Shown: positions 1 through 64,000 of the stretch, one piece after another
Numbering within the stretch: the stretch's first letter is position 1
Layout of the letters: each line of letters starts with the position of its first letter
Notes under the pieces: model-generated
Databases searched by the model: none
What the model was told of the DNA's origin: nothing
The model's input: the letters and a program-made list of their open reading frames with translations, nothing else
Translations under genes and position numbers: made by a program
DNA from: Chloroflexota bacterium
GTDB taxonomy: Bacteria; Chloroflexota; Anaerolineae; Anaerolineales; VGOW01
Assembly: GCA_016875735.1 (NCBI GenBank)
Contig: VGOW01000002.1
Coordinates: 62,001-126,000 of the forward strand
Reading direction: 5' to 3'
Length of the DNA stretch: 64,000 nucleotides

Positions 1-465
1 CCAAGCCATTGCGTTGTTGATGGTGATGAACCACAGCCGCCCGCTGAGGTAGCCGGAAAGGGCGAAGGCAAGACCGCACACAGCGGAGCCAAAGTGGCCC
101 AGCCCAATGCGCCGCCCCAACCGAACCATGCCCACGCCGGCGAACGAAAGATGCAGAACGGCCAGCACACTGATCGCGGTTTCGGGCGGGAGGATGAGCG
201 AAAGAAAATTCGGGGGATAGAGAACAGCGGATTGGTGATTCGCCATCAGCGGCGCGCCCATGCCGAGCAGCGGACTCCACAGGGGGAGCCGCCCCTGCCG
301 CAGAGCCTCGTTCACCAAGACGCGCCACGGAACGAATTGCAGGGCGGGCAATCCCCAGTACAACACTTGCCCGCCGACGACCAGCCGCCAAAAAGTTACA
401 AGCGGCGCAACGGCAACAACGGCCTCGGGCCAATATCGCCGCATGGCCGATTGTGGTTCATTCAT
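1..465 (-). CDS. Polytopic membrane protein, YfhO-like (partial, N-terminus only)
   Basis: The gene starts at ATG 465 (MNEPQSAMRRYW) and runs off the left edge, so about 155 residues are visible. It has a hydrophobic segment near the N-terminus and then a PLWSPLLGMGAPLMANHQSA stretch followed by YPPNFLSLIL. This resembles the PLWNPSILGGAPF motif of the protein encoded at 2126-4165, so the two are probably paralogues. YfhO-type proteins are integral membrane proteins linked to glycosylation of envelope polymers; that role is family knowledge, not seen here. It is third in a run of three membrane-protein genes, 17 nt after the stop of its upstream neighbour. The gap is a CATCCTT-type repeat, and no clear ribosome site is visible. 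Confidence 0.7.
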   Translation of the reverse strand, partial: MNEPQSAMRRYWPEAVVAVAPLVTFWRLVVGGQVLYWGLPALQFVPWRVLVNEALRQGRLPLWSPLLGMGAPLMANHQSAVLYPPNFLSLILPPETAISVLAVLHLSFAGVGMVRLGRRIGLGHFGSAVCGLAFALSGYLSGRLWFITINNAMAW

Positions 466-482
466 CCTTCATCGCTCATCCT

Positions 483-2129
483 TCATTTCAAAGCCCATAC
501 CGAATACTCGCCCGACTGGAAAACCATATGCATGTAATCGGCGGCGTCCCGCGCAGGATTGAAACTGCCCAACGCTTTTTCGTGCGGGCCGATGATCAAA
601 TACGGCGCTCCGGCGCCGTTGTATAAATCGCGCCGCTCATAAGTCGGCGTGGAGCCGCGATACAACTGTTGCACGACATCTTTCTTGTATGAAAGATATG
701 GCGTTTCGGGGCCATGGCCGATATACGATACGAAGTAGCCGTAGGCCGGAGCGGCATTGCCGAATTCGTACGACGACATCACCACCGCGCGCGGCGGCAG
801 ACTCTTTCCGAGAAACGCATACGTCGCCGCCTGATCGTGAGTGTGATACACCGGCTCTTGTGGGTTGAGCGCGGCGATGAGGCCGCCCGCCCACACCAGC
901 GCCGTTCCCGGAAGAACGAGGGCGATGAGCGCCAGCGGCGCATACCGCGCCGCCCACCGCCGCGCTCGCCCTTTGCCGATGCCCACCGTGAGCCCGAGCA
1001 ATGCCATCGCCGCCAACGGAACTTGCGCGCCCTCCGCAAATCGCCTCTGCAAGTTGTAGGGCACATACAATAACAACGGCACGATCAACAGCCAGCCCGC
1101 AATGAATGCCCACGCAATCATGTGGCGGCGATACAGCGATCTCAGCCCAAACACTGCGCCGGCGATCAGCAACCCCCACGCCAAAAGGTAGTGCCATGGC
1201 GGCGGCGATACGATGATATTCTGCGCGCCCCACAACGAGTAAATGGGATCGACTTGAAACAGCAAAAACGTGTACAGGGTGATCGGCACACCGAACGATC
1301 CCGCAAAGGCCGACACCCACAACGCCCGCACCGCCACTGCGCCCAAATCCATCCCGCGAGTCAATTCATGTTCGCCCTGCCGAAAAGCCATCGCCGCAAG
1401 AACGGCGACGTGCAGTCCGAGCGCAGTGTAAACTATCAGCATGTAAAACGGTTGAAGGAGCGTGAGCAGAAACCACGAGCCGCCCGCCGCAAGTCCCCAC
1501 GCCCAATGGCCGCGCACGGCCCAAAGATAAAACAACATTCCGCCGAGCATGAGCGCGCGCGCCGCCGCCAAATGCGGCAGGCTATAGAGATGCAGAAACG
1601 TGAACGCTTCGGGCGAGTAAAACTCAAGCGGCGTGTCGGGCGATTGCAAAACGAGCAACAGCCAACCCAGCCCCCCGCCCAGCACAATCACGATGAGCGC
1701 CAGCCGTCTCTGCCGCACATGCGGAAGCAGTTCGGCGATGAAGCGATACGTCACCAACACCAGCGCGAAGCCAAACACAACGCGCGCCGCATGGTAGCCG
1801 AAAACCAGCGCATCATGCAATCGCAGAGCATCGCCTGTGCCCGCCATCCATCCAATCAACTTGCCGAGCAAAATAAAAAACGGGTACACCAACGACGGCG
1901 GATGTTCCTCGATGGCATATGATAACTGCAACAGCCATTGCCCGTGCGCGCCCAATTGCATCTTCGCCAAATAGGAATTGCCATCCTCGACAGCGATGAC
2001 AAAACCGGAGAACCGCCACGCGCTATCGGATCGAACGACGCCGACAATATAAGGCACGCACGTCAGCGCCATCACCAGCGCGGCAAAGACGATCACCCAC
2101 GCCCACTCTTTCAGTTTGACTCGTCTCAT
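483..2129 (-). CDS. Polytopic membrane protein of unknown function (GT-C-like)
   Basis: The 548-residue protein starts at ATG 2129 (MRRVKLKEW), which overlaps the stop of the upstream gene as ATGA and implies translational coupling. A longer reading frame upstream is not needed. About ten or eleven hydrophobic segments fill residues 15-420. A C-terminal soluble part of about 110 residues carries HTHDQAATYAFLGKS and ends in SGEYSVWALK. The layout of many membrane helices and a C-terminal periplasmic part is typical of GT-C glycosyltransferases, but I recognise no catalytic motif, so the substrate is unknown. It lies between two YfhO-like genes and probably shares their envelope-related role. 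Confidence 0.7.
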   Translation of the reverse strand: MRRVKLKEWAWVIVFAALVMALTCVPYIVGVVRSDSAWRFSGFVIAVEDGNSYLAKMQLGAHGQWLLQLSYAIEEHPPSLVYPFFILLGKLIGWMAGTGDALRLHDALVFGYHAARVVFGFALVLVTYRFIAELLPHVRQRRLALIVIVLGGGLGWLLLVLQSPDTPLEFYSPEAFTFLHLYSLPHLAAARALMLGGMLFYLWAVRGHWAWGLAAGGSWFLLTLLQPFYMLIVYTALGLHVAVLAAMAFRQGEHELTRGMDLGAVAVRALWVSAFAGSFGVPITLYTFLLFQVDPIYSLWGAQNIIVSPPPWHYLLAWGLLIAGAVFGLRSLYRRHMIAWAFIAGWLLIVPLLLYVPYNLQRRFAEGAQVPLAAMALLGLTVGIGKGRARRWAARYAPLALIALVLPGTALVWAGGLIAALNPQEPVYHTHDQAATYAFLGKSLPPRAVVMSSYEFGNAAPAYGYFVSYIGHGPETPYLSYKKDVVQQLYRGSTPTYERRDLYNGAGAPYLIIGPHEKALGSFNPARDAADYMHMVFQSGEYSVWALK

Positions 2130-4165
2130 ACAATTCTCGGCCAACGAAAAAGCGCAATCGACACAAGCAAGCCGATCAGACTCAGCGCGAGCCCGATCCA
2201 AACGATCACGGGCCGGAACTCGAACACGATTTCGCGCGACCCTTCGCCGGCCGTTACCGACCGGAAGATTCCATCCCCCTCCACCACTGCCGGGACTCCG
2301 TCAACGCTCGCCGCCCAGCCGGGGTACCACACTTCGGCCAATCGCACCCGGCCCGAACCGTCCGCCGCGATGACGATCCGATTCGGACTCCATGATACCA
2401 ACTCGCCGCCATTCACCCGCCCGCCGTCGAATGTGTTTCTATAAATGCGCGTGTCCCCAATCTGCTCCTGCAACTCCAACCCTTCGGCGTCGATGTCGAA
2501 CTCGCTCAGCACGAATCGCACATTCATTGCTCCGAGCAGCCCGGCTGAAGGAACGGCATCAGCGTTCGCCGTTGCCACCTCTCCATTGAACGGCGGCAGA
2601 GTCACACTGTACCCCGTTCGCGCCACTCCGGTGGCGGCCTCCATAAAAGTGGCGGTGTCCCTCAATTGAATCGGATTCACTCCGTCAGCCTGTTCGATCC
2701 CGGCTTGCGCCGCGTCCAATTGAGTCAGGCTGTACGATGGTGAGTATACTCGCCAAACGCCGGGTTGGCTTTTCAGCCAATCGGCAATTGGGCTGTGCGC
2801 CACCGCCCACGACTCGATCAGCGTGGAATTGACGATCAGCAGTTCAATCGCAGTGATAGCAATCATGATCGGCAATGCGGGTTTGAGTCGCAGAGCAATC
2901 ATCACACCCGTGATCGCAAACGCAGTGGCGAAAAGATTGCCCAACGGTCGCTGCGCCACTGCGCTCCCGCCGAGCGCGAGAGTCCATGCGGCGGCAATGA
3001 GGCCGACCGATGCCAAATTCCATGCGCGCCCTTTCAACCGCCAACCCTCCTCCACAGCCGCCGCGCCGCGCACAGCCAGCCAACTCACTGCCAACCCAAC
3101 GATGAACCACGCTCGCGATGGCACGCGCAATAATGTGAGGCCGGGGGCGCGGGCGAACCATGTGAATAGTCCGGCGCTCGGCCCCAATGCCCACCATGTT
3201 GAGATGAGCGCAAGCATGATCATAGTTAAAATGCCTACGCGATTACGACTCGCGCCCGCGCCGCTAAGAGCAAACGCAAGCGGCGCGATCCCAAGATACG
3301 TCATGTATTCTTGAAAGCCGCCGAGATCGGGAGCGAGCAGGCCGATGAGGTGATTGGCGGGCAACGAAAAGACTCCGGCTTCTTCCATTGTCAGCGCAGT
3401 GCGCGATGAGCGCCGAACAAATTCGAGCATGGGCAGCCACAAGACTGCGGTGAGCAAAAGAAACAACGTAATGCAAATGCCGAGCCCACGCACTCCCACC
3501 CGCGACCGATCCCGCGCTAACCACCACGCCGCCATCACCACTCCCGCGTACACTCCCCAACGCGCATCGGCAAGGAAGCACATGGCCCATGCCAACGATG
3601 AACGATGAACGATGAACGATGAAAGGCTCTGCGTTCTGCATTCCACATTCCGCATTATCCACGGAGTCCACGCCACCGCATACGCCAGCGACACGTGCCC
3701 CGCGCCAATGTGCGCGATCAGTTTCGGCATGGCGGCAAAGGCGAGGCCGCCAACGAGGGCGGGCATCACCCCGAATCCATCGGCGCGCGCCCACCGATAC
3801 ATGCCCCACCCCGCCCACGCAAGATGCAGAAGGAGCAGAAAGTTGAAAGCGAACGGCAGAGGCAGAATGACCGTGAGCCAGTTCGGCGGATACCACAGCC
3901 CGGCCAACGGGTCGGCGGCGAATGGAGCGCCCCCCAGAATCGACGGATTCCACAACGGGAATTGATGGAACTCGAAGAGCGAGCGCCGCAGGAATTCGGC
4001 GTTGGGCCAATGCGAGATCAGCAGATCGGAGAATTGCGATTTGGGATGCGCGAGCGGCTGGCCGGGATGGAGAACGGCAGGCCAGAGGGTGAGGCAGGCC
4101 CAAGCAATGAAAAACAACGGGGCGGCGAATCGGCGCGGCAAGGTGGCAAGATGACAGAATGGCAA
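2126..4165 (-). CDS. YfhO-like polytopic membrane protein
   Basis: A protein of about 679 residues with roughly a dozen hydrophobic segments. Near residue 70 is PLWNPSILGGAPFAADPLAG followed by LWYPPNWL, a motif of YfhO-type membrane proteins. The C-terminal 150 residues form a beta-rich soluble part (VWYPGWAASVDG) and a final membrane helix, as usual in YfhO proteins. No ATG start exists; TTG 4165 and TTG 4141 (MPRRFAAPLFF) are both possible. Positions 3593-3658 inside the gene carry a GATGAAC-type tandem repeat in frame, giving residues such as SSFIVHRSSLAW absent from the family pattern. It is the first gene of a three-gene membrane-protein run and is divergent from plsX. Confidence 0.75.
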   Translation of the reverse strand: MPFCHLATLPRRFAAPLFFIAWACLTLWPAVLHPGQPLAHPKSQFSDLLISHWPNAEFLRRSLFEFHQFPLWNPSILGGAPFAADPLAGLWYPPNWLTVILPLPFAFNFLLLLHLAWAGWGMYRWARADGFGVMPALVGGLAFAAMPKLIAHIGAGHVSLAYAVAWTPWIMRNVECRTQSLSSFIVHRSSLAWAMCFLADARWGVYAGVVMAAWWLARDRSRVGVRGLGICITLFLLLTAVLWLPMLEFVRRSSRTALTMEEAGVFSLPANHLIGLLAPDLGGFQEYMTYLGIAPLAFALSGAGASRNRVGILTMIMLALISTWWALGPSAGLFTWFARAPGLTLLRVPSRAWFIVGLAVSWLAVRGAAAVEEGWRLKGRAWNLASVGLIAAAWTLALGGSAVAQRPLGNLFATAFAITGVMIALRLKPALPIMIAITAIELLIVNSTLIESWAVAHSPIADWLKSQPGVWRVYSPSYSLTQLDAAQAGIEQADGVNPIQLRDTATFMEAATGVARTGYSVTLPPFNGEVATANADAVPSAGLLGAMNVRFVLSEFDIDAEGLELQEQIGDTRIYRNTFDGGRVNGGELVSWSPNRIVIAADGSGRVRLAEVWYPGWAASVDGVPAVVEGDGIFRSVTAGEGSREIVFEFRPVIVWIGLALSLIGLLVSIALFRWPRIV
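3593..3658. repeat. GATGAAC heptad repeat inside a coding region
   Basis: Four tandem GATGAAC-like heptads (3597-3622) are followed by TTCTGCATTCCACATTCCGC-like periodic sequence. The same style of repeat is found between genes at 457-490, 8044-8074 and 8801-8868. Here it lies in frame inside the YfhO-like gene, in a hydrophilic loop. Confidence 0.7.
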
Positions 4166-4271
4166 AGATGACTCAGAGAGGGCAAATGGTCGCCACTGTA
4201 TTCTTGCATGGCATTGTACTTTTGCCAGTGCGACTCCGCAAACTCTGCGGCTAAAGCAATTGCGGTGAGGG

Positions 4272-4277
4272 TATAAT
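4272..4277 (+). promoter_or_regulatory. Probable -10 box of plsX-fabF
   Basis: A perfect TATAAT lies 35 nt before the plsX start codon. No convincing -35 element is seen at 16-18 nt spacing. It is the best candidate promoter for the plsX-fabF operon. Confidence 0.5.
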
Positions 4278-4312
4278 TGCGCTCACTCACGGAGACCACA
4301 GGAGATCACCAA

Positions 4313-5344
4313 ATGCGAATTGTGCTCGATGGGATGGGGAGCGACAAATTTCCCGACCCGGAAGTTGAGGGCGCAGTGATAGCGGCGCGGGAATTCGGCG
4401 ACGACATCATCCTCACCGGCGACGAGGCCCGCCTGCGCCCATTGCTCGAGACTCATCTCAAAAGCGCAACCGATGCGAAGGTTGAAATCGTCCACGCCAA
4501 AGACGTGGTGGAGATGGGCGATAAACCCGCCTTCGCCTCGCGGCAAAAGTCGGAGAACTCGATGGCCGTCGGCCTGCAATGGGTGAAAGACGGCAAGGCC
4601 GATGCGTTTGTGACAATGGGCAACACCGGCGCGGCGCTCACCAACGGCCTGTTCATCCTCAAGCGCATTCGCGGCGTGAAGCGCCCGGCGCTCACCGTGC
4701 TGCTGCCCACGCGCAAAGGGCGCGCCGTTCTGCTCGACATCGGCGCGAACGCCGATTGCAAGCCAGAATATCTGCTTCAATTCGGAATCATGGGCAGTGT
4801 GTACGCCCGCAAAGTGCTGGGCATCGAAAACCCGCGCGTCGCCACCCTCTCCAACGGCGAAGAGGAAGGCAAAGGCAACACGCTGGTCAAAGAGTCGGCG
4901 GCGCTGTTGAAGAAGAGCAAACTGAATTACATCGGCAACGTGGAGAGCAAAGAATTCTTCGCGGGTGAAGCCGAGGTGGTGGTCACCGACGGCTTCACCG
5001 GAAACATCTTCCTCAAAACCAGCGAGAGCGTCGCCTCGTTCATGAGCGATTCGATCCGCGAGAACATCGTGAAGAGCCCGCTCACCACCCTCGGCGGCCT
5101 CCTCGTCCGGCCAGCCTTCGCCGCCATTCGCAAGCAAATGGACCCCACCGAAGTGGGCGGCGCGCCCCTGCTCGGATTGGACGGCATCGCCATTGTGGGG
5201 CACGGGCGATCCAACGCCCGCGCCGTGCGTAGCGCGATCAACGTCGCGCGCATCGCGGCCAAAGAAAAGTTGCTCGACGCCATTCGCGCCGAGCTGGCCG
5301 CTCAACTTTCGGAAGCCGAACTCGCGGAGGCGGGCAATGAATGA
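4313..5344 (+). CDS. plsX: Phosphate acyltransferase PlsX
   Basis: The 343-residue protein matches PlsX, which converts acyl-ACP and phosphate into acyl-phosphate, the first committed step of phosphatidic acid synthesis in bacteria using PlsX/PlsY. It is a peripheral membrane enzyme. Family signatures are in order: DGMGSDKFP at residues 5-13, then VTMGNTGA, LLDIGANADCKP, TLSNGEEEGKGN and VVTDGFTGNIFLK. The start is ATG 4313, preceded by AGGAG 8 nt upstream; a longer frame beginning with TTG at 4277 has no ribosome site. Its stop overlaps the fabF start by 8 nt, so the two genes are coupled, as is common for plsX with fatty-acid genes. Confidence 0.96.
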   Translation: MRIVLDGMGSDKFPDPEVEGAVIAAREFGDDIILTGDEARLRPLLETHLKSATDAKVEIVHAKDVVEMGDKPAFASRQKSENSMAVGLQWVKDGKADAFVTMGNTGAALTNGLFILKRIRGVKRPALTVLLPTRKGRAVLLDIGANADCKPEYLLQFGIMGSVYARKVLGIENPRVATLSNGEEEGKGNTLVKESAALLKKSKLNYIGNVESKEFFAGEAEVVVTDGFTGNIFLKTSESVASFMSDSIRENIVKSPLTTLGGLLVRPAFAAIRKQMDPTEVGGAPLLGLDGIAIVGHGRSNARAVRSAINVARIAAKEKLLDAIRAELAAQLSEAELAEAGNE

Positions 5345-6593
5345 CAATGGACGCGCTCGTGTCGTCATCACCGGACTGGGAGCCATCACCCCGCTCGGAC
5401 TCACGGTAAACGAATTTTGGGACGGGCTCATCAAGGGCCGCAACGGGATCAACCGCATCACGCAATTCGACGCCAGCGATTTCGATTGCCAGATCGCCGG
5501 AGAGGTCAAAGGATTCGATCCGGCGAACTACATTGACCCGAAAGAGGCGCGGCGCATGGCTCGCTGCACACAATTTGCCATTGCCGCCGCAAAGGCAGCC
5601 GCCGCCGACGCGAATCTCTCGACGCCGCTGGCCGACGAAGAGCGCGCCGGCGTGATCGTGGGCACGGCGATGGGCGGGTTCGAGAAGTCGGATGAAGCCG
5701 TGGCCGAGTTCCGGCGCAAAGGATCGGTGCGCGCCAATCCATTCGCGGTGACGGCCTCCATCCCGAACATGGCCGCCCATCACGTCTCGCGCACGTTCCT
5801 CACCCGCGGCCCGCTCATGTGCCTCGTCACCGCCTGCGCCACCGGCACGCAAGTGATCGGCGAAGGCGTCGAGTTGATTCGGCGCGGCGTGGTGGATATG
5901 GTGTTCGCCGGAGGCACCGAAGCCATCATCGGCGATTTTTCCATCGCCGGATTTTCGGGCATGAAGGCTCTGCCCGTCCACTTCAATCACACACCCGATA
6001 AAGCCTCGCGCCCGTTCGACAAAGATCGCGAGGGCTTCGTGTTCTCGGAGGGGTGCGGAGTGATGGTGCTGGAGCGACTGGAAACGGCGCTGGCGCGCGG
6101 CGCGCGAATCCTCGCCGAAGTGATCGGGCACGCCGCCTCCTCCGACGCCTTCCATGTTGCCCAGCCCGACCCCAGCGGCGCGGGCGCGATCCGCGCCATG
6201 AAGTGGGCGCTGAAAGATGCGCGCATCGATCCATCGGAAGTGGATTACGTGAACGCGCACGGCAGCAGCACGCCCATCAACGATCCGCTGGAGACGATGG
6301 CGATCAAAACCGTGTTTGGAGAGCGCGCCCGCAAGTTGATGATCTCATCCACCAAATCGATGATCGGCCACCCGATGGGCGCCTCGGGCACATTGGAAGC
6401 CATCGCCTGCGTCAAATCGATCAACACCGGCATCGTGCATCCCACCGTCAACCTCGACAATCCCGATCCCGAATGCGATCTTGATTACGTGCCCAATACG
6501 GCCCGCAATGCGTCCGTGCGCGTCGCCCTGTCCAACTCGTTCGGACTCGGCGGGCAAAATGCCTGCGTGGTGTTGAAGAAGTATGAAGGGTGA
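5337..6593 (+). CDS. fabF: Beta-ketoacyl-ACP synthase II FabF
   Basis: The 418-residue protein performs the condensing step of type II fatty acid elongation with malonyl-ACP. The active-site triad is visible: Cys167 in CLVTACATG, His308 in YVNAHGSSTP and His345 in SMIGHPMGASG, with Lys340 between. Length is the usual one for FabF. The start is ATG 5337, inside the last codons of plsX (8-nt overlap). Together with plsX it links chain elongation to phospholipid synthesis. FabF rather than FabB is chosen from motif spacing and overall length. Confidence 0.96.
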   Translation: MNDNGRARVVITGLGAITPLGLTVNEFWDGLIKGRNGINRITQFDASDFDCQIAGEVKGFDPANYIDPKEARRMARCTQFAIAAAKAAAADANLSTPLADEERAGVIVGTAMGGFEKSDEAVAEFRRKGSVRANPFAVTASIPNMAAHHVSRTFLTRGPLMCLVTACATGTQVIGEGVELIRRGVVDMVFAGGTEAIIGDFSIAGFSGMKALPVHFNHTPDKASRPFDKDREGFVFSEGCGVMVLERLETALARGARILAEVIGHAASSDAFHVAQPDPSGAGAIRAMKWALKDARIDPSEVDYVNAHGSSTPINDPLETMAIKTVFGERARKLMISSTKSMIGHPMGASGTLEAIACVKSINTGIVHPTVNLDNPDPECDLDYVPNTARNASVRVALSNSFGLGGQNACVVLKKYEG

Positions 6594-6594
6594 C

Positions 6595-6630
6595 GGTTAG
6601 CGATTAGCGATTAGCATTCAGCATTTCCTT
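6595..6630. repeat. GATTAGC short-period intergenic repeat
   Basis: The gap between fabF and the next gene is made of GATTAGC-like units (GGTTAGCGATTAGCGATTAG, then CATTCAGCATTT). It belongs to the same style of short-period spacers as the GATTGCT run at 63072-63108. Confidence 0.55.
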
Positions 6631-7320
6631 ATGCGTCTCATTACCAACGAACCCCTCATCAAACGAAATGCCGCCATCGGCAAATACGCGGCCAGCGCCG
6701 GGCTGGTGGTGCTCGTGGGCGGACTCGTCGTCTCGTTCACCGCCCGCGATAACCCGCAACTGCAACTCGTCCCGTTCTACACGCTCATCGTCGGCTTCAT
6801 TCTGTCCAACGTCGGCATCTACTTTGCCAACCGCTTCGTGCGCGAGCCGCGCGCCGACAAAACGATTGAGGCCGCGCTCAAAGGCCTCGACGACAAATAT
6901 CATCTCTACAACTATCGTCTGCCTGCGCCGCACGTGCTCATCGGCCCGTCGGGCATCTTCGCCCTCGTGCCAAAATTTCAGGCCGGAGAAGTGATCTGGG
7001 ATGGCAAACGCTGGAATCACAAAGGCTCGAATTTCATCCTCAGTCTCTTCGGGCAAGAGAGTCTGGCCAACCCCAACGCCGAAGCCGCCGCCGAGGCCAG
7101 CCGGGTAGCCAACGCGCTCGGCAAAAAAATCGGTGGCGACATCCCCCCGGTGCAGGCCATCATCGTTTTCTACAATCCCAAAGTCGCCATTCAAGCCGAG
7201 AACCCGCCCATCCCCGCGTTGTATGTCAAGCAACTCAAAGACTTCATCCGCAAACTTCCCAAAGGCCCCACGCTCTCTGCCGAGCAAATCGAAAAACTGG
7301 ATGGAGCGCTCGGCCTCTGA
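6631..7320 (+). CDS. Membrane protein with NERD-like domain
   Basis: 229 residues. Two hydrophobic segments (about residues 20-36 and 48-66) are followed by a soluble domain reading ALKGLDDKYHLYNYRLPAPH, then VLIGPSGIFALVPK. This order resembles the NERD nuclease-related fold, whose core reads hL..n..Lp..hhhhgp.Ghhhle.k. The catalytic pattern of restriction-type nucleases is not complete, so activity is doubtful. The stop overlaps the next start by one base, so it is co-transcribed with the methyltransferase. Function unknown. Confidence 0.65.
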   Translation: MRLITNEPLIKRNAAIGKYAASAGLVVLVGGLVVSFTARDNPQLQLVPFYTLIVGFILSNVGIYFANRFVREPRADKTIEAALKGLDDKYHLYNYRLPAPHVLIGPSGIFALVPKFQAGEVIWDGKRWNHKGSNFILSLFGQESLANPNAEAAAEASRVANALGKKIGGDIPPVQAIIVFYNPKVAIQAENPPIPALYVKQLKDFIRKLPKGPTLSAEQIEKLDGALGL

Positions 7321-8045
7321 TGGAACCGGCAGAATACGACAACATTGCCAACGTCGAAGAGAAGCATTGGTGGTATCGGGGCATGGCCGCCATCAGCCTC
7401 ACCCTGCTCCGCCCTCGCGTGGGGAGCCGCCACCCGCCGCCGCGCATTCTCGACGCCGGGTGCGGGCCCGGCGGCATGTTGTCCAAACTTCGTGAGTTCG
7501 GCCAACCCTTCGGCATCGATTTTCACCCGCTGGCAATTGCCCACGCGGCGGGTAACGCGCCGCTGGCGCGCGTCTCGGTGGAGCATCTGCCATTTGCCAA
7601 TTCGAGTTTCGACATCGTCACCTCATTCGATGTGGTCTGCCATCGCTCCATCGCCGACGACGGCATCTCCTTGCGCGAGTTTGCGCGCGTGCTCAAATCG
7701 GGCGGTGCGTTGCTGATCCGCGTTCCGGCGCTGGAAGCCCTGCGCGGAGCGCACGATGAGTTCGTGCACACCGCGCGCCGCTATTCCGCGCCCGAACTGG
7801 AATCCAAACTTCGCGCCGCCGGTTTCCACCCTCAGCGGCTCACTTACGCCAACACCCTGCTGTTGCCTTTCGTCCTTCTCCGCCGCAAGCTGCAAAACGG
7901 AATCGGCGAGTCGGCCTCCGATGTCGAAATGCCCTCGCCCGTCGTCAATCGTTTTCTGGAGTTCATCCTCGCCATCGAGAATCTTTATCTTTCATACTTT
8001 GGCTTTCCGGCTGGTGTGAGTCTATTTGCTCTAGCGCGCAAGTGA
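7320..8045 (+). CDS. Class I SAM-dependent methyltransferase
   Basis: 241 residues with a Rossmann methyltransferase core. Motif I is ILDAGCGPGGM (residues 43-53), the acidic strand is FGIDFHP, and the post-motif region is FDIVTSFDVVCH, followed by LKSGGALLIRVP. The pattern fits methyltransferase family 11 proteins, which often act on sugars, lipids or quinones; the substrate cannot be named. The N-terminal EEKHWWYRGM is common in methyltransferases found in polysaccharide gene clusters. It sits between a NERD-like gene and a GT2 gene, consistent with envelope glycan modification. Confidence 0.85.
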   Translation: MEPAEYDNIANVEEKHWWYRGMAAISLTLLRPRVGSRHPPPRILDAGCGPGGMLSKLREFGQPFGIDFHPLAIAHAAGNAPLARVSVEHLPFANSSFDIVTSFDVVCHRSIADDGISLREFARVLKSGGALLIRVPALEALRGAHDEFVHTARRYSAPELESKLRAAGFHPQRLTYANTLLLPFVLLRRKLQNGIGESASDVEMPSPVVNRFLEFILAIENLYLSYFGFPAGVSLFALARK

Positions 8046-8074
8046 TTCATCCTTCGCCACTCATCCTTCGACAC
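8044..8074. repeat. CATCCTTCG short-period intergenic repeat
   Basis: The whole 30-nt spacer is two TTCATCCTTCG / CTCATCCTTCG-like units. Copies of this motif also occur at 457-490, 8801-8868 and 50252-50290. Confidence 0.55.
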
Positions 8075-8075
8075 T

Positions 8076-8801
8076 ATGCCTCCCAAAAGCATCACCGCCT
8101 TCTTCCCGGCCTATAACGACGCCGGCACGATCCCAACCATGATCATCCGCGCCGCGCAAACGCTGGCCGAAGTCGCCGACGATTATGAAATCGTGGTCAT
8201 CAACGACGGCTCGACTGACGACACCGGGCGCGTGCTCGACGAAATGGCCCGCCACTATCCGTTATCGCTCCGGGTGATCCATCGAGAGCGCCCCAGCGGA
8301 TACGGCGGGGTTCTGCGGGCCGGGTTCGCCGCCGCGCAGAAGGATTGGATTTTATACACCGACGGCGACGCGCAATACGATCCGCGCGAGATGACTCAGT
8401 TCGTCGAAGCCGCCGCCGATGGCGTGGATTTGGTGCAGGGTTACAAAATCAAGCGGCGCGATCCGTTCCACCGCGTCGTCATCGGGTTGGCTTATCAATA
8501 CTTCGTGAAGTTTCTCTTCGGGCTGTCCATCCGCGATGTGGACTGCGACTTCCGTTTGATGCGCCGATCCATTTTTGATCGCGTGCAATTGGAGTCCACC
8601 ACCGGCACCATCACCTTCGAGATGGTGAAGAAGATTCAGGACGCCGGGTATCGGATCGTCGAAGTGCCGGTGACTCATTGGTATCGGCAATACGGCGAAT
8701 CGCAGTTCTTCAACTTTCCGCGCGTCGCCCGCACGCTCGCCGCGCTCCTCGGCTGGTGGTGGCGGCTGGTGGTGGTGAAAGAACATCTGAGAAGCAAATG
8801 A
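8076..8801 (+). CDS. Glycosyltransferase family 2 (DPM1/GtrB-like)
   Basis: 241 residues with a GT-A fold. The N-terminus has FFPAYNDAGTIP and VVINDGSTDDT (residues 41-50), and the metal-binding motif is YTDGDAQYDP with DGD at 95-97. The sequence continues as a dolichyl- or polyprenyl-phosphate sugar transferase-like protein (VDCDFRLMRRSIF, then VEVPVTHWYRQYG) without C-terminal membrane helices. Such enzymes transfer a sugar from an NDP-sugar to polyprenyl phosphate at the membrane. The many GT39/GT-C proteins in the window would use such lipid-linked donors; this link is inference. Confidence 0.88.
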   Translation: MPPKSITAFFPAYNDAGTIPTMIIRAAQTLAEVADDYEIVVINDGSTDDTGRVLDEMARHYPLSLRVIHRERPSGYGGVLRAGFAAAQKDWILYTDGDAQYDPREMTQFVEAAADGVDLVQGYKIKRRDPFHRVVIGLAYQYFVKFLFGLSIRDVDCDFRLMRRSIFDRVQLESTTGTITFEMVKKIQDAGYRIVEVPVTHWYRQYGESQFFNFPRVARTLAALLGWWWRLVVVKEHLRSK

Positions 8802-8868
8802 TGAATGCGGAATGATGAACCGGGCGTATCGTTGTTCATCCTTCATCCCTCATCCTTCTTCCTTCGCT
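8801..8868. repeat. Inverted GATGAATG / CATCCTTCAT repeat spacer
   Basis: The spacer between the GT2 and epimerase genes has GATGAATGCGGAATGATGAA on the left and TTCATCCTTCATCCCTCATC on the right, an imperfect inverted arrangement able to form a hairpin. No gene is seen here. Confidence 0.55.
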
Positions 8869-8870
8869 GA

Positions 8871-9863
8871 ATGCCCGACCTCTCCCCCGCCTTCCACTCC
8901 CGCGCCGCGCTCATCACCGGCGGACTCGGTTTCATCGGCAGTAATCTCGCCCGCCGACTGGCGGATCTCGGCGCGCGCGTCACCGTCATCGATTCGCTCA
9001 TCCCCGAATACGGCGGCAAACTGTTCAACCTCTCCGGCTATGAAGATCGAATCAAAGTGAACATCGCCGATGTGCGCGACGAGCACAGCATGGATTACCT
9101 CGTGCGCGGGCAGGATTTTATTTTCAACCTCGCCGGGCAAGTGAGTCATCTCGACTCGATGCGCGACCCGTACACCGATCTCGACATCAACTGTCGCAGT
9201 CAACTTTCGATTCTCGAAGCCTGCCGCAAACACAACCCTGCCGCGCGCATCGTCTTTTCGGGCGCGCGGCAAATTTACGGCAAGCCGCAATACCTGCCCG
9301 CCGACGAGCGCCATCCGGTCGATCCGGTGGACATCAACGGCGTGAATAAAGTGGCGGGCGAGTGGTATCACATTGTGTACCATCGGGCCTACGGCCTGCG
9401 CACCACCTCCCTGCGGCTCACCAACACCTACGGCCCGCGCATGAGGGTGGTGGATGCGCGGCAAACGTTTCTCGGCATTTGGATTCGGCGCATCATCGAA
9501 GGCAACGAGATTCTTGTGTACGGCGACGGCGAGCAGAAGCGCGATTTCAATTTCGTGGATGACGTGGTGGAGGCCCTGCTCATGGCCGCCGCCGACCGGG
9601 CCATCGGCGAGATTTACAATCTCGGCGGCGATGAAGTGGTGTCGCTCAAATCGTTAGCCGCGCAGCTGGTGAGCATCAACGGCTCGGGCGCGCACCGGCT
9701 CGTGCCCTTCCCCGCTGAGCAAAAGGCCATCGACATCGGCGACTACTATGGCGACTACTCCAAAATCAAAGGCGCACTCGGCTGGGCGCCGAAGGTGAAA
9801 CTGGCCGACGGACTGAAGCGGACGCTGGAATACTATAGGCAAAACGGCGCAGAGTATTGGTGA
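8871..9863 (+). CDS. NDP-sugar epimerase/dehydratase, extended SDR family
   Basis: 330 residues. The NAD-binding motif GGLGFIGS is at residues 17-24, with acidic VIDSLIPEYGG after strand 2 as in NAD-dependent enzymes. Substrate-domain signatures include FNLAGQVSHLDSM, RLTNTYGPRM and DGEQKRDFNFVDDVVEA. The usual catalytic YxxxK motif reads N-G-V-N-K at 156-160, so Asn156 stands where Tyr is expected. This variation may define a subfamily or an altered reaction. It precedes a sugar aminotransferase gene, suggesting a pathway to an amino-deoxy sugar for a surface glycan. Confidence 0.85.
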   Translation: MPDLSPAFHSRAALITGGLGFIGSNLARRLADLGARVTVIDSLIPEYGGKLFNLSGYEDRIKVNIADVRDEHSMDYLVRGQDFIFNLAGQVSHLDSMRDPYTDLDINCRSQLSILEACRKHNPAARIVFSGARQIYGKPQYLPADERHPVDPVDINGVNKVAGEWYHIVYHRAYGLRTTSLRLTNTYGPRMRVVDARQTFLGIWIRRIIEGNEILVYGDGEQKRDFNFVDDVVEALLMAAADRAIGEIYNLGGDEVVSLKSLAAQLVSINGSGAHRLVPFPAEQKAIDIGDYYGDYSKIKGALGWAPKVKLADGLKRTLEYYRQNGAEYW

Positions 9864-9879
9864 TGCGGAAACACTGAAT

Positions 9880-9961
9880 TCCAAACTTCAAACATCAAAC
9901 TCCAAACCGCACGACTCGCAGTTTTGAGTTTTGGAGTTTGAGATTGGAGGTTTGAGTTTTT
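9880..9961. repeat. TTTGAG/TTTGGAG inverted repeat spacer
   Basis: The spacer has a left arm rich in CCAAACTTCAAACATCAAAC and a right arm rich in GTTTTGAGTTTTGGAGTTTG, forming an imperfect long hairpin. The same element is found at 47151-47224 and in part at 63109-63135. Confidence 0.65.
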
Positions 9962-9968
9962 AGCCGTC

Positions 9969-11057
9969 ATGATTCTTCCCGCCAGCCCCGGCGCGTCATA
10001 TCGCGCGCACAAGCAAGAAATTGACGAAGCTGTCCGCCGCGTGAACGAATCGGGCTGGTATATTCTCGGCCCGGAAGTGGAAGCGTTCGAAGCCGAGTTC
10101 GCGGCATACATCGGCGTGAAGCACTGCGTGTCGGTCGCCAACGGAACGGACGCCATTCGCATCGCCGTGCTGGCCGCCCTGCCCTTTCGCGGCGCGGAGG
10201 GGATCACCGTTTCCATGTCGGCGACGGCGACGGTGGCCGCGTTGGTGGAAGCCGATTGGCAACCGATAATGGTGGACATCGATCCACACGAATACACGCT
10301 CGACCCCGCCGCGCTCGACTCCGCGCTCACCGCGCCGGGCATGTTCGTCACGCCGGTGCATCTCTACGGCCAACCGGCGCGCATGGACGCGATCATGAAG
10401 CTGGCCGACGAGCGGAGCGCGATCGTGATCGAAGACTGCGCCCAAGCGCACGGCGCGGTGTTCGGCGGCAAACGGGTGGGGTCGTTCGGGGCGGCGGCGG
10501 CCTTCAGTTTTTATCCCACCAAGAATCTCGGCGCGTTGGGCGACGGCGGCGCAATCGTCACCGACTCCGATGAAATCGCCGGGCGGGCGAGGCTGTCGAG
10601 AATGTACGGCTGGCGCGAGCGATACATCTCGGAGACGCACGGCGGCAACAGCCGGCTAGATGAATTGCAGGCCGCCGTTCTGCGAGTGAAACTGCGGCAT
10701 TTGGACTCCGACAACGCCCGCCGCATCCGCATTGCCGAAACGTACAACGCCGCCTTTGCCGATCTCGATCTGACTCTGCCGCCGACCGGCGGCGTGTACC
10801 ACCAATACACGATTCGGCATCCCCGCCGCGATCTCCTGCGAAGCCGACTCGCGGAGCGCGGCGTGAGCGCCGCCGTTCTGTATCCCGTCCCCATTCACCT
10901 GCAACCAGCCTATGCCGACGACCCGCCACTGAGCCTGCCCGTCACCGAAGCGTTTTGCCGCGATCTGTTGTGCCTGCCGATGTACCCCGAACTGACCGAC
11001 GGCGAAGTGAACGCGGTGTGTGAGGCGGTGAGGGAATGTGTGAGAGAGTTGAGGTGA
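9969..11057 (+). CDS. DegT/DnrJ/EryC1/StrS family sugar aminotransferase
   Basis: 362 residues of a fold-type I PLP enzyme that aminates keto-sugars on an NDP carrier. Motifs in order: SVANGTDAIRIAV (substrate and phosphate region), TPVHLYGQPARMD, VIEDCAQAHGA with the PLP-ring aspartate, and FSFYPTKNLGALGDGG with the Schiff-base Lys185. Length and motifs are normal. It follows the epimerase-like gene, with a repeat spacer between, and closes the cluster before a strong terminator. The product is probably an amino sugar for lipopolysaccharide-like or glycoprotein glycans. Confidence 0.93.
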   Translation: MILPASPGASYRAHKQEIDEAVRRVNESGWYILGPEVEAFEAEFAAYIGVKHCVSVANGTDAIRIAVLAALPFRGAEGITVSMSATATVAALVEADWQPIMVDIDPHEYTLDPAALDSALTAPGMFVTPVHLYGQPARMDAIMKLADERSAIVIEDCAQAHGAVFGGKRVGSFGAAAAFSFYPTKNLGALGDGGAIVTDSDEIAGRARLSRMYGWRERYISETHGGNSRLDELQAAVLRVKLRHLDSDNARRIRIAETYNAAFADLDLTLPPTGGVYHQYTIRHPRRDLLRSRLAERGVSAAVLYPVPIHLQPAYADDPPLSLPVTEAFCRDLLCLPMYPELTDGEVNAVCEAVRECVRELR

Positions 11058-11060
11058 AAG

Positions 11061-11100
11061 AATCAAAAAGCCCCCGGCTGTGCCGAGGGCTTTTTTGATT
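11061..11100 (+). terminator. Rho-independent terminator after the aminotransferase gene
   Basis: AATCAAAAAGCCC with CCGGC and, after a 3-nt loop, GCCGA with GGGCTTTTTTGATT form a long GC-rich hairpin with A and T tracts on both sides. It starts 3 nt after the stop codon. The A/T symmetry means it could also stop transcripts coming from the opposite strand. Confidence 0.93.
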
Positions 11101-11135
11101 CAGCGACTCGCCTCACATACACTTTCAGTTCTACT

Positions 11136-11207
11136 CACTGCAGAGTCGCAGAGAACACAGAGAAAAGAATCAAACACTCTGCGCACTCTGTGTCTCGGCG
11201 GTGAAAA
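11136..11207. repeat. Palindromic repeat family D, copy 1
   Basis: CACTGCAGAGTCGCAGAG on the left and CTCTGTGTCTCGGCGGTG on the right flank an A-rich centre and can pair imperfectly. Related copies are at 14145-14216, 24638-24713 and 55956-56045. All four are intergenic, with an outer CACCGC/GCGGTG-like pair. Confidence 0.8.
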
Positions 11208-11240
11208 AGGTTGAGGCGGCGCAACGCCCATTGACGAAAT

Positions 11241-11792
11241 TCATGGCCCGAAAACTTCAGGGTGCTGTTTGGTGTAGTTGTAGAGCAGGTAGGCCGAGAC
11301 GGGCAGGCAGGCGATGGCCAACGGAACGTGAATGCAGGTGAAGAAGCCAACGGTTAAAAGGTCGAGCACGATGCCAATGATGTTGCCAACCCAAAAGCCG
11401 ATGAGCCAGATCAGCCCGGCGCTGACGTTGCCCGCATACATCCAGCCGATTCCCAAAAAGCCAAACAGCCCGGCGGCCACTTCGATGACGAGGGCAATGG
11501 TGCGATCTTTGGCCGGTTGAGAGGCGCTGTATGACGGAGTGACGGGCGGCGAATACATCGGCGGGGGCGGCACATAGGGAGGAGGAGGCGGGGGCGGCGG
11601 AGGCGACTCGAGGTATTCGCGTGGCATGTCCACCGAGGGAGAGGTGAGGGGCGGCGTCTCCGGAGTCGGCGCCGCCGCCGAATCGGTTCGCAGATTCTGT
11701 TCGACTGCCGAGACGGTGAGATCGATCCCGCAGGCAATGCAGAAGTTCGATCCTTCGGCGTTCTCAGTGCCGCAGGCTGGGCATTTGATCAT
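11241..11792 (-). CDS. Zinc-ribbon membrane protein with Pro-rich linker
   Basis: 183 residues from ATG 11792 (MIKCPACGTEN), preceded by GGAG at 6 nt; an upstream in-frame extension lacks a ribosome site. Residues 1-22 form a zinc ribbon (CPAC and CIAC). Then comes a long Pro-rich linker with a run of nine prolines. The C-terminal half has two or three hydrophobic segments beginning IALVIEVAAGLFGFLGIGWM, which resembles TM2-type domains (LGxxGIxxFYxG-like). Function unknown. It is last in the SPFH/DUF2207 module, separated from it by a GC-rich hairpin repeat. Confidence 0.75.
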   Translation of the reverse strand: MIKCPACGTENAEGSNFCIACGIDLTVSAVEQNLRTDSAAAPTPETPPLTSPSVDMPREYLESPPPPPPPPPYVPPPPMYSPPVTPSYSASQPAKDRTIALVIEVAAGLFGFLGIGWMYAGNVSAGLIWLIGFWVGNIIGIVLDLLTVGFFTCIHVPLAIACLPVSAYLLYNYTKQHPEVFGP

Positions 11793-11805
11793 CGCATTCT
11801 CCAAA

Positions 11806-11920
11806 CCCCACCCCCGACCCCTCCCCAACAGATAAGCGCCTTTGGGGAGGGGGGAGCGCAGTTACTCCCTCCCCCATTTGTGTTTTTCAAATGGGGGAGG
11901 GCCGGGGTGGGGTGGGGGTC
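11806..11920. repeat. GC-rich hairpin repeat family F
   Basis: Two stem-loops lie side by side. The first pairs CCCTCCCC with GGGGAGGG. The second is a perfect 14-bp inverted repeat, CCCTCCCCCATTTG (11867-11880) with CAAATGGGGGAGGG (11888-11901) around a T-rich loop. Related sequence appears in frame in a glycosyltransferase gene at 41540-41600. It may act as a terminator or RNA stabiliser between the two flanking genes. Confidence 0.65.
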
Positions 11921-11927
11921 AACTGCC

Positions 11928-13001
11928 TTACGAGGCAAGAAAATCGTCGAGCGCCTTCTTTGATATTCTGTACTGCGAGCCGACTTGCTTGGCTTTGAGT
12001 TGCCCGCCCTGAATCATTTGCATGATGTCGGCTTCGGGCACTTGCAGATAGGCCGCCGCCTGCGTCGGGTTCATCACTTCGGGGGCCGGGCCGCCGGAGG
12101 TGGGCGCAGTGGGCGCGGCGGCAGGAGCGCCGGGGCCAGCGGGCGGAACCATGCCGCCCTGAAAGGCTTGCCCCATAATGTTGCCGATGCCGATGCCCGC
12201 TCCGATTCCGGCAGTGAGTCCCGCGCCGCCGCCGGGATTCTTGGCCGCGTCGCGCATCGCATCGGCGGCCTGCAATTGCATGTACGTTTGCATATCCAGC
12301 ATTCCCATCGCCCGCAATTCTTCGGCAGACTTCGAGGAGGGCTTGATGCTCTCAACGTAGAATGACTTGAGGGTGACGCCGATGGCGCGGAAGTCGTCTT
12401 GCACTTTGGCGCGCATGGCCGAGCCGATCTCTTCGGTGTAGGCGATCAGTTCGGGCACGCTCTTGCCCTGCTTCGTCGCCAGCTCGGCCAGCAGGTCGGC
12501 GAGTTTAGAGAGGAGCATGGCCCGGAAGCGGCCCTGAATATCGTTAGTGGTATACGCGCCCTGCGCGCCGACGATCTGCGTGACGAACTGCTGGGCGTTG
12601 CTCACTGCAAACGAGTAACTGCCGAAGGCCTGAAGCAGGGCCACGCCCAACCCCATGCCGGGGTTACGCACGATGATCGGCTGAGGCGTGCCCCATTTCT
12701 GGTCGGCGAACTCGCGCATCGAAACGTAATACACTTCGGCAGTGAAGGGCGAGCGCTCGTTGAACAATTTGCCGATCCAATCGCGCAGGATGGGGATGTT
12801 GGCGGTGGTGATGGTATGCCGCCCGGCAGTGAAGGTGTCGAGGGCGCGGCCATCGCGGAAGAACACCGCGTTCTGGCTTTCGCGCACGATCACTTGCGAG
12901 CCGATCTGGAAATCGCCCGAGCCGCTTTCGGGGAAGCGGCGCACGATCTCGTTGCGCATCTCATCTGGGTATTCGATGACATCAAAAATACGACGTGCCA
13001 T
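11928..13001 (-). CDS. SPFH-domain protein (YdjI-like) with C-terminal helix-turn-helix
   Basis: 357 residues, start ATG 13001 with AGGAG upstream. Residues about 20-245 match the YdjI-type SPFH family (IVRESQNAVFFRDGRALDTF, GRHTITTANIPIL), scaffold proteins that gather at membranes. A Gly/Ala/Pro-rich linker (about 245-305) leads to an excisionase/MerR-like HTH at about 309-357 (MNPTQAAAYLQVPEADIMQM, then QVGSQYRISKKALDDFL). In Bacillus YdjI the C-terminus is a zinc ribbon instead, so the HTH fusion is notable. There is no membrane helix, so recruitment by membrane partners encoded next door is likely (inference). Confidence 0.85.
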   Translation of the reverse strand: MARRIFDVIEYPDEMRNEIVRRFPESGSGDFQIGSQVIVRESQNAVFFRDGRALDTFTAGRHTITTANIPILRDWIGKLFNERSPFTAEVYYVSMREFADQKWGTPQPIIVRNPGMGLGVALLQAFGSYSFAVSNAQQFVTQIVGAQGAYTTNDIQGRFRAMLLSKLADLLAELATKQGKSVPELIAYTEEIGSAMRAKVQDDFRAIGVTLKSFYVESIKPSSKSAEELRAMGMLDMQTYMQLQAADAMRDAAKNPGGGAGLTAGIGAGIGIGNIMGQAFQGGMVPPAGPGAPAAAPTAPTSGGPAPEVMNPTQAAAYLQVPEADIMQMIQGGQLKAKQVGSQYRISKKALDDFLAS

Positions 13002-13051
13002 GTTGGTCTCCTATGTTTTCTTCGAGTCCCTGCGATCAAAGCCGGGAAACA

Positions 13052-13567
13052 TTACGATACGGCCAGCACATCCTTGCGGCGGTCGAACGCCGTGACGCAT
13101 TCGGTGGTCACGGCCACGAGATTGCGGATCGCGGCGGGCAGGCCGTCACCGCCGAGCGAGGCCTCCACGTTATCTACCGCGCTCGACACTTTGCTCACGC
13201 CTTCCAGCAGAGCGTAATCGTAGGCGTACAACTTTTGCAGCTCGGCGTCATTCACCTTCACCGCGCCGAACAGCGAGCCGTAGCCGTAGGCTGCCGTCTT
13301 CATGCCGTCGATGAACGTGCGCAGTTTGATGGCGGCGGACTCCATATTGTCCACGTGATCGATCATCATCTCTTCGACCATCCGCCGCTGAATGGCCGAA
13401 ACGCGCTGCCACTGCTCATCGTATCTCTGCGCCAGAGTCTCGCGCAGCATTTTATCGGCGGTGCGGCGCTGCTCCTCTTTCAAATAGCCGCCGAAGCCCG
13501 GAATCTTGCTGGCGATCTTTTCCAGCAAGTTTTGTTCACTGGCAATTTTAGAAAACATGTCGTCCAT
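13052..13567 (-). CDS. Helical protein of unknown function in the SPFH module
   Basis: 171 residues, start ATG 13567 with GGAG 8 nt upstream. No transmembrane segment or known motif is visible. The sequence is almost wholly alpha-helical and charged (for example EEQRRTADKMLRETLAQRYD) with long amphipathic stretches. It lies between the SPFH-HTH gene and a zinc-ribbon membrane gene on one strand with short spacers. In the Bacillus pspA-ydjGHI operon a helical PspA protein accompanies the SPFH protein; this gene could fill a similar place, but I see no PspA sequence signature. Confidence 0.75.
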   Translation of the reverse strand: MDDMFSKIASEQNLLEKIASKIPGFGGYLKEEQRRTADKMLRETLAQRYDEQWQRVSAIQRRMVEEMMIDHVDNMESAAIKLRTFIDGMKTAAYGYGSLFGAVKVNDAELQKLYAYDYALLEGVSKVSSAVDNVEASLGGDGLPAAIRNLVAVTTECVTAFDRRKDVLAVS

Positions 13568-13592
13568 TTATATTTCTCCTTTGAGAACGTCG

Positions 13593-14108
13593 CTAAACGA
13601 AGTAGTCGGTGCCGCAATACTGGCACTTGATAACACCTTTGCCGGCCAACGACACTTTGCCGCCGCACTTCTTGCAAGTCTCCAGCCCCTTCAACTGCGC
13701 CGCCTGCGCGCTATACAACATGCCGTCATCCCAATTAATATAGCCGCTAAAAAGCCCCAAGCCGACCAAATTGTACACCCAACTCTGAATCTGATCGCGC
13801 GAGGCCTTCAACTCAATCGCCGCATCGCTGATCCGCAGTTCGCCGCGCGTCGCCACCATCTCCAAAATCTTTCTCTGCTTCGCCGCGTTCTCTTCATCTT
13901 TGCCCTCCTGCCCGGCTTTGATCCACAAAAAGATTCCCGCGCCCGCCAATGGCAGAGCAATGATCACTAGAAACACGACGCCAACCGCGAACCCGGCCAC
14001 ATACAACCCGCCCGCCGCCATGAGCGCCGCCAAAATAATCAACCCGACGACGACCACCAACGCGCCGCCGACGATCATTAATACGCCTGCAACTTGACCC
14101 GGTTTCAT
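13593..14108 (-). CDS. Membrane protein with winged-helix-like and zinc-ribbon parts
   Basis: 171 residues, start ATG 14108 with GGAGG upstream. Two hydrophobic helices (about residues 7-32 and 40-62) are followed by a region reading QRKILEMVATRGELRISDAA and SRDQIQSWVYNLVGLGLFSG, which looks like a PCI or winged-helix fold. The C-terminus is a zinc ribbon (CKKCGGK and CQYCGTD). This layout, membrane anchor plus zinc ribbon, recalls YdjG, which together with YdjH recruits the SPFH protein YdjI to the Bacillus membrane. The equivalence is inference. Confidence 0.75.
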   Translation of the reverse strand: MKPGQVAGVLMIVGGALVVVVGLIILAALMAAGGLYVAGFAVGVVFLVIIALPLAGAGIFLWIKAGQEGKDEENAAKQRKILEMVATRGELRISDAAIELKASRDQIQSWVYNLVGLGLFSGYINWDDGMLYSAQAAQLKGLETCKKCGGKVSLAGKGVIKCQYCGTDYFV

Positions 14109-14144
14109 GAAATGCGCCTCCGTAGTATGAAAGAACTATGGCGG

Positions 14145-14216
14145 TTTTCACCACCGAGACACTGACAGCGCAGAGAGACTTTGAAACTCTGTGGACTCTG
14201 TGTCTCGGCGGAAAAA
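14145..14216. repeat. Palindromic repeat family D, copy 2
   Basis: TTTTCACCACCGAGACAC with CAGCGCAGAGAGAC on the left, and CTCTGTGGACTCTGTGTCTC with GGCGGAAAAA on the right, can fold back imperfectly. It fills most of the 120-nt spacer between the DUF2207 gene and its downstream neighbour. Confidence 0.75.
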
Positions 14217-14229
14217 CTGACTCTTGAGT

Positions 14230-16143
14230 TTATCGAAAGCCGCGCCGTCCGCCGCCGCTGAACCCACCGCCGCGAAAGCCGCCGCCGCCGCGAAACGTCG
14301 AACGCCCGCCGCTGAACCCGCGACTGCCGCCGCCGAGTCGCGTGTACGATCCGCCTCCCCCGGCGGGCGTGGGCGGAGTGGAGAACGAGCGGCCCGCCGT
14401 GTTCAACGCATTCACCAATCCATCGCCAATCGAATTGAGTCCGCCCACCATGCCCGCGCCCATCTGATTCAGATCCGGCGCTTGCATTGCTGGCCCCGCG
14501 CCCGGCACAACGGGTTGGGCAGTGGTCAGTGGCCGCCGCCACGGGCGATACCAACGCGGGATGGGCACACTGGCCGCCACTGGCGCTTGCGCGAACGCCG
14601 TCACCCACCGCCGCTCGAGTCCGAAAGCAATCGCGTAGGGTAGATACGATTCGAATTGATCGGCCGCGTTGGCAACGTCGCCATACTTCTGAATGTTGCC
14701 GAGGTATTTTTGGAACGCGCGCCACTTGGCCGTCTCGTCCGCGCCTTTGCGAGTGCGCGCCGGCATGATACCGCCGATGGCGATGAGGCCGACTCCGAAC
14801 AGCACCATCGGCGCGAACGGGCAAATGATCGATCCGGTGATCTCCGCGCCCGCGCCGACCGCGAGGCAGCCCAACACCAACGTCCCCGCCACGACCAGCG
14901 CCCCCGCCGTGCGATACCGTTGGCGCACTTCTTCGGGCTGCGAGCGAAAGAGTCCGACGTTCACCGCTTCGGTGTACAGCGCCGACTCGATGGAGCGCAG
15001 GCGCGAGTAAAAACCGAAAGGCAACTTGTTCAGCGCCACCGTCTCGCCCGCGCCGAACACCGCATCGTATAGAGCCTGCTCGTACGCGCGGAGGCCGGAG
15101 GGCGTGCCCACTTGGCTGAGGGTGAACGTCTTCGACACGGTGCCGAAAGCGGCAGGCGATTCGGATTCTTCGAGGGCGATGAACCCGCGCCGCGCCAGAT
15201 CGATCAGCGTCGCCGTGAGATCGCGCAGGTCGGCCTTTTCGTCGGTGAGCACGCCCACCAAACCGGGCGGCAAATCGGAGGGCGGCTGGGCGATGTAATC
15301 GGGCGTGAGGCCGGGCACGGGGTCGCGGCCAAACAGATACCACAGCAAATACAACGCGCCGGGCAGTGCCAACAGCAAAGCCAGCGCAATCGCCCACAGA
15401 CCGAGATCGATCCACGGTTTGACGTTCTGCTCGAAGTCTTGCTTTTTATCAAACTCCGCTTGCCACGACGGTTTGGGGCCGGTCACTGCGCCGTGTTCGA
15501 AGATCACTTGAATACCGACGCCTTCGTAGGCGTTGACGGCGCGAGTCGTCGTGTAAGTCACCGTGCGGTTGTCGAGACTCGTTTGCCACTGCATCGGCGT
15601 CCCAATCGAGTCGGGGTCGTCGATGACCGGGCCGCCGGGCGGCAAATGCACGGTGACGGTGGACGATTGAATCGGAAAATCGAGTTCGGGGCTGATCACC
15701 ATGAATCGGATCTTGTCGCCCGAGTCATATTGCCGCACCGCGCCGTGAATGGTGTACGAAAGAATGAATGTGCGCGTTTCGTTGGCGAGGGACTCGAATG
15801 ACCAATCGACGAGAAGATTGCCAGCGTCTTCTGAGGTCGTGTAAGTGTACGCGCCGCTGAAGGCGTTTTCGTAAACGCGCCCCGGCTCGGAGACGGCGAC
15901 ATCGGTGATGCCGTCGGTGTTTTCGAGCGGGATGCTGGCGAAGCCGCCGCGAAACGGCCCGCCCTGAAATTCGATGACTTGCGTTTCGACGACTTTGAGA
16001 TCACCGTTCGGCTCGATGGTGATGTCCACATCGTACCTCTGCCAGGCCACCGATTTGGCCTGCGCCAAATTTACCGGCGAGACCGCCAACGCGAACACTG
16101 CGAGCATTGCACTTAATCGAATGATGGATCGTTTCAGAGTCAT
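14230..16143 (-). CDS. DUF2207 membrane protein
   Basis: 637 residues, start ATG 16143 with AGGTG upstream. A signal peptide (about 1-29) precedes an extracellular beta domain of about 200 residues beginning WQRYDVDITIEPNGDLKVVE, the DUF2207 hallmark. A membrane helix is near 248-272, a cytosolic part contains ADLRDLTATLIDLARRGFIA (winged-helix-like), two further helices lie near 420-470, and there is a Gly/Arg/Ser-rich tail (GGGGFRGGGFSGGG). Gly-rich tails of this sort are typical of the family. It is first in the SPFH module and may be the membrane partner of the SPFH protein. Confidence 0.88.
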   Translation of the reverse strand: MTLKRSIIRLSAMLAVFALAVSPVNLAQAKSVAWQRYDVDITIEPNGDLKVVETQVIEFQGGPFRGGFASIPLENTDGITDVAVSEPGRVYENAFSGAYTYTTSEDAGNLLVDWSFESLANETRTFILSYTIHGAVRQYDSGDKIRFMVISPELDFPIQSSTVTVHLPPGGPVIDDPDSIGTPMQWQTSLDNRTVTYTTTRAVNAYEGVGIQVIFEHGAVTGPKPSWQAEFDKKQDFEQNVKPWIDLGLWAIALALLLALPGALYLLWYLFGRDPVPGLTPDYIAQPPSDLPPGLVGVLTDEKADLRDLTATLIDLARRGFIALEESESPAAFGTVSKTFTLSQVGTPSGLRAYEQALYDAVFGAGETVALNKLPFGFYSRLRSIESALYTEAVNVGLFRSQPEEVRQRYRTAGALVVAGTLVLGCLAVGAGAEITGSIICPFAPMVLFGVGLIAIGGIMPARTRKGADETAKWRAFQKYLGNIQKYGDVANAADQFESYLPYAIAFGLERRWVTAFAQAPVAASVPIPRWYRPWRRPLTTAQPVVPGAGPAMQAPDLNQMGAGMVGGLNSIGDGLVNALNTAGRSFSTPPTPAGGGGSYTRLGGGSRGFSGGRSTFRGGGGFRGGGFSGGGRRGFR

Positions 16144-16161
16144 GATTCACCTCACGCCGGT

Positions 16162-16167
16162 ATTATA
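16162..16167 (-). promoter_or_regulatory. Probable -10 box of the DUF2207/SPFH module
   Basis: On the minus strand TATAAT lies 18 nt before the DUF2207 start codon, leaving a leader of about 12 nt that still contains AGGTG. A clear -35 was not found. Confidence 0.5.
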
Positions 16168-16238
16168 CTCATTCACGCAAAACAAAACGCCGGGGCAACT
16201 GCAACAGGGCGCACACAAAACATGTCAGCGGGCAAGCA

Positions 16239-16271
16239 AGACCGACGCGGTTTCTAAAACCGCGTCGGTCT
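16239..16271. repeat. Perfect 15-bp inverted repeat
   Basis: AGACCGACGCGGTTT and AAACCGCGTCGGTCT are separated by 3 nt, giving a perfect 15-bp hairpin. It lies between a GT39 gene and the DUF2207 gene, both on the minus strand, so it could act in processing or partial termination. There is no U-tract immediately after it. Confidence 0.8.
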
Positions 16272-16286
16272 CAACAGGGTTACAAA

Positions 16287-16315
16287 TAGGGCGACCGCAA
16301 GGGCCGCCCCTACAA
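16287..16315. repeat. GTAGGGGC palindromic repeat family G, copy 1 (degenerate)
   Basis: TAGGGCGACC and GGCCGCCCCTACA flank a CGCAAG-like loop. It is a degenerate member of the family also at 31936-31964, 54875-54902 and 57784-57836. Confidence 0.6.
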
Positions 16316-16351
16316 TGGTGTTGATGTGATTCGTGCGGAATGAGTTACGAG

Positions 16352-18469
16352 TTACGTTCCACAATCGTACAACTGGGTGGGGCCGCCGGGTCCGCCCGGC
16401 CCGCCCGCGCCGGGGAAGCCGCCACCGGGAGTCGATGCCCATTCGGTGGAGGGAACGGCGGCGCATTGCTCGGTTACCCATCGAGTGAGATCGGATTGGC
16501 GATCCATCGGTATCAAAAAGAATCTCACATCGCCGTCTTCAACTTTCTGCGCCAACTGATCGGCAGTGAGGATTTGATCGCCGCCGGAGAAGCCGCCCAT
16601 GGCCATCACCGGCTCGCCGGTGGCAAGAATGATGGGCGCCGCAGAGTTGGCGTTGAGAGTGGCCAGCAAAAATTCTTCGCCACTGCGGTGAGCAAGCAAA
16701 TACTCAACCAGCGGACTTGATTGAGGCGCAGTGTTCGCTCCACGACGAGTGAGCAGTTCGGGCCCGGCGAACGGCAAACCGGCGTCGCCCTGCGAAAGAA
16801 CGGGCGTGAGCGACCACACCGCGGGCGCGATGAGCAGAGCAATCAAACCACTGGCGGCGAGGAAGCCGAGCCACAACTTCGCGCCGCTGTCGGCCACCAA
16901 CTTGCCCACCATCAAACCCGCCACCGCGATCAGCGTGAGGCCGATGACGACGGGCGCGATCCACACGGCCCATTCGGGGAAGTAGGCAAGGATGAAAACT
17001 TCGACGGCGGCGGTGCAGAGGAAGGCGAACGGCAGAACCCAACTGCGCAACCCGCCATGCTTGTACCAATTCCACATTGCCACAACGCCCGCGCCCACCA
17101 ACACGGCAATCGCCGGAGACATCATTTCCAAATAGTAGCGATGGAAGAGTCCGGCAACACTGAAGAAGACGGCTTGGGTGATGAGCCACAGCCCCCACAG
17201 GATGAGCGCGCCATGTTCGCGGCGGAGGGGCCAACGCAGAGGCGTGCTGAAGGCAATAGCGATCATTCCGAGCGCGGCCAATGGCAGAAGCCAACTGGCT
17301 TGCCCGGACAATTGCTCGTTGAACAACCGGAAGACTCCGCGCTCGCCGGTTTCGTTGGCGAGGCCGCCTCGCGGAGCGCCCTGCCCTCCCGGCCCACCGG
17401 GCAACTGGCCGCCCACTGGCGGTTGGCCGATCTGTCCGTTCGGCGGCGGATTGAATTGGCCGGGTTGTCCATTGAGAGGCGGTTGCCCGTTCGGCGGCGG
17501 ATTGAACTGGCCGGGTTGTCCATTGAGAGGCGGTTGCCCGTTCGGCGGCGGATTGAACTGGCCGGGTTGTCCGTTGAGTGGCGGTTGGCCCGATGGAGGA
17601 GCATTGTTGGTTGGCGGAGTCCCGCCGCGCCGAAACGAAAAGAGTCGCGCCGCGCCGTTGTGCCCCACGATCAATTCCATCACCGTGTTGTCGTGACTGC
17701 TGCCGACAAACGGGCGCTGATCGGGCGGAGTGAGATCGACGACGACGGTCCACGAAAGGGAGACGACCGCCAGCACAATGGTCGCCGCCGCGAGATGCAA
17801 AATGCGTTTCCACCAAGCGATGGGTGGGGCGAGAAAATAGACGGCGTAAAATGCGGGCAACACCAAAAAGGCTTGCAACATTTTGATATTGAAGCCGATG
17901 CCCACGAGCAGTGCGCACAATAAAAGCCAGCGCAGTTGTCCGCGCTCGGCGGCGAGGCTGACCGCCCACGCCGCCAGCAACAGCGTGAACACCAACGTGC
18001 TGTCCATCGTGTTGTTGCGGTTGGCGGCGATGCTGATGGGCGTGATCGCCAGCACGAGCGCGGCGATGAGGCCGGCGAGTGGCCCGAAGACTCGCCGCGC
18101 CAGCCAATACACCAGCGCAACGGAAAGCACTCCGGCCAGCGCTTGCGGAAACAGAATGCTCCATCCGCTGAAGCCGAAGACCATCGCGCTCACCGCTTGA
18201 ATCCACAAGCCCAGCGGCGGTTTATCCACCGACACGAACCCGGCCGGATCGAACGAGACGAAGAAAAAGTTATGAGGGCTGATCAACATGCTTTTGACGG
18301 CGGCGGCGTAGTATTGATTGGCATAGCCTTCTTGATCGAGTCGGTAGAAATGAAGCCACGCGGCCAAAAGCAGAACGCCGCCCAGCGCGAGCCAATGCAG
18401 CAATTGAGAGGCGGCGCGGGGGCGGGCAATTGTGGAGTCGGTTGCCATTGTGGGAGAGAGAGTCGTCAT
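16352..18469 (-). CDS. GT39/PMT-like membrane glycosyltransferase (YkcB-like)
   Basis: 705 residues with about a dozen membrane helices. The first extracellular loop carries the acidic GT39 pattern and SPHNFFFVSFDPAGFVSVDK followed by PPLGLWIQ, typical of YkcB-type glycosyltransferases that move sugars from polyprenyl-phosphate to envelope targets. The large extracellular loop holds three exact tandem copies of a 17-residue unit (GQPPLNGQPGQFNPPPN) plus degenerate flanks. The C-terminus has GGFSGGDQILTADQLAQKVE, also usual in the family, and a Gly/Pro-rich end. It is transcribed toward the DUF2207 gene. Confidence 0.88.
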   Translation of the reverse strand: MTTLSPTMATDSTIARPRAASQLLHWLALGGVLLLAAWLHFYRLDQEGYANQYYAAAVKSMLISPHNFFFVSFDPAGFVSVDKPPLGLWIQAVSAMVFGFSGWSILFPQALAGVLSVALVYWLARRVFGPLAGLIAALVLAITPISIAANRNNTMDSTLVFTLLLAAWAVSLAAERGQLRWLLLCALLVGIGFNIKMLQAFLVLPAFYAVYFLAPPIAWWKRILHLAAATIVLAVVSLSWTVVVDLTPPDQRPFVGSSHDNTVMELIVGHNGAARLFSFRRGGTPPTNNAPPSGQPPLNGQPGQFNPPPNGQPPLNGQPGQFNPPPNGQPPLNGQPGQFNPPPNGQIGQPPVGGQLPGGPGGQGAPRGGLANETGERGVFRLFNEQLSGQASWLLPLAALGMIAIAFSTPLRWPLRREHGALILWGLWLITQAVFFSVAGLFHRYYLEMMSPAIAVLVGAGVVAMWNWYKHGGLRSWVLPFAFLCTAAVEVFILAYFPEWAVWIAPVVIGLTLIAVAGLMVGKLVADSGAKLWLGFLAASGLIALLIAPAVWSLTPVLSQGDAGLPFAGPELLTRRGANTAPQSSPLVEYLLAHRSGEEFLLATLNANSAAPIILATGEPVMAMGGFSGGDQILTADQLAQKVEDGDVRFFLIPMDRQSDLTRWVTEQCAAVPSTEWASTPGGGFPGAGGPGGPGGPTQLYDCGT
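17439..17591. repeat. Three tandem 51-bp coding repeats
   Basis: Three nearly identical 51-bp units inside the GT39 gene encode GQPPLNGQPGQFNPPPN on the minus strand. Since 51 is a multiple of three, copy number can change without a frameshift. Confidence 0.9.
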
Positions 18470-18572
18470 CGTCGGTGTCCTTTGAGTCAGCGCGAGTTTG
18501 TTATCGGCATTGTGCGCTCAAGGTGTAACCGCGATGTAAAACAGGAGTTAATCTTTGAGCAGAGGGCATGGG

Positions 18573-18578
18573 TATAAT
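18573..18578 (+). promoter_or_regulatory. -10 box placing transcription at the Nudix start codon
   Basis: TATAAT ends 7 nt before ATG 18586, so transcription should begin at or within a base or two of the start codon. There is no ribosome-binding site between. This supports a leaderless mRNA and decides the start. Confidence 0.65.
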
Positions 18579-18585
18579 GTCACCC

Positions 18586-19092
18586 ATGCCCGCCTCCGAT
18601 CAAGGGGTCAGCCCCGACCGCTATCACCTCATCCCGCGCGTTCTCATCTTCATCACCCGCCGCCGCGAAGCGCTTCTGCTCAAAGGAGCGCCCACCAAAA
18701 GAATTTGGGCGGGCAAATACAATGGCGTGGGCGGGCACGTGGAGCGCGGCGAAGATTTTCTCTCGGCGGCGCGGCGTGAGATTGCGGAAGAGACGGGGCT
18801 GACGGTGGCCGAGGTGCGTTTGCGCGGACTGGTGAACATCAACACCGGGCAACCGACCGGCATCGGGATTCTGATCTTCACCGCCCTTGCGCCCGAAGGG
18901 GAGGCCGTCTCCGGCGCGGAGGGGGCGCTGGAATGGATTCCGTTCGAGCGGATACTCGAACTCGACCTCGTGGAAGACTTGCCGACTCTTCTGCCGAAAG
19001 TGTTGGCAATGGGCGACGACGATCCGCCCTTCTTCGGGCACTACTCGTATGATGCCGGGGGGAGGCTGAGGATTGTGTTTGCGGAAGGATGA
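18586..19092 (+). CDS. Nudix hydrolase (MutT/8-oxo-dGTPase type)
   Basis: 168 residues. The Nudix box is complete: GGHVERGEDFLSAARREIAE followed by ETGL, fitting GX5EX7REUXEEXGU. The N-terminal YHLIPRVLIFITRRREALLL and a C-terminal FFGHYSYD resemble MutT-like pyrophosphohydrolases that remove oxidised nucleotides. Upstream in-frame ATGs (18568, 18577) overlap or precede the TATAAT box, so ATG 18586 is preferred as a leaderless start. It is a single-gene unit facing the convergent CHAT gene. Confidence 0.9.
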   Translation: MPASDQGVSPDRYHLIPRVLIFITRRREALLLKGAPTKRIWAGKYNGVGGHVERGEDFLSAARREIAEETGLTVAEVRLRGLVNINTGQPTGIGILIFTALAPEGEAVSGAEGALEWIPFERILELDLVEDLPTLLPKVLAMGDDDPPFFGHYSYDAGGRLRIVFAEG

Positions 19093-19101
19093 TTCGGGAA
19101 G

Positions 19102-20685
19102 TTACCCCGCCCGATCCACCGTCACCTGAAAAGTCGCGCTCATCGTCAGCGTGAAGCCCACGCCGCTCAGGGGCGGAGCCAGCCGCTTCACCGTGAGGTC
19201 AACCAAGTCGTTGCTGCCCATCATGCCCAGCGTGTTGATCAACTTCGCCAGCCGCCCCGGATCGAGATTCTGATTCTTCACCATCTCCGCTTTGATCTTC
19301 ATCGTCGTATCCTTCAAGTCTTTCTTCTCGTCCGTTGAAAGGCCCGACGACTCGATCTTCGTGTTGATCGCGTTCTGCCACAAATTGGTTTGAGCCATGA
19401 GCGCGGCCAGCGCGGTGGCCGAGCCGGGAGCGCCCGCCGGAGTCGGCGCCCCGATGTTCACGTTGGCCCCCTCCCCGGCGATGATCACGTTGCCGCCCGC
19501 TTTGATATTCGATCCGCCGGTCACGTCGCCGGCGATCGTCGAACCCGAAATCTGCACGCCGATGTTCTGCACCGTCGTCTGCTGAACGGGCGCGGTCTTC
19601 GTGTCTTCGTCATCTTCTTTTTCGCCGCCCTTCCACAGCCGCCCATCTTCGGCGCGCAGGAACAGCACCGGCGTGGCAAACGCTTTCGTGCCGCGCCAAT
19701 CGTCGTACAGCACCGCGCGCCCTTTCGTCACGGCGGTGTCCACCTCGCCTGCCTCCGGCCCAATGCACAACGAACGGTAAAACGATTTGGCAAACTGCTG
19801 GGCCACCCGGTCGCCGATGTCCCACTGCATCGCCACCACCGCCGGGACGCCGATGCGCACCGCTTGCGGAGCAACGCCCACCATCGCATCGGCGGAGGAA
19901 CGCGCCGCGCCGCGGCAGGCATTGAGCACCACCAGCCGCACGCTCGAATCGCGGAAGAACCCGGCGAACGATTCGGCGAGGATGGGGTAATCGTCGCCGC
20001 CGTCGTCGTTCAACAACAGCGAGGCCTTCTTGCTATCCATATGTCCGTGGCCGATGAAGTGAACGAGATGATATTCGGCCTCGCCCAACGTGCCGCGGAT
20101 GCGGTCGCGGGTGACAATGCCTTCGAGCCAAGTCACCTTCAACTCGTCGCCCAGTTCGGACACCGCCTTTTCCAGCGCGGCCTTTTCGCTTTCCACATTC
20201 AAGCCCGAGCCCTGCGGAATGATGCCCAGCATCCGCAGTGGCTGAGGCGCTTCCACTTCGCGCACGAGTTCATTCATCTCGATGTATCGCGTCACCACCG
20301 TGCGCGCCGATATGCCTAGCGGGTCCACCGCCGCTTCGGTTTGCAGAAACTCCCACGGCAGAACGTTTAACTCCGGCGCGTTGATTCGCAAGCGGATGCG
20401 CACGCCGTTCTTCGGTTGAGATTGAACCGCGCCGACGATTTTGTTGAACAGGTCTTCGACTTGCCCGGTGAGCAAATTGGCGGCCAGCAACCGGCCAAAC
20501 GCCGTCAACTCGTCCCCCTCGATCTCGTCGTTGGCAACCGCCTCCAACTTGGCCGCCATCTCCGCGCCCGAAACATCCAACTGGCACATCGCGCGCTCCT
20601 GCCCGTACTTCGTGCTATCGGCCAGCACCGGGTAGCCTTCGTTCGTCTTCGGTTCAATGCGAATGTCAAAGTTGATGTAATTCAT
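19102..20685 (-). CDS. CHAT-domain protease-like protein
   Basis: 527 residues. Residues about 100-330 form a CHAT domain (caspase-HetF-associated). The catalytic dyad is visible as His213 in VHFIGHGHMDS and Cys257 in VVLNACRGAA, with LNVLPWEFLQ upstream. Both key residues are kept, so it should be an active Cys peptidase. After an acidic linker, residues about 345-400 repeat short motifs (QISGSTIAGDV, GGSNIKAGGNVIIAG) that look like a small beta-solenoid, then a helical and beta C-terminus. Start ATG 20685 overlaps the stop of the DUF3109 gene (ATGA), with GGAGG upstream. Target and activator are unknown. Confidence 0.9.
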   Translation of the reverse strand: MNYINFDIRIEPKTNEGYPVLADSTKYGQERAMCQLDVSGAEMAAKLEAVANDEIEGDELTAFGRLLAANLLTGQVEDLFNKIVGAVQSQPKNGVRIRLRINAPELNVLPWEFLQTEAAVDPLGISARTVVTRYIEMNELVREVEAPQPLRMLGIIPQGSGLNVESEKAALEKAVSELGDELKVTWLEGIVTRDRIRGTLGEAEYHLVHFIGHGHMDSKKASLLLNDDGGDDYPILAESFAGFFRDSSVRLVVLNACRGAARSSADAMVGVAPQAVRIGVPAVVAMQWDIGDRVAQQFAKSFYRSLCIGPEAGEVDTAVTKGRAVLYDDWRGTKAFATPVLFLRAEDGRLWKGGEKEDDEDTKTAPVQQTTVQNIGVQISGSTIAGDVTGGSNIKAGGNVIIAGEGANVNIGAPTPAGAPGSATALAALMAQTNLWQNAINTKIESSGLSTDEKKDLKDTTMKIKAEMVKNQNLDPGRLAKLINTLGMMGSNDLVDLTVKRLAPPLSGVGFTLTMSATFQVTVDRAG

Positions 20686-21278
20686 AGTGAGCCTCCAACA
20701 CGCCTCAACAAATCGGCGTATCCATCTTCGCCCAACACGTGCTCCAGCTCGGCCCGAAATGTCACGAACAGCGGCGTCTCCCGATCATGAGGCCGCTGGC
20801 AGTGGCCGCCCTCGTGATAAATCTCATTCGCATCGTCCAAGTGAAGATGATCATGTTCGATAGTCAGCGGGTGCAGAATGCAATAGAACGGCTTGAACGA
20901 CCACGGATGATCGCCGTTGGCGATGCTAGCCGTTTGCAGGGCGCAGTAGCGATCGGCAGGGCGAAGGAAGATGCACGTCGTTCCCGCCGGGTGAGTCGGA
21001 TCATCCACCACCGCTGTGCCCTCGCCCCACCCCGAAGGGAAGTCGAGGTGATTGTCTCGTTCGCCGTCGAACCAACGAGTTTCGTCGCGGCGGCCTTCCG
21101 GCAGGTGAGGCTTGACCTTTTCCGCCTGCGCCAGAATCTTTTCCTTCTCCCACGAATCGATCCACACCCCGCCGGTACAACACCACGACTGGCACTCGGT
21201 TGTGATACAGCGCTGTGTGGCTTTGGCCTCCAATACATTGATGCCCACTCGCTTGCCTTTGATCGTCAGCGATTCCAT
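20682..21278 (-). CDS. DUF3109/YkgJ-type cysteine-cluster protein
   Basis: 198 residues from ATG 21278 (MESLTIKGKRVG), which follows a GGAGGAG ribosome site; an upstream Arg-rich extension is rejected. Cysteines form a metal or Fe-S type cluster: CITTECQSWCCTGG near residues 24-37, then CIFL, YCALQ, FYCILHPL and GHCQRPH. This order matches DUF3109 and the wider YkgJ zinc/iron-chelating family. The exact function is unknown. Translational coupling to the CHAT protease suggests the two proteins work together, for example as sensor and effector (inference). Confidence 0.8.
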   Translation of the reverse strand: MESLTIKGKRVGINVLEAKATQRCITTECQSWCCTGGVWIDSWEKEKILAQAEKVKPHLPEGRRDETRWFDGERDNHLDFPSGWGEGTAVVDDPTHPAGTTCIFLRPADRYCALQTASIANGDHPWSFKPFYCILHPLTIEHDHLHLDDANEIYHEGGHCQRPHDRETPLFVTFRAELEHVLGEDGYADLLRRVGGSL

Positions 21279-21383
21279 CGAGTCTCCTCCGTCTCCATTG
21301 TAAACCGACACAGGCTTCGGGGGGTTGCGTGAGCGTCTGCGCCGGGTCATAGCGATATTCTACACAAAACGAAAAATCGATGA

Positions 21384-21412
21384 TTGACATTCGTTTCTCA
21401 TCGAACTATAAT
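21384..21412 (+). promoter_or_regulatory. Consensus sigma-70-type promoter of nrtR-pncA-pncB
   Basis: TTGACA (21384-21389) and TATAAT (21407-21412) are separated by 17 nt, a perfect consensus promoter. The start point should be near 21419, leaving about 26 nt of leader. A weak dyad, GTGTCAGAATTACAC at 21414-21428, covers the start point and could be the NrtR operator; this is tentative. Confidence 0.85.
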
Positions 21413-21444
21413 CGTGTCAGAATTACACCATTTGGATAATCCCG

Positions 21445-22128
21445 ATGCCACGCAACCGCGCCGCCCCCGAACGCCCCGCCCTCACCGTCGATGTCGTCAT
21501 CTTCCGCCTCGCCGACGAGCGATTGGAGACTCTGCTCGTGCGGCGCGGCTTCCCGCCGTTCAAAGGCCGCTGGGCCATCCCCGGCGGCTTCGTACACAAA
21601 AACGAATCGCTCGACGCCGCCGCCCGCCGCGAACTCAAAGAAGAAACGGGGCTCGAAGGCATTTATCTTGAGCAACTGTACACCTTCGGCGATCCCAAAC
21701 GCGACCCGCGAGGCCGAGTGGTCACCGTCGCCTACTTCGCCCTCATTCCCGGCACGGCGGCAGCCCGCGCCGGAGACGACGCCGCCGAGGTCGGTTGGTA
21801 TCCGCTCATCAAACTGCCCGAGATTGCTTTCGATCACAAAAACATTCTTCAATACGCCCTGCGCCGCCTGCGATACAAATTGGAATACAGCGCCATCGGC
21901 TTCCAACTTCTGCCGTCCGAGTTCACGCTGGCCGAATTGCAGGCCGCGTATGAAATCATTCTCGGCGAGCCGCTCGACAAGCGTAACTTCCGCCGCCGCA
22001 TCCTCGAAGCCGATGTGATCGAGGCCACCGGCGATTATCGTTCGGGAACGGTGGGGCCGCGAGCCGCGCTCTATCGCTACCGGCCCGATGCGGTGGCCGA
22101 AGTGAAAGCCCGAAGGTTGTTCCCATAG
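21445..22128 (+). CDS. nrtR: NrtR-type Nudix transcription regulator of NAD metabolism
   Basis: 227 residues. Residues about 10-140 form a Nudix domain with an intact box (GGFVHKNESLDAAARRELKE, then ETGLEG). The C-terminal part (about 150-215) matches the NrtR winged helix (LPSEFTLAELQAAYEIILGE, then KRNFRRRI). NrtR proteins repress NAD genes and are released by ADP-ribose. The next two genes encode nicotinamidase-like and nicotinate phosphoribosyltransferase-like proteins, which fits NrtR well. Start ATG 21445 is used with only a weak GGAT ribosome site; it lies just after the consensus promoter, so autoregulation is likely. Confidence 0.88.
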   Translation: MPRNRAAPERPALTVDVVIFRLADERLETLLVRRGFPPFKGRWAIPGGFVHKNESLDAAARRELKEETGLEGIYLEQLYTFGDPKRDPRGRVVTVAYFALIPGTAAARAGDDAAEVGWYPLIKLPEIAFDHKNILQYALRRLRYKLEYSAIGFQLLPSEFTLAELQAAYEIILGEPLDKRNFRRRILEADVIEATGDYRSGTVGPRAALYRYRPDAVAEVKARRLFP

Positions 22129-22201
22129 CCGCGCGCGGATGAACACGGATAGGCACGGACCATGCCGCCCGCGCCATCCGTGAAACCCGGCGCCCTCTCC
22201 C

Positions 22202-23230
22202 ATGCCAGAACTTCCAATTCCCCCTCACTTCGACCCGGCGCGAGTCGGCCAAGTATGGAAAGTGCCGTATCAACAGCGAGCCGAGGAGGCTGAGCGATGG
22301 GCGCACCAGCACAACATTGCGCCTGCCGCTGCCGACAAAACAAAAATCTGTCTCGTGGCTGTGGATGTGCAAAACACATTCTGCATTCCCGATTTCGAGT
22401 TGTATGTGGGCGGGCGTTCGGGCGCGGGCGCGGTGGACGACAACCGTCGGCTGTGCGAGTTCGTCTATCGCCATCTCGGCCTCATCACTCAACTCTGCCC
22501 CACAATGGACACGCACCAATCACTGCAAATCTTCCACTCGATCTTCCTCGTTAATGATCGGGGCGAGCATCCCGCGCCGTACACCCTCGTCACTGCGAAC
22601 GACATCGCCAATGGCGTGTGGCGCTTCAACACCGCGCTCGCGCCGAGTCTCGGCGTCACCCCCGAATACGCGCAGAGGCACCTCGAACATTACACGCGCG
22701 CCCTCATGCAAACCGGCAAATACGATCTAACGATCTGGCCGTATCATGCCATGCTCGGCGGCATCGGTCACGCCCTCGTTTCGACGTTCGAGGAGGCGGC
22801 CTTCTTCCACAGCATCGCCCGGCGCGCGCAAATCAATTTTCAGATCAAAGGCGACAACCCGCTCACCGAGCATTATTCCGTGCTCGGCCCCGAAGTGCTC
22901 ACCGGCCCTGGCGGCGACTCGATCGCCTCGAAGAACTTCGCCTTCATCGACACTCTGCTCGACTTCGACGCGATCATCATCGCCGGGCAGGCCAAGAGCC
23001 ACTGCGTGGCGTGGACGATTCAAGATTTGCTCGAGGGCATCCAGCAAAAAGATTCCAGCCTCGCCCGCAAAGTCTATCTGCTCGAAGACTGCGCCTCGCC
23101 GGTCGTCGTGCCCGGCGTCATCGATTACACCGGGCAGGCCGACGCCGCCTTCCGAAAATTCGCCGACGCCGGAATGCACGTCGTCCGCTCCACCGATCCC
23201 CTCTCCTCTTGGCCCGACCTTCACCTCTAA
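22202..23230 (+). CDS. Nicotinamidase-like cysteine hydrolase (isochorismatase fold)
   Basis: 342 residues, longer than typical PncA (about 200). Catalytic residues of nicotinamidases are all recognisable: Asp55 in [11 protein letters not shown], Lys216 in [14 protein letters not shown], and the nucleophile Cys268 in [12 protein letters not shown]. The metal site is Asp103, His105 and His112 in [11 protein letters not shown]. The KGDNP...HYS context is particularly PncA-like. The reaction would be nicotinamide to nicotinic acid. Position between nrtR and a nicotinate phosphoribosyltransferase-like gene supports this. An extended N-terminus and a middle insertion account for the extra length. 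Confidence 0.82.
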
Positions 23231-23253
23231 CCACCCAACCGCCCAACCACCCA
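23228..23253. repeat. CCAACCACC/CCAACCGCC repeat spacer (family E)
   Basis: The pncA-pncB spacer is AACCACCCAACCGCCCAACC with further units. The same unit is found in frame inside a GT39 gene at 41827-41890. Confidence 0.7.
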
Positions 23254-24609
23254 ATGACAACCTTCGACCGCAAACGCCTCACCAACCAAACCTTCAAGCT
23301 CGATCTCGAACGAATGCGTCGGGGTTGGTATTCCGACAAATACTTCGAGAACATTGGCGCGATGCTCACCACGCTGGCCGGGCAGGGCTACCAATACAGC
23401 GGCCACAATCCGCGAGTGAACGGCGGCCTCACGCCTGCGCAGCTGTCCGAGGCCGAAGTCGGAAACATGGAAGTGGAGATGCAGTGGTTCACTCGGCGCC
23501 CCGGCAAAACCATTGTGGTGGGCGTGGACAAAGCCCTTGCCATGCTGCGCGGCTGCGCGGGCGAATACGATCGGCATGATCGATTCATCGAACGATGGGA
23601 TCGACTCGAAGTGGAAGCCGTTCACGATGGGGACATCGTCACCTACAACGGCGACCCGCTCAACATCCAACCCGTCATTCGCGTGCGGGGCCGCTACCGC
23701 GATTTCGCCCTGCTCGAAACGCCCACCCTCGGCATCCTCACCCGCGCCAGCCGCGTGGCTACCAACGTGTACAACACACTCGTCGCCGCGCGCGGCAAGC
23801 CGGTGTTGTTCTTTCCTGCCCGCTTCGATCTTCACGAAGTGCAAGCCGCCGACGGTTACGCTTACAACATCGCCGTCCAGCGCTTCAATCACGATTACGA
23901 AAAGAAAGTCGGGCCGTTCATTTCCACCGACGCGCAGGGCGATTGGTGGGGCGGCGCGGGCGGCGGCACAGTGGCGCACGCGGCCATCGCCTGCTTCTTC
24001 GGCGACACCGCCGAAGTGATGCTCGCCTTCTGCGCCACCCGCCCGCCGCAGATTCCGCGCATCGCATTGGTGGATTTCAACAACGACTCGGTCGGCGATT
24101 CGCTGGCTACCCTCGAAGCCATGTTCACCCGCTACCGCGACTTGATCGACTCCGGCGACGAAACCGAAGCAAAAAAATACGTCCTCTACGGAGTGAGGCT
24201 CGACACCAGCGGCAGTGTGCGCGATGTCGGCGTCCCGCCGTTGGGCGACCCCGCGCTCGATCTCGGCGTGAACCCGCGCCTCGTCTTCACCGTGCGGCAG
24301 GCCATCAACGCCGCATGGGAGCGATGGCATCTTCCGCCGCAATGGGTCGAGCGAGCGCGCGATTATTGCCGCGCCGTCAAAATTGTTGTCTCAGGGGGAT
24401 TCGATCCGGAGAAGATCACGCGCTTCGAGCGATTGGCTGTGCCCGCCGACATTTACGCCGTCGGCTCATCGCTCTTCGGCAATCACGGTCCCACCGTCAC
24501 CGATTTCACCGCCGATGTGGTGCGGGTGAAGGTGGGCGGCGCGTGGCGCGACGTTGCCAAAGTGGGCCGCCGCGCCTGCGGCAACCCTGATCTGGAGGCC
24601 GCGAAGTGA
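23254..24609 (+). CDS. Nicotinate phosphoribosyltransferase-like protein
   Basis: 451 residues from ATG 23254. The sequence follows the nicotinate phosphoribosyltransferase family: YSDKYFEN near residue 25, ETPTLGILTRASRVATNVYN, RRFD-like PARFDLHEVQAADGYAYNI, GAGGGTVAHAAIACFFGDT, ALVDFNNDS, YGVRLDTSGSV, and the phosphate-binding VVSGGFDPEKITRFE followed by ADIYAVGSSLF. The reaction joins nicotinic acid to PRPP, giving nicotinate mononucleotide for NAD salvage. It follows the nicotinamidase-like gene by 23 nt of repeat and has no clear ribosome site of its own. Confidence 0.88.
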   Translation: MTTFDRKRLTNQTFKLDLERMRRGWYSDKYFENIGAMLTTLAGQGYQYSGHNPRVNGGLTPAQLSEAEVGNMEVEMQWFTRRPGKTIVVGVDKALAMLRGCAGEYDRHDRFIERWDRLEVEAVHDGDIVTYNGDPLNIQPVIRVRGRYRDFALLETPTLGILTRASRVATNVYNTLVAARGKPVLFFPARFDLHEVQAADGYAYNIAVQRFNHDYEKKVGPFISTDAQGDWWGGAGGGTVAHAAIACFFGDTAEVMLAFCATRPPQIPRIALVDFNNDSVGDSLATLEAMFTRYRDLIDSGDETEAKKYVLYGVRLDTSGSVRDVGVPPLGDPALDLGVNPRLVFTVRQAINAAWERWHLPPQWVERARDYCRAVKIVVSGGFDPEKITRFERLAVPADIYAVGSSLFGNHGPTVTDFTADVVRVKVGGAWRDVAKVGRRACGNPDLEAAK

Positions 24610-24637
24610 AGGCATCGTCTCGCGTACACCGACTGGG

Positions 24638-24713
24638 TTAACCACAGAGACGCTGAGCGCGCAGAGTCTTCTCAATATGCTCTCTGCGTTCTCAGCGACT
24701 CTGCGGTGAAATT
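24638..24713. repeat. Palindromic repeat family D, copy 3
   Basis: ACCACAGAGACGCTGAGCGC with GCAGAG, and on the right CTCTCTGCGTTCTCAGCGAC with TCTGCGGTG, pair into a long imperfect hairpin. It is in the gap between the convergent pncB-like and cystathionine synthase genes and may terminate both. Confidence 0.8.
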
Positions 24714-24739
24714 TGAGGATGAGTTGAGCGACCGCGCAT

Positions 24740-25972
24740 CTAAGTAGAGTCGAGCGACTGCGAAAGGTCGGCGATCAAATCGTCGGCGTCCTCGATGCCC
24801 AGCGCCAAACGAATGAGGTTATCTTTGATGCCCACTTCCAACCGCTCTTCGGTGGACATTTCGTAATACGACATCAACGCCGGCTGCTCGATCAACGTTT
24901 CCACGCCGCCGAGACTCGGCGCGATGATGGGGATGCGGACTCCGTCCACCACTCGGCTGGCCGCCGACAGATCGCCCTTCACCTCGAAACTGATCACGCC
25001 CCCGAACCCGCTCATCTGCCGGGAGGCCGCCTCGTGATCCGGGTGGGAAGCCAAGCCCGGATACCACACCCGCTCCACCTTCGGATGTGATTCGAGAAAC
25101 TGCGCCACGCGTATTCCGTTTTCATTCTGCCGTTGCAATCGCAGAGCCAGAGTCTTCAGCCCGCGCACGAGCAGATAGGCGTTGTTCGGGTCGAGCACGC
25201 CGCCCAGCATCCACAAATTTTGCCGAAGCAGCGCAATCAACTGCTCGCTTCCGGCCACCACTCCGGCCAGCAAATCGTTGTGCCCGCCGAGATATTTGGT
25301 GGCCGAGTGCACCACGAGATCGATGCCGAAGTCGAGGGGCCGCAAGTTGAGCGGCGTGGCAAAGGTGGCATCCACCAGAGTCCGCACGTTGTGGCGTTTG
25401 GCAATGTCGGCCACCCGGCCCAGATCGAGCACCCGCAGATAGGGGTTGGTGGGCGATTCGGAAATGATCAGTTTTGTGGTCGGGCGGATGGCCGCTTCGA
25501 GCGCCTCGTAATCGCCCATCGGCGACACCGTGCATTCGACGCCGAACTTGCGCAGGAAGTTGAGGCAGAACTGCCGCGTGCGGCGATACGAGTCGTCGGT
25601 GATGACGACGTGCGAGCCGGATTGCAGAAGGGTGAGCAGAGTCGAAGTCACCGCCGCCATTCCGGACGAATAGAGCACGGCGGCCTGCGCGCCTTCGAGC
25701 GCGGCCAGTTTGGTTTCGGCGGCGGTCACGGTAGGGTTGCCGTAGCGCCCGTATTCGGTGCGGCCTTTGGCCGCGCCCCACATTCGCGCATCCATGAAAT
25801 CGCACAGGTCGGCAGTGTCGGCAAAGGTGTACGTTGCCGTTTGCACCACCGGCGGCGTGAGGGCGTGGTGCGCGTTGGGCCGCTGTGTTCCGGCGTGCAC
25901 GGCCACAGTGGACGATCCCTGCGCGACGGCCACATCGAAAAGGGACGGTTTCAGTTGAAGGTCAGTTGTCAT
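24740..25972 (-). CDS. Cystathionine gamma-synthase family PLP enzyme
   Basis: 410 residues of the Cys/Met metabolism PLP family. Motifs: EYGRYGNPTVTAAETKLAAL, YSSGMAAVTSTLL, the Schiff-base Lys226 in VVHSATKYLGGHND, and the C-terminal RLALGIEDADDLIADL. The family includes cystathionine gamma-synthase, cystathionine lyase, O-acetylhomoserine sulfhydrylase and methionine gamma-lyase, and sequence alone does not decide between them. Control by an upstream SAM-I riboswitch points to methionine synthesis, so a synthase role is favoured. Start ATG 25972 has GAGGAGG 8 nt upstream. Confidence 0.9.
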   Translation of the reverse strand: MTTDLQLKPSLFDVAVAQGSSTVAVHAGTQRPNAHHALTPPVVQTATYTFADTADLCDFMDARMWGAAKGRTEYGRYGNPTVTAAETKLAALEGAQAAVLYSSGMAAVTSTLLTLLQSGSHVVITDDSYRRTRQFCLNFLRKFGVECTVSPMGDYEALEAAIRPTTKLIISESPTNPYLRVLDLGRVADIAKRHNVRTLVDATFATPLNLRPLDFGIDLVVHSATKYLGGHNDLLAGVVAGSEQLIALLRQNLWMLGGVLDPNNAYLLVRGLKTLALRLQRQNENGIRVAQFLESHPKVERVWYPGLASHPDHEAASRQMSGFGGVISFEVKGDLSAASRVVDGVRIPIIAPSLGGVETLIEQPALMSYYEMSTEERLEVGIKDNLIRLALGIEDADDLIADLSQSLDST

Positions 25973-25997
25973 CGATCAATCCTCCTCAGTCTCCCAA

Positions 25998-26034
25998 AAC
26001 AAAAACCCCCATGCTCAAATGTCGAAGATGGGGG
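25998..26034 (-). terminator. Intrinsic terminator of the SAM-I riboswitch expression platform
   Basis: On the minus strand CCCCCATCTTC and ATGGGGG pair and are followed by TTTTTGTTTT. It lies 26 nt downstream of the riboswitch P1 stem and just before the cystathionine synthase ribosome site. SAM binding would favour this hairpin and stop transcription (established mechanism for SAM-I). Confidence 0.88.
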
Positions 26035-26059
26035 CGCTCGTGATTCCGAGTGGATCACC

Positions 26060-26256
26060 CTCTCATCTTCCAGAAAAGGGCGATGCGCGCATCGCCCCCA
26101 CATGCCGGAATTGGCACCTTAGATTAGTCGAGTTGTCTTGTAGTCCGCAGTTTCGTAGTCGTTGGATCTCTTGACTATTCGACTACTTGACCACTCGACC
26201 AAAGATAGGTTGCCGAGGCTTCATCGGGCCGGTCCCTCCGCCTCTCTGGATAAGAG
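26060..26256 (-). ncRNA. SAM-I (S-box) riboswitch with enlarged P3
   Basis: Read on the minus strand, the conserved core is complete. P1 is CTCTTATC (26256-26249) paired with GATGAGAG (26067-26060). The P2 region reads GAGGCGGAGGGACCGGCCCG followed by ATGAAGCCTCGGCAACC, and the later core is AAGGTGCCAATTCC with GGAAGATGAGAG closing P4 and P1. These are hallmark SAM-I sequences. The segment between CAACC and GGTGCC, normally a short P3 loop, is about 90 nt long, built of GTCGAGTGGTCAAGTAGTC-like units and a partly complementary return arm. Total length is 197 nt against roughly 110 for typical members. It controls the cystathionine synthase-family gene through a downstream terminator. Confidence 0.95.
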
Positions 26257-26286
26257 TGTGTAATGGGTTATTTGATTGTGAGGGCA

Positions 26287-26315
26287 ATTATACGCAATCG
26301 CGTATGTTTTGCCAG
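26287..26315 (-). promoter_or_regulatory. Promoter of the SAM-I riboswitch transcript
   Basis: On the minus strand CTGGCA (26315-26310) and TATAAT (26292-26287) are 17 nt apart. Transcription would start near 26280, about 24 nt before P1. A perfect dyad, ATACGCAATCGCGTAT at 26290-26305, occupies the spacer and touches the -10 box, so it could be a repressor site. Confidence 0.75.
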
Positions 26316-26423
26316 AGCGTTTCTTCGGCAGTGTGAACGAACTCCGAGGCGGAGGCTCGTCCAAATTATCCAATCCATTGGGGAAACAGGCACGGCTCTT
26401 GCAATCTTGATCTTGTTTCCACA

Positions 26424-27026
26424 ATGGCAAATCATCCGGTAGAGCAATTGAAACAGGCTTGGTACAGCCTGCCCGACTACGAACAACAGCATTCCTTTCG
26501 CTCCGCAAGGGTCGCGGTGGCTCTGGGAGCCAAGTTGGGCATGGCAGAAAAAGAATTAGTCACTTTTTGGTACGGCGCGATGCTGCACGATGTCGGCAAA
26601 GCGCATGTAGATCGATCTATTCTCCTCAAGCCCGGCCCGCTCACCCCCGAAGAGCAAATCGTCGTCCGCAAACACCCGCAACACGGCCACGACATGCTCG
26701 CGCCCATTCCCGGTTTCAAAGATTCGCTCGACGTGCCCTTGTATCATCATGAGCGATGGGACGGATACGGCTACCCGCGCGGGTTGAAGGGCGAGGCCAT
26801 TCCGCTGGCGGCTCGCCTGTTTGCGGTGGTGGATGTGTGGGACGCGCTGAGAGCGGCGCGGCCCTACAGCCCGCCGTGGCCCGACGAGAGAGCGCGCGAG
26901 CACATCATCGCCGGAAGCGGTTCCCACTTCGATCCGACTCTCGTGGAACAGTTCATCTACTCCTTGCGCGACAAGCGGCTCACCATGCCCACCACCAGCG
27001 TGCTCGGCAGATTACCGTTGAATTGA
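26424..27026 (+). CDS. HD-GYP domain phosphohydrolase
   Basis: 200 residues, almost entirely one HD-GYP domain. The HD pair is His55-Asp56 in AMLHDVGKAHVD, a second metal region is RKHPQHGHDML, and the signature is YHHERWDGYGYPRGLKGEAI with GYGYP at 114-118. HD-GYP proteins degrade cyclic di-GMP to GMP or pGpG, usually attached to receiver domains; here the domain stands alone in the cytosol. It lies just upstream of a sensor kinase gene and a response regulator gene. ATG 26424 has no strong ribosome site. The 167 nt between it and the riboswitch hold the divergent riboswitch promoter and nothing else I can assign. Confidence 0.88.
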   Translation: MANHPVEQLKQAWYSLPDYEQQHSFRSARVAVALGAKLGMAEKELVTFWYGAMLHDVGKAHVDRSILLKPGPLTPEEQIVVRKHPQHGHDMLAPIPGFKDSLDVPLYHHERWDGYGYPRGLKGEAIPLAARLFAVVDVWDALRAARPYSPPWPDERAREHIIAGSGSHFDPTLVEQFIYSLRDKRLTMPTTSVLGRLPLN

Positions 27027-27044
27027 ACCCAAACAGCGTATAAT
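27018..27044 (+). promoter_or_regulatory. Promoter of the sensor kinase, leaderless type
   Basis: TTGAAT (27018-27023) and TATAAT (27039-27044) are 15 nt apart. The -10 box ends 6 nt before ATG 27051, so the transcript should begin at the start codon. The promoter overlaps the end of the HD-GYP gene. Confidence 0.65.
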
Positions 27045-27050
27045 CGGCGC

Positions 27051-29669
27051 ATGTCGCGCTGGCTTCCCTTCCCCCGCGATCTGGGCCTGCAACTCCTCGC
27101 CCTCTACCTTCTATTCGTCGGCCCGGTCATCATCGCCGCCTTCATCTTCGACGCGCTAGCGGGCGCGCGCCTCGAACACGACGTTCAATCCGCCGACCTC
27201 GCCCTCGCCCGCTCCATCGCCCTCGAAACGGACGCCTCACTGCAGAACGCGCTCAACACCGTCGCCCAACTCTCGCTCAGCCCCCAAGTGCAATCGCGCG
27301 ACACGCAACACCTCGCCCCGCTCTTTGCCGCCGTCGCTACCGCGCGCCAAGAAATCAACCTCGTCTATTTCCTCGACGCCGACGGCATCATGCGCTACCA
27401 CTACCCCGAAGGCCCCGGCACCACCGTCGGCACCGACTTCTCGCACCGTCAATACTTCCAAGAGGCCCTCGTCTCTCGCGCGCCGCTCATGTCGGCCGGG
27501 CGCATCTCGCCCACCACCAACCAGCCTGTCGTCACTGCCGTCATGCCCGTGCGCCTCGACAACTCCTTCATCGGCGTCGTCGCCACCAACATTTCGCTCG
27601 AACAACTCTCTTCCACCCTCGCCCACATCTCATCCGATCCCGACACCGAATTGAGTGTGAGCATCCTCGACTCCACCGGCCAAATCGTCGCCGACTCCGA
27701 CCCCGCGCGCATCCTCACCGACGCCCGCGCCGACTTCCCCGCCGAAACCGATTCCGCCCTGCGCGGGGAAACCGCCTCCCGCATCAGCCGCGACACCGCC
27801 GAGCGCGAATGGCTGCGCAGCTACGTCCCCATTCCCGCCGCCGGTTGGGCCGTCGTCGTCCAACGCCCCACCGATCTCGCCTTCGCCTCCCCCCGCGCCT
27901 TCCGCAACGGCCTGCTCATCGCCATCAGCATCTTTCTCATCGGCGGCCTCTTCTTTTGGATCATGCTCTCCCGACGAGTCATCGCCCCCCTCGAACGGCT
28001 GGCCGCCTTCAGCGCCGCCATCAGCCAACGCGCCGTCGCCCCCACCGACCGCACCCACCTCGCCCGGCACTCCGAACGCGCCGATCAAGTGGGGCATCTC
28101 ATTCGCGCCCTCACCCAAATGGAACGCGACATCGAGCGCCGCTTCACCGAACTCTCCACCCTGCTTGACACCAGCACCGCCGTCGTCTCCACTCTCGACT
28201 CACAGCGCGTGCTCGAAATCATCCTCGAACAAGTTCAACGTCTGCTCGGCATCGAAAAATGCGCCATCATCGCCCTCGACGAACGCGCCAACGAATTGCG
28301 CCTCCGCGCCGCGCGCGGCCTCTCCGAAGACTACCTCCGCCGCATTCGCACTCGCGATGTCAACACCCGGCCTATCTTCCCCTCGGCGCGCGCCATCCGC
28401 GCCGGGCACATTGTGCAAGTGAGCGATATCGAAACCGAAAGCGACTTCCCCCCGCCCATGCGCGAACGGGCCCGCGCCGAAGGCTACCGCGCCCTGCTTG
28501 CCGCACCCCTGCTCACCCCACACGCCCCGCCCGCCGCGCTCATCGTCTATTGGCCCCAGCCCCACACCTGCCCGCCCGAAGAAATCAACCTCATCGTCAA
28601 CTTCGCCAATCAGGCCGCGATGGCCATTGAAAACGCCAGCCTCTTCGCCCTCACCGATGAAAAACTGCGCGAGCAGACTCGCACCCTCGAAGCCCTCGTG
28701 CAATCCCTCAACGACGGCCTCATCCTCGAAAGCTCCGACGGGCGCATCCTCTACTGCAACCGCCGCATCTGCGAACTGGCCGACGTTTCCCTCGACGACA
28801 TCCCAACTCACACCGCCCACTCACTCCGCCAAAAACTCATCGGGCGCGGCGCTCTCGCCTCGCCCAACGAACTCTCCATCCAACACACCGGGCGCGTGCT
28901 CGATCTCCGCCTCCAATCCTTCGATGTCACCGACGAACAAGGCCAACTCATCGGAGGCGGCCAACTGTGGCTCGACATCACCGGCGACAAAGAACTCGAC
29001 CGGATGAAATCGGCGCTCATCGCCACCGCCTCGCACGAACTTCGCACCCCGTTGGCCGCTATCAAAGGCAACGTCACCTCCCTCCTCGCCGACGATGTGC
29101 AGTGGGACGCCGCCTCTCAGCGCGAATTCCTCATCGCCGCCTCCGCCGAAACCGACCGCCTCACCGCCCTCGTCAACGACCTGCTTGACCTCTCCAAAAT
29201 TCAAGCCGGAACATTCGTCGTCCACCGCGAGCCCTGCGCCCTCGCGCCGCTGGTGACTCAAGCCGCCCACCGTGTCCGCCCCCCACTCGATTCCCGCCTC
29301 CACCTCGACCTCCCGCCTACCCTGCCCCTCTTTCCCGCCGATCCGCCGCGCATCGAAGCTGTGCTTCGCAATCTGATCGAAAATGCCGCCAAATACTCGC
29401 CGCCCGATTCGTCCATCCGCATCGACGCCCGGCAAACCAATGGGCACATTCTCATCCGTGTTGCCGACGACGGTCCCGGCATCCCGCCCGATCACCGCGA
29501 GCGAATCTTCGACCGCTTCTACCGCGTGGACAGCGGCCTCGCCCGGCAAGCCAGCGGCGCCGGATTGGGGCTCGCCATCTGCAAAGGCTTTGTCGAGGCG
29601 CACGGCGGAAGAATTTGGGTACAGCCCGCCGAGCTTGGCGCAGTATTTGCTTTTACCTTGCCTCTATGA
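27051..29669 (+). CDS. Membrane sensor histidine kinase (dCACHE-HAMP-GAF-PAS-HisKA)
   Basis: 872 residues. A membrane helix near 12-34, an extracellular Cache sensor to about 280 (FLDADGIMRYHYPEGPGT, DFSHRQYFQEAL), a second helix near 290-310, a HAMP domain, a GAF domain (about 375-530), a PAS-like domain (about 545-640), then HisKA with ATASHELRTPLAAIKG and an ATPase domain (NLIENAAKYSPPDSS, VADDGPGIPPDHRERIFDRF, GAGLGLAICKGFVEAHGG). All kinase boxes are intact. The Cache domain suggests a small extracellular ligand such as an amino or organic acid. Its stop overlaps the regulator start as ATGA. The leaderless start fixes ATG 27051. Confidence 0.93.
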   Translation: MSRWLPFPRDLGLQLLALYLLFVGPVIIAAFIFDALAGARLEHDVQSADLALARSIALETDASLQNALNTVAQLSLSPQVQSRDTQHLAPLFAAVATARQEINLVYFLDADGIMRYHYPEGPGTTVGTDFSHRQYFQEALVSRAPLMSAGRISPTTNQPVVTAVMPVRLDNSFIGVVATNISLEQLSSTLAHISSDPDTELSVSILDSTGQIVADSDPARILTDARADFPAETDSALRGETASRISRDTAEREWLRSYVPIPAAGWAVVVQRPTDLAFASPRAFRNGLLIAISIFLIGGLFFWIMLSRRVIAPLERLAAFSAAISQRAVAPTDRTHLARHSERADQVGHLIRALTQMERDIERRFTELSTLLDTSTAVVSTLDSQRVLEIILEQVQRLLGIEKCAIIALDERANELRLRAARGLSEDYLRRIRTRDVNTRPIFPSARAIRAGHIVQVSDIETESDFPPPMRERARAEGYRALLAAPLLTPHAPPAALIVYWPQPHTCPPEEINLIVNFANQAAMAIENASLFALTDEKLREQTRTLEALVQSLNDGLILESSDGRILYCNRRICELADVSLDDIPTHTAHSLRQKLIGRGALASPNELSIQHTGRVLDLRLQSFDVTDEQGQLIGGGQLWLDITGDKELDRMKSALIATASHELRTPLAAIKGNVTSLLADDVQWDAASQREFLIAASAETDRLTALVNDLLDLSKIQAGTFVVHREPCALAPLVTQAAHRVRPPLDSRLHLDLPPTLPLFPADPPRIEAVLRNLIENAAKYSPPDSSIRIDARQTNGHILIRVADDGPGIPPDHRERIFDRFYRVDSGLARQASGAGLGLAICKGFVEAHGGRIWVQPAELGAVFAFTLPL

Positions 29670-30355
29670 CTTCCCGCCTCTCGGCCCTCGTCGTTGACGA
29701 CGAACAATCCCTGCGCGACTTCATCCGCAAGAACCTCGAAGCGCGCGGTTTCGCCGTGAGTGTCGCCGCCACCGGCCTCGAAGCCCTGGCCATCTTCAAC
29801 ACCCAGCCGCTCGATCTCATCATCCTCGATGTGATGATGCCCTCGATGGATGGGCTGGAAACCACGCGCCGCATCCGGCAATCGTCGCTCGTGCCCATTG
29901 TCATCCTCACCGCGCTCGGCGAGGAGAGAGACAAAGTGGCCGCGCTCGATCTCGGCGCCGACGATTACCTCACCAAACCTTTCGGCGTCGAAGAACTGCT
30001 GGCGCGCGTGCGCGCCGTCCTGCGCCGCGCCAAACCTCAGCCCGCGCCGAGCCCGGCCAACATCCTCCGCGCGGGAGAGATCACCCTCGACCCGGCGGCG
30101 CACACCGTCACCCGCCGCGATGAACCGCTCCGCCTCACCCGCACCGAATTCGATCTCCTGTGCCACCTCATGCGCAACAGCGGCAAAGTGATCACCCACC
30201 GCGAACTGCTTCAGCGCGTATGGGGCGCGGAATACGGCGACGAGGCCGAATACCTGCGCGTGTACATCCGCCGCCTCCGCCAAAAGATCGAAGCCGACCC
30301 CCTCAACCCGCGCCACCTGCTCACCGAACACGGCGTGGGCTACCGCTTCCAATAA
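29666..30355 (+). CDS. OmpR-family response regulator
   Basis: 229 residues from ATG 29666, overlapping the kinase stop by 4 nt. The receiver domain has VVDDEQSLRDF, the phosphoacceptor Asp in LIILDVMMPSMDG, and Lys in DDYLTKPFG. The C-terminal winged helix (LTRTEFDLLCHLMRNSGKVI, EAEYLRVYIRRLRQKIEAD) is the OmpR/PhoB type. It is the cognate partner of the upstream kinase. The livK gene begins 177 nt downstream, so regulation of the Liv transporter is possible (inference). Confidence 0.95.
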   Translation: MTSRLSALVVDDEQSLRDFIRKNLEARGFAVSVAATGLEALAIFNTQPLDLIILDVMMPSMDGLETTRRIRQSSLVPIVILTALGEERDKVAALDLGADDYLTKPFGVEELLARVRAVLRRAKPQPAPSPANILRAGEITLDPAAHTVTRRDEPLRLTRTEFDLLCHLMRNSGKVITHRELLQRVWGAEYGDEAEYLRVYIRRLRQKIEADPLNPRHLLTEHGVGYRFQ

Positions 30356-30532
30356 CGCCCCGCTCCCCCAACCCGATCACTGCGCCAAAGGGGGCCGCGG
30401 CTTGATAACTGTTCACGATTTGTTTATTTTTTCCATCGCCCCCTTAATGCATTGTTTTCGCCCCCTGCGCTAAAGTAACAGCGCTGGCAAACCGCACACC
30501 CAATTTCACATTTATTCTGGAGGAAGAAAACA

Positions 30533-31897
30533 ATGACCCGAAAATTATTGACTCTGATCAGCCTCTTGGCGATCACCGCCCTCACACTTGCCGCCTGCGG
30601 CACAAGCGCCACCCCAGCCGCCACCGAGGCCCCGCCGCCAACCACGGCGCCTCAACCCACCGCCGAGGAACCCGCCGCCCAGCCCACCGAAGCGCCCACC
30701 GCTGTGCCGCCGCCCGCGCCCGTGACGCTCACCATCGGCTTCACGTCCTCGCTCACCGGCTCGCAGGAAGTCTCATCCAAACGACAGGTGAATGGCCTCA
30801 ACCTGTGGATGCAGCAGATCAACGACGCGGGCGGCCTTGTGCTGGCCGACGGCACCGTGGTCACCTTCGCCGCGCAAACCTACGACGATGAGTCCACCAA
30901 AGAGCGCGTGCAGGAACTGTATACGCGTCTCATCACCGAAGACAATGCCGACTTTCTCATCAGCCCGTATTCGTCAGGCCTGACGGCGGCGGCGGCCATC
31001 ATCGCCGAGCAGAACGGCAAGATCATGATCACCGCCGGCGCGGCGGAAGATGATGCCTACAAACAGGGCTACGCCAACATCTTCCAACTTTATACGCCCG
31101 GCAGTTTGTATCTGATCAGCACAGTGGACATGCTGAAGAAACTGGACCCGGAAGCGAAGGTCGCCATCGTGCACGAGAGCGATAAATTCTCCACCAGCGT
31201 GGTGAGTGGCCTCAAGCCCTATCTCGAGTCGCAGGGCTTCGAGATCGTGCTCGAAGAAGGATATGCCTCCGACACAGCAGACTTTGGGCCGGTCATCAAC
31301 AAACTGGTCGAGTCCGGCGCAACGGTTCTGTTGGGTGGCGGCCACTATCCCGATGGCAGCACTTTCGCCCGGCAAATCTACGAGCGCAAAGTCGGTCTCA
31401 AGTTTGTCTCGTTGCTCGTTGCCCCCGCCGATTCGAAATTCCCCGAACTGGGCGACGCCGCGCTCGGCGTAGCCACCTCCAGCCAGTGGGAGCTCAAAGC
31501 CACGCACACCGAAGAAGAAGCCGCCGGACTCGGAATTGAGTGGTTTGGCCCCGGCGGCGCCGATTTTGCCGCCGCTTACGAAGCGGCCTATGGCGATAAA
31601 CCCACCTATCACGCCGCAGGCGGCTATGTTGCCGGCATGGTCCTGCAGAAGGCTATGCTCGATGCCGGCTCGACCGATCCGGAGAAAGTGAAGGCGGCAT
31701 TGGACGCCATGAACATCTTCACCTTCTACGGCGGCATCCAATTCGACACCACCCCCGAAGCGCACGGCTTGCAGATCAGCCATCAAATGGTGGTGGCTCA
31801 GTGGCAGAAAGATGCCGAGGGCAAACTTGTCCGCCAAGTCATTTGGCCCGCCGATGTCGCCACTGCCGATCCGCTGTATCCGGTGCCGGCCCCGTAA
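30533..31897 (+). CDS. livK: Branched-chain amino acid ABC transporter, substrate-binding lipoprotein
   Basis: 454 residues. A lipoprotein signal peptide ends in LAAC (19-22), followed by a Pro/Thr/Ala-rich linker (about 25-62) and a periplasmic-binding domain of the LivJ/LivK family (IGFTSSLTGSQEVSSKRQVN, LITEDNADFLISPYSSGL, VAIVHESDKFSTSV). The binding protein collects amino acids or related amides for the permease. GGAGGAAG lies 8 nt before ATG 30533. It is first in a complete livKHMGF cluster. The ligand could also be urea, an aromatic acid or another small molecule carried by this family. Confidence 0.93.
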   Translation: MTRKLLTLISLLAITALTLAACGTSATPAATEAPPPTTAPQPTAEEPAAQPTEAPTAVPPPAPVTLTIGFTSSLTGSQEVSSKRQVNGLNLWMQQINDAGGLVLADGTVVTFAAQTYDDESTKERVQELYTRLITEDNADFLISPYSSGLTAAAAIIAEQNGKIMITAGAAEDDAYKQGYANIFQLYTPGSLYLISTVDMLKKLDPEAKVAIVHESDKFSTSVVSGLKPYLESQGFEIVLEEGYASDTADFGPVINKLVESGATVLLGGGHYPDGSTFARQIYERKVGLKFVSLLVAPADSKFPELGDAALGVATSSQWELKATHTEEEAAGLGIEWFGPGGADFAAAYEAAYGDKPTYHAAGGYVAGMVLQKAMLDAGSTDPEKVKAALDAMNIFTFYGGIQFDTTPEAHGLQISHQMVVAQWQKDAEGKLVRQVIWPADVATADPLYPVPAP

Positions 31898-31935
31898 CGA
31901 GTCGTTCACGGCGCACGATTAACCGAGAGGTTGCA

Positions 31936-31964
31936 GTTGGGGCAGGGCTCGCCCCTGCCCCAAC
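31936..31964. repeat. Palindromic repeat between livK and livH (family G, copy 2)
   Basis: GTTGGGGCAGGG and CCCTGCCCCAAC form a perfect 12-bp stem around a 5-nt loop. Lying just after livK, it may stabilise the livK mRNA or lower expression of the permease genes relative to the binding protein, a usual need in ABC systems (inference). Confidence 0.75.
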
Positions 31965-32004
31965 GAACTGAGGCGGACGTCAATTCTCTATAGCGGGAGC
32001 GTGC

Positions 32005-32871
32005 ATGCAACAACTCAGCCTTCTCTTGACTTCACTTCCCGACGGCATCCTGTTGGGCTTTGTGTATGGATTGGCCGCGATGGGCCTCACCCTCATTTGG
32101 GGCGTCATGAACGTCATCAACCTCTCCCATGGCCCGATCATCGCGCTGGGAATGTTCGGAACGTTTTTCTTGTTCATTCGATTGGGGCTCAATCCGTATT
32201 TTGGTCTGTTCGTGATCGCCTTGCTAGGGTTGTTGTTGGGCATCCTGATCTATGCCGCCGCCGTGCACCGCGTGATCAACGCCCCGCATTTATCGTCGCT
32301 TTTGGCGACCTTCTCCGTGAACATGATCATCATCGGTTTGGGCACGGCCATCTTCACCACCTCGCCGTACAACGTGGATTTCAACATGGGCAGTTTCCAG
32401 ATCGGCTCTGTGACACTGCTCGGCACCCGCCTCATCGCGGCGCTGGTTGCCATCCTCTACACCGGCGCATTGTATCTGTTTCTCTATAAGACACGGCCGG
32501 GAAAATACATCCGCGCTGTCGCCAACAATCGCGCGGCGGCAGAACTGATGGGCATTCCCTCCACGCGCATCTTAGCCCTGAGCTTCGGGCTGGGCACCAT
32601 GCTCGCCGCTGTTTCCGGCGCGCTCATTGCCACCTTTTTTCCTTTCAACATTCTTTCCGGCGGGAGTTACGAATTGAAGAGTTTCGTGATCGGCGTATTG
32701 GGAGGTCTGGGGAATCCGATCGGCGCATTGCTCGGCGGCCTCATCTTGGGCATCTTGGAGGGAATCATCCCTGCATTCATGGAGACCTCGTGGGTGCCGG
32801 CCATTGAATTCGCTTTGTTCGTCGCCATCCTGCTCGTGCGCCCCACCGGCCTCTTTGGAGCAAAGCGATGA
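32005..32871 (+). CDS. livH: Branched-chain amino acid ABC transporter permease LivH
   Basis: 288 residues, about eight membrane helices. The N-terminus DGILLGFVYGLAAMGLTLIW followed by GVMNVINLSHG is the LivH signature, and the coupling region reads NNRAAAELMGIPSTRILALS. It forms the membrane channel with LivM. Its stop overlaps the livM start (ATGA). The length is normal. Confidence 0.95.
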   Translation: MQQLSLLLTSLPDGILLGFVYGLAAMGLTLIWGVMNVINLSHGPIIALGMFGTFFLFIRLGLNPYFGLFVIALLGLLLGILIYAAAVHRVINAPHLSSLLATFSVNMIIIGLGTAIFTTSPYNVDFNMGSFQIGSVTLLGTRLIAALVAILYTGALYLFLYKTRPGKYIRAVANNRAAAELMGIPSTRILALSFGLGTMLAAVSGALIATFFPFNILSGGSYELKSFVIGVLGGLGNPIGALLGGLILGILEGIIPAFMETSWVPAIEFALFVAILLVRPTGLFGAKR

Positions 32872-33839
32872 GCAACTGGCGAAGGCACACGAGTCTCATC
32901 CTTCCGGTGGTCGTCGTGGCGGCCCTTGTCCTCTGGCCGGCCGTCACCGGAAAAGCCGCCAACCGCGAAAGCGCCTTCACGATTCTGAAGGCGGTGGCGC
33001 TGGCCTCCAGCCTGAACATCCTGCTCGGGTACACAGGCTACGTGAGTTTCGGGCACATCGTCTTCTATGGCTTTGGCGGGTATGTTGGGTTCTATTTGCT
33101 TAGCGCCCAATCGTGGTCGCTGTGGCCGGCTATGGCGGCGGGCGGCCTCGCCGCCGGCCTGTTAGCCTTTCTGCTCGGCAAAGCCATTCTGCGGTTGCGC
33201 GGCGCATACTTCGCGTTGGCTACCATTGGCATCAACGAAGCGCTGAAGGCTTTCATCAACAACTTCGAGCTCTTCGGCGGCCCCACTGGCATGACTCTGA
33301 ATTTCAGAGTCTATCAGGCCTACGGCGGCGCGGCCAAAGCATTGGAAATGTCTTTCATCCTCGTAGCGGCGCTTACCCTTGTCGCCATCGTCGTCAGTCA
33401 TGTGGTGCGAACATCGAAATTCGGATTGGGGCTGCAGGCCATCCGCGAAAACGAAGACGCGGCGGAAATTATGGGCGTCGCCGCGCCCAACGCAAAAACA
33501 TGGGCGTATGTGCTCTCGGCCATCGTTCCGGGCATGGTTGGCGCATTGTTCTTTTTCAAGAACGGCAACATCGAGCCGCACGATGCCTTTCCACTGCACG
33601 CCTCCATTGAGCTGTTGGTCATGGTCATGCTCGGCGGGCAGGGCACGGTGCTCGGCCCCATCTTGGGAGCGTTTGCATATCAGGGAATGCGAGGATATTT
33701 GGTGACCAGCGACTTCTTCAAAGATATACAGTTATCGGTCTCCGGCGTTTTGTTACTGCTCATCGTGCTCTTCATCCCGGCTGGCGCGATTGGTTTGTTA
33801 CGGCGGCGCATCACGCCGCTGCGAGGGGTGTTGGCATGA
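32868..33839 (+). CDS. livM: Branched-chain amino acid ABC transporter permease LivM
   Basis: 323 residues with about nine membrane helices. LivM signatures include SLNILLGYTGYVSFGHIVFY, LRGAYFALATIGINEALKAF and IRENEDAAEIMGVAAPNAKT, the last being the ATPase coupling region. It overlaps both livH and livG by 4 nt, showing tight translational coupling. It pairs with LivH in the membrane. Confidence 0.94.
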   Translation: MSNWRRHTSLILPVVVVAALVLWPAVTGKAANRESAFTILKAVALASSLNILLGYTGYVSFGHIVFYGFGGYVGFYLLSAQSWSLWPAMAAGGLAAGLLAFLLGKAILRLRGAYFALATIGINEALKAFINNFELFGGPTGMTLNFRVYQAYGGAAKALEMSFILVAALTLVAIVVSHVVRTSKFGLGLQAIRENEDAAEIMGVAAPNAKTWAYVLSAIVPGMVGALFFFKNGNIEPHDAFPLHASIELLVMVMLGGQGTVLGPILGAFAYQGMRGYLVTSDFFKDIQLSVSGVLLLLIVLFIPAGAIGLLRRRITPLRGVLA

Positions 33840-34588
33840 CAGCCTTGCTTTCCATTCAAGGAGTAAGTAGGCGTTTCGGCGGTTTGCAGGCATTGACCGA
33901 CGTGACATTCGATCTGCCGCCCAACCAAATTCTGGGGCTCATCGGCCCCAACGGCGCGGGCAAAACCACGCTGTTCAACGCCATCAACGGAGTCTTTCCC
34001 CCCAACGAAGGCCGGGTGATGTTTCGAGGCAAAGACATCACCGGGCTTCCGCCGTATGAAGTAGCGCGACTGGGAATGGCGCGAACCCATCAGATCGTGC
34101 AGCCCCTCAATGAACTGACCGTGCGCGACAACGTGATGGTCGGAGCCTGCTTCGGGCGGCACAACCACGGATTGGCCGAAGCGCGGCGGGTGGCCGACGA
34201 GGTGATGGCGCGAGTGGGCCTCGCGCCCCGCGCCGACTTGCTAGCCGGCAGCCTGAACGTAGCGCAGAAAAAACGCCTCGAACTGGCCCGCGCGCTGGCC
34301 GCGCAACCGCATCTGCTTTTGCTCGATGAAGTGTTGGCGGGACTCAACCCCACCGAAATCGCCGAGATGGTGCAGACGGTGCGCAAGATTCGCGATCAGG
34401 GAATCACGATTCTGATGATCGAACACGTGATGCACGCTGTCATGAATCTATCCGATTTCATCATCGTGTTGGACTTTGGGCAAGTGATTGCGCGCGGCAC
34501 GCCCAAAGAAGTGGCCGAGAGCCCGAAAGTGATCGAGGCGTACTTCGGCGACCCGAAACTGGCGGAGCAGCTAAAACTTTCAGATTGA
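33836..34588 (+). CDS. livG: Branched-chain amino acid ABC transporter ATPase LivG
   Basis: 250 residues. Walker A is GPNGAGKTTLFNAING and the Q-loop region is THQIVQPLNELTVRDN. The signature motif reads LNVAQKKRLELARALA, where the usual LSGGQ is replaced by LNVAQ, a substitution worth noting. Walker B is LLLLDEVLAGLNPTE and the switch His is in MIEHVMHAV. The C-terminal IEAYFGD is typical of LivG. It overlaps livM by 4 nt. Confidence 0.93.
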   Translation: MTALLSIQGVSRRFGGLQALTDVTFDLPPNQILGLIGPNGAGKTTLFNAINGVFPPNEGRVMFRGKDITGLPPYEVARLGMARTHQIVQPLNELTVRDNVMVGACFGRHNHGLAEARRVADEVMARVGLAPRADLLAGSLNVAQKKRLELARALAAQPHLLLLDEVLAGLNPTEIAEMVQTVRKIRDQGITILMIEHVMHAVMNLSDFIIVLDFGQVIARGTPKEVAESPKVIEAYFGDPKLAEQLKLSD

Positions 34589-34652
34589 CGATTTTAGATT
34601 GCGGATTTGGAAAGCCCCACAATCTGCAATCTGCAATCCAACATCAGCAATC
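34583..34652. repeat. GATTGCGGATT / AATCTGCAATC inverted repeat spacer
   Basis: The livG-livF gap starts with TTAGATTGCGGATTTG and ends with CAATCTGCAATCTGCAATCC, arms of an imperfect hairpin built of short units. It resembles the GATTGCT run before selD. Confidence 0.6.
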
Positions 34653-34657
34653 ACACC

Positions 34658-35368
34658 ATGGCTCTTCTCGAAATCAACGACCTCAGCTCAGGCTACGGCG
34701 AACTGCAAATTCTGTGGGGCGCGGGGCTTCGGCTCGAAAGCGGCAAGCTGACCGCGCTCGTCGGGTCGAACGGCGCGGGCAAAACGACCCTGCTGCGCAC
34801 GCTCATGGGACTCGTGCGCCCGTGGGGCGGCGCGATCTCCTTCGATGGGCAAACGATCACTTCGCTCTCGGCCCACGCCAAAGCCGATTTGGGTCTGGCT
34901 CTGGTTCCCGAAGGACGGCAATTGTTCACCGACATGACGGTGTACGAGAATTTAGAATTGGGCGCCGCCGCGCAACGGGGGCGGCCGCACTTCAAGCGCA
35001 ACATCGAGCGCGTCTTCGAGATTCTCCCCCGGTTGAAGGAGCGTGTGAATCAGAAAGCAGGCACCATGAGCGGCGGCGAACAACAAATGCTGGCGGTGGC
35101 CCGCGGGATCATGGCCGAGCCGCGCATCCTCATGTTCGACGAACTGTCGCTGGGGCTCTCGCCCATCCTCACTCTCAGCCTGTTCGAGACTCTGCGCAAA
35201 CTGAAGAGTGAAGGCCTGACGATGCTGCTGGTGGAGCAAAACGTGCACATGGCGCTGGCTGTGAGCGATTACGCCTTTGTGTTGAGCGAAGGGCGCGTGA
35301 CCATCGAGGGCGAGGCCAGAGCGCTTGCCCAAAACCCCGAAGTGCGGAAAGCCTATTTGGGCATCTGA
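34658..35368 (+). CDS. livF: Branched-chain amino acid ABC transporter ATPase LivF
   Basis: 236 residues from ATG 34658 (MALLEINDLSSGYGEL). Walker A is GSNGAGKTTLLRTLMG, the LivF-type region is LGLALVPEGRQLFTDMTVYE, the signature is MSGGEQQMLAVARGIM, and Walker B is RILMFDELSLGLSP. The switch His lies in LLVEQNVHMALAV, also LivF-like. An upstream in-frame extension (34607) is repeat sequence and rejected. It ends the liv operon. Confidence 0.95.
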   Translation: MALLEINDLSSGYGELQILWGAGLRLESGKLTALVGSNGAGKTTLLRTLMGLVRPWGGAISFDGQTITSLSAHAKADLGLALVPEGRQLFTDMTVYENLELGAAAQRGRPHFKRNIERVFEILPRLKERVNQKAGTMSGGEQQMLAVARGIMAEPRILMFDELSLGLSPILTLSLFETLRKLKSEGLTMLLVEQNVHMALAVSDYAFVLSEGRVTIEGEARALAQNPEVRKAYLGI

Positions 35369-35397
35369 GAACTGCGCAGCACAGCGACGGAATACGC

Positions 35398-35403
35398 TAT
35401 AAT
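35398..35403 (+). promoter_or_regulatory. -10 box of the GT-C/zinc-ribbon/scpA operon, leaderless type
   Basis: TATAAT ends 8 nt before GTG 35412, with no ribosome-binding site between. Transcription should start at or next to the start codon. Confidence 0.6.
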
Positions 35404-35411
35404 CCGCCGCC

Positions 35412-36983
35412 GTGACCCAGCGCCCTCTCAAAATCGTCGGCGGCGTTCTGCTCGGACTGACGATCCTCCTCTATCTCGGCTACTTCCTCATCTATCTTCG
35501 ATACACTGCCGCGCTGTTGCAGTTCCCGTTTGATTACGATCAGGGCGAGGGCTTCGAGTTGAACGACTCGGTGCTGTTCGCGCGCGGCGAGTGGCCGTAC
35601 CGTAGCAACGAGGTCTATCCGTTCTACGCCTCGAACTATCCGCCTCTCTATCATCTCTTCCTGGCGCCGTTCGTGTGGGTCTTCGGCCCGGCCTATTGGT
35701 ATGGACGGCTGTTTTCGTTCCTCAGCACACTCGTGGCCGCCGGGGCGATTGCCTTCGCCGTTCATCGCGCGGCGCGCGACAAGCCGATCAGCCTCGTGAG
35801 CGGCTTGGCTTTCCTCGCCTCGAATTACGTTTATCATATCGGCCCGTTGTTCCGCCAACATATTTCGATGGTGATGTTCGAGACTCTGGCTGTGGTGATT
35901 CTCGCGCCGCTCGCCCGCGCCGATACGCCCGCCGAACGAAAACGATTGGCGCTCGCACTGCTGTGTTTGCTGGCCGCCGGGTACACGAAGCAGTTGGCCT
36001 ATGCAACGGTGGCGGTCTCCCTTTTGTTCATCATCGGTCGCGGGGTTAAACGCGGCCTCATCGTCGCCGTCGGCTTCGCGGCAGTGGCGGCGTCCATTTT
36101 CGGATCCATCAATCTCGCTACCGGCGGCCAATGGTGGATCAATATCATCCTCGCCAATATCAATGAGTTCATTCCCGGCCAGATGGAAGGGTTGTATCGC
36201 CAATGGTTTGAGCTGCACGCAGCCTTGATCGTGTTGTCAATTCTGTTCGTGGTGTTTGCCTTCGCCACGGCGCGGCGCGCGGGCGACGGGAGCAATGTGT
36301 TGTATGCGTTGTGGTTCGTGGCGGCGGCGGCCAACGGGGCGCTGGCCGGGAAGTGGGGCGCGGGCGAATCGTATTTCATGACTTCGATTGCGGCGATGTG
36401 CATTTGCGCCGGGATGATGTTGGCCGAGTGGCGGCGTGACGCGGTGAGGAGGGGGCCGCTGTATCAGTGGGGAGCGGCAATCCTCATTCCCTACCTTTTA
36501 ATCTCGCAGGCTGGCCGTCTTGTGCATATGCCCACGCAGGGCCGACTCTTCGAGCCGCTGGCGCGATGGCTGAACTTGCCCACCGACTCGCCGTATTACG
36601 ACTCTCAGGGGTATACTCAGTTGGGGAGGCCGCCCAACGCGATTGATATTGAGCAGGGTTATAAAATTCTTTCATACACCCGCGCCGCCGATGGGCCGGT
36701 GATGACGGAGGAAGCATCGTTCTCACTGCTGGCAGGCAAAGAGCAAGTGGGCAACCCCACGCAGCTGCTCAACTTGGCGAAGAACAGTATGCTGGATTCG
36801 AGCGCGATGGTGAAGATGATTGATGAGCGTGCCTTCGACCTCATCGTGCTCAAAGCCGAGTTCTATCCGCGCCCGGTGCTGATCGCCATCGGCCAAAACT
36901 ACGAGTCGGTCGAAACCATCATCATGAACGGATTCAATTACCGGGTGCTCAAACCGAAAGCGGAGGGGAACGATGCTCCATGA
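35412..36983 (+). CDS. Polytopic membrane protein, GT39/GT-C-like
   Basis: 523 residues from GTG 35412. About eleven membrane helices. The first outer loop has FPFDYDQGEGFELNDSVLFA, with acidic residues like those that bind donor phosphate or act as base in GT-C enzymes, followed by YASNYPPLYHLFLAPF. The soluble C-terminal part is about 100 residues. Target and donor are unknown. It overlaps the next gene, a zinc-ribbon protein, by 11 nt and is thus linked to scpA. Confidence 0.78.
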   Translation: MTQRPLKIVGGVLLGLTILLYLGYFLIYLRYTAALLQFPFDYDQGEGFELNDSVLFARGEWPYRSNEVYPFYASNYPPLYHLFLAPFVWVFGPAYWYGRLFSFLSTLVAAGAIAFAVHRAARDKPISLVSGLAFLASNYVYHIGPLFRQHISMVMFETLAVVILAPLARADTPAERKRLALALLCLLAAGYTKQLAYATVAVSLLFIIGRGVKRGLIVAVGFAAVAASIFGSINLATGGQWWINIILANINEFIPGQMEGLYRQWFELHAALIVLSILFVVFAFATARRAGDGSNVLYALWFVAAAANGALAGKWGAGESYFMTSIAAMCICAGMMLAEWRRDAVRRGPLYQWGAAILIPYLLISQAGRLVHMPTQGRLFEPLARWLNLPTDSPYYDSQGYTQLGRPPNAIDIEQGYKILSYTRAADGPVMTEEASFSLLAGKEQVGNPTQLLNLAKNSMLDSSAMVKMIDERAFDLIVLKAEFYPRPVLIAIGQNYESVETIIMNGFNYRVLKPKAEGNDAP

Positions 36984-37518
36984 ACTATCCTGCCCCAAGT
37001 GCGGCGCGCCGGGCCTCGAAGCCCATCAGCCCAACGGCATTGTGGTGTGCCGACACTGCGGCAACCAATTCGCCGACGACGGCCAGATTGCCTGCCCGCA
37101 CTGCGAATCGATCAACCCGCCCGACGCCGACTTCTGCCACAAGTGCGGCGACAAACTGAAGCGCACCTGCCCGGCCTGCGGCGGCGAAAACTGGATGGGC
37201 GCCGATTACTGCGCGGCCTGCGGGCACAACCTCGACGCCATCGCCTCGATGGCGAACCGGCACACGCAAGGCTTCAAAGGCACACTGCAACAACAGCGCG
37301 AACTGGCCAACCTGCTCAAGGCCGAAGAGGAATCTTCGAGCCAAAAACGAATGGCTGACCTTTGGGACATTGAAAAGCGGCGGCAGGCCAATTTGGAGCA
37401 TCAGCGCGCACGCCTGCGCGCCGAACAAAACGTTCTGCTATTCATCGCTATCGCCATCGGCGCAGTGTTTGTGTTTGCCGTTGCCGGAGCACTGTTTCTA
37501 TTCGTTCTTGCGAAGTGA
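36973..37518 (+). CDS. Multiple zinc-ribbon protein with coiled coil and C-terminal membrane anchor
   Basis: 181 residues. Eight CxxC pairs are present (CPKC, CRHC, CPHC, CHKC, CPAC, CAAC among them) in residues 8-85, forming double zinc ribbons. A charged helical stretch with probable coiled coil (about 100-155) precedes one membrane helix (about 157-178). The function is not known; such proteins may scaffold complexes at the membrane. It overlaps the GT-C gene by 11 nt and scpA by 4 nt (GTGA). Confidence 0.8.
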   Translation: MLHELSCPKCGAPGLEAHQPNGIVVCRHCGNQFADDGQIACPHCESINPPDADFCHKCGDKLKRTCPACGGENWMGADYCAACGHNLDAIASMANRHTQGFKGTLQQQRELANLLKAEEESSSQKRMADLWDIEKRRQANLEHQRARLRAEQNVLLFIAIAIGAVFVFAVAGALFLFVLAK

Positions 37519-38348
37519 CCGACTCCCTCTCTTTCAAATCGCCGCCGTTCCCCGTCACCCTGCCGGTGTACCAAGGCCCGCTCGATCTGCTGTTGCAGCT
37601 CATCGAACGCGAGGAACTCGACATCACCAAAATTGCGCTGGCGCAAGTCACCGATCAATACCTCGCTCATGTGCGAGCGATGGAGCGCCAAAACCTGCAA
37701 GACATCGCCGACTTCCTCATCATCGCCGCCAGACTCCTGCTCATCAAATCCGAAGCCCTCCTGCCGCGCCCGCCCGAACGCGCCCCCGGCGAAGAAGACC
37801 CCGGCGACGAACTCGCCCGCCAACTGATCCTCTACAAGAAATACAAAGAGATCGCCGCCGCACTGCACGAACGCGAAGCCGCCGGACTGCGCACCTTCCT
37901 CCGCACCGCCGCCCCGCCCAAACTGGAAGCCAAACTCGATCTCTCGAATCTCACAACGGCAGATTTATGGGCCGCCGTCACCCGCGCCCTCTCCCTCATG
38001 CCCGACGCGCCGTCGGTATCGTCGGTGGTGGCCCCGCCCAAAATCACCATCCGCGACAAAATCAAACGAATCCAACACGCCCTCCGCGTCGAGGGCCGCG
38101 CGCGATTCTTCGATCTGCTTCACGAAGCCACGACGCGAGTCGAAATCGTGGTCACATTTCTGGCCGTGTTGGAATTGGTGAAACAGCGGCGGGTGGTCGC
38201 CGCGCAGGGAAAAGTCTTCGGCGACATCGTCATCGAGCCGGTGGGCGACTGGATCAACGACGACTCGATTCGGATTTATTCGGAAATGGAATCTAACGGC
38301 GAGGAAACGGACTCCGCCGCCACACCCGAACCGCCAACCCCAGCATAG
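37515..38348 (+). CDS. scpA: Segregation and condensation protein A (ScpA)
   Basis: 277 residues from GTG 37515. ScpA is the kleisin of the bacterial SMC condensin. The N-terminal helical domain reads VYQGPLDLLLQLIEREELDI followed by TKIALAQVTDQYL, the signature of the family, with DIADFLIIAARLLLIKSEAL after it. The C-terminal winged helix has RARFFDLLHEATTRVEIVVT and FLAVLELVKQRRV. A Pro/Thr/Ser-rich tail follows. scpB, its usual neighbour, is not in the window. Its last 56 nt overlap the 3' end of the convergent VanZ-like gene. Confidence 0.95.
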   Translation: MTDSLSFKSPPFPVTLPVYQGPLDLLLQLIEREELDITKIALAQVTDQYLAHVRAMERQNLQDIADFLIIAARLLLIKSEALLPRPPERAPGEEDPGDELARQLILYKKYKEIAAALHEREAAGLRTFLRTAAPPKLEAKLDLSNLTTADLWAAVTRALSLMPDAPSVSSVVAPPKITIRDKIKRIQHALRVEGRARFFDLLHEATTRVEIVVTFLAVLELVKQRRVVAAQGKVFGDIVIEPVGDWINDDSIRIYSEMESNGEETDSAATPEPPTPA

Positions 38349-38670
38349 CCCCCGCCGCATCCACGCCCACATCCCACGCGCTCGCGCCCCGCCCCGCCAC
38401 AAACGATTGGTGATGCTCGTCGCTCATCGCGTACAGCACGGTGAGCGCAAATGCCCACGCCACATGCGCGCGCGCCAACGGCGCAGAACCGCGGGCGCCC
38501 CTCAACATTGCCGCCGCCAACAGCCCGTAGCCGATCATGTGCCCGCCCTTCTTCGCCAGCAAATCCCATAAACCAAAATTGGGAAGATCATCCGATGGCT
38601 GAGACGAGGCAATGAAAATGGCGATCATGATCGCCAACGCCGGCCCCCAACGCCATAACATCGATCGCAT
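38293..38670 (-). CDS. VanZ-like membrane protein
   Basis: 125 residues from ATG 38670 (MRSMLWRWGPALAIM); a TTG start 30 nt earlier is possible. About four membrane helices with the VanZ pattern: IAIFIASSQPSD after helix 1, KKGGHMIGYGLLA in the second helix, and LYAMSDEHHQSFVAGRGASA followed by WDVGVDAAGA, where the Asp-Glu-x-x-Q and D..D motifs are usual. VanZ-family proteins are small membrane proteins, some giving low teicoplanin resistance, most of unknown role. The 3' end overlaps scpA on the other strand. Confidence 0.88.
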   Translation of the reverse strand: MRSMLWRWGPALAIMIAIFIASSQPSDDLPNFGLWDLLAKKGGHMIGYGLLAAAMLRGARGSAPLARAHVAWAFALTVLYAMSDEHHQSFVAGRGASAWDVGVDAAGAMLGLAVRVWRRSPFPRR

Positions 38671-38756
38671 CTTGTCCACCACAAAGCCCCGAGAGCTCAA
38701 AGGCGCACGAAGTTTCTTTGGATTCTACTTTGTGACTTTGCGCCTTGGTGATGAAT

Positions 38757-40934
38757 TCACCGCTCCACTCGAATCTGCGCCAGCGCAATGTGATCGCCGA
38801 TCTCGTGCCCGTCGTCGGCCAGCACAACCAGCCGCGTCTGCCCCGCATCGGAAACGCGAGTGAGGCCGAACTCCAACGTGTATTGCCCCGTTGGCGTGTC
38901 GGGCGCGAGAACGATCCGGCGCGCCTCCGACTGATTCGCATTTACCGGCCATTCGGTGATCGGCGGCGTGATGATCGAATCGGCGATGGCCCAAATTTGC
39001 CCATCCGCGCCGACGACGTGAGCATAGGCCCAATAATCGGAGTCGGCGGCCGCCGCGCGCCAATGGGTCGTGAGCAGCAAAGTGTCCCCCGGCGCGATCA
39101 CGCGCCGGTCGAGCGCGTACCCGATCAGCGCCATTCGATTCTCAAAATTGATCGCCATCGGATTCGGCGCGCCGCCGACTCGCGACTGGAGATCGATCCG
39201 CCCCAGCGTGAGCGCGTCGGCATCTCCAACGATCAACGGGCGGGACTCCGACGCATTCCACAACCCAACGCGCACGGCGAGCGTTTCGGGCGCGTAGGCG
39301 GTGTCGGGGATGAAAACGCGATAGGTGTCGGCGAAAGTTTGGTTTGCGATCCACGTCGTCGTCACCGCCGAACCGAGCCCGGGATATGTATCACGCTGCG
39401 CGGCGATGATCCCCTGCGAGTCCACGAAATGCACGAAGGTTTGCAGGGGCGTCGCCGTCTGCGCCAGCGGCCGCCAGTACACGGTCACATCGACTCGGTC
39501 GCCGCTGTGCGCGGCGCGGGTCGAGAGTCGGTAGCCCACGATCTCCGCCGCGCCTTCGAAGTTTGCCGAGATCGGAGTCGCATCGGCGGGGAGCGCCGCA
39601 ATGGCGTGAGGGTAAGCAAAGGCCGAGTCGAGATACGAAAGGGAAAAAAGAGAAAAGAGGAACTCCAAACTACAAACCACAAAAATCAAAGCGGGCAGGC
39701 GTTGAGGCAACAGACTCCGCCATCCGACGACGAGAAAAAGCGCGAGCGCGGGGAAGGCGAAAAGGATGTGCCGCGCGTGCGCGGTGGCCGGGATGGTGAT
39801 CATGAGCGCGGCCCAGCCCGCCAGCGAAACGGCAATGGCGAGAAAGGCGATGAGCGCGGCGGGGGATCGCAATCGCGCTCGAGCCAACCCGATGAGAGCG
39901 AAGACGCACAACACGCCCCATGTTTGATACGCCCCATCGGGCAGAACGATCTGCCCGTAATCGAATCGCGCCCATACGGTTGTCCACGCATAGGGCAAGC
40001 CGGAGAGGGCTTCACGAATGAGTCGCGCGCGGTCGGCTTCGCCCGCCCACGCCGATTGATATTCGCTCAACCCCATCGGGTCGCCGGTCTGCAAATAGTT
40101 TCGCGCAAACCACCATCCGGCAATGGCAATCGCGATCATCGCGCACAGCGCCCCATGTCCAAACGCCCATCGCCAACGATCTTTTCGTGACGCACCGATC
40201 CAAAGGTAGGCCGCCGCCGCCGCCACTGCCAACACCGCCACCGAAACTTTGGACAGCACACCCAGCCCCAATGCCATGCCCAATCGGATCGCGCGCGCGC
40301 GAGTGGAGCCGCCTTGCGCGATGGCGGCAGACTCAGCCACCGCCCACGAGCCGAAGAAGGTCGCCGCCGCATCATTGTTCAGCGATGAGGCGCTGTGCAG
40401 AAGCGTGGGGTTGAAAGCCACGAAGGCCATCGCGCCGAGAGCGATGCGCGGCTGATCGGGAAACAGAATCCGACCAAGCCGATAGGCCATGAGCACGACC
40501 CCGAGTCCGAACACGGTGGAGAGCCAACGGGCAATGAACACAATGAGCGCCGCGCCGGATGAAAACGGCCAACGACCATCGGGCGCGTGGAGATATTGGT
40601 TTTTGTTGTCGGCGGAAGGCTCGAAATAGCGAAAGCCCCAGAACGGGTTGATGGCTGGCGAGTGGTCGGGGCCGGGGTCGGAGTGGATCGGCGAAGCGAG
40701 GAGCGCCGCGAGCGCGTAATACAGCGGCGGGTGATGCGCCTGCAATTCTTTCGACGTTTCCACCGACACGGGCGGCAGTGCGCGATTGAGGGCGAGGTAT
40801 CGCGCGTATCGAAAGTGTCGAATTTCGTCGGTGGCTTCGAAGGGCGGGTTGGCGAAACCGTAGGCCAATGCGAGGGCGATGAAAGCAACGGCGATGGCGG
40901 CGGCCAAGCGATGAGGCGACAATCGAGTGAGCAT
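38757..40934 (-). CDS. DUF2142 polytopic membrane protein
   Basis: 725 residues. About twelve membrane helices. The N-terminal outer loop reads YGFANPPFEATDEIRHFRYA and AHHPPLYYALAALL, characteristic of DUF2142, whose acidic DE pair recalls GT-C catalytic residues. The C-terminal 250 residues form two beta-sandwich-like units with WRPLAQTATPLQTFVHFVDS and similar WRAAAADSDYWAYAHVV, possibly carbohydrate-binding. A probable repeat (TTTGTGGTTTGTAGTTTGG on the minus strand, near 39665-39690) lies in frame in a membrane segment. ATG 40934 follows TATAAT by 14 nt, so the leader is very short. Confidence 0.85.
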   Translation of the reverse strand: MLTRLSPHRLAAAIAVAFIALALAYGFANPPFEATDEIRHFRYARYLALNRALPPVSVETSKELQAHHPPLYYALAALLASPIHSDPGPDHSPAINPFWGFRYFEPSADNKNQYLHAPDGRWPFSSGAALIVFIARWLSTVFGLGVVLMAYRLGRILFPDQPRIALGAMAFVAFNPTLLHSASSLNNDAAATFFGSWAVAESAAIAQGGSTRARAIRLGMALGLGVLSKVSVAVLAVAAAAAYLWIGASRKDRWRWAFGHGALCAMIAIAIAGWWFARNYLQTGDPMGLSEYQSAWAGEADRARLIREALSGLPYAWTTVWARFDYGQIVLPDGAYQTWGVLCVFALIGLARARLRSPAALIAFLAIAVSLAGWAALMITIPATAHARHILFAFPALALFLVVGWRSLLPQRLPALIFVVCSLEFLFSLFSLSYLDSAFAYPHAIAALPADATPISANFEGAAEIVGYRLSTRAAHSGDRVDVTVYWRPLAQTATPLQTFVHFVDSQGIIAAQRDTYPGLGSAVTTTWIANQTFADTYRVFIPDTAYAPETLAVRVGLWNASESRPLIVGDADALTLGRIDLQSRVGGAPNPMAINFENRMALIGYALDRRVIAPGDTLLLTTHWRAAAADSDYWAYAHVVGADGQIWAIADSIITPPITEWPVNANQSEARRIVLAPDTPTGQYTLEFGLTRVSDAGQTRLVVLADDGHEIGDHIALAQIRVER

Positions 40935-40948
40935 TCGTTTCCGGCGGC

Positions 40949-40954
40949 ATTATA
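40949..40954 (-). promoter_or_regulatory. -10 box of the DUF2142 gene
   Basis: TATAAT on the minus strand ends 14 nt before ATG 40934. It is back-to-back with the -10 box of the divergent GT39 gene at 40970-40975, so the two promoters overlap. Confidence 0.55.
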
Positions 40955-40969
40955 TCAAACGCGCTCTGT

Positions 40970-40975
40970 TATACT
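40970..40975 (+). promoter_or_regulatory. -10 box of the GT39 gene, leaderless type
   Basis: TATACT ends 6 nt before GTG 40982. No ribosome-binding site fits between, so a leaderless transcript is likely. Confidence 0.55.
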
Positions 40976-40981
40976 TTCGCC

Positions 40982-42832
40982 GTGCGCCGCCTCGCCCCAT
41001 TGATTTTCATCGTCGCCATCGGCTTCGCCCTGCGCGTTCACCTTCTCGGCCATCAAGAATTGCGCGGCGACGAAGGCTTCACCTGGAATTACATTCAGAA
41101 GCCGCCGCTCGAAATCGTCGCCACTATTATTCGCGAGGGCGATCCCCAGCCGCCTCTGCATTACTGGCTGCAGTGGGCGTGGGCGCAGTTCACCGGCGAC
41201 ACCGAATTTGCCATGCGAGCATGGTCGGCTCTGCTCAGTCTTCTGCTCGCGCCGCTCGTCTATCAAGTGGGACGCAAATTGTGGCGCGACGAAGTTGGAG
41301 TGATCGCCGCAGGCCTCACAGCCATTCACCCACAACAAGTATGGCTGGCGCAGGACGCGCGCAACATGTATCAACTCGCGCTCATCGCCCTGCTCATCGC
41401 CGCCTATCTTTTGCCTGAACTGATTCGCCGCACCTCGCGCGCGCATTGGCTGGGCTACGTTGCCTGCGGCGTCGTCGCCATGTACAGCCACTACTATTCG
41501 CTCTTCTTCCTCCTCGCGCACGGGGCATATGTCTTTACCCTCTCCCCTGTCCCGCGAGTTGTGCGCGGGACGGGGGAGGGTCGGGGAGGGGGTCGGGACT
41601 GGCTCGCCGCCGGACTCGCCATCGCCGCACTCGTCGCGCCGTGGGCCATCGTCATCCTTCCCGTGTACTCTCGCGGCCAACTCGCCGACCCCGGCTCACT
41701 CTCCTTCCTTCGATACACTGCTTCGATGGTTGGCGATCTCACCGCCGGGCCTGCTTTCCCCGAATCGGCGAAACTTATCGTCGCCCTCGCCTTCGCCGCC
41801 CTCTGCACCCTCGCCATCCTCTTCACCACCCAACCGCCCAACCACCCAACCATCCAACCACCTAACCACCCAACCGCCCAACCACCCACCCTCTACCTCC
41901 TCTCCGCCATCCTCATCCCCTTCATCGGCATCTATGCCATCGTCGCCGCGCGCGCCACACTCAACACCTTCTATTTTGTCTTCGCCTTCCCCGCCGCCTA
42001 CCTTCTCGCCGCAGGCGGCGCGCACACACTGCTCAAACGCAACCGACTCATCGGCGCAGGCATCGCCATCCTCGCCGTGATCACCTTCGGCATCGGTCTC
42101 AACAATCACTACCGCAATCCGCAATACAGCAAAACGCGCGGCATGAGAGAACTTGCCGCGCGCCTCGCCCAAGCCTCACAGCCCGGCGACATCTATCTCG
42201 CCAACACACCCGACCCGGCGCAAGTGTATTACCTCCGCCGACTCGGCCTCCCCTTCCACATGCAGCCCGGCTCCCCAAACTTCAACGCCGAGGCCCTCAA
42301 CGCCGAAATCGATTCGCTCCTCGCGCACCGCCTATGGTTCGCGCCCGCACGCACCGCGCAAGACCCAACCGGCTACGTCGAACAACGGCTATTGAATACG
42401 GCGATATTGGCCGAAGATGATCGCTTCGGGAAAATGCGGCTCATGTTGTTCCTGCCGCCGACGGCCTCCATTCCGATCAATGCCCGCTTCGCCGATGGAA
42501 TCCGACTCGTTGGCTACTACCTCACAGCGAACCGACTCACCCTCGCGTGGGCCGCCGACTCGACTCCCTCCGCTGATTACACCGTCTTCGTTCACGCCCT
42601 CGCCGCCGACACGTTCAACCTTTCCGGGCACGACTCGCCGCCGCACATCCCCACCTCGCAATGGCAACCGGGTCAGCTGATCGTGGACACGCACGAATTC
42701 GACATCCCAATCGATCAGCCCGTGACTCTCGTCGCCGGAATGTATTTGCCCGCGACGGGCGACCGCCTCGCGCTGGAAACCGAATCATTCGGGGAGCCCG
42801 ATGCGGCAATGGTGACAACGATCAATCCGTGA
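40982..42832 (+). CDS. GT39-type membrane glycosyltransferase with in-frame repeat inserts
   Basis: 616 residues from GTG 40982. The GT39 pattern appears in the first outer loop (HLLGHQELRGDEGFTWNYIQ) and QPPLHYWLQWAWAQFTGDTE. About ten membrane helices are followed by a soluble C-terminus of about 200 residues with a beta-sandwich-like end. Two inserts carry repeats known from intergenic spacers: residues encoded by 41540-41600 (VPRVVRGTGEGRGGGRD) and by 41827-41890 ([19 protein letters not shown]). Both keep the frame and fall in loops between helices. The sugar donor is probably polyprenyl-linked. Confidence 0.85.
   Translation: MRRLAPLIFIVAIGFALRVHLLGHQELRGDEGFTWNYIQKPPLEIVATIIREGDPQPPLHYWLQWAWAQFTGDTEFAMRAWSALLSLLLAPLVYQVGRKLWRDEVGVIAAGLTAIHPQQVWLAQDARNMYQLALIALLIAAYLLPELIRRTSRAHWLGYVACGVVAMYSHYYSLFFLLAHGAYVFTLSPVPRVVRGTGEGRGGGRDWLAAGLAIAALVAPWAIVILPVYSRGQLADPGSLSFLRYTASMVGDLTAGPAFPESAKLIVALAFAALCTLAILFTTQPPNHPTIQPPNHPTAQPPTLYLLSAILIPFIGIYAIVAARATLNTFYFVFAFPAAYLLAAGGAHTLLKRNRLIGAGIAILAVITFGIGLNNHYRNPQYSKTRGMRELAARLAQASQPGDIYLANTPDPAQVYYLRRLGLPFHMQPGSPNFNAEALNAEIDSLLAHRLWFAPARTAQDPTGYVEQRLLNTAILAEDDRFGKMRLMLFLPPTASIPINARFADGIRLVGYYLTANRLTLAWAADSTPSADYTVFVHALAADTFNLSGHDSPPHIPTSQWQPGQLIVDTHEFDIPIDQPVTLVAGMYLPATGDRLALETESFGEPDAAMVTTINP
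41540..41600. repeat. Family F GC-rich hairpin inside a coding region
   Basis: CCCTCTCCCCTGTCCCGCG and CGCGGGACGGGGGAGGG can pair, as in the intergenic element at 11806-11920. It encodes a Gly/Arg-rich loop in the GT39 protein. Confidence 0.65.
41827..41890. repeat. Family E CCAACCACC repeat inside a coding region
   Basis: About seven CCAACCACC-like 9-nt units lie in frame and encode Pro/Asn/His/Thr-rich sequence in a loop of the GT39 protein. The same unit forms the pncA-pncB spacer at 23228-23253. Confidence 0.75.
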
Positions 42833-42856
42833 ATGCCGCCTCCTTTCACTGCAAAC

Positions 42857-43069
42857 TCATTCCGGCGGATGCTTGTGGAGCGCGGGGGTGGGATAGGGGT
42901 AGGTCTCGGCGCGGTCGTCGCCCCCGCCGCGAGCGATCCAGCGCAGGGTGAAAAAATAGGTCAGCACCGAGCCGCCGCCCACAATGGCGACGGCGAGGCC
43001 GCCCAAGCCGGCCGTGTTGACCAGCCAATAGAAGAATTGAAAGAGCGGGTACTGCATCGGGAAGTTCAT
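42857..43069 (-). CDS. Small single-pass membrane protein at the end of the respiratory operon
   Basis: 70 residues from ATG 43069 (MNFPMQYPLFQFFYW), with GGAGAAG upstream. One or two hydrophobic stretches (about 9-45) are followed by a short charged tail (RWIARGGGDDRAETYPYPTP). Its start overlaps the stop of the TorD-ferredoxin gene as ATGA, so it is coupled to the respiratory operon and is the last gene in it. I know of no family. It could be a small subunit or assembly factor of the NrfD membrane complex. Confidence 0.7.
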   Translation of the reverse strand: MNFPMQYPLFQFFYWLVNTAGLGGLAVAIVGGGSVLTYFFTLRWIARGGGDDRAETYPYPTPALHKHPPE

Positions 43070-44064
43070 GATTGCTTCTCCAGAAACGCCGGGCGACATT
43101 CCACACAATACTCCAACCAAGCGGGATGCCCGATTCGTTCGGCGACGAAATCCAACTCGGCGCGGCTGACCATTGGCTCACCGCAGGCGCGGCACATGGC
43201 GCGCGGCGACCGGCGCAACACCTCGCGCCGCGATGAAGATGAATCTTGGCCCTCGTCACCAGCGCGATTCATTTTGAGGGCGTGAGTTTCACAGATGCGT
43301 TCGCACTGGCCGCACGCCACGCACCGGGCCGAGTCGAGTATCAACGCGGTTTCGGTCGCCGTTTCGCGCACGGCAAGGGCGCGCGTCGGGCAGACTTGCG
43401 CGCAGAAGCCGCACAGAGTGCAGAGGTCGGCCTGAGAAATGGCGGGCAGGCAAACCTCTCCTCGCTTCATCCGGGGGAGGGCGGGAGCGAGCGACTCTTC
43501 CAGCCAATCGGCCAGCAGTTGCCCAATGGGCGCATACACTTCATCGCCCGAGCGAGCCAACGTCCGGCCCAATTCGGGCAACCATCGCCCGGCGTGTTTC
43601 TTGAGAAACTCGGACTCGGTGTCCACGGCCTCCTGCCCGGCCAGCCAACCCAGAAAGGCCAGTTCGAGCGAGGCGTGATCGGGCAATTCGGCGCTGGCCG
43701 TTTCCATTCCGGCGGCGCGATAGAATTTTTCGACGGCGAATGTTTCCGGGCCGAGCAATCGCCCATTCCGAAAAGCAGACTCGTACAGCCACACCGGTGG
43801 GCGGCCCGGCCCGCTGAACAACGCGCGGTATCGCGCTCCGCGCTCGGCGTGTGGCTCGGCGCCGATTTCTGCCATGGCTGTGGCCGCCCTCTGCGCCGCT
43901 TCCGACTCGGGCGCAAGCCGGAGGGCGGCCTCGAACAACGGCCACTCACGCCCGGCTCGCGCCAGCCAAGCGGGCGGCCCTTCAGGGGCCAGCGACTCGG
44001 ACAGGGCGCGATAAAGACCGGCGGCTGAAGTTGTCATCACGTTGATAGCGCCAGCCTGTGCCAC
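43066..44064 (-). CDS. TorD-like chaperone fused to a ferredoxin and zinc-ribbon-like tail
   Basis: 332 residues from GTG 44064 (an inner ATG at 44037 is possible). Residues about 10-200 resemble TorD/DmsD helical chaperones that guard molybdoenzyme subunits before Tat export (YRALFSGPGRPPVWLYESAF, FLGWLAGQEAVDTESEFLKK). Residues 215-258 hold two 4Fe-4S motifs: C215-C218-C221-C225 and C248-C251-C254-C258. A tail with C291xxC294 and C320xxC323 looks like a zinc ribbon. Such a fusion is unusual. It probably matures the Mo subunit of this operon. The gene begins 3 nt after the slipin stop. Confidence 0.8.
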   Translation of the reverse strand: MAQAGAINVMTTSAAGLYRALSESLAPEGPPAWLARAGREWPLFEAALRLAPESEAAQRAATAMAEIGAEPHAERGARYRALFSGPGRPPVWLYESAFRNGRLLGPETFAVEKFYRAAGMETASAELPDHASLELAFLGWLAGQEAVDTESEFLKKHAGRWLPELGRTLARSGDEVYAPIGQLLADWLEESLAPALPRMKRGEVCLPAISQADLCTLCGFCAQVCPTRALAVRETATETALILDSARCVACGQCERICETHALKMNRAGDEGQDSSSSRREVLRRSPRAMCRACGEPMVSRAELDFVAERIGHPAWLEYCVECRPAFLEKQS

Positions 44065-44067
44065 GCG

Positions 44068-44820
44068 CTACTTCATCGCTCCGGCAAACTGGCGAATGAT
44101 GTCCAGCGGGATGGGCAGGACGGTGGCGTTCTTCTCGCCGGCCATCTCCACCAGCGTTTGCAAGTAGCGGAGTTGCAGACTGGCGGGCGCGGTCGCCAGA
44201 CGAGCGCCCGCCTCAGCCAGAGCCTCGGAGGCGATGCGTTCGCCCTCGGCGTGGATAATCTTGGCGCGCTTCTCGCGTTCGGCCTCGGCCTGCCGCGACA
44301 TCACACGCTGAAGCGCCTCGGGCAGGAGCACGTCTTTGATTTCGACGATGCTGGCCTTCACGCCCCATGGTTCGGTCTGCGCGTCAATAATCTCGCGCAG
44401 GCGCTCGTTGATTTTGTCGCGGTGCGCCAACAATTCGTCCAGGTCCGATTGGCCCAGCACGCTCCGCAGAGTCGTTTGCGCGATCTGGCTGGTGGCGTTG
44501 GCGTAGTTCTGCACTTTGATAATCGTGTCGGCGGCATTGACGGGCTGGAAGTAAACGACGGCATCCACTTGCACCGTCACGTTGTCGCGGGTAATCACTT
44601 CCTGCGGCTCGACCACGAGCGTCTCCACGCGCATATCCACTTTGAGCATCCGGTCAATGTAGGGGAGGATGAAGTTCAGGCCCGGCCCGCGCTCGCCGAC
44701 TAACTTACCAAAGCGAAACACTACGCCGCGCTGATACTGCCAGACGATTTTGACCGCCGGGATGAGCGCCAGCAGAACTGCAATGGCCGCGAGGCCGATG
44801 AGATAGTATTGAGTAGACAT
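44068..44820 (-). CDS. Slipin/stomatin-like SPFH protein
   Basis: 250 residues from ATG 44820 with GGAG upstream. One N-terminal membrane helix (about 6-27) precedes the SPFH/Band 7 domain (IVWQYQRGVVFRFGKLVGER, GPGLNFILPYIDRMLKVDMR, VVYFQPVNAADTIIKVQNYA), then a helical region rich in Ala/Glu (MSRQAEAEREKRAKIIHAEG). Bacterial slipins build membrane microdomains, and many are paired with an NfeD protein; none is present here. Placement inside a respiratory operon, between NrfD and the TorD fusion, suggests a scaffold or quality-control role for the complex. Confidence 0.9.
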   Translation of the reverse strand: MSTQYYLIGLAAIAVLLALIPAVKIVWQYQRGVVFRFGKLVGERGPGLNFILPYIDRMLKVDMRVETLVVEPQEVITRDNVTVQVDAVVYFQPVNAADTIIKVQNYANATSQIAQTTLRSVLGQSDLDELLAHRDKINERLREIIDAQTEPWGVKASIVEIKDVLLPEALQRVMSRQAEAEREKRAKIIHAEGERIASEALAEAGARLATAPASLQLRYLQTLVEMAGEKNATVLPIPLDIIRQFAGAMK

Positions 44821-44831
44821 AGAAGGCTCCT

Positions 44832-46409
44832 CTATTTCAATCCCCACCGCTTCAGCCGCCGAGTCTCGCTCGGCTCGGGCGCGGGGATGACAACTTTCGA
44901 TTGGGCTTCTTCAACCACGCGCCCCTCGGCCACTTCCCAAATGGAAACGGCCGGGAACAGTTTGAAGAACACGAGGAACATCAATCCAAACAACGCCAGC
45001 GACGCGGCGGTGAGCGAGAGTTCGGTGAGCGTGGGGCGGTAAAGAGCAATGGGGATGAGGCGCGCGTGAGTCATGGTGGGCACGATGATGTTCCACCGCT
45101 CCAGCCACATCCCCACCACCACGCACGCCGCCGAAATCACCGACGCCGTCACCAGCCGCGCCTTCAACCACGAACTCACTCCGAGTCCGACGCCCACGAG
45201 GAAAACCATCAACAGTACCCAGCCGAGCGTGCGCGCCGTGGGCTCGGTGAGGGAGGCGCGAACGGGCAGGGTCTGTGGCGCGACCAGCGCCACCAATGTG
45301 AGCGCCGCCGCGATGGCCGAGGCCAGGGCATAGCGCGGACGGAACACCACGATCCGTTCGGCGGCGGCCGGCACCAATTTCGGAACCACCAGCACCCAGA
45401 ACGCCACCGCCATCAAAGCCACCATCGCCCAAAAGCCGAAAGAAAACTCGCCCCACAGTTTCGCGGCCAGCACGGGGAACTCTTCGGTCTGCTGGCCCGC
45501 CGCAATGCTGAGGTGTTCGGCGTAAGTGAAATAGGCCCAAATCGCATTCATGGTCACGAACAACAAACCGAGATTTCGGTACTGCCGCTCGGCGATGTAT
45601 TGCTCCAACCCCAACACTTTCCGCACGGCGCTCATGGCGATGAACAACGCGCCGATGCCGGAGAAAATCGCGCCGACCACAAAATAGGGGCCGAAGATGG
45701 ACGAATGCCAACCGGGCTGCACGGTCGTCGCCAGAATCCACGAAATGATGGTGTGCACCGACACCGCCACCGGGATGATGAACACGGCCATCACGGCAAT
45801 CGCCTTCTCCAGCCGCGCCCATTGCGCGCGACTGCCGCGCCAGCCAATGGCGAGCAGGGTATACAGTTGGCGTTGCCACGCGGGCGCGGTCTCCGGGCAA
45901 TTGTCGCGCAGGAGAGCCGCGTCGGGGATGAGAGGCAGATACAGGTAAGTGACCGAGCCGAGAAAATACGCCGTCACCGAGACCACGTCCCACAGGATGG
46001 GCGATTGCAGGCGGCCATGCAAAATGACGAAGAGCAATCGGTCGGGGCGGCCCATGTCGATAATGATTTGCAGCGTGCCGACGATGAGGGCAAAGGCGGT
46101 GATGGCCTCGGCCACGCGCGTGATGGGCCGCCGCCACTCCGCGCCGGTGACGCGCAGGATGGCGGAGATGAGCGTCCCGGCGTGGCTGATACCGATGAAG
46201 AAAATGAAGTTGACCATGTAGACGCCCCAATAGGTGGGGCGGTTCATGCCGGTCTCGCCGAGGCCGAGGGCCACTTGCCGGATATACATATACACGCCCC
46301 AGCCAATGACCACCACCAGCCCCATCAGCATCAACCAGAAACGCAGGCCGGGCGCGGCGAAGAGCGGGTCGATTAGTTTCGTTTTGTCGTGTGCATCCAC
46401 TTTGAGCAT
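44832..46409 (-). CDS. NrfD/PsrC-family membrane quinone-interacting subunit
   Basis: 525 residues with about ten or more membrane helices. The N-terminal part reads WGVYMVNFIFFIGISHAGTL followed by ISAILRVTGAEWRRPITRVA, a strong NrfD/PsrC pattern also found in alternative complex III and CISM enzymes. This subunit exchanges electrons with the quinone pool. It is longer than classical PsrC, with extra C-terminal helices. It follows the FeS subunit gene by 3 nt and is coupled to it. Cytoplasmic ends are Lys/Arg-rich. Confidence 0.92.
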   Translation of the reverse strand: MLKVDAHDKTKLIDPLFAAPGLRFWLMLMGLVVVIGWGVYMYIRQVALGLGETGMNRPTYWGVYMVNFIFFIGISHAGTLISAILRVTGAEWRRPITRVAEAITAFALIVGTLQIIIDMGRPDRLLFVILHGRLQSPILWDVVSVTAYFLGSVTYLYLPLIPDAALLRDNCPETAPAWQRQLYTLLAIGWRGSRAQWARLEKAIAVMAVFIIPVAVSVHTIISWILATTVQPGWHSSIFGPYFVVGAIFSGIGALFIAMSAVRKVLGLEQYIAERQYRNLGLLFVTMNAIWAYFTYAEHLSIAAGQQTEEFPVLAAKLWGEFSFGFWAMVALMAVAFWVLVVPKLVPAAAERIVVFRPRYALASAIAAALTLVALVAPQTLPVRASLTEPTARTLGWVLLMVFLVGVGLGVSSWLKARLVTASVISAACVVVGMWLERWNIIVPTMTHARLIPIALYRPTLTELSLTAASLALFGLMFLVFFKLFPAVSIWEVAEGRVVEEAQSKVVIPAPEPSETRRLKRWGLK

Positions 46410-46412
46410 CGC

Positions 46413-47138
46413 TTAGCCCTCACGCAGATAGATTACTTTAGGATGCGTGCCCACGTCTTCCAGCAGACGGAAAGCGCGCGGGCTTTTCGCCAACAGGGAC
46501 ACGGTGCTGTTCGGGTCGTCGAGGTCGCCGAAGAAACGCGCCTTGCCGGTGCAGGTTTGCACGCAGGCCGGAACGTATTCATCAGGGCGGAAGGCGCGGC
46601 CCTCGGCCTCAGCGCGGGCGCGCGCCTTTTGCAGACGGTGGAGGCAGAAGGTGCACTTCTCGACCACGCCTTTGGGCCGCACCGCCGGGCCTGCTAGCAC
46701 GCCGTCGCCCTCAATCCGATCCGGATTCAAGTGCTCGGCCAACGAGCCTTCATATTCCGGCTCATACCAGTTGAAGTAGCGCACACCGTAAGGGCAGGCC
46801 ACCGTGCAGAAGCGGCACCCAATGCAACGCGCATAATTCTGCTCGACGATGCCCTCGTCGTTTTTGAACGTGGCTTGCACCGGGCAGACTTTGACGCAGG
46901 GTGGGTTGTCGCAGTGCATGCAGGGGCGAGTCAGATAGCGCGTCGTCACGTTGGGGTACTCGCCGGTTTCCTCGGTGGGATTCACCGGCATGGGAAAAAC
47001 GTCGTTCCAGCGAATGGCGCGGCCTTTCAAAGCTTCAACCGGGCTGACCACCGGCGTGTTGTTCTCAAACCGGCAGGCGATACTACACCCCTGGCAGGCC
47101 ACACACTTATCTAAATCAATCACCATTGACCAATGCAT
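46413..47138 (-). CDS. Four-cluster ferredoxin-type electron-transfer subunit (NrfC/PsrB-like)
   Basis: 241 residues from ATG 47138 (MHWSMVIDLDKC) with GGAG upstream. Four Cys groups bind 4Fe-4S clusters: CVACQGCSIAC (12-22), CMHCDNPPCVKVCP, CIGCRFCTVACPYG and CTFCLHR with CVQTC. The order is that of DmsB/PsrB/NrfC. It passes electrons between the Mo subunit and the NrfD subunit. There is no signal peptide, so export would need the Tat signal of the Mo subunit (usual for the family). Confidence 0.94.
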   Translation of the reverse strand: MHWSMVIDLDKCVACQGCSIACRFENNTPVVSPVEALKGRAIRWNDVFPMPVNPTEETGEYPNVTTRYLTRPCMHCDNPPCVKVCPVQATFKNDEGIVEQNYARCIGCRFCTVACPYGVRYFNWYEPEYEGSLAEHLNPDRIEGDGVLAGPAVRPKGVVEKCTFCLHRLQKARARAEAEGRAFRPDEYVPACVQTCTGKARFFGDLDDPNSTVSLLAKSPRAFRLLEDVGTHPKVIYLREG

Positions 47139-47150
47139 GAGGCAACTCCA

Positions 47151-47224
47151 AACTTCAAATTTCAAACTTCAAACTTCAAAACTCAAATGCGGGTTTGGGG
47201 TTTGAAATTTGGAGTTTGAAGTTT
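47151..47224. repeat. TTTGAAG/TTTGGAG inverted repeat spacer
   Basis: The gap between the Mo subunit and FeS subunit genes has AACTTCAAATTTCAAACTTC on the left and GGTTTGAAATTTGGAGTTTG on the right around a GC centre. It is the same family as 9880-9961 and would form a hairpin inside the operon mRNA. Confidence 0.7.
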
Positions 47225-49642
47225 TCACGCTCGATACACTTTCACTCTGGTATTGGTGAAGGCGGCTAACCCGCTCGCCGGTTCGCTGGCCGGGTTGAGA
47301 AGGGCCAAGCCATTCACGCCGCGATCTTTGGCCCAGCGGCCAATGGCGGTGTGCCCCTGATTGTGCGGCAGGTTCATCACGTCGGGGCGCAGGGCCTTCA
47401 CCAATCGCACCTTCGTCTTCGCTCTGCCGAAGGGACTCTCCACCCACACTTCATCTTTGTCGCGCAGGCCGAGTTCGTGCGCGGCCTCTGGATTCATTTC
47501 CAGCCACGAGTCCCACGTCTCGCCCACCGTCATGCCGCTGATTTCCTGCAAGGTCGGCATATTGGCCGCCGCTCCCACCGGGCCAAGGCTCATCAAGGTG
47601 ATCACGTTCAGCACGAAAGGATACTCAGCCGGGTCGCCCGCGTAGGGTGTCGGTTCGTAATGGGGCAAGCTCACCGCATCGCCTGATTGCGAAATGCCCA
47701 GCCTCGCCAGTTCCTCCTTGCTCAGTTCGGAAAGGGCGAAATAGAGTTCGCGGCTATAGAAATCAAAATAGCCGTCGCGCGGCGCGTTGAGCCGGTCACG
47801 CCCCACCACTTCGTTGACCCACTTCTCGCTCCCGCGCCGGGCAAAGTGATAGCCGGGCGCAATCCACACGCCGAGTTCTTTTAGCGTGGCCCAATCCGTT
47901 CCGACATTCTTCAAACGGAATTGCAGTAACTCCTCGAAAGAATTCCACGGGAATGCCGAAGCGATTGGCCCGCCCATGGCTTGGGCGACGCGCAGAAGGA
48001 AGTCGCCGGTGTTGAGCGTGTCATGGCGCGGCGGGATGGCCGGTTGCCGCAAGCCCACGCCGGGATAGCCCAGGCCTTCAACGGCGTCATCCTGCCAGCG
48101 TTCGAGGAAGGTTGGCTCCGGGAGGATGAGGTCGGCATATTGCGCCGACTCGTCCATGAACGACGAAAATGAGACGATGAACGGAATCTTGTCGAAGGCT
48201 TCAACAAAGCGCCCGCCGCCGGGGGTTTCGTACACGGGGTTGGCGTCGTAGAGGAACAACGCCTCCACCGGGTAACCGGCCCCCTGAAGGGGATCTTCGA
48301 CCAGCACCCGGTCGGCCACGGCTTGATACGCATGGCGAGCGAGCGGGAACAACGTGCCCGCGCCATCCACTCGTTCAGCCGCGCGGCCTTTCTCGGCAAT
48401 CGAGTCAGCCGGGAGGGCCGGCCATTCTTCCGGAGCGAAGTAGCGTTGCGTCATCACCCCGCCGGGCTTCTCGATACTGCCCACCAGCGCATTGAGCATA
48501 TGAACGGCCATGGCGGCATACACACCGCCGAGGCTGCCATTGAGCAACCCGCCTTTGCCGGGCAGGATGGCGACGGCCGGTTTGTTTCCGGCGAACTCGC
48601 CCGCCAGCCGCGAGATGGTGGTGGCCGGCACGCCGGTAATCTGTTCGACTTTGGCCGGGTCGTAGTTTTCCAACACAAACGACTTGAAGCCTTTGTGTGA
48701 TTTGCCGTCGCTGTCTTTGAAATCCTCGAAGCCGAAGCTGTAGTTCTGGATGAAATCGGAATCGACCAGCCCGGCGCGAATGATGACGTTGGCCATGCCG
48801 AGGGCGAGGGCGGCGTCCGTGCCGGGAATGATGGGAATCCACTCGTCGGCCTTCGCGCCGGTGACGCCCTGCCGCGGATCAATCACCACCACTTTGCCGC
48901 GGTCGGCGCGGCCCCGGCGCAGGTACGAATAACCGGCGACCATGCGCTGGGGCGTGCGTCCGGCTTCCAGCAGGCTCGCGCCGAAAGAGAGAATGTAGTT
49001 GCTGTTTTCAAGATCGTAGGCCGGAAGATCGTAAATGCCCTGCGTGAGGTACATCGCCAGCCGCGCCGCTTCGACGTTGAGGCTGTCGTGCGAGACGACG
49101 TTGGGCGAGCCGACGGCTTGCATGAAACGTTCGATGAGGGGGCGCATCTGTCCGCGCGTTTCACCGTAGAGAAAGGCGGCGCGCTCGGGGTGGCCGGCGG
49201 CGCGCAGGCCATTCAGTTTTTGCGCCACAAGTTGAACGGCCTCATCCCACGTGATTGACTCCCATTGACCTGAGCCGGTCTGTTTCATCGGGCCGGTGAG
49301 CCGATCTGGGTTGTAGAGCAATTCCGGGGCGGCCTGCCCTTTGGGGCACAGCGCGCCGAGGTTGATCGGGTGCATGGGGTTGCCTTCGAGCTTGACCACG
49401 TGGCCGTCGGCGACGCGAGCGAGGAGGCCGCACCCGCTGGGGCAGAGCGAACACACGCCCGGCACAATCACGTCTTCGGCAGAGGTGACGAGAGTGCCGG
49501 CGGCGGCTTGCACCGATTGGGCGATCAGCAGACTCTGCCAGCCGCCCATCACCGCCATGCTGCCGATGGTGGTGGCCGCCAGTTTGAGGAATTGGCGGCG
49601 AGTAAGGCCTATCCGAGACGCGGTCGAAGGAGGGCAAGTCAT
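47225..49642 (-). CDS. Molybdopterin oxidoreductase catalytic subunit (DMSO reductase family)
   Basis: 805 residues. A Tat signal with RR in LTRRQFLK (13-20) shows export. The 4Fe-4S site is Cys64, Cys67, Cys71 and Cys99 (C-X2-C-X3-C-X27-C). Cofactor-binding motifs follow (AGRTPQRMVAGYSYLRRGRA, VVIDPRQGVTGAKADEW, ILPGKGGLLNG, LNVITLMSLGPVGAAANMPT). The family contains polysulfide, thiosulfate, tetrathionate, arsenate and other reductases. Around the usual Mo ligand the sequence is GSPNVVSHDSLNVEA, with Asn189 where many relatives have Cys, so substrate class is open. The start has GGAGG upstream. Confidence 0.92.
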   Translation of the reverse strand: MTCPPSTASRIGLTRRQFLKLAATTIGSMAVMGGWQSLLIAQSVQAAAGTLVTSAEDVIVPGVCSLCPSGCGLLARVADGHVVKLEGNPMHPINLGALCPKGQAAPELLYNPDRLTGPMKQTGSGQWESITWDEAVQLVAQKLNGLRAAGHPERAAFLYGETRGQMRPLIERFMQAVGSPNVVSHDSLNVEAARLAMYLTQGIYDLPAYDLENSNYILSFGASLLEAGRTPQRMVAGYSYLRRGRADRGKVVVIDPRQGVTGAKADEWIPIIPGTDAALALGMANVIIRAGLVDSDFIQNYSFGFEDFKDSDGKSHKGFKSFVLENYDPAKVEQITGVPATTISRLAGEFAGNKPAVAILPGKGGLLNGSLGGVYAAMAVHMLNALVGSIEKPGGVMTQRYFAPEEWPALPADSIAEKGRAAERVDGAGTLFPLARHAYQAVADRVLVEDPLQGAGYPVEALFLYDANPVYETPGGGRFVEAFDKIPFIVSFSSFMDESAQYADLILPEPTFLERWQDDAVEGLGYPGVGLRQPAIPPRHDTLNTGDFLLRVAQAMGGPIASAFPWNSFEELLQFRLKNVGTDWATLKELGVWIAPGYHFARRGSEKWVNEVVGRDRLNAPRDGYFDFYSRELYFALSELSKEELARLGISQSGDAVSLPHYEPTPYAGDPAEYPFVLNVITLMSLGPVGAAANMPTLQEISGMTVGETWDSWLEMNPEAAHELGLRDKDEVWVESPFGRAKTKVRLVKALRPDVMNLPHNQGHTAIGRWAKDRGVNGLALLNPASEPASGLAAFTNTRVKVYRA

Positions 49643-49643
49643 T

Positions 49644-50237
49644 TCAGTTGCCTCCTCGCGTCGGAAAAGTTTGATGGGGCACGCGCATCAGTTGGGCCGG
49701 CGGCAGGAGATAGGTGTCGGGCGGCGGCTGAATTTCGCCGTCGGCCAGCCCGGTCACGAACGTCACCAGCGCTTCGAGTTGCTCATCGGTGAGCTGGCCT
49801 TCGAACGCAGGCATCCCACTGCGCGTCTTCCCGCGCAGAATCGCGGAGCGGATTTTTCCCTCTTTCAGCGCCGTGCTGCGCAGTTCCACGCCGAAGATGC
49901 CCTCGCCCTTTTGGCCGTGACAAGCGGCGCAGGCAATGTCGTAGAGTTCCGCGCCGTCGGCGACGCCGGGGGCGACGAGCACGCCCGGCAGGGTGGGCAC
50001 TTGATCAGGCTGGCCGCGCGCGGCCCACAACAAACCGCGCAGGGTGCGCGGGCCGCCGCCACCGGGGCTGACGTGGCAGGTGGCGCAGGCTTCGCCGGTG
50101 CGGGCGGCGTATTCGGGCAGGGCGTGAACCGGATGCGCGTTTGACCACAGAGTGACGGCAAGATACATCACCACCGCCAGCATGGCGATGGTGATGTATT
50201 GAAAAATGCGAGTGAAGCCGAGAGAGATAAGTTTCAT
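49644..50237 (-). CDS. Membrane-anchored diheme cytochrome c
   Basis: 197 residues. A signal anchor (about 13-33) precedes two heme-c motifs, CATCH (51-55) and CAACH (103-107). The C-terminal 95 residues look like a class I cytochrome c domain, with a possible heme ligand Met in RSGMPAFEGQLTDEQLEALV. The first heme sits in a short degenerate unit. It should carry electrons on the outer membrane face, linking the tetraheme lipoprotein and the Mo subunit. The stop is one base before the Mo subunit start. Confidence 0.9.
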   Translation of the reverse strand: MKLISLGFTRIFQYITIAMLAVVMYLAVTLWSNAHPVHALPEYAARTGEACATCHVSPGGGGPRTLRGLLWAARGQPDQVPTLPGVLVAPGVADGAELYDIACAACHGQKGEGIFGVELRSTALKEGKIRSAILRGKTRSGMPAFEGQLTDEQLEALVTFVTGLADGEIQPPPDTYLLPPAQLMRVPHQTFPTRGGN

Positions 50238-50251
50238 AGATATGACGGGAT

Positions 50252-50290
50252 GAAGGCTGAAGGATGTGGAGTTCTCATCCTTCAGCCTTC
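50252..50290. repeat. Perfect 15-bp inverted repeat between cytochrome genes
   Basis: GAAGGCTGAAGGATG and CATCCTTCAGCCTTC are separated by 9 nt. It uses the CATCCTT unit found in other spacers. It may reduce read-through or protect the mRNA of the tetraheme cytochrome gene upstream. Confidence 0.85.
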
Positions 50291-50302
50291 TGTATTCACC
50301 TT

Positions 50303-51760
50303 TTATTTGGTGGGCAGGGTCTGGGCGTAGGTCATCAAGTCAATGATGTCTTGCAGCGTCCAGCCAAGATTCCAACCGGCAGGCATGGCTTCGCCGGGGA
50401 CGCCGACGGTCGCCTTGTTGAAGAACTCCCAGGGATTGTCGGCGGCAACGGTGCCGAAGTATTCGGGTTCCTGGTCGTCGCCAAAGTTGAGGGTCTTGCC
50501 ATCTTCGCCATGGCAGACTTTGCAAACGCTGTCAAATAGTTGTTTGCCATGAGCGGCGTCTCCGCCAACGATGGTCTTGTCATCATTGATGAAGGCGCTC
50601 TTGTCCACCACATCCTTCTGGATGAAAGCCGCGAGGCGGGCAAAGTCGTCAGCAGTCATATGGGAAGAGAAGTTGTGGTCGGCGTTCTTGGTGCCATCCA
50701 GCCAGGCGGTTAGGTCGGCAAGGGACATGGTGGCGGCATTGAGAATGCCAGGGAAGCCGGTCTGGTGCGAGCCGGAGCCGTAGCGTCCGTCCACGCCTTT
50801 GTAATCCCAGCCGTGACATTCTTTGCAACGCCAAGTGACCGCGCCGGTGCGGGTGTTGGTGGTTTGGGTCTTCCAGAGAGGTTGATCACCTTCGGGGGCT
50901 TCCACGCCAAAGGCCGCGAACCATTCGTCGTAGATGCGTCCGCCTTCGGTCACTGGGCTGGCCATCGGCAGGGTAGCGACATAGGCAATTACGTCAGCGT
51001 ATTCTTGATCCGTCCAGCCATTATCAATGCCGGAAGGCATGTCGGGCACGTTGGGTTGGCCAAAGCGCAACTTGCCCAGCAACTCCAACGCGTCCTCGTT
51101 GGCAATAGTGGCCGGGTACTCCGGAGCGTTGTCGGGATGAAAACTGATGGCCAACCCTTCGGGGCCATGGCAATCGGTGCAGTTGTCGCCGAACAGCGTT
51201 TTGCCGTTGGCCGCGTCGCCGTTGATCGGCTGGCCGTCTACGACAATGGCGCTGGTGTCAATTAGCTCATTGCTGATAAACAGGGCGAGATCGGTCAGGG
51301 CTTGCTCATCCATCAAGGCCGAGTAATCATGGTCTTTATTGGTTGAGCCTTTGAGGATGTCCAGAATGGCGTTGGGATCTTTACCAACATCAGCCATTAC
51401 ACCGACAAAAGGTTTGTTGCCATTGAAATCCCAGCCATGGCATTTCACACAACGATAGGATTTTTCGATCGTGGTGTCCTCGGCATTGGCCGCCACCCAT
51501 TGCGGATTCATCTGCGCCGGTACCTCTACTGCGAGTTCTTCAAAAAAGTTGTCGTATAGTTTGCCGCCGCGCAGAGAATCGCCGACCAACGCAGGCGCAG
51601 GCGGAGGTTCGGTTGGCGGTGGGGTGGCGGCCGGGGGATTGGTCGGGCTGACCGCCTCGGTGGGCGCGGCTGTGGGAGTAGCCTGACCACACGCCGCGAT
51701 AATCAAAATAGCGCACACTGTCAGGGCCGTTAACCAGATTAGTTGGGATTTGTGTTTCAT
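50303..51760 (-). CDS. Tetraheme cytochrome c lipoprotein with internal duplication
   Basis: 485 residues from ATG 51760 with GAGGAGAAAG upstream. The lipobox IAAC ends at Cys24, followed by a Pro/Thr-rich linker. Four heme-c motifs lie at 104-108 (CVKCH), 194-198 (CTDCH), 312-316 (CKECH) and 413-417 (CKVCH). Residues about 62-265 and 273-482 are clearly homologous: GGKLYDNFF / GGRIYDEWF, KCHGWDFNG / ECHGWDYKG, DHDYSALM / DHNFSSHM, GDAANGKTLF / GDAAHGKQLF. It arose by tandem duplication of a diheme unit. As first gene of the operon it is the likely electron entry or exit partner outside the cell membrane. Confidence 0.93.
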   Translation of the reverse strand: MKHKSQLIWLTALTVCAILIIAACGQATPTAAPTEAVSPTNPPAATPPPTEPPPAPALVGDSLRGGKLYDNFFEELAVEVPAQMNPQWVAANAEDTTIEKSYRCVKCHGWDFNGNKPFVGVMADVGKDPNAILDILKGSTNKDHDYSALMDEQALTDLALFISNELIDTSAIVVDGQPINGDAANGKTLFGDNCTDCHGPEGLAISFHPDNAPEYPATIANEDALELLGKLRFGQPNVPDMPSGIDNGWTDQEYADVIAYVATLPMASPVTEGGRIYDEWFAAFGVEAPEGDQPLWKTQTTNTRTGAVTWRCKECHGWDYKGVDGRYGSGSHQTGFPGILNAATMSLADLTAWLDGTKNADHNFSSHMTADDFARLAAFIQKDVVDKSAFINDDKTIVGGDAAHGKQLFDSVCKVCHGEDGKTLNFGDDQEPEYFGTVAADNPWEFFNKATVGVPGEAMPAGWNLGWTLQDIIDLMTYAQTLPTK

Positions 51761-51898
51761 AACTTCTTTCTCCTCTGCCAAAAAGATGAGTGTGGGGTAA
51801 GAACCCTTTCGCCTATCCTATAACTATCTCGCGTCACTTTTGTGTGCCAGAGTGTCACAATTACGTCCTCCCCGACACGAAGTCTGAATAAAGGTTGC

Positions 51899-51904
51899 TA
51901 TAAT
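51899..51904 (+). promoter_or_regulatory. -10 box of the two-component system
   Basis: TATAAT lies 20 nt before ATG 51925, leaving about 13 nt of leader that contains GGGAG. The 164-nt gap to the cytochrome gene must also hold the divergent operon promoter, which I could not place with confidence. Confidence 0.5.
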
Positions 51905-51924
51905 AGTTTTTGGGAGAACAAGAC

Positions 51925-53022
51925 ATGACAAGTATCACGGCGACCAATGATGTTCATCCTGCCCTGCGGAGCGATCCGCAAAGTGTTGTTCGGGTAATCC
52001 AGTGGACACTGCCGCTGATGCTTTTCGCGATCGTTGCGCTATATGAAGGTTGGGAACACGTCATTGTCAAAGGGCAGTCGCTCACCGACATTCACCTGAC
52101 CGGCGAGGTCTTCTTCTTCGGCGTCCTCGGCCCTGCGGCGGTGTTTGGGGCGCTCACCTATATTCGGCGGCTCCTCGCCATCCAATGGAGCGCGCGCGTG
52201 GAACTGGAGCGGCTCAACCACGAACTGGAGTCGCGAGTGGCTGAACGCACCGCCGTGCTCGAACAACGCAACGGTGAATTGGCGCGAGCCAACTTTGAAT
52301 TACAACAACTGGATCAGATGAAGTCGGATTTTGTGGCGCTGGTCAGCCACGAGCTACGGGCGCCCCTCACGGCTCTCAATGGCGGCTTGGAGTTGGCCCT
52401 GCAACAAACCGATTCGCTCCCGCCCGCCGCCCGCCGCACACTGGAAGTGATGATGCATGAGAGCGACCGCCTCACCCGTTTCGTGCAAACCATCCTCGAC
52501 CTATCGAGGATGGAAGCCGGAAAACTTATCTTGACCTTCGGCCCGGTGGCGGCGATGCCTCTCCTGCAACACGCCGTCGAGATTGTCATGCCCGACAACC
52601 GCCGCTCCATACATTGGGACGTGCCGCGCAACCTGCCGCCATTGTGGGCCGATGAAACCTATCTCGAAGAGATATTTCGCAACCTGCTTCGGAACGCGGA
52701 CAAATATTCGCCGCCCGATCAGCCGATTCACATTGCCGCCTCTGTCACCGGCCATTGCATCGAACTGCGTGTGACCGATCACGGCCCCGGCATTCCGGCG
52801 GAGATGCAGGAGCACATCTTCGAGCAGTTCTATCGCGGGCATCGCGGCGAAAACGCGCCTCCCGGCTGGGGGTTGGGGTTGCATATTGCGCGCAAGCTGG
52901 CCGAGGCGCAGAACGGCGCCCTCCGCCTGCATTCGCCGGCTCACGGGAACGGCGCGCCGGGCGCGACGTTCATCGTGTCGGTGCCGGTTGCCGAAAGCCC
53001 GGACGAGACTAGCGATGGCTGA
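51925..53022 (+). CDS. Membrane sensor histidine kinase, divergent from the respiratory operon
   Basis: 365 residues from ATG 51925 with GGGAG upstream. Two membrane helices (about 24-42 and 60-84) have only a short outer loop, then a coiled coil (about 90-130). HisKA has FVALVSHELRAPLTALNG, and the ATPase domain has NLLRNADKYSPPDQP, DHGPGIPAEMQEHIFEQF and GWGLGLHIARKLAEAQNG. With almost no sensor domain it may sense the membrane or quinone state. It is divergent from the cytochrome/Mo operon, making it a candidate regulator of it. The stop overlaps the regulator start by 8 nt. Confidence 0.92.
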   Translation: MTSITATNDVHPALRSDPQSVVRVIQWTLPLMLFAIVALYEGWEHVIVKGQSLTDIHLTGEVFFFGVLGPAAVFGALTYIRRLLAIQWSARVELERLNHELESRVAERTAVLEQRNGELARANFELQQLDQMKSDFVALVSHELRAPLTALNGGLELALQQTDSLPPAARRTLEVMMHESDRLTRFVQTILDLSRMEAGKLILTFGPVAAMPLLQHAVEIVMPDNRRSIHWDVPRNLPPLWADETYLEEIFRNLLRNADKYSPPDQPIHIAASVTGHCIELRVTDHGPGIPAEMQEHIFEQFYRGHRGENAPPGWGLGLHIARKLAEAQNGALRLHSPAHGNGAPGATFIVSVPVAESPDETSDG

Positions 53023-53692
53023 CCTTCTTCTCATCGACGACGATCACAACCTCACTCAACTGCTGGGCGATTATCTGAGCAGTCAGGGTTGTAGCACGCG
53101 CGTGGCCGGTGATGGCCGAGGCGGACTGCGCGCGCTCTTCGAGCGTCCGCCCGATCTGATCGTTCTCGACGTGACGATGCCGAACAAGGACGGGTGGGAG
53201 ACGCTGACCCGCATCCGCGATGTGAGCGACGTGCCGGTGATCATGCTGACCGCACGCGGGGACGAGCCAGACGTGCTACGCGGCTTCTCGCTCGGCGCGG
53301 ACGACTACGTGACCAAGCCCTTTTCCTTCGCGCAACTGCTGGCGCGCATTCGGGCGGTGCTGGCCCGGGCGGGAAAAGCCGACGCCGGCGAAATGCGCCT
53401 GCGCGGCGGCGATCTGGAAGCTGATTTGACGACCAAGCGGGTGACTCGCAACGGCGAATTGATCGCCCTGACGCCGACGGAATTCAAATTGCTGACGGCG
53501 CTCATGCGCCGCATGGGTGAGGTCGTGTCGCCGGAAGAACTGGTGCGCGAGGTGTGGGGGCCGCAATACGCGGACGAGATCGGCCACGTGCGCCGGTACG
53601 TGTGGCACTTGCGCCGGAAGATTGAGACGGACCCTGAGCGCCCGCGCTACATTCACAACGACCGCGGGTTTGGGTATCGGTTTCAGGCTTGA
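53015..53692 (+). CDS. OmpR-family response regulator
   Basis: 225 residues from ATG 53015 (MADLLLIDDDHNLTQLL), inside the last 8 nt of the kinase gene. The receiver has IDDDHN, the phosphoacceptor Asp in LIVLDVTMPNKDG and Lys in DYVTKPFS. The winged helix is LTPTEFKLLTALMRRMGEVV with IGHVRRYVWHLRRKIETDPE. It is the partner of the preceding kinase and probably binds near the divergent respiratory promoter (inference). Confidence 0.94.
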   Translation: MADLLLIDDDHNLTQLLGDYLSSQGCSTRVAGDGRGGLRALFERPPDLIVLDVTMPNKDGWETLTRIRDVSDVPVIMLTARGDEPDVLRGFSLGADDYVTKPFSFAQLLARIRAVLARAGKADAGEMRLRGGDLEADLTTKRVTRNGELIALTPTEFKLLTALMRRMGEVVSPEELVREVWGPQYADEIGHVRRYVWHLRRKIETDPERPRYIHNDRGFGYRFQA

Positions 53693-53708
53693 AGTCCGGC
53701 ATCACTCT

Positions 53709-54878
53709 GTGACCACCCCTTTCCTCAAATCCCTTTTCCTCCTCGACTCCAACATCATCTATCTCAATCACGGATCCTTCGGCGCTTGCCCCAAGCCCGT
53801 CTTCGACGAGTATCAACGCTGGCAACGCGAGCTCGAACGACAGCCGGTTGAGTTTCTCGACCGCCGCATCGCCGAACGGCTGGCCGAGGCCCGTTCCAAA
53901 CTCGCCGCGCACGTCGGCGTGGAGGCCGAAGACCTCGTGTGCTTTCCCAACCCCACCACCGCGCTCAACATGGTTGCCCGCAGTCTCGATCTGAATCCCG
54001 GCGATGAGATTCTCGCCACCGATCACGAATACGGCGCGATGGATCGCACGTGGGCTCTGATCTGTAAAAAGGGCGGAGCGCGATACATCCGCCGACCCAT
54101 TCCCCTGCCCGTTACCACTCACGCCGCAGTTGCCGATCGCTTTTGGGGCGGCGTCACCCCGCGCACCCGCGCCATCTTCATCAGCCACATCACCAGCCCC
54201 ACTGCCCTCACCTTCCCCATTGCCGAAATTTGCCGCCGCGCCCGCGCCGCCGGAATCCTCACCATCATTGACGGCGCGCACGCACCGGGGCAAATCCCGC
54301 TCAACCTGCGCGAGTTGGGTTGCGATGTGTATGCGGCCGCCGCACACAAATGGTTGTGCGCGCCCAAAGGTTCAGCCTTTTTGTATGCGCGGCGAGAAGT
54401 TCAATCGTGGCTGGAGCCGTTGGTGGTGAGTTGGGGCTGGGGCAATGAAACTTTTGCGCCCGCGCCCGGCACGGGCGAAACGCAGTTCATTCGCTTTCAT
54501 CAATGGCAGGGCACGCGCGATGTCGCCGCCTTTCTCGCCACGCCCGCCGCCATCGAATTTCAACGCGAACACCATTGGGATTCGGTGCGGCGCGAGTGCC
54601 GCCGACTCGCCAGCGAAACTCGCCGCCGCATCAATGCTCTCACCGGCCTCGAGCCCATTTGCCCCGATTCGGAAGAGTGGTTCACCCAACTCGTCGCAGT
54701 CCGCTTGCCGGACTCAGTGAACGCCGCCTCTCTGAAGGCGCGGCTGTACGACGAGTTCCGCATCGAAGCGCCCGTCTTCAAATGGAATGAGTTGAATTTG
54801 ATCCGCGTGTCGTTTCAGGGATACAACACCGGCGAGGATGCCGATGCGCTGGCGAACGCGTTGAGGGTATGTTTGTAG
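53709..54878 (+). CDS. Class V aminotransferase (isopenicillin N epimerase-like)
   Basis: 389 residues from GTG 53709. A PLP enzyme of the class V family: YLNHGSFGACPKPVFDEYQR at the N-terminus, FPNPTTALNMVARSL, the PLP Asp in TIIDGAHAPGQIPLN, and the Schiff-base Lys214 in AAAAHKWLCAPKGSAFL. The nearest named type is isopenicillin N epimerase-like proteins, which include cysteine desulfurase-like and ergothioneine-type lyases; the true substrate is unknown. The TAG stop is supplied by a palindromic repeat shared with the convergent M23 gene. Confidence 0.88.
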   Translation: MTTPFLKSLFLLDSNIIYLNHGSFGACPKPVFDEYQRWQRELERQPVEFLDRRIAERLAEARSKLAAHVGVEAEDLVCFPNPTTALNMVARSLDLNPGDEILATDHEYGAMDRTWALICKKGGARYIRRPIPLPVTTHAAVADRFWGGVTPRTRAIFISHITSPTALTFPIAEICRRARAAGILTIIDGAHAPGQIPLNLRELGCDVYAAAAHKWLCAPKGSAFLYARREVQSWLEPLVVSWGWGNETFAPAPGTGETQFIRFHQWQGTRDVAAFLATPAAIEFQREHHWDSVRRECRRLASETRRRINALTGLEPICPDSEEWFTQLVAVRLPDSVNAASLKARLYDEFRIEAPVFKWNELNLIRVSFQGYNTGEDADALANALRVCL

Positions 54879-54902
54879 GGGCGGTTCGCGAACCGCCCCT
54901 AC
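54875..54902. repeat. Perfect 28-bp palindrome, family G, copy 3
   Basis: GTAGGGGCGGTTCG and its exact complement form a continuous palindrome between two convergent genes. TAG within each GTAG end is the stop codon of the aminotransferase (54876-54878) and of the M23 peptidase gene (54901-54899). It may also stop transcription in both directions. Confidence 0.9.
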
Positions 54903-55546
54903 ATTTGCGCGCCCGGCGCCACACGCTGGCCGTTGAGCCGCACTTCGTAATGCAGGTGCGGGCCGGTTGAGTTGCCGGTGTTGCCCGACAATCCCACAAG
55001 ACTGCCCGCCGTCACGAACTGCCCAACCTTCACCGGGATGCTGTCGAGGTGGGCATAATACGTTTTGTGCGGTCCGTTCTCGACGATCACCAAATTGCCG
55101 TAGCCCTCGGTGTTCCATCCGGCGTGCGTCACTCGCCCGCTCATCGTGGCCCGGATCGGTGTGCCCACCGGAATGGCAATGTCGAGCGCTCGATGGCCGT
55201 CGTGATATTCTTGCGAGATCGGGCCCTGCACGGGCAGTCCGCGCGGCACACCGGCGTTGGCCTGCTCCATCCCCATCATCATTTGCCCGATCAACTGCAT
55301 GAGCCGCATCGCCAGCAATTGCTCGAGCGGCGCAAAAAAGTTTCCCTGCGAGAGGCCGGAGAGAAAGCCGAGCGGGGGAGCCGGAGTCGGAGTCGCGGGG
55401 GTGAACGGCGAAAGTTGAGTGGCGGCCAGTTGCTGATCGAGCAGTGTCGAAAAATCCGATCCGGCAGAGGAGGTCAATCGGTTATGCGATGCATCAGTCG
55501 AATCCCGCGAGGGCACGGGCGGCGTTACAAATAGTGGGCTGTCCAC
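54899..55546 (-). CDS. M23 family metallopeptidase (LytM type)
   Basis: 215 residues from GTG 55546. The C-terminal 110 residues form an M23 domain with zinc ligands His118 and Asp122 in GHRALDIA and His199 in GPHLHYEV, with His197 as catalytic partner. All are intact. Such enzymes cut peptidoglycan peptide bridges or act on other Gly-rich peptides. The N-terminal 100 residues are low complexity and carry no clear signal peptide. On the minus strand TACAAT (55558-55553) lies 6 nt before the start codon, so the mRNA is probably leaderless. Confidence 0.88.
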   Translation of the reverse strand: MDSPLFVTPPVPSRDSTDASHNRLTSSAGSDFSTLLDQQLAATQLSPFTPATPTPAPPLGFLSGLSQGNFFAPLEQLLAMRLMQLIGQMMMGMEQANAGVPRGLPVQGPISQEYHDGHRALDIAIPVGTPIRATMSGRVTHAGWNTEGYGNLVIVENGPHKTYYAHLDSIPVKVGQFVTAGSLVGLSGNTGNSTGPHLHYEVRLNGQRVAPGAQM

Positions 55547-55552
55547 GAGGCC

Positions 55553-55558
55553 ATTGTA
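55553..55558 (-). promoter_or_regulatory. -10 box of the M23 gene, leaderless type
   Basis: TACAAT on the minus strand ends 6 nt before GTG 55546 with no ribosome-binding site between. Confidence 0.55.
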
Positions 55559-55608
55559 TGATTTTCTTGAGGGATTGGGGATGAAAATTGGGTAAAGATT
55601 TTCGAGCG

Positions 55609-55941
55609 TCAGCGGAGAAAGTGGCGGATGATCAGCGCGGCGTCGTCGAGCGGGCTTTGGGTGAAGGGGAGTTTGTGATCGCGGTCAACGGTGGTGGAGA
55701 GGCGCGCGGCGGAATCGCGCACGCTTCGCGGAAACGAGTCGGCGGCGGCGAGCGCGCGAAGTTGAGTGACGGCGTTTCGCGCGTTCGCCCATTCCGGTGG
55801 GCGCGATCCCTGTGCCGCCCACTCCCGAATGGCCGCGCCCACCGCGCGCCGCGCGCACACCCGCGCCATGCCGTCGTTGCCTTCGGCCAGCGCGCGCTGC
55901 GCCCGATCCAATTCACGCTGAATGTCTTCCGATAAAGTCAT
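55609..55941 (-). CDS. Small helical protein, HEPN-like
   Basis: 110 residues, start ATG 55941. The sequence is all-helical (IQRELDRAQRALAEGNDGMA, RVCARRAVGAAIREWAAQG) with an Arg/Ala pattern like HEPN-type four-helix proteins, though the Rx4-6H RNase motif is not seen. The C-terminus reads FTQSPLDDAALIIRHFLR. It stands alone between two repeat-bearing spacers. Function unknown. Confidence 0.65.
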   Translation of the reverse strand: MTLSEDIQRELDRAQRALAEGNDGMARVCARRAVGAAIREWAAQGSRPPEWANARNAVTQLRALAAADSFPRSVRDSAARLSTTVDRDHKLPFTQSPLDDAALIIRHFLR

Positions 55942-55955
55942 TTGCGAGCCGGAGA

Positions 55956-56045
55956 GTTTTCACCGCAGAGTCGCAGAGCACGCTGAGATTTTTTCATGGG
56001 ATTTCTCTGCGCTCTTTGCGCTCTCCGTGTCTCGGCGGTAAAAAG
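55956..56045. repeat. Palindromic repeat family D, copy 4
   Basis: GTTTTCACCGCAGAGTCGCA with GAGCACGCTGAGA, and on the right CTCTTTGCGCTCTCCGTGTC with TCGGCGGTAAAA, pair imperfectly. It separates pxpA from the small helical protein gene, both on the minus strand. Confidence 0.78.
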
Positions 56046-56085
56046 TAAGTGTCCGGGTATTCATTTGTGATCATCTGTGCGCGAA

Positions 56086-56838
56086 TCAAAGAAACATTGG
56101 CATCGGTTTCACATCCACACCGTTCGCCGCAAGCGTAGCGCGCACGGCGCGAACAATCTCGGCGGCGTTGGCGTTGTCGCCGTGAATGCACAATGTGTCC
56201 ACATTCACTCGCCGCACGCCGAATGCGATGCCTTCCTTCGCCAACTTCACCGCGTTCGCCGAAGCCTCTTCCGGCGAAGCCAGCACTGCGCCCGGCAGTT
56301 TGCGCGATCTCAGCGTGCCATCCGGGTTGTATGCCCGATCCGGAAAGCCCTCGTTGGCCGTGTGCAACCCGGCCTCGATCCCCGCTTCGATCAACGCCGA
56401 TCCGGCCAGCCCGACGAGAATCATATTTTTGCTTAACCGCGCCACTGCCCGCGCAATTGCATTTGCCAGCGCGCGATCTGTCGCGGCCTGATTGTAGAGC
56501 GCGCCGTGCGGTTTGACGTGCGCCACTTCGGCTCCGGCGGCGCGGGCGAGCCCGGCCAACGCGCCGATTTGATACAGCACCATCGCTTCCACTTCGTCGG
56601 GCGCAAGCGACATCTCTCGCCGCCCGAAGCCCTGCAAATCGGGATAGCCCGGATGCGCGCCCACGCTCACCCCGCGCCGCGCCGCCAGCGCCACCGTCTG
56701 CGTCATCACCATCGGATCGCCCGCGTGAAACCCGCAAGCAATGTTGGCCGATGTGATGTGCGGCATAATCGCCTCATCACTGCCCAACACATACCGGCCA
56801 AAACTTTCGCCCATGTCGCAATTGAGATCAATCATCAT
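56086..56838 (-). CDS. pxpA: 5-oxoprolinase subunit A (LamB/YcsF family)
   Basis: 250 residues. The N-terminus MIDLNCDMGESFG and ITSANIACGFHAGDP are the LamB/YcsF signature, followed by VGAHPGYPDLQGFGRREM and HVKPHGALYNQA. PxpA acts with PxpB and PxpC to hydrolyse 5-oxoproline to glutamate with ATP. Two adjacent ATG codons (56838 and 56835) are possible starts. It overlaps the pxpC stop by 11 nt and is last in the map-pxpBCA operon. Confidence 0.94.
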   Translation of the reverse strand: MMIDLNCDMGESFGRYVLGSDEAIMPHITSANIACGFHAGDPMVMTQTVALAARRGVSVGAHPGYPDLQGFGRREMSLAPDEVEAMVLYQIGALAGLARAAGAEVAHVKPHGALYNQAATDRALANAIARAVARLSKNMILVGLAGSALIEAGIEAGLHTANEGFPDRAYNPDGTLRSRKLPGAVLASPEEASANAVKLAKEGIAFGVRRVNVDTLCIHGDNANAAEIVRAVRATLAANGVDVKPMPMFL

Positions 56839-57775
56839 CCGGCTCGATCACTCTCAGCCCATTCATCATCGCCCGGTATCGCGCCTGCGCCGCCTCCACC
56901 GTCGTCGCCCGAAAGCCCACGCGGCCCGCGCCCGGCGCGCACTGCGCCAGCGCGGGAAAATCCGCGCTCACCACCGTCGCGATCTTCGGATAGCCGCCGG
57001 TCGTCGGGCCGTCGGCCATCATCACCATCGGCTCGCCGCTCGCCGGAACCTGCGCGCTCCCCCTCACCATCCCGTCCGACACAATATCCGCGCCGCTCCG
57101 ATGAGCAATCGTCGCGCCTTGCAATCGGTATCCCATTCGATCCGATGTCGCGCTCACCGCATACTCGCTCGACAAAAAAACGCGCAAGCCCTCATCGGCG
57201 AATCGCTCGGCCTGCGGCCCGATGATCACGTCGACCGTTATTGCCTCGCCATACTTCGGCAGAATCATTTCGGGAATTTCGCGCCCCGCCAGTTGCCACG
57301 GCGATTGCGAAGGAGCGCCGACCGGAAGGGTGTCGCCGCCGCGCAGTGGCCCGCCATTCAACCCGCCCAGCGCCCCGCGCACGAACGTTGCCCGCGAGCC
57401 CAGCACCGGCTCGCAAACGATCCCGCCCGCCACCGCCACATATCCCCAACACCCGCCGGGGCTCTTTCGCATTTCGATCACCGATCCCCTGCGGCAGAGG
57501 ATCGACATCCACAACGGCATGAGTCGCCCGTTCACAAAAAGGTCGTAACCGGCTCCGGCGGCGGCCAACACGCAATCATCGGTCGCTTCCAGCATCAAAT
57601 CGCCAATGCCCACTTCGAGTCCGGCCGCGTTCGCCTCGTTGCCCACCAGCAGGTTGGCGGCGCGCAGAGCAAACATGTCCATCGCGCCCGAGACCGGCAC
57701 CCCGAACCGCGCAAACCCGAATCGGCCCAAATCTTGGATCGTCGTCAACGGGCCGGGATCAATGATCGTCAACAT
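56828..57775 (-). CDS. pxpC: 5-oxoprolinase subunit C (biotin-dependent carboxyltransferase domain family)
   Basis: 315 residues from ATG 57775 with GGAAG upstream; a longer frame reads into the repeat and is rejected. The N-terminus LTIIDPGPLTTIQDLGRFGF followed by GVPVSGAMD is the PxpC/KipA signature, and VRGSAQVPASGEPMVMMADG with PTTGGYPKIA is found near the C-terminus. It forms the ATP-using complex with PxpA and PxpB. A family G repeat separates it from pxpB. Confidence 0.94.
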   Translation of the reverse strand: MLTIIDPGPLTTIQDLGRFGFARFGVPVSGAMDMFALRAANLLVGNEANAAGLEVGIGDLMLEATDDCVLAAAGAGYDLFVNGRLMPLWMSILCRRGSVIEMRKSPGGCWGYVAVAGGIVCEPVLGSRATFVRGALGGLNGGPLRGGDTLPVGAPSQSPWQLAGREIPEMILPKYGEAITVDVIIGPQAERFADEGLRVFLSSEYAVSATSDRMGYRLQGATIAHRSGADIVSDGMVRGSAQVPASGEPMVMMADGPTTGGYPKIATVVSADFPALAQCAPGAGRVGFRATTVEAAQARYRAMMNGLRVIEPDDD

Positions 57776-57783
57776 CGTCTTCC

Positions 57784-57836
57784 GTAGGGGCAACCCTCGC
57801 GGTTGCCCTGTGGACAGCCGCAAGGGCTGCCCCTAC
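57784..57836. repeat. GTAGGGGC composite palindrome, family G, copy 4
   Basis: GTAGGGGCAACC with GGTTGCCC, and CAGCCG with GGGCTGCCCCTAC, make a double hairpin with outer GTAGGGGC/GCCCCTAC ends. It fills the pxpB-pxpC spacer and lies next to the pxpB stop codon. Confidence 0.85.
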
Positions 57837-57837
57837 C

Positions 57838-58482
57838 CTATGGTGGCACAAACCGCACCGCATCGCCCGGCGCAAATAGAAACGGCGGCTCGCGATTCGG
57901 ATCGAACAACGCGAGCGGCGTGAAGCCGATGATGCGCCAACCGCCCGGCGAGTCGATGGGGTAGATTCCAGTTTGCAGTCCGGCAATGCCCACCGACCCG
58001 GCGGGCACTCGCGTGCGCGGCGTTTCGAGGCGCGGCGCGGCAATGGCCGGATCGAGTTTGCCCATGTAGGGGTAACCGGGCGTGAAGCCCATCATATACA
58101 CCGTGTACTCTGCGCCGCTGTGAATGCGAATGACCTCTTGCGGCGAGAGGCCGTTGTGTTGGGCGACGAATTCGAGATCGGGGCCGCGCTCGCCGCCGTA
58201 CACGGTGGGCACTTCGATGCGCCGCACCCCTTCGGGTCGAAGCGACTCGGCGCGAGAGAGTTTGCTCTGCGCCCATTCGGCGACGGCGCGATAGTCGAGC
58301 GCCAGCGGATCGTATCGAACGAGCAGTGAGCGATAGGTTGGCGCGCATTCCGCCACGCCGTCGAGCGGATCGAGCGACAACAGCCGCGTCAGCGCGTGCA
58401 CGCGGCGATTGATCGCCGGATCGATCTCGTCGCCGAACTCGACGACCAGCGCGGAATCGCCGACCGGGAAAAAGCGAGTCAT
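57838..58482 (-). CDS. pxpB: 5-oxoprolinase subunit B (KipI family)
   Basis: 214 residues. Signatures of PxpB/KipI: FFPVGDSALVVEFGDEIDPA, VPTVYGGERGPDLEFVAQHN, YTVYMMGFTPGYPYMGKLDP and the C-terminal SPGGWRIIGFTPLALFDPN. The start overlaps the methionine aminopeptidase stop as ATGA. Bacillus KipI also inhibits the kinase KinA, but the neighbouring pxpA and pxpC show the oxoprolinase role here. Confidence 0.94.
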   Translation of the reverse strand: MTRFFPVGDSALVVEFGDEIDPAINRRVHALTRLLSLDPLDGVAECAPTYRSLLVRYDPLALDYRAVAEWAQSKLSRAESLRPEGVRRIEVPTVYGGERGPDLEFVAQHNGLSPQEVIRIHSGAEYTVYMMGFTPGYPYMGKLDPAIAAPRLETPRTRVPAGSVGIAGLQTGIYPIDSPGGWRIIGFTPLALFDPNREPPFLFAPGDAVRFVPP

Positions 58483-59249
58483 GGCAGGGAAAGAATCTCC
58501 GGCCCGTGATCGGTGATGGCGATGGTGTGCTCGAACTGCGCTGAGAGTTTGCCGTCAGTCGTCACCACCGTCCAGCCGTCATCGAGCAGTTTCCATTCGG
58601 CCTGCCCGGCGTTGATCATCGGCTCGATGGTGAAGACCATGCCGGGCCGAAGTTTGGGGCCCTTCCCGGCGGGGCCAATGTGCGGCACCGAAGGGTCTTC
58701 GTGCAGGCTTCGCCCCAACCCGTGCCCGCCCCACTCGCGCACCACACTGAAGCCCATGCTCTCGGCGTAATCTTGAATCGCCGCGCCGATGTCGGTGAGG
58801 CGGCGGCCCGGCTGTGCCGCTTCGATTCCGCGCCGCAAACATTCTTGAGTCACGTCGAGCAACTTTTGCGCTTCGGGTTTGATCCGGCCAACGCGATATG
58901 TCACGCACGCATCACCGCAATAGCCGTTGAGGCTGAGGCCGATGTCGATGCCCACGATGTCGCCGTCACGGAGGGCACGGCCATTGGGCAGGCCGTGACA
59001 CACTTCGTCGTTGATCGAGGCGCAGATCACGCCCGGAAACGGAGGCCGGGTGGGCGGCCGCCCACGATAGCCTTGGTAGAGAGGCTTTGCGCCGCGGCGG
59101 AGGAGAAAATCGGCGGTCAGCGAATCGAGGTCGCGCAGCTTCACGCCGGGGCGAATGGCGGCTTCGAGTTGGGCGAAGGCTTGCGCCACCAACCGCCCGG
59201 CTTCGCGCAGAGCGGCGATCTCTTTTTGATTCTTCAGTTGAATTGCCAT
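58479..59249 (-). CDS. map: Methionine aminopeptidase, type I
   Basis: 256 residues from ATG 59249 (MAIQLKNQKEIAALREAG), the conserved N-terminus of the family. Metal-binding and catalytic residues: SINDEVCHGLPNG with His85, DIVGIDIGLSLNGYCGDACV with Asp102 and Asp113, GHGLGRSLHEDPSVPHIG, and GMVFTIEPMINAG. It removes the first Met of new proteins. It is coupled to pxpB by a 4-nt overlap, which is not a usual context for map. An upstream extension of the reading frame lacks homology and is dropped. Confidence 0.95.
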   Translation of the reverse strand: MAIQLKNQKEIAALREAGRLVAQAFAQLEAAIRPGVKLRDLDSLTADFLLRRGAKPLYQGYRGRPPTRPPFPGVICASINDEVCHGLPNGRALRDGDIVGIDIGLSLNGYCGDACVTYRVGRIKPEAQKLLDVTQECLRRGIEAAQPGRRLTDIGAAIQDYAESMGFSVVREWGGHGLGRSLHEDPSVPHIGPAGKGPKLRPGMVFTIEPMINAGQAEWKLLDDGWTVVTTDGKLSAQFEHTIAITDHGPEILSLP

Positions 59250-59266
59250 GCGGTTGAACCAGGGGA

Positions 59267-61985
59267 TCATTGAGAGGGAGAATAGAGACGCGCCAAGCGC
59301 TCGATGGCATGCTGCAGATCGTCGGCCTTGACCGGTTTGGGCACGAAGTCGTCCATGCCCGCTTCCAAACACCGCTCGCGGTCAGACTGCATAGCATAGG
59401 CGGTGAGGGCAATGATGGGCACGTGGCCACCTTCCTCGCGCTCGCGGGCGCGAATGACGATGGTGGCGTTCAAGCCATCGACCTCCGGCATTTGCACATC
59501 CATCAACACCACGTCGAAGCGCAATTCACCAGTGACGGTAACGGCGGCCTGCCCGTTGTTCACCACCATCACCTCGTAACCCCGCTTCTCCAACATGCGT
59601 GTGATCACGCGCTGGTTGATGGCATTGTCTTCGACGAGCAGCACTCGGCGGCCGATGCCCGGCGTCGCAAGCGCGCTGGCCGCCGATGAGGGCTCGCCGG
59701 CGGGCAAGCCGAGCATGGTCGTGAAGTGAAAGACGCTCCCTTTGCCCGGTTCGCTGTCCACCCACAACTCGCCGCCGAATTTCTGGACAAGATCGCGGGC
59801 GATGGCGAGTCCGAGTCCCGTGCCGCCGTATTTGCGAGTCATGCTTCCATCGGCCTGCACGAAAGGCTGGAACAGTTTGCCTTGCTTGTCGAGCGGGATA
59901 CCGACTCCCGTATCGCGCACCTCAATTCCCACCCAGCCTCCCTCGGCGCTGGCCTCCACGGTGACGCCACCCGTCTCCGTAAACTTGATCGCATTGCCGA
60001 TCAAGTTGATGAGTATCTGCCGCAGTTTATCGGAGTCGGCCCACACTCGCAAATTGCTGTCGGCAGGTGGATCCATGCGAAGGTAGAGATTCTTCTCATC
60101 GGCTTGCATCCGCGCCAACAATCGGAGTTCGCTGAACAGGATCGCCAAATCGACGGCCTTCGCTTCGATTTCCATCCGGCCGGCTTCGATTTTAGCAATG
60201 TCGAGCACATTATTGATAATACTCAGCAAATGCTCGGAAGCGGTGTAAGCGATCTGTATAAACTCGCGTTCTTCTTCCGGTTGGTCGCACATGCCATCGA
60301 GCACCATGCTGAGCGAGCCGATGATTCCGGTGAGGGGGTGCGGAGTTCGTGAGACGTGTTGGCCAAGAATTCGCTCTTGAGTTGGCTGGCGTCTTCGGCG
60401 GCGCGGCGGGCCGAATCGAGCCGCGATAGCAATTGCCCGTTCTCCAATGCCAAACTGGCGCGTTCGGCAAAAGCCACCAACATGCGCCGCGTGCGCGCGT
60501 CGAAGGCATCCGCCTCTTGGCTTTCCAGATTCAGCGCCCCAATCACGCGCTCCCCGCTTTTGAGCGGCACGACCATTTCGGAGAGGGTGGCGGCCGAGCC
60601 CGGTGTTGAGCGCGGTGGCGACTTCCCGCAGGGCTTCGGCTTGTCGGTGGGCATCTCGCTTGGCCTGAAACAGCCGCGCATTCTCAATGGCAATCGCCGC
60701 CTGATCGGCTAACAGAGTCAACATTTGCAGTTCGGATTCTGGGACGGTGCGCGGGGCCGGAAAGGCCACGTTCATCACACCCACCACCCTCTGCCCGATC
60801 TTTAATGGCAGGCCGATAATCCCCCCGCTCCACTCGCGAGGGGCGCCGACGAAGAGCGGATGCTGATGCATGTCGGGCACAACGATGGTTCTGCCCTCGC
60901 GGGCCACAGTGAAGGTGAGACCGTTGGGGCGCGGAGAGGCGATCGGCTCCCGCGAGCGGCCATCGGATAACATGGCCGCGCCGAAATGGAGGCGGCCACC
61001 GGATTGGGAATCGAAGATAAAGATATGTGTGTTGCAGTGCGCTCACGCGTTCGCGCTCCGCTTCTTCGGCCTCGTGGCGCTGGATGATGATGCTGGCGAG
61101 GTGCGCGGTGGTGTCGATGAGGCGAAGTTCGTAGGGGCCGGGGGAGCGCGGCTCGCGAAAGTAGAAGGCGATCGTCCCCAACACCTTGCCGGCAGAGGAG
61201 AACGCCGGCTTCGACCAGCACGCGCGCAGGCCGTGCGCCAATGCCGCCTCTCGATAGTCTGCCCACAACTCATCATGCTTAATATCGGAAACGATCACCG
61301 TCTCGCCGCGAAAGGCCGCCGTGCCGCACGATCCCGCTTGGGGGCCGATGGGCAATCCGTCCAGCCCCCCGACGAATTCTTCCGGCAGGCTGAGAGCGAG
61401 GGCGAGCCGCAGGCGCTGGCTCTCGGCGTCGAGGATAGCGATGGAGCACATGGCGCCGGGCAGGCGAGTCTCGACGGCTCGCGCCAGCGTTTCCAGAATC
61501 TGTTGAAAGGGCGAGCCGGAGGCGATGAGTTCGAGGATGGCTCGCTGATCCTCGGAGATGTTTTCCATCTGCCGCCGCTCGGTGATGTCGCGAGCTATCC
61601 ACAACACCTGATCTTCCAGCATGGGGATGGCGGTCGCGGCAAACCAATGCTCGTCGCCGCCCACTTGCAAATCGTATTCGTAGTTTACGGGCTGGCGTAT
61701 TTCGAGCGCGCGCCGGATGATCCCCAAGAACGCATCGGCCTGCGGCTGAGGAAACACCTCGTGGACGGTGTGTCCGATCAGTTCGGCGGCGGGGCGGTAC
61801 AGCAGAGTTGTGTCGGTCGCAGAGACTCTGACAAAACGCCCATCGTAATCTGCCACCAGAATCACGTCGCCTGCCGCGCTGGTCAGCGCACGCAGATCGA
61901 TTTCGGCGGCGGACTCGGGGCGCGGCGTGTCGGCTTTTGGGGATGAGGGCGAAGCGCGGGCACGGCGGGGCCGGGAGGGAGACAT
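59267..61985 (-). pseudogene. Hybrid sensor histidine kinase (PAS-GAF-GAF-HisKA-HATPase-REC), broken by three frame changes
   Basis: Starts at ATG 61983-61985 and would encode about 900 residues. The first part has PAS (VILVADYDGRFVRVSATDTT) and GAF (FQQILETLARAVETRLPGAM). Near 61035, in an ACACACA tract, homology moves to another frame (HIFIFDSQSGGRLHF). A second break near 60595 joins ATALNT to AATLSEMVVPLKSGER in a third frame, and the first half of that GAF domain is missing. A third break near 60345 splits HELRTP from LTGIIGSLSM; one C is missing from a C run. Downstream, the ATPase (LIGNAIKFTETGGV) and receiver (DVVLMDVQMPEVDG) domains are intact to the stop. Either a decaying gene or local assembly errors. 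Confidence 0.8.
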
Positions 61986-62033
61986 TCTGCGTTTAGTTTA
62001 GCGCATCTGCTCGGCTCGTCAACCGCCGTTCGA

Positions 62034-63110
62034 TCATTCGACGGCGATACTGCCGGGCGGCGCAGTCACGGCCTGCCCAATTCTCCAGCCCGACGACTGC
62101 GCCAAAAATTCGTCCGCCTTTTCGGGGGACACGGCCAGCAACAATCCGCCGCTGGTTTGCGGATCGAACAACAGCATTCGTTCCCAATCGGCCAATGTGG
62201 AGCGGGCCGTAACCCACTGCGAATAGAAGTGCTCATTGCGCTCCGCGCCGCCGGGGAAGATCCACTCGCGGGCGTATTTCTCGGTTCCCGGCAGCCACGG
62301 CAGTGAGGCAAAATCGAAGCGCAGACCACAGCCGGAAAGGTGAGCCATTTCGTGGCCGTGCCCGGCGAGTCCGAAGCCGGTGATGTCGGTGGCGGCGTGA
62401 ACGGCGGAGCCGAGTTGGCGGGCAACGGCGGCGGCCCCCCGATTGAGTCGCCTCATGCTTTCCATGCAGGAGCGCGCGTCCGATTCCTCGGCGCGTCCCT
62501 GTTTGATGGCGGTGGTGATCGTTCCGGCGCCGAGCGGTTTGGTGAGGATGAGCGCGTCGCCGGGGCGCGCGCCGCCTTTGGTGAAAATGTGCGCCGGATG
62601 CACGATGCCGGTGACGGCCAACCCGTATTTGGGTTCTTTGTCGCTCACGGTGTGGCCTCCGGCAATGGCCGCTCCGGCCTCGCGCACTTTTTCGGCGCCG
62701 CCGCGCAGAACTTCGGAAAGAATCTCGGCCGGCAGGTCGTCGGGCCAGGCGACGAGATTGAGGGCAAACAACGGATCGCCGCCCATCGCGTACACATCCG
62801 AGAGGGCGTTGGCCGCGGCAATCGCGCCGAACTCGTAAGGCTCATCCACCACCGGCGGAAAAAAATCGACGGTGGAAATGATGGCCTGCGAGTCGTTGAG
62901 GCGATACACGGCGGCGTCATCCGGCTCGTTCAATCCCACGAGCAATGCCGGGTAATCTTTGGGCTGAAACAGATCGCTCAGCGGCTGAAGCACTTGCCCC
63001 AAAACTTGGGGGTCGAGTTTGGCCGCTCAACCCGCGCATGAGGCAAGCGAGGTGAGTCGTATTTGTTTTCCCGATTGCTGATTGCTGATTGCTGATCGCT
63101 GATTGCTCAT
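62034..63110 (-). CDS. selD: Selenide, water dikinase SelD, a selenoprotein with UGA-encoded Sec28
   Basis: 358 residues when the in-frame TGA at 63027-63029 is read as selenocysteine. From ATG 63110 the N-terminus reads MSNQRSAISNQQSGKQ, then IRLTSLASCAGUAAKLDP, the conserved SelD active site in which U or C precedes the Lys (C25 and U28 here). The rest is canonical: DDAAVYRLNDSQAIISTVDF, SDVYAMGGDPLFALNL, GHTVSDKEPKYGLAVTG, TDITGFGLAGHG, DPQTSGGLLLAV. Without recoding, the only start is TTG 63002, which loses the catalytic residues. SelD makes selenophosphate for selenocysteine and 2-selenouridine synthesis. Its start codon lies inside a GATTGCT repeat. Confidence 0.9.
62992..63029 (-). promoter_or_regulatory. 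Sec codon and putative bacterial SECIS hairpin in selD
   Basis: On the minus strand TGA (63029-63027) is followed, after 15 nt, by CCCCAA (63011-63006), loop GTT, and TTGGGG (63002-62997). A perfect 6-bp stem whose loop lies 22-24 nt after the UGA, with G and U in the loop, fits the bacterial SECIS layout read by SelB. Confidence 0.75.
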
Positions 63111-63135
63111 TTGGAGTTTGGAGCTTGAGATTTGA
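63072..63135. repeat. GATTGCT heptad run plus TTTGGAG repeat
   Basis: About five GATTGCT or GATCGCT heptads (63073-63107) are followed by TTTGGAGTTTGGAGCTTGAG. It covers the first codons and upstream region of selD, so the SelD N-terminal SNQRSAISNQQ segment is encoded by repeat sequence. Confidence 0.8.
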
Positions 63136-63160
63136 GAATTCTCTCATCGTTCACCATTCG

Positions 63161-63189
63161 TTGCAACTCCCCTCGCTTCGCCGTATAAT
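63161..63189 (+). promoter_or_regulatory. Promoter of the FHA gene
   Basis: TTGCAA (63161-63166) and TATAAT (63184-63189) have the ideal 17-nt spacing. The -10 box ends 9 nt before ATG 63199, so the leader is zero to three nucleotides long. Confidence 0.78.
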
Positions 63190-63198
63190 CACCGCGCC

Positions 63199-63987
63199 AT
63201 GAGTGATCGGCTGTCGAGACTCGAAGCGCAGATCGAAAATTTCGTGGAGGGCACGCTCACGCGATTGCTGGCCGGGCGATTGCAGGCGCGCGAAGTGGCC
63301 GTGCGGCTGGCGCGGGCGATGGAGGATCACGCTCACCTCGGGCCCAAAGATGCGCGCCTCGCGCCCCTCTACTATCACGTGCGCATCAACCCCGATGACG
63401 CCGCCGCCCTCCGGCAGTCGTCGCCCGATCTCACCGACGGTCTGCGGGCCGAACTGGTGATCTTCGCCCGCGAACTCGGACTCTCACTGCCCGGCCAACC
63501 GATCATCACCATCGACGCCGACCCGGCCATCGAGCCGAACGGCATCGCGGTGGAAGCCGCCTCGGTTACCTCCAGCCGCGAGACTCGGCCCGTGCCCATT
63601 GCCCGCGCGGAAACCCTGCCCGACTCATCGCCCAAAGCCTATCTCATCGTCAATGGCGAACGGCATGTGCCGCTGGGGCGTTCGGTGATCATGCTGGGCC
63701 GCAAACTCGACAACACCCTCATTCTCGACGATCCGCGAGTGTCGCGGCATCATGCCCAACTGCGCCAGCGATACGGGCGCTGGGTGCTCTATGATCTCGG
63801 CTCGGCCAGCGGAACGTATGTGAACAACCATCGCGTCGAAGAGTGCGTGTTGCGTCCCGGCGATGTGATCGCCATTGCCGACAACTCGCTCATCTACGCC
63901 GAAGAGGAGGCGGCCGGCCCCGGCGACACCGGCGGCACCCTGCCCTTGCGCGCCGACCCGGCCCCGAAGCCAAAGGATGAAGGATGA
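63199..63987 (+). CDS. FhaA-like protein (DUF3662 plus FHA domain)
   Basis: 262 residues. Residues 1-115 match DUF3662, the N-terminal domain of FhaA (SRLEAQIENFVEGTLTRLLA, then ARAMEDHAHLGPKDARLAPL). A Pro/Thr/Ser-rich linker precedes an FHA domain at about 160-235 with the phospho-Thr binding motifs LGRKLDNTLILDDPRVSRHH and SASGTYVNNHRV. In actinobacteria FhaA joins Ser/Thr-kinase signalling with cell-wall and division control. Partner kinases are not in the window; they may follow to the right. The stop is followed by a GGATGAAGGATGAAGG repeat reaching the window edge. Confidence 0.92.
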   Translation: MSDRLSRLEAQIENFVEGTLTRLLAGRLQAREVAVRLARAMEDHAHLGPKDARLAPLYYHVRINPDDAAALRQSSPDLTDGLRAELVIFARELGLSLPGQPIITIDADPAIEPNGIAVEAASVTSSRETRPVPIARAETLPDSSPKAYLIVNGERHVPLGRSVIMLGRKLDNTLILDDPRVSRHHAQLRQRYGRWVLYDLGSASGTYVNNHRVEECVLRPGDVIAIADNSLIYAEEEAAGPGDTGGTLPLRADPAPKPKDEG

Positions 63988-64000
63988 AGGCAGAAGGATG
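63978..64000. repeat. GGATGAAG short-period repeat at the right edge
   Basis: GGATGAAGGATGAAGGCAGA follows and overlaps the FHA stop codon and is cut by the window end. It belongs to the CATCCTT family. Confidence 0.6.

Follow-up and report, generated by a model that had tools for sequence, protein, structure and literature searches.

In the 64,000-nucleotide stretch of DNA analysed here (the window), from an uncultured Anaerolineae-type bacterium, the minus-strand selD gene almost certainly encodes a selenocysteine (Sec)-containing selenophosphate synthetase, the internal UGA of which is predicted to be decoded by means of a hairpin located 15 nt downstream. The features of the gene were as follows:

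62034 to 63110, minus strand: selD coding sequence, read through an internal TGA, 358 residues (matches to TIGR00476 and to E. coli SelD 3u0o)
63073 to 63111, minus strand: 7-bp tandem array that includes ATG 63110 and encodes most of the N-terminal tail (repeat analysis)
63027 to 63029, minus strand: in-frame TGA, predicted Sec codon, residue 28, at the catalytic position (codon comparison of 92 SelD sequences)
62997 to 63011, minus strand: SECIS-type hairpin A, CCCCAA-GUU-UUGGGG, with its loop at 63005-63003 (sequence, fold, recoding and co-variation tests)
62984 to 63000, minus strand: location at which most relatives form the far hairpin B, of which 3/7 pairs remain in the window (comparison with relatives)
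62034 to 62036, minus strand: terminal TGA stop of selD (sequence)

The minus-strand frame from 63110 to 62034 reads MSNQRSAISNQQSGKQIRLTSLASCAG(TGA)AAKLDPQVLGQ... and ends at the terminal TGA, its sole internal stop being the TGA at 63029-63027, which shares a frame with both ATG 63110 and the SelD body. The first in-frame start 3' of this codon is TTG 63002, which opens an ORF of 322 amino acids. When read through, the protein matched the equivalog model TIGR00476 in full length, over profile positions 1-310 (389.5 bits; cut-off 125), and also matched PRK00943 (360.1 bits; cut-off 299) and E. coli SelD 3u0o (E 3.4e-76). The form starting at TTG 63002 scored 361.1 bits against TIGR00476, with a match that began only at profile position 31. 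Both the original prediction that reading through TGA 63027-63029 restores the conserved SelD segment, and its corollary that the TTG 63002 start loses the active site, were thus borne out. Alignment with known SelDs, proposed as a check on the extended protein, placed the TGA opposite the first Cys of GAGCGCK in the E. coli enzyme (3u0o) and opposite the Cys of SGCAAK in that of Aquifex (2yye), such that its U occupies the catalytic Cys/Sec position of the N-terminal loop.

ATG 63110, the only in-frame ATG, is a putative start codon only, because it falls within a heptanucleotide repeat array, at the beginning of the tandem array 63073-63111. The N-terminal tail was likewise found to derive from repeat-like DNA, of other sequence and length, in three of the four remaining genomes of the genus, and in the fourth a Met immediately precedes RLTS. 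A one-copy change in the array would put ATG 63110 out of frame. Period-7 tandem arrays are abundant in the window, with others at 3594-3623, 8835-8865, 9920-9960, 47144-47188 and 63973-64000.

Downstream of selD, a hybrid histidine kinase of PAS-GAF-GAF-HisKA-HATPase-REC architecture (59267-61985, minus strand) was spread over three frames, with breaks near 61000 and 60690 to 60230, and represents either a decaying gene or the product of assembly indels. Divergent to selD lies a gene encoding an FhaA-type FHA-domain protein (63199-63987, plus strand). The window's only Rfam match at gathering cut-offs was a SAM riboswitch (RF00162) at 26060-26256 on the minus strand (70.9 bits).

The Sec machinery that the organism had been expected to carry was sought in the window's genome (4.15 Mb in 150 contigs, 97.8% complete), and all three components were found to co-occur. 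These comprised a SelA match of 552 bits, a SelB of 632 amino acids with GTPase, SelB beta-barrel and two winged-helix domains (SelB-wing_2 and SelB-wing_3), and a tRNA-Sec (anticodon UCA, 76 bits) located at C81:2239-2329, which matches the selenocysteine tRNA model over its whole length and is adjoined by an ordinary tRNA-Cys (GCA). A genome without selB or tRNA-Sec, named beforehand as grounds for abandoning the prediction, was therefore not what the search returned. No second SelD was present in the genome, the only other match being one of 28% over part of the AIR-synthase fold, and matches to rSAM_SeCys were sub-threshold only. The selenouridine gene mnmH (TIGR03167) was not found in the genome, in agreement with the reported absence of the selenouridine trait from Chloroflexi (PMC1794560), a phylum credited in 2006 with three selenoprotein families (PMC1794560).

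A few family searches, by which the selenoproteome was sampled, retrieved at least two further UGA-containing genes of known selenoprotein families, namely formate dehydrogenase and a BCP-type peroxiredoxin. The FdhA gene at L060:1936 (G000:C18) contains an in-frame TGA, DHCARL(TGA)HSSTVAGL, with a hairpin loop GGUCU; its coding sequence also includes an AACTCCA-type repeat stretch near L060:1690-1740, and a further Fdh-alpha match in the genome contained no stop. The peroxiredoxin gene at L149:1621 (G000:C17:50562-50945) contains DDTPG(TGA)AKQASGFRD, in which the TGA is followed by a short hairpin, GCGG-GUU-CCGC, with 17 nt to the loop. We take these TGA codons to be the Sec positions of the two families, that of the peroxiredoxin presumably corresponding to the peroxidatic Cys.

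Some bacteria possess unusual UCA tRNAs that insert Cys, and the UGA of selD might accordingly be read as Cys or as another amino acid. Such a reading is very improbable given the end-to-end match of the UCA tRNA to the selenocysteine model, the ordinary tRNA-Cys adjacent to it and the complete SelA and SelB, and given that UGA is still a terminator in this genome, selD itself ending on TGA. Among 92 SelD sequences, comprising order-level relatives and 11 public contigs, mostly of Chloroflexi/Anaerolineae, the catalytic codon was TGA in 85 and TGC or TGT in seven, so that an in-frame UGA is conserved at the Cys/Sec position; within the genus, every one of the five genomes, the window's included, had TGA. 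Most SelDs among the matches listed from 301 genomes sampled across the phylum likewise contained exactly one TGA.

Two of the seven Cys forms were stand-alone SelDs (L033 and L099), and the other five (L112-L116) were N-terminally extended, with frames of 743-760 amino acids and an extension that, by reading of the sequence, resembles cysteine desulfurase. Cys-SelDs of the latter type coexist with a separate UGA-SelD in three genomes (G053, G075 and G029). A tally from the search tables placed SelA above the cut-off in 66 of the 71 genomes with a full-length UGA-SelD; of the remaining five, two were less than 65% complete, one held a SelA fragment, one a split SelA and one (G009) none. G069 and G041, the genomes that encode a stand-alone Cys-SelD, had no SelA exceeding the cut-off. 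This pattern of UGA or Cys with SelA across genomes is not one that sequencing error or a real stop would yield. Four genomes (G096, G034, G066 and G084, the first of which is 99% complete) had SelA above the cut-off without a clear SelD match, and their SelD may be absent from the assembly or too divergent.

Local errors are conceivable in an assembly of 150 contigs in which the adjacent histidine kinase gene is broken across frames, and resequencing to TGC or TGT had been proposed as an outcome that would overturn the prediction. Nevertheless, it is barely credible that a Cys codon was misread or misassembled as TGA here, since the four remaining genomes of the genus and 80 further SelDs share the codon, TGA recurs across the phylum, and the hairpin is kept in UGA genes and missing from the stand-alone Cys forms. 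Genuine termination at the TGA, with SelD translated from TTG 63002 and lacking its N-terminal loop, is equally hard to credit, even if an automatic caller would select that ORF: the conserved RLTSLASCAG segment preceding the TGA stays in frame throughout the relatives, a SelD deprived of this catalytic loop would presumably not function, and this is the sole SelD of a genome with complete Sec machinery.

Support for Sec decoding also came from the hairpin itself. The perfect 6-bp hairpin that had been predicted was confirmed at 63011-62997, and consists of the stem CCCCAA/UUGGGG and the loop GUU, beginning after 15 nt from the UGA and giving a UGA-to-loop distance of 21 nt. Folding energies were -7.7 kcal/mol (z -1.27) for the 23-nt stretch containing it and -19.6 kcal/mol (z -1.26) for the 54-nt UGA element; compared with shuffles, folding energy alone was not significant for either stretch (z about -1.3), and synonymous recoding was therefore applied instead. 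Under this test the 6/6 pairing of hairpin A gave p 0.03 for the window gene alone and P<=0.0005 for the three genera with the same hairpin, although the recoding P values overstate the evidence as genera are not independent. Published bacterial SECIS (bSECIS) criteria comprise a loop of 3-9 nt, a stem of 4-16 bp, a G within the first two loop positions, a UGA-to-loop distance of 16-37 nt and an energy of at most -7.5 kcal/mol (PMC13188914). Hairpin A agrees with these rules, as the SECIS check proposed with the prediction anticipated, in loop, stem and spacing, and satisfies the energy limit narrowly, at a value unexceptional against shuffles. The window hairpin, with its 3-nt loop of G first and U second, does not depart from the bacterial SECIS model (PMC13188914), and the far position used by its relatives also lies within the model's range.

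Two hairpin positions were distinguished among the 85 UGA-SelD sequences. The near hairpin A, with its loop at +22, was present in 16, including those of family f9 and genus g15, in which the register is one base off and the loop is of 4-6 nt. The far hairpin B, GGCGCAG-GUN-CUGCGCC, with its loop at +34, occurred in 68, some with a bulge or mismatch, and one sequence (L105) had neither; L049, which keeps CGCAA-GTT-TTGCG at the far site, was changed manually from the script label A to B. The window hairpin is thus 12 nt (four codons) closer to the UGA than in most relatives. The recoding test used each gene's own codon use and one sequence per genus, with an A set restricted to the exact register (ten sequences, three genera). 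The A stem in the A set formed 18/18 pairs, against 12.0 +/- 1.6 expected, and the B stem in the B set 324/343 pairs, against 227.6 +/- 7.4 expected. No pairing excess was detected for the B stem in the A set, for the A stem in the B set, or for either stem in the Cys-form SelDs. The loop-adjacent pair was found to co-vary synonymously, CAG with CTG and CAA with TTG, in 10/10 A and 60/68 B sequences.

Hairpin B is spread through the order and most of the phylum loci inspected, and hairpin A was limited, in this sample, to families f1 (that of the window), f9 and f15, from which the far hairpin has been lost. On a SelD tree inferred with the hairpin codons left out, the A/B label required four changes, which would suggest repeated independent origins of the near hairpin; however, constraining the A rows (plus L105) to one clade cost 1.9 log units and was not rejected (p-AU 0.43), and we therefore claim at most one relocation. 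A single 12-nt SECIS relocation in f1, f9 and f15 is the simplest reading of these sequences, though not proven. The protein wording differs along with the hairpin, from an xEALAQVLRP type in B to a DPQVLGQ type in A. It is reasonably likely that the hairpin shifted by 12 nt in this one branch as PxVLG codons arose and AQVLRP codons decayed, with the RNA signal apparently driving amino acid changes. The PxVL wording is acceptable to the SelD enzyme, because it is present in the Cys enzyme of E. coli too (SPKVLET).

The position and conservation of the UGA, the complete machinery and the hairpin can be read directly from the sequences, and from these we infer Sec insertion in vivo, binding of hairpin A by SelB, and catalysis. 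At UGA 63029-63027 the ribosome would not terminate; SelB carrying Sec-tRNA-Sec would bind the downstream hairpin and selenocysteine would be inserted. The Sec residue, in the flexible N-terminal loop, would then help to make selenophosphate from selenide and ATP, which SelA would use to turn Ser-tRNA-Sec into Sec-tRNA-Sec. As SelA uses its product, SelD would help to make its own required amino acid.

Sec-containing SelD, its bSECIS, the exchange of Sec and Cys, and NifS-SelD fusions have been described already (PMC4561486, PMC1794560). The window gene resembles the known Sec-SelD/SPS2 enzymes (Mariotti et al. 2015, PMC4561486; Zhang et al. 2006, PMC1794560) in the UGA at the catalytic position of the N-terminal loop, the bSECIS directly downstream, the SelA, SelB and tRNA-Sec in the genome, and the exchange of Sec and Cys among relatives. 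It differs from them in its uncultured lineage and in a tail derived from a 7-bp array, and from most sampled relatives in a hairpin 12 nt nearer the UGA. The SelD domain of the NifS-SelD fusions (PMC4561486) is related to that of the window, and the order includes a small number of genomes with Cys forms of this kind (L112-L116), but the window SelD is unfused and carries the predicted Sec. A narrow literature search of main texts retrieved no account of a SECIS element being shifted within a SelD gene.

Sec-containing SelD has long been known, and the window gene is a new, probably mis-annotated member of this known kind; these findings leave the known selenocysteine mechanism unchanged. The corrected selD model matters for annotation, in that routine calling would pick TTG 63002 and drop the active site, and the evidence for decoding of UGA as Sec is useful for annotating this lineage. 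The two hairpin positions within one order constitute a small natural experiment in SECIS placement and in the shaping of a protein by an RNA signal that overlaps its coding sequence, and the A and B states permit a direct test of the tolerance of SelB to UGA-to-loop distance.
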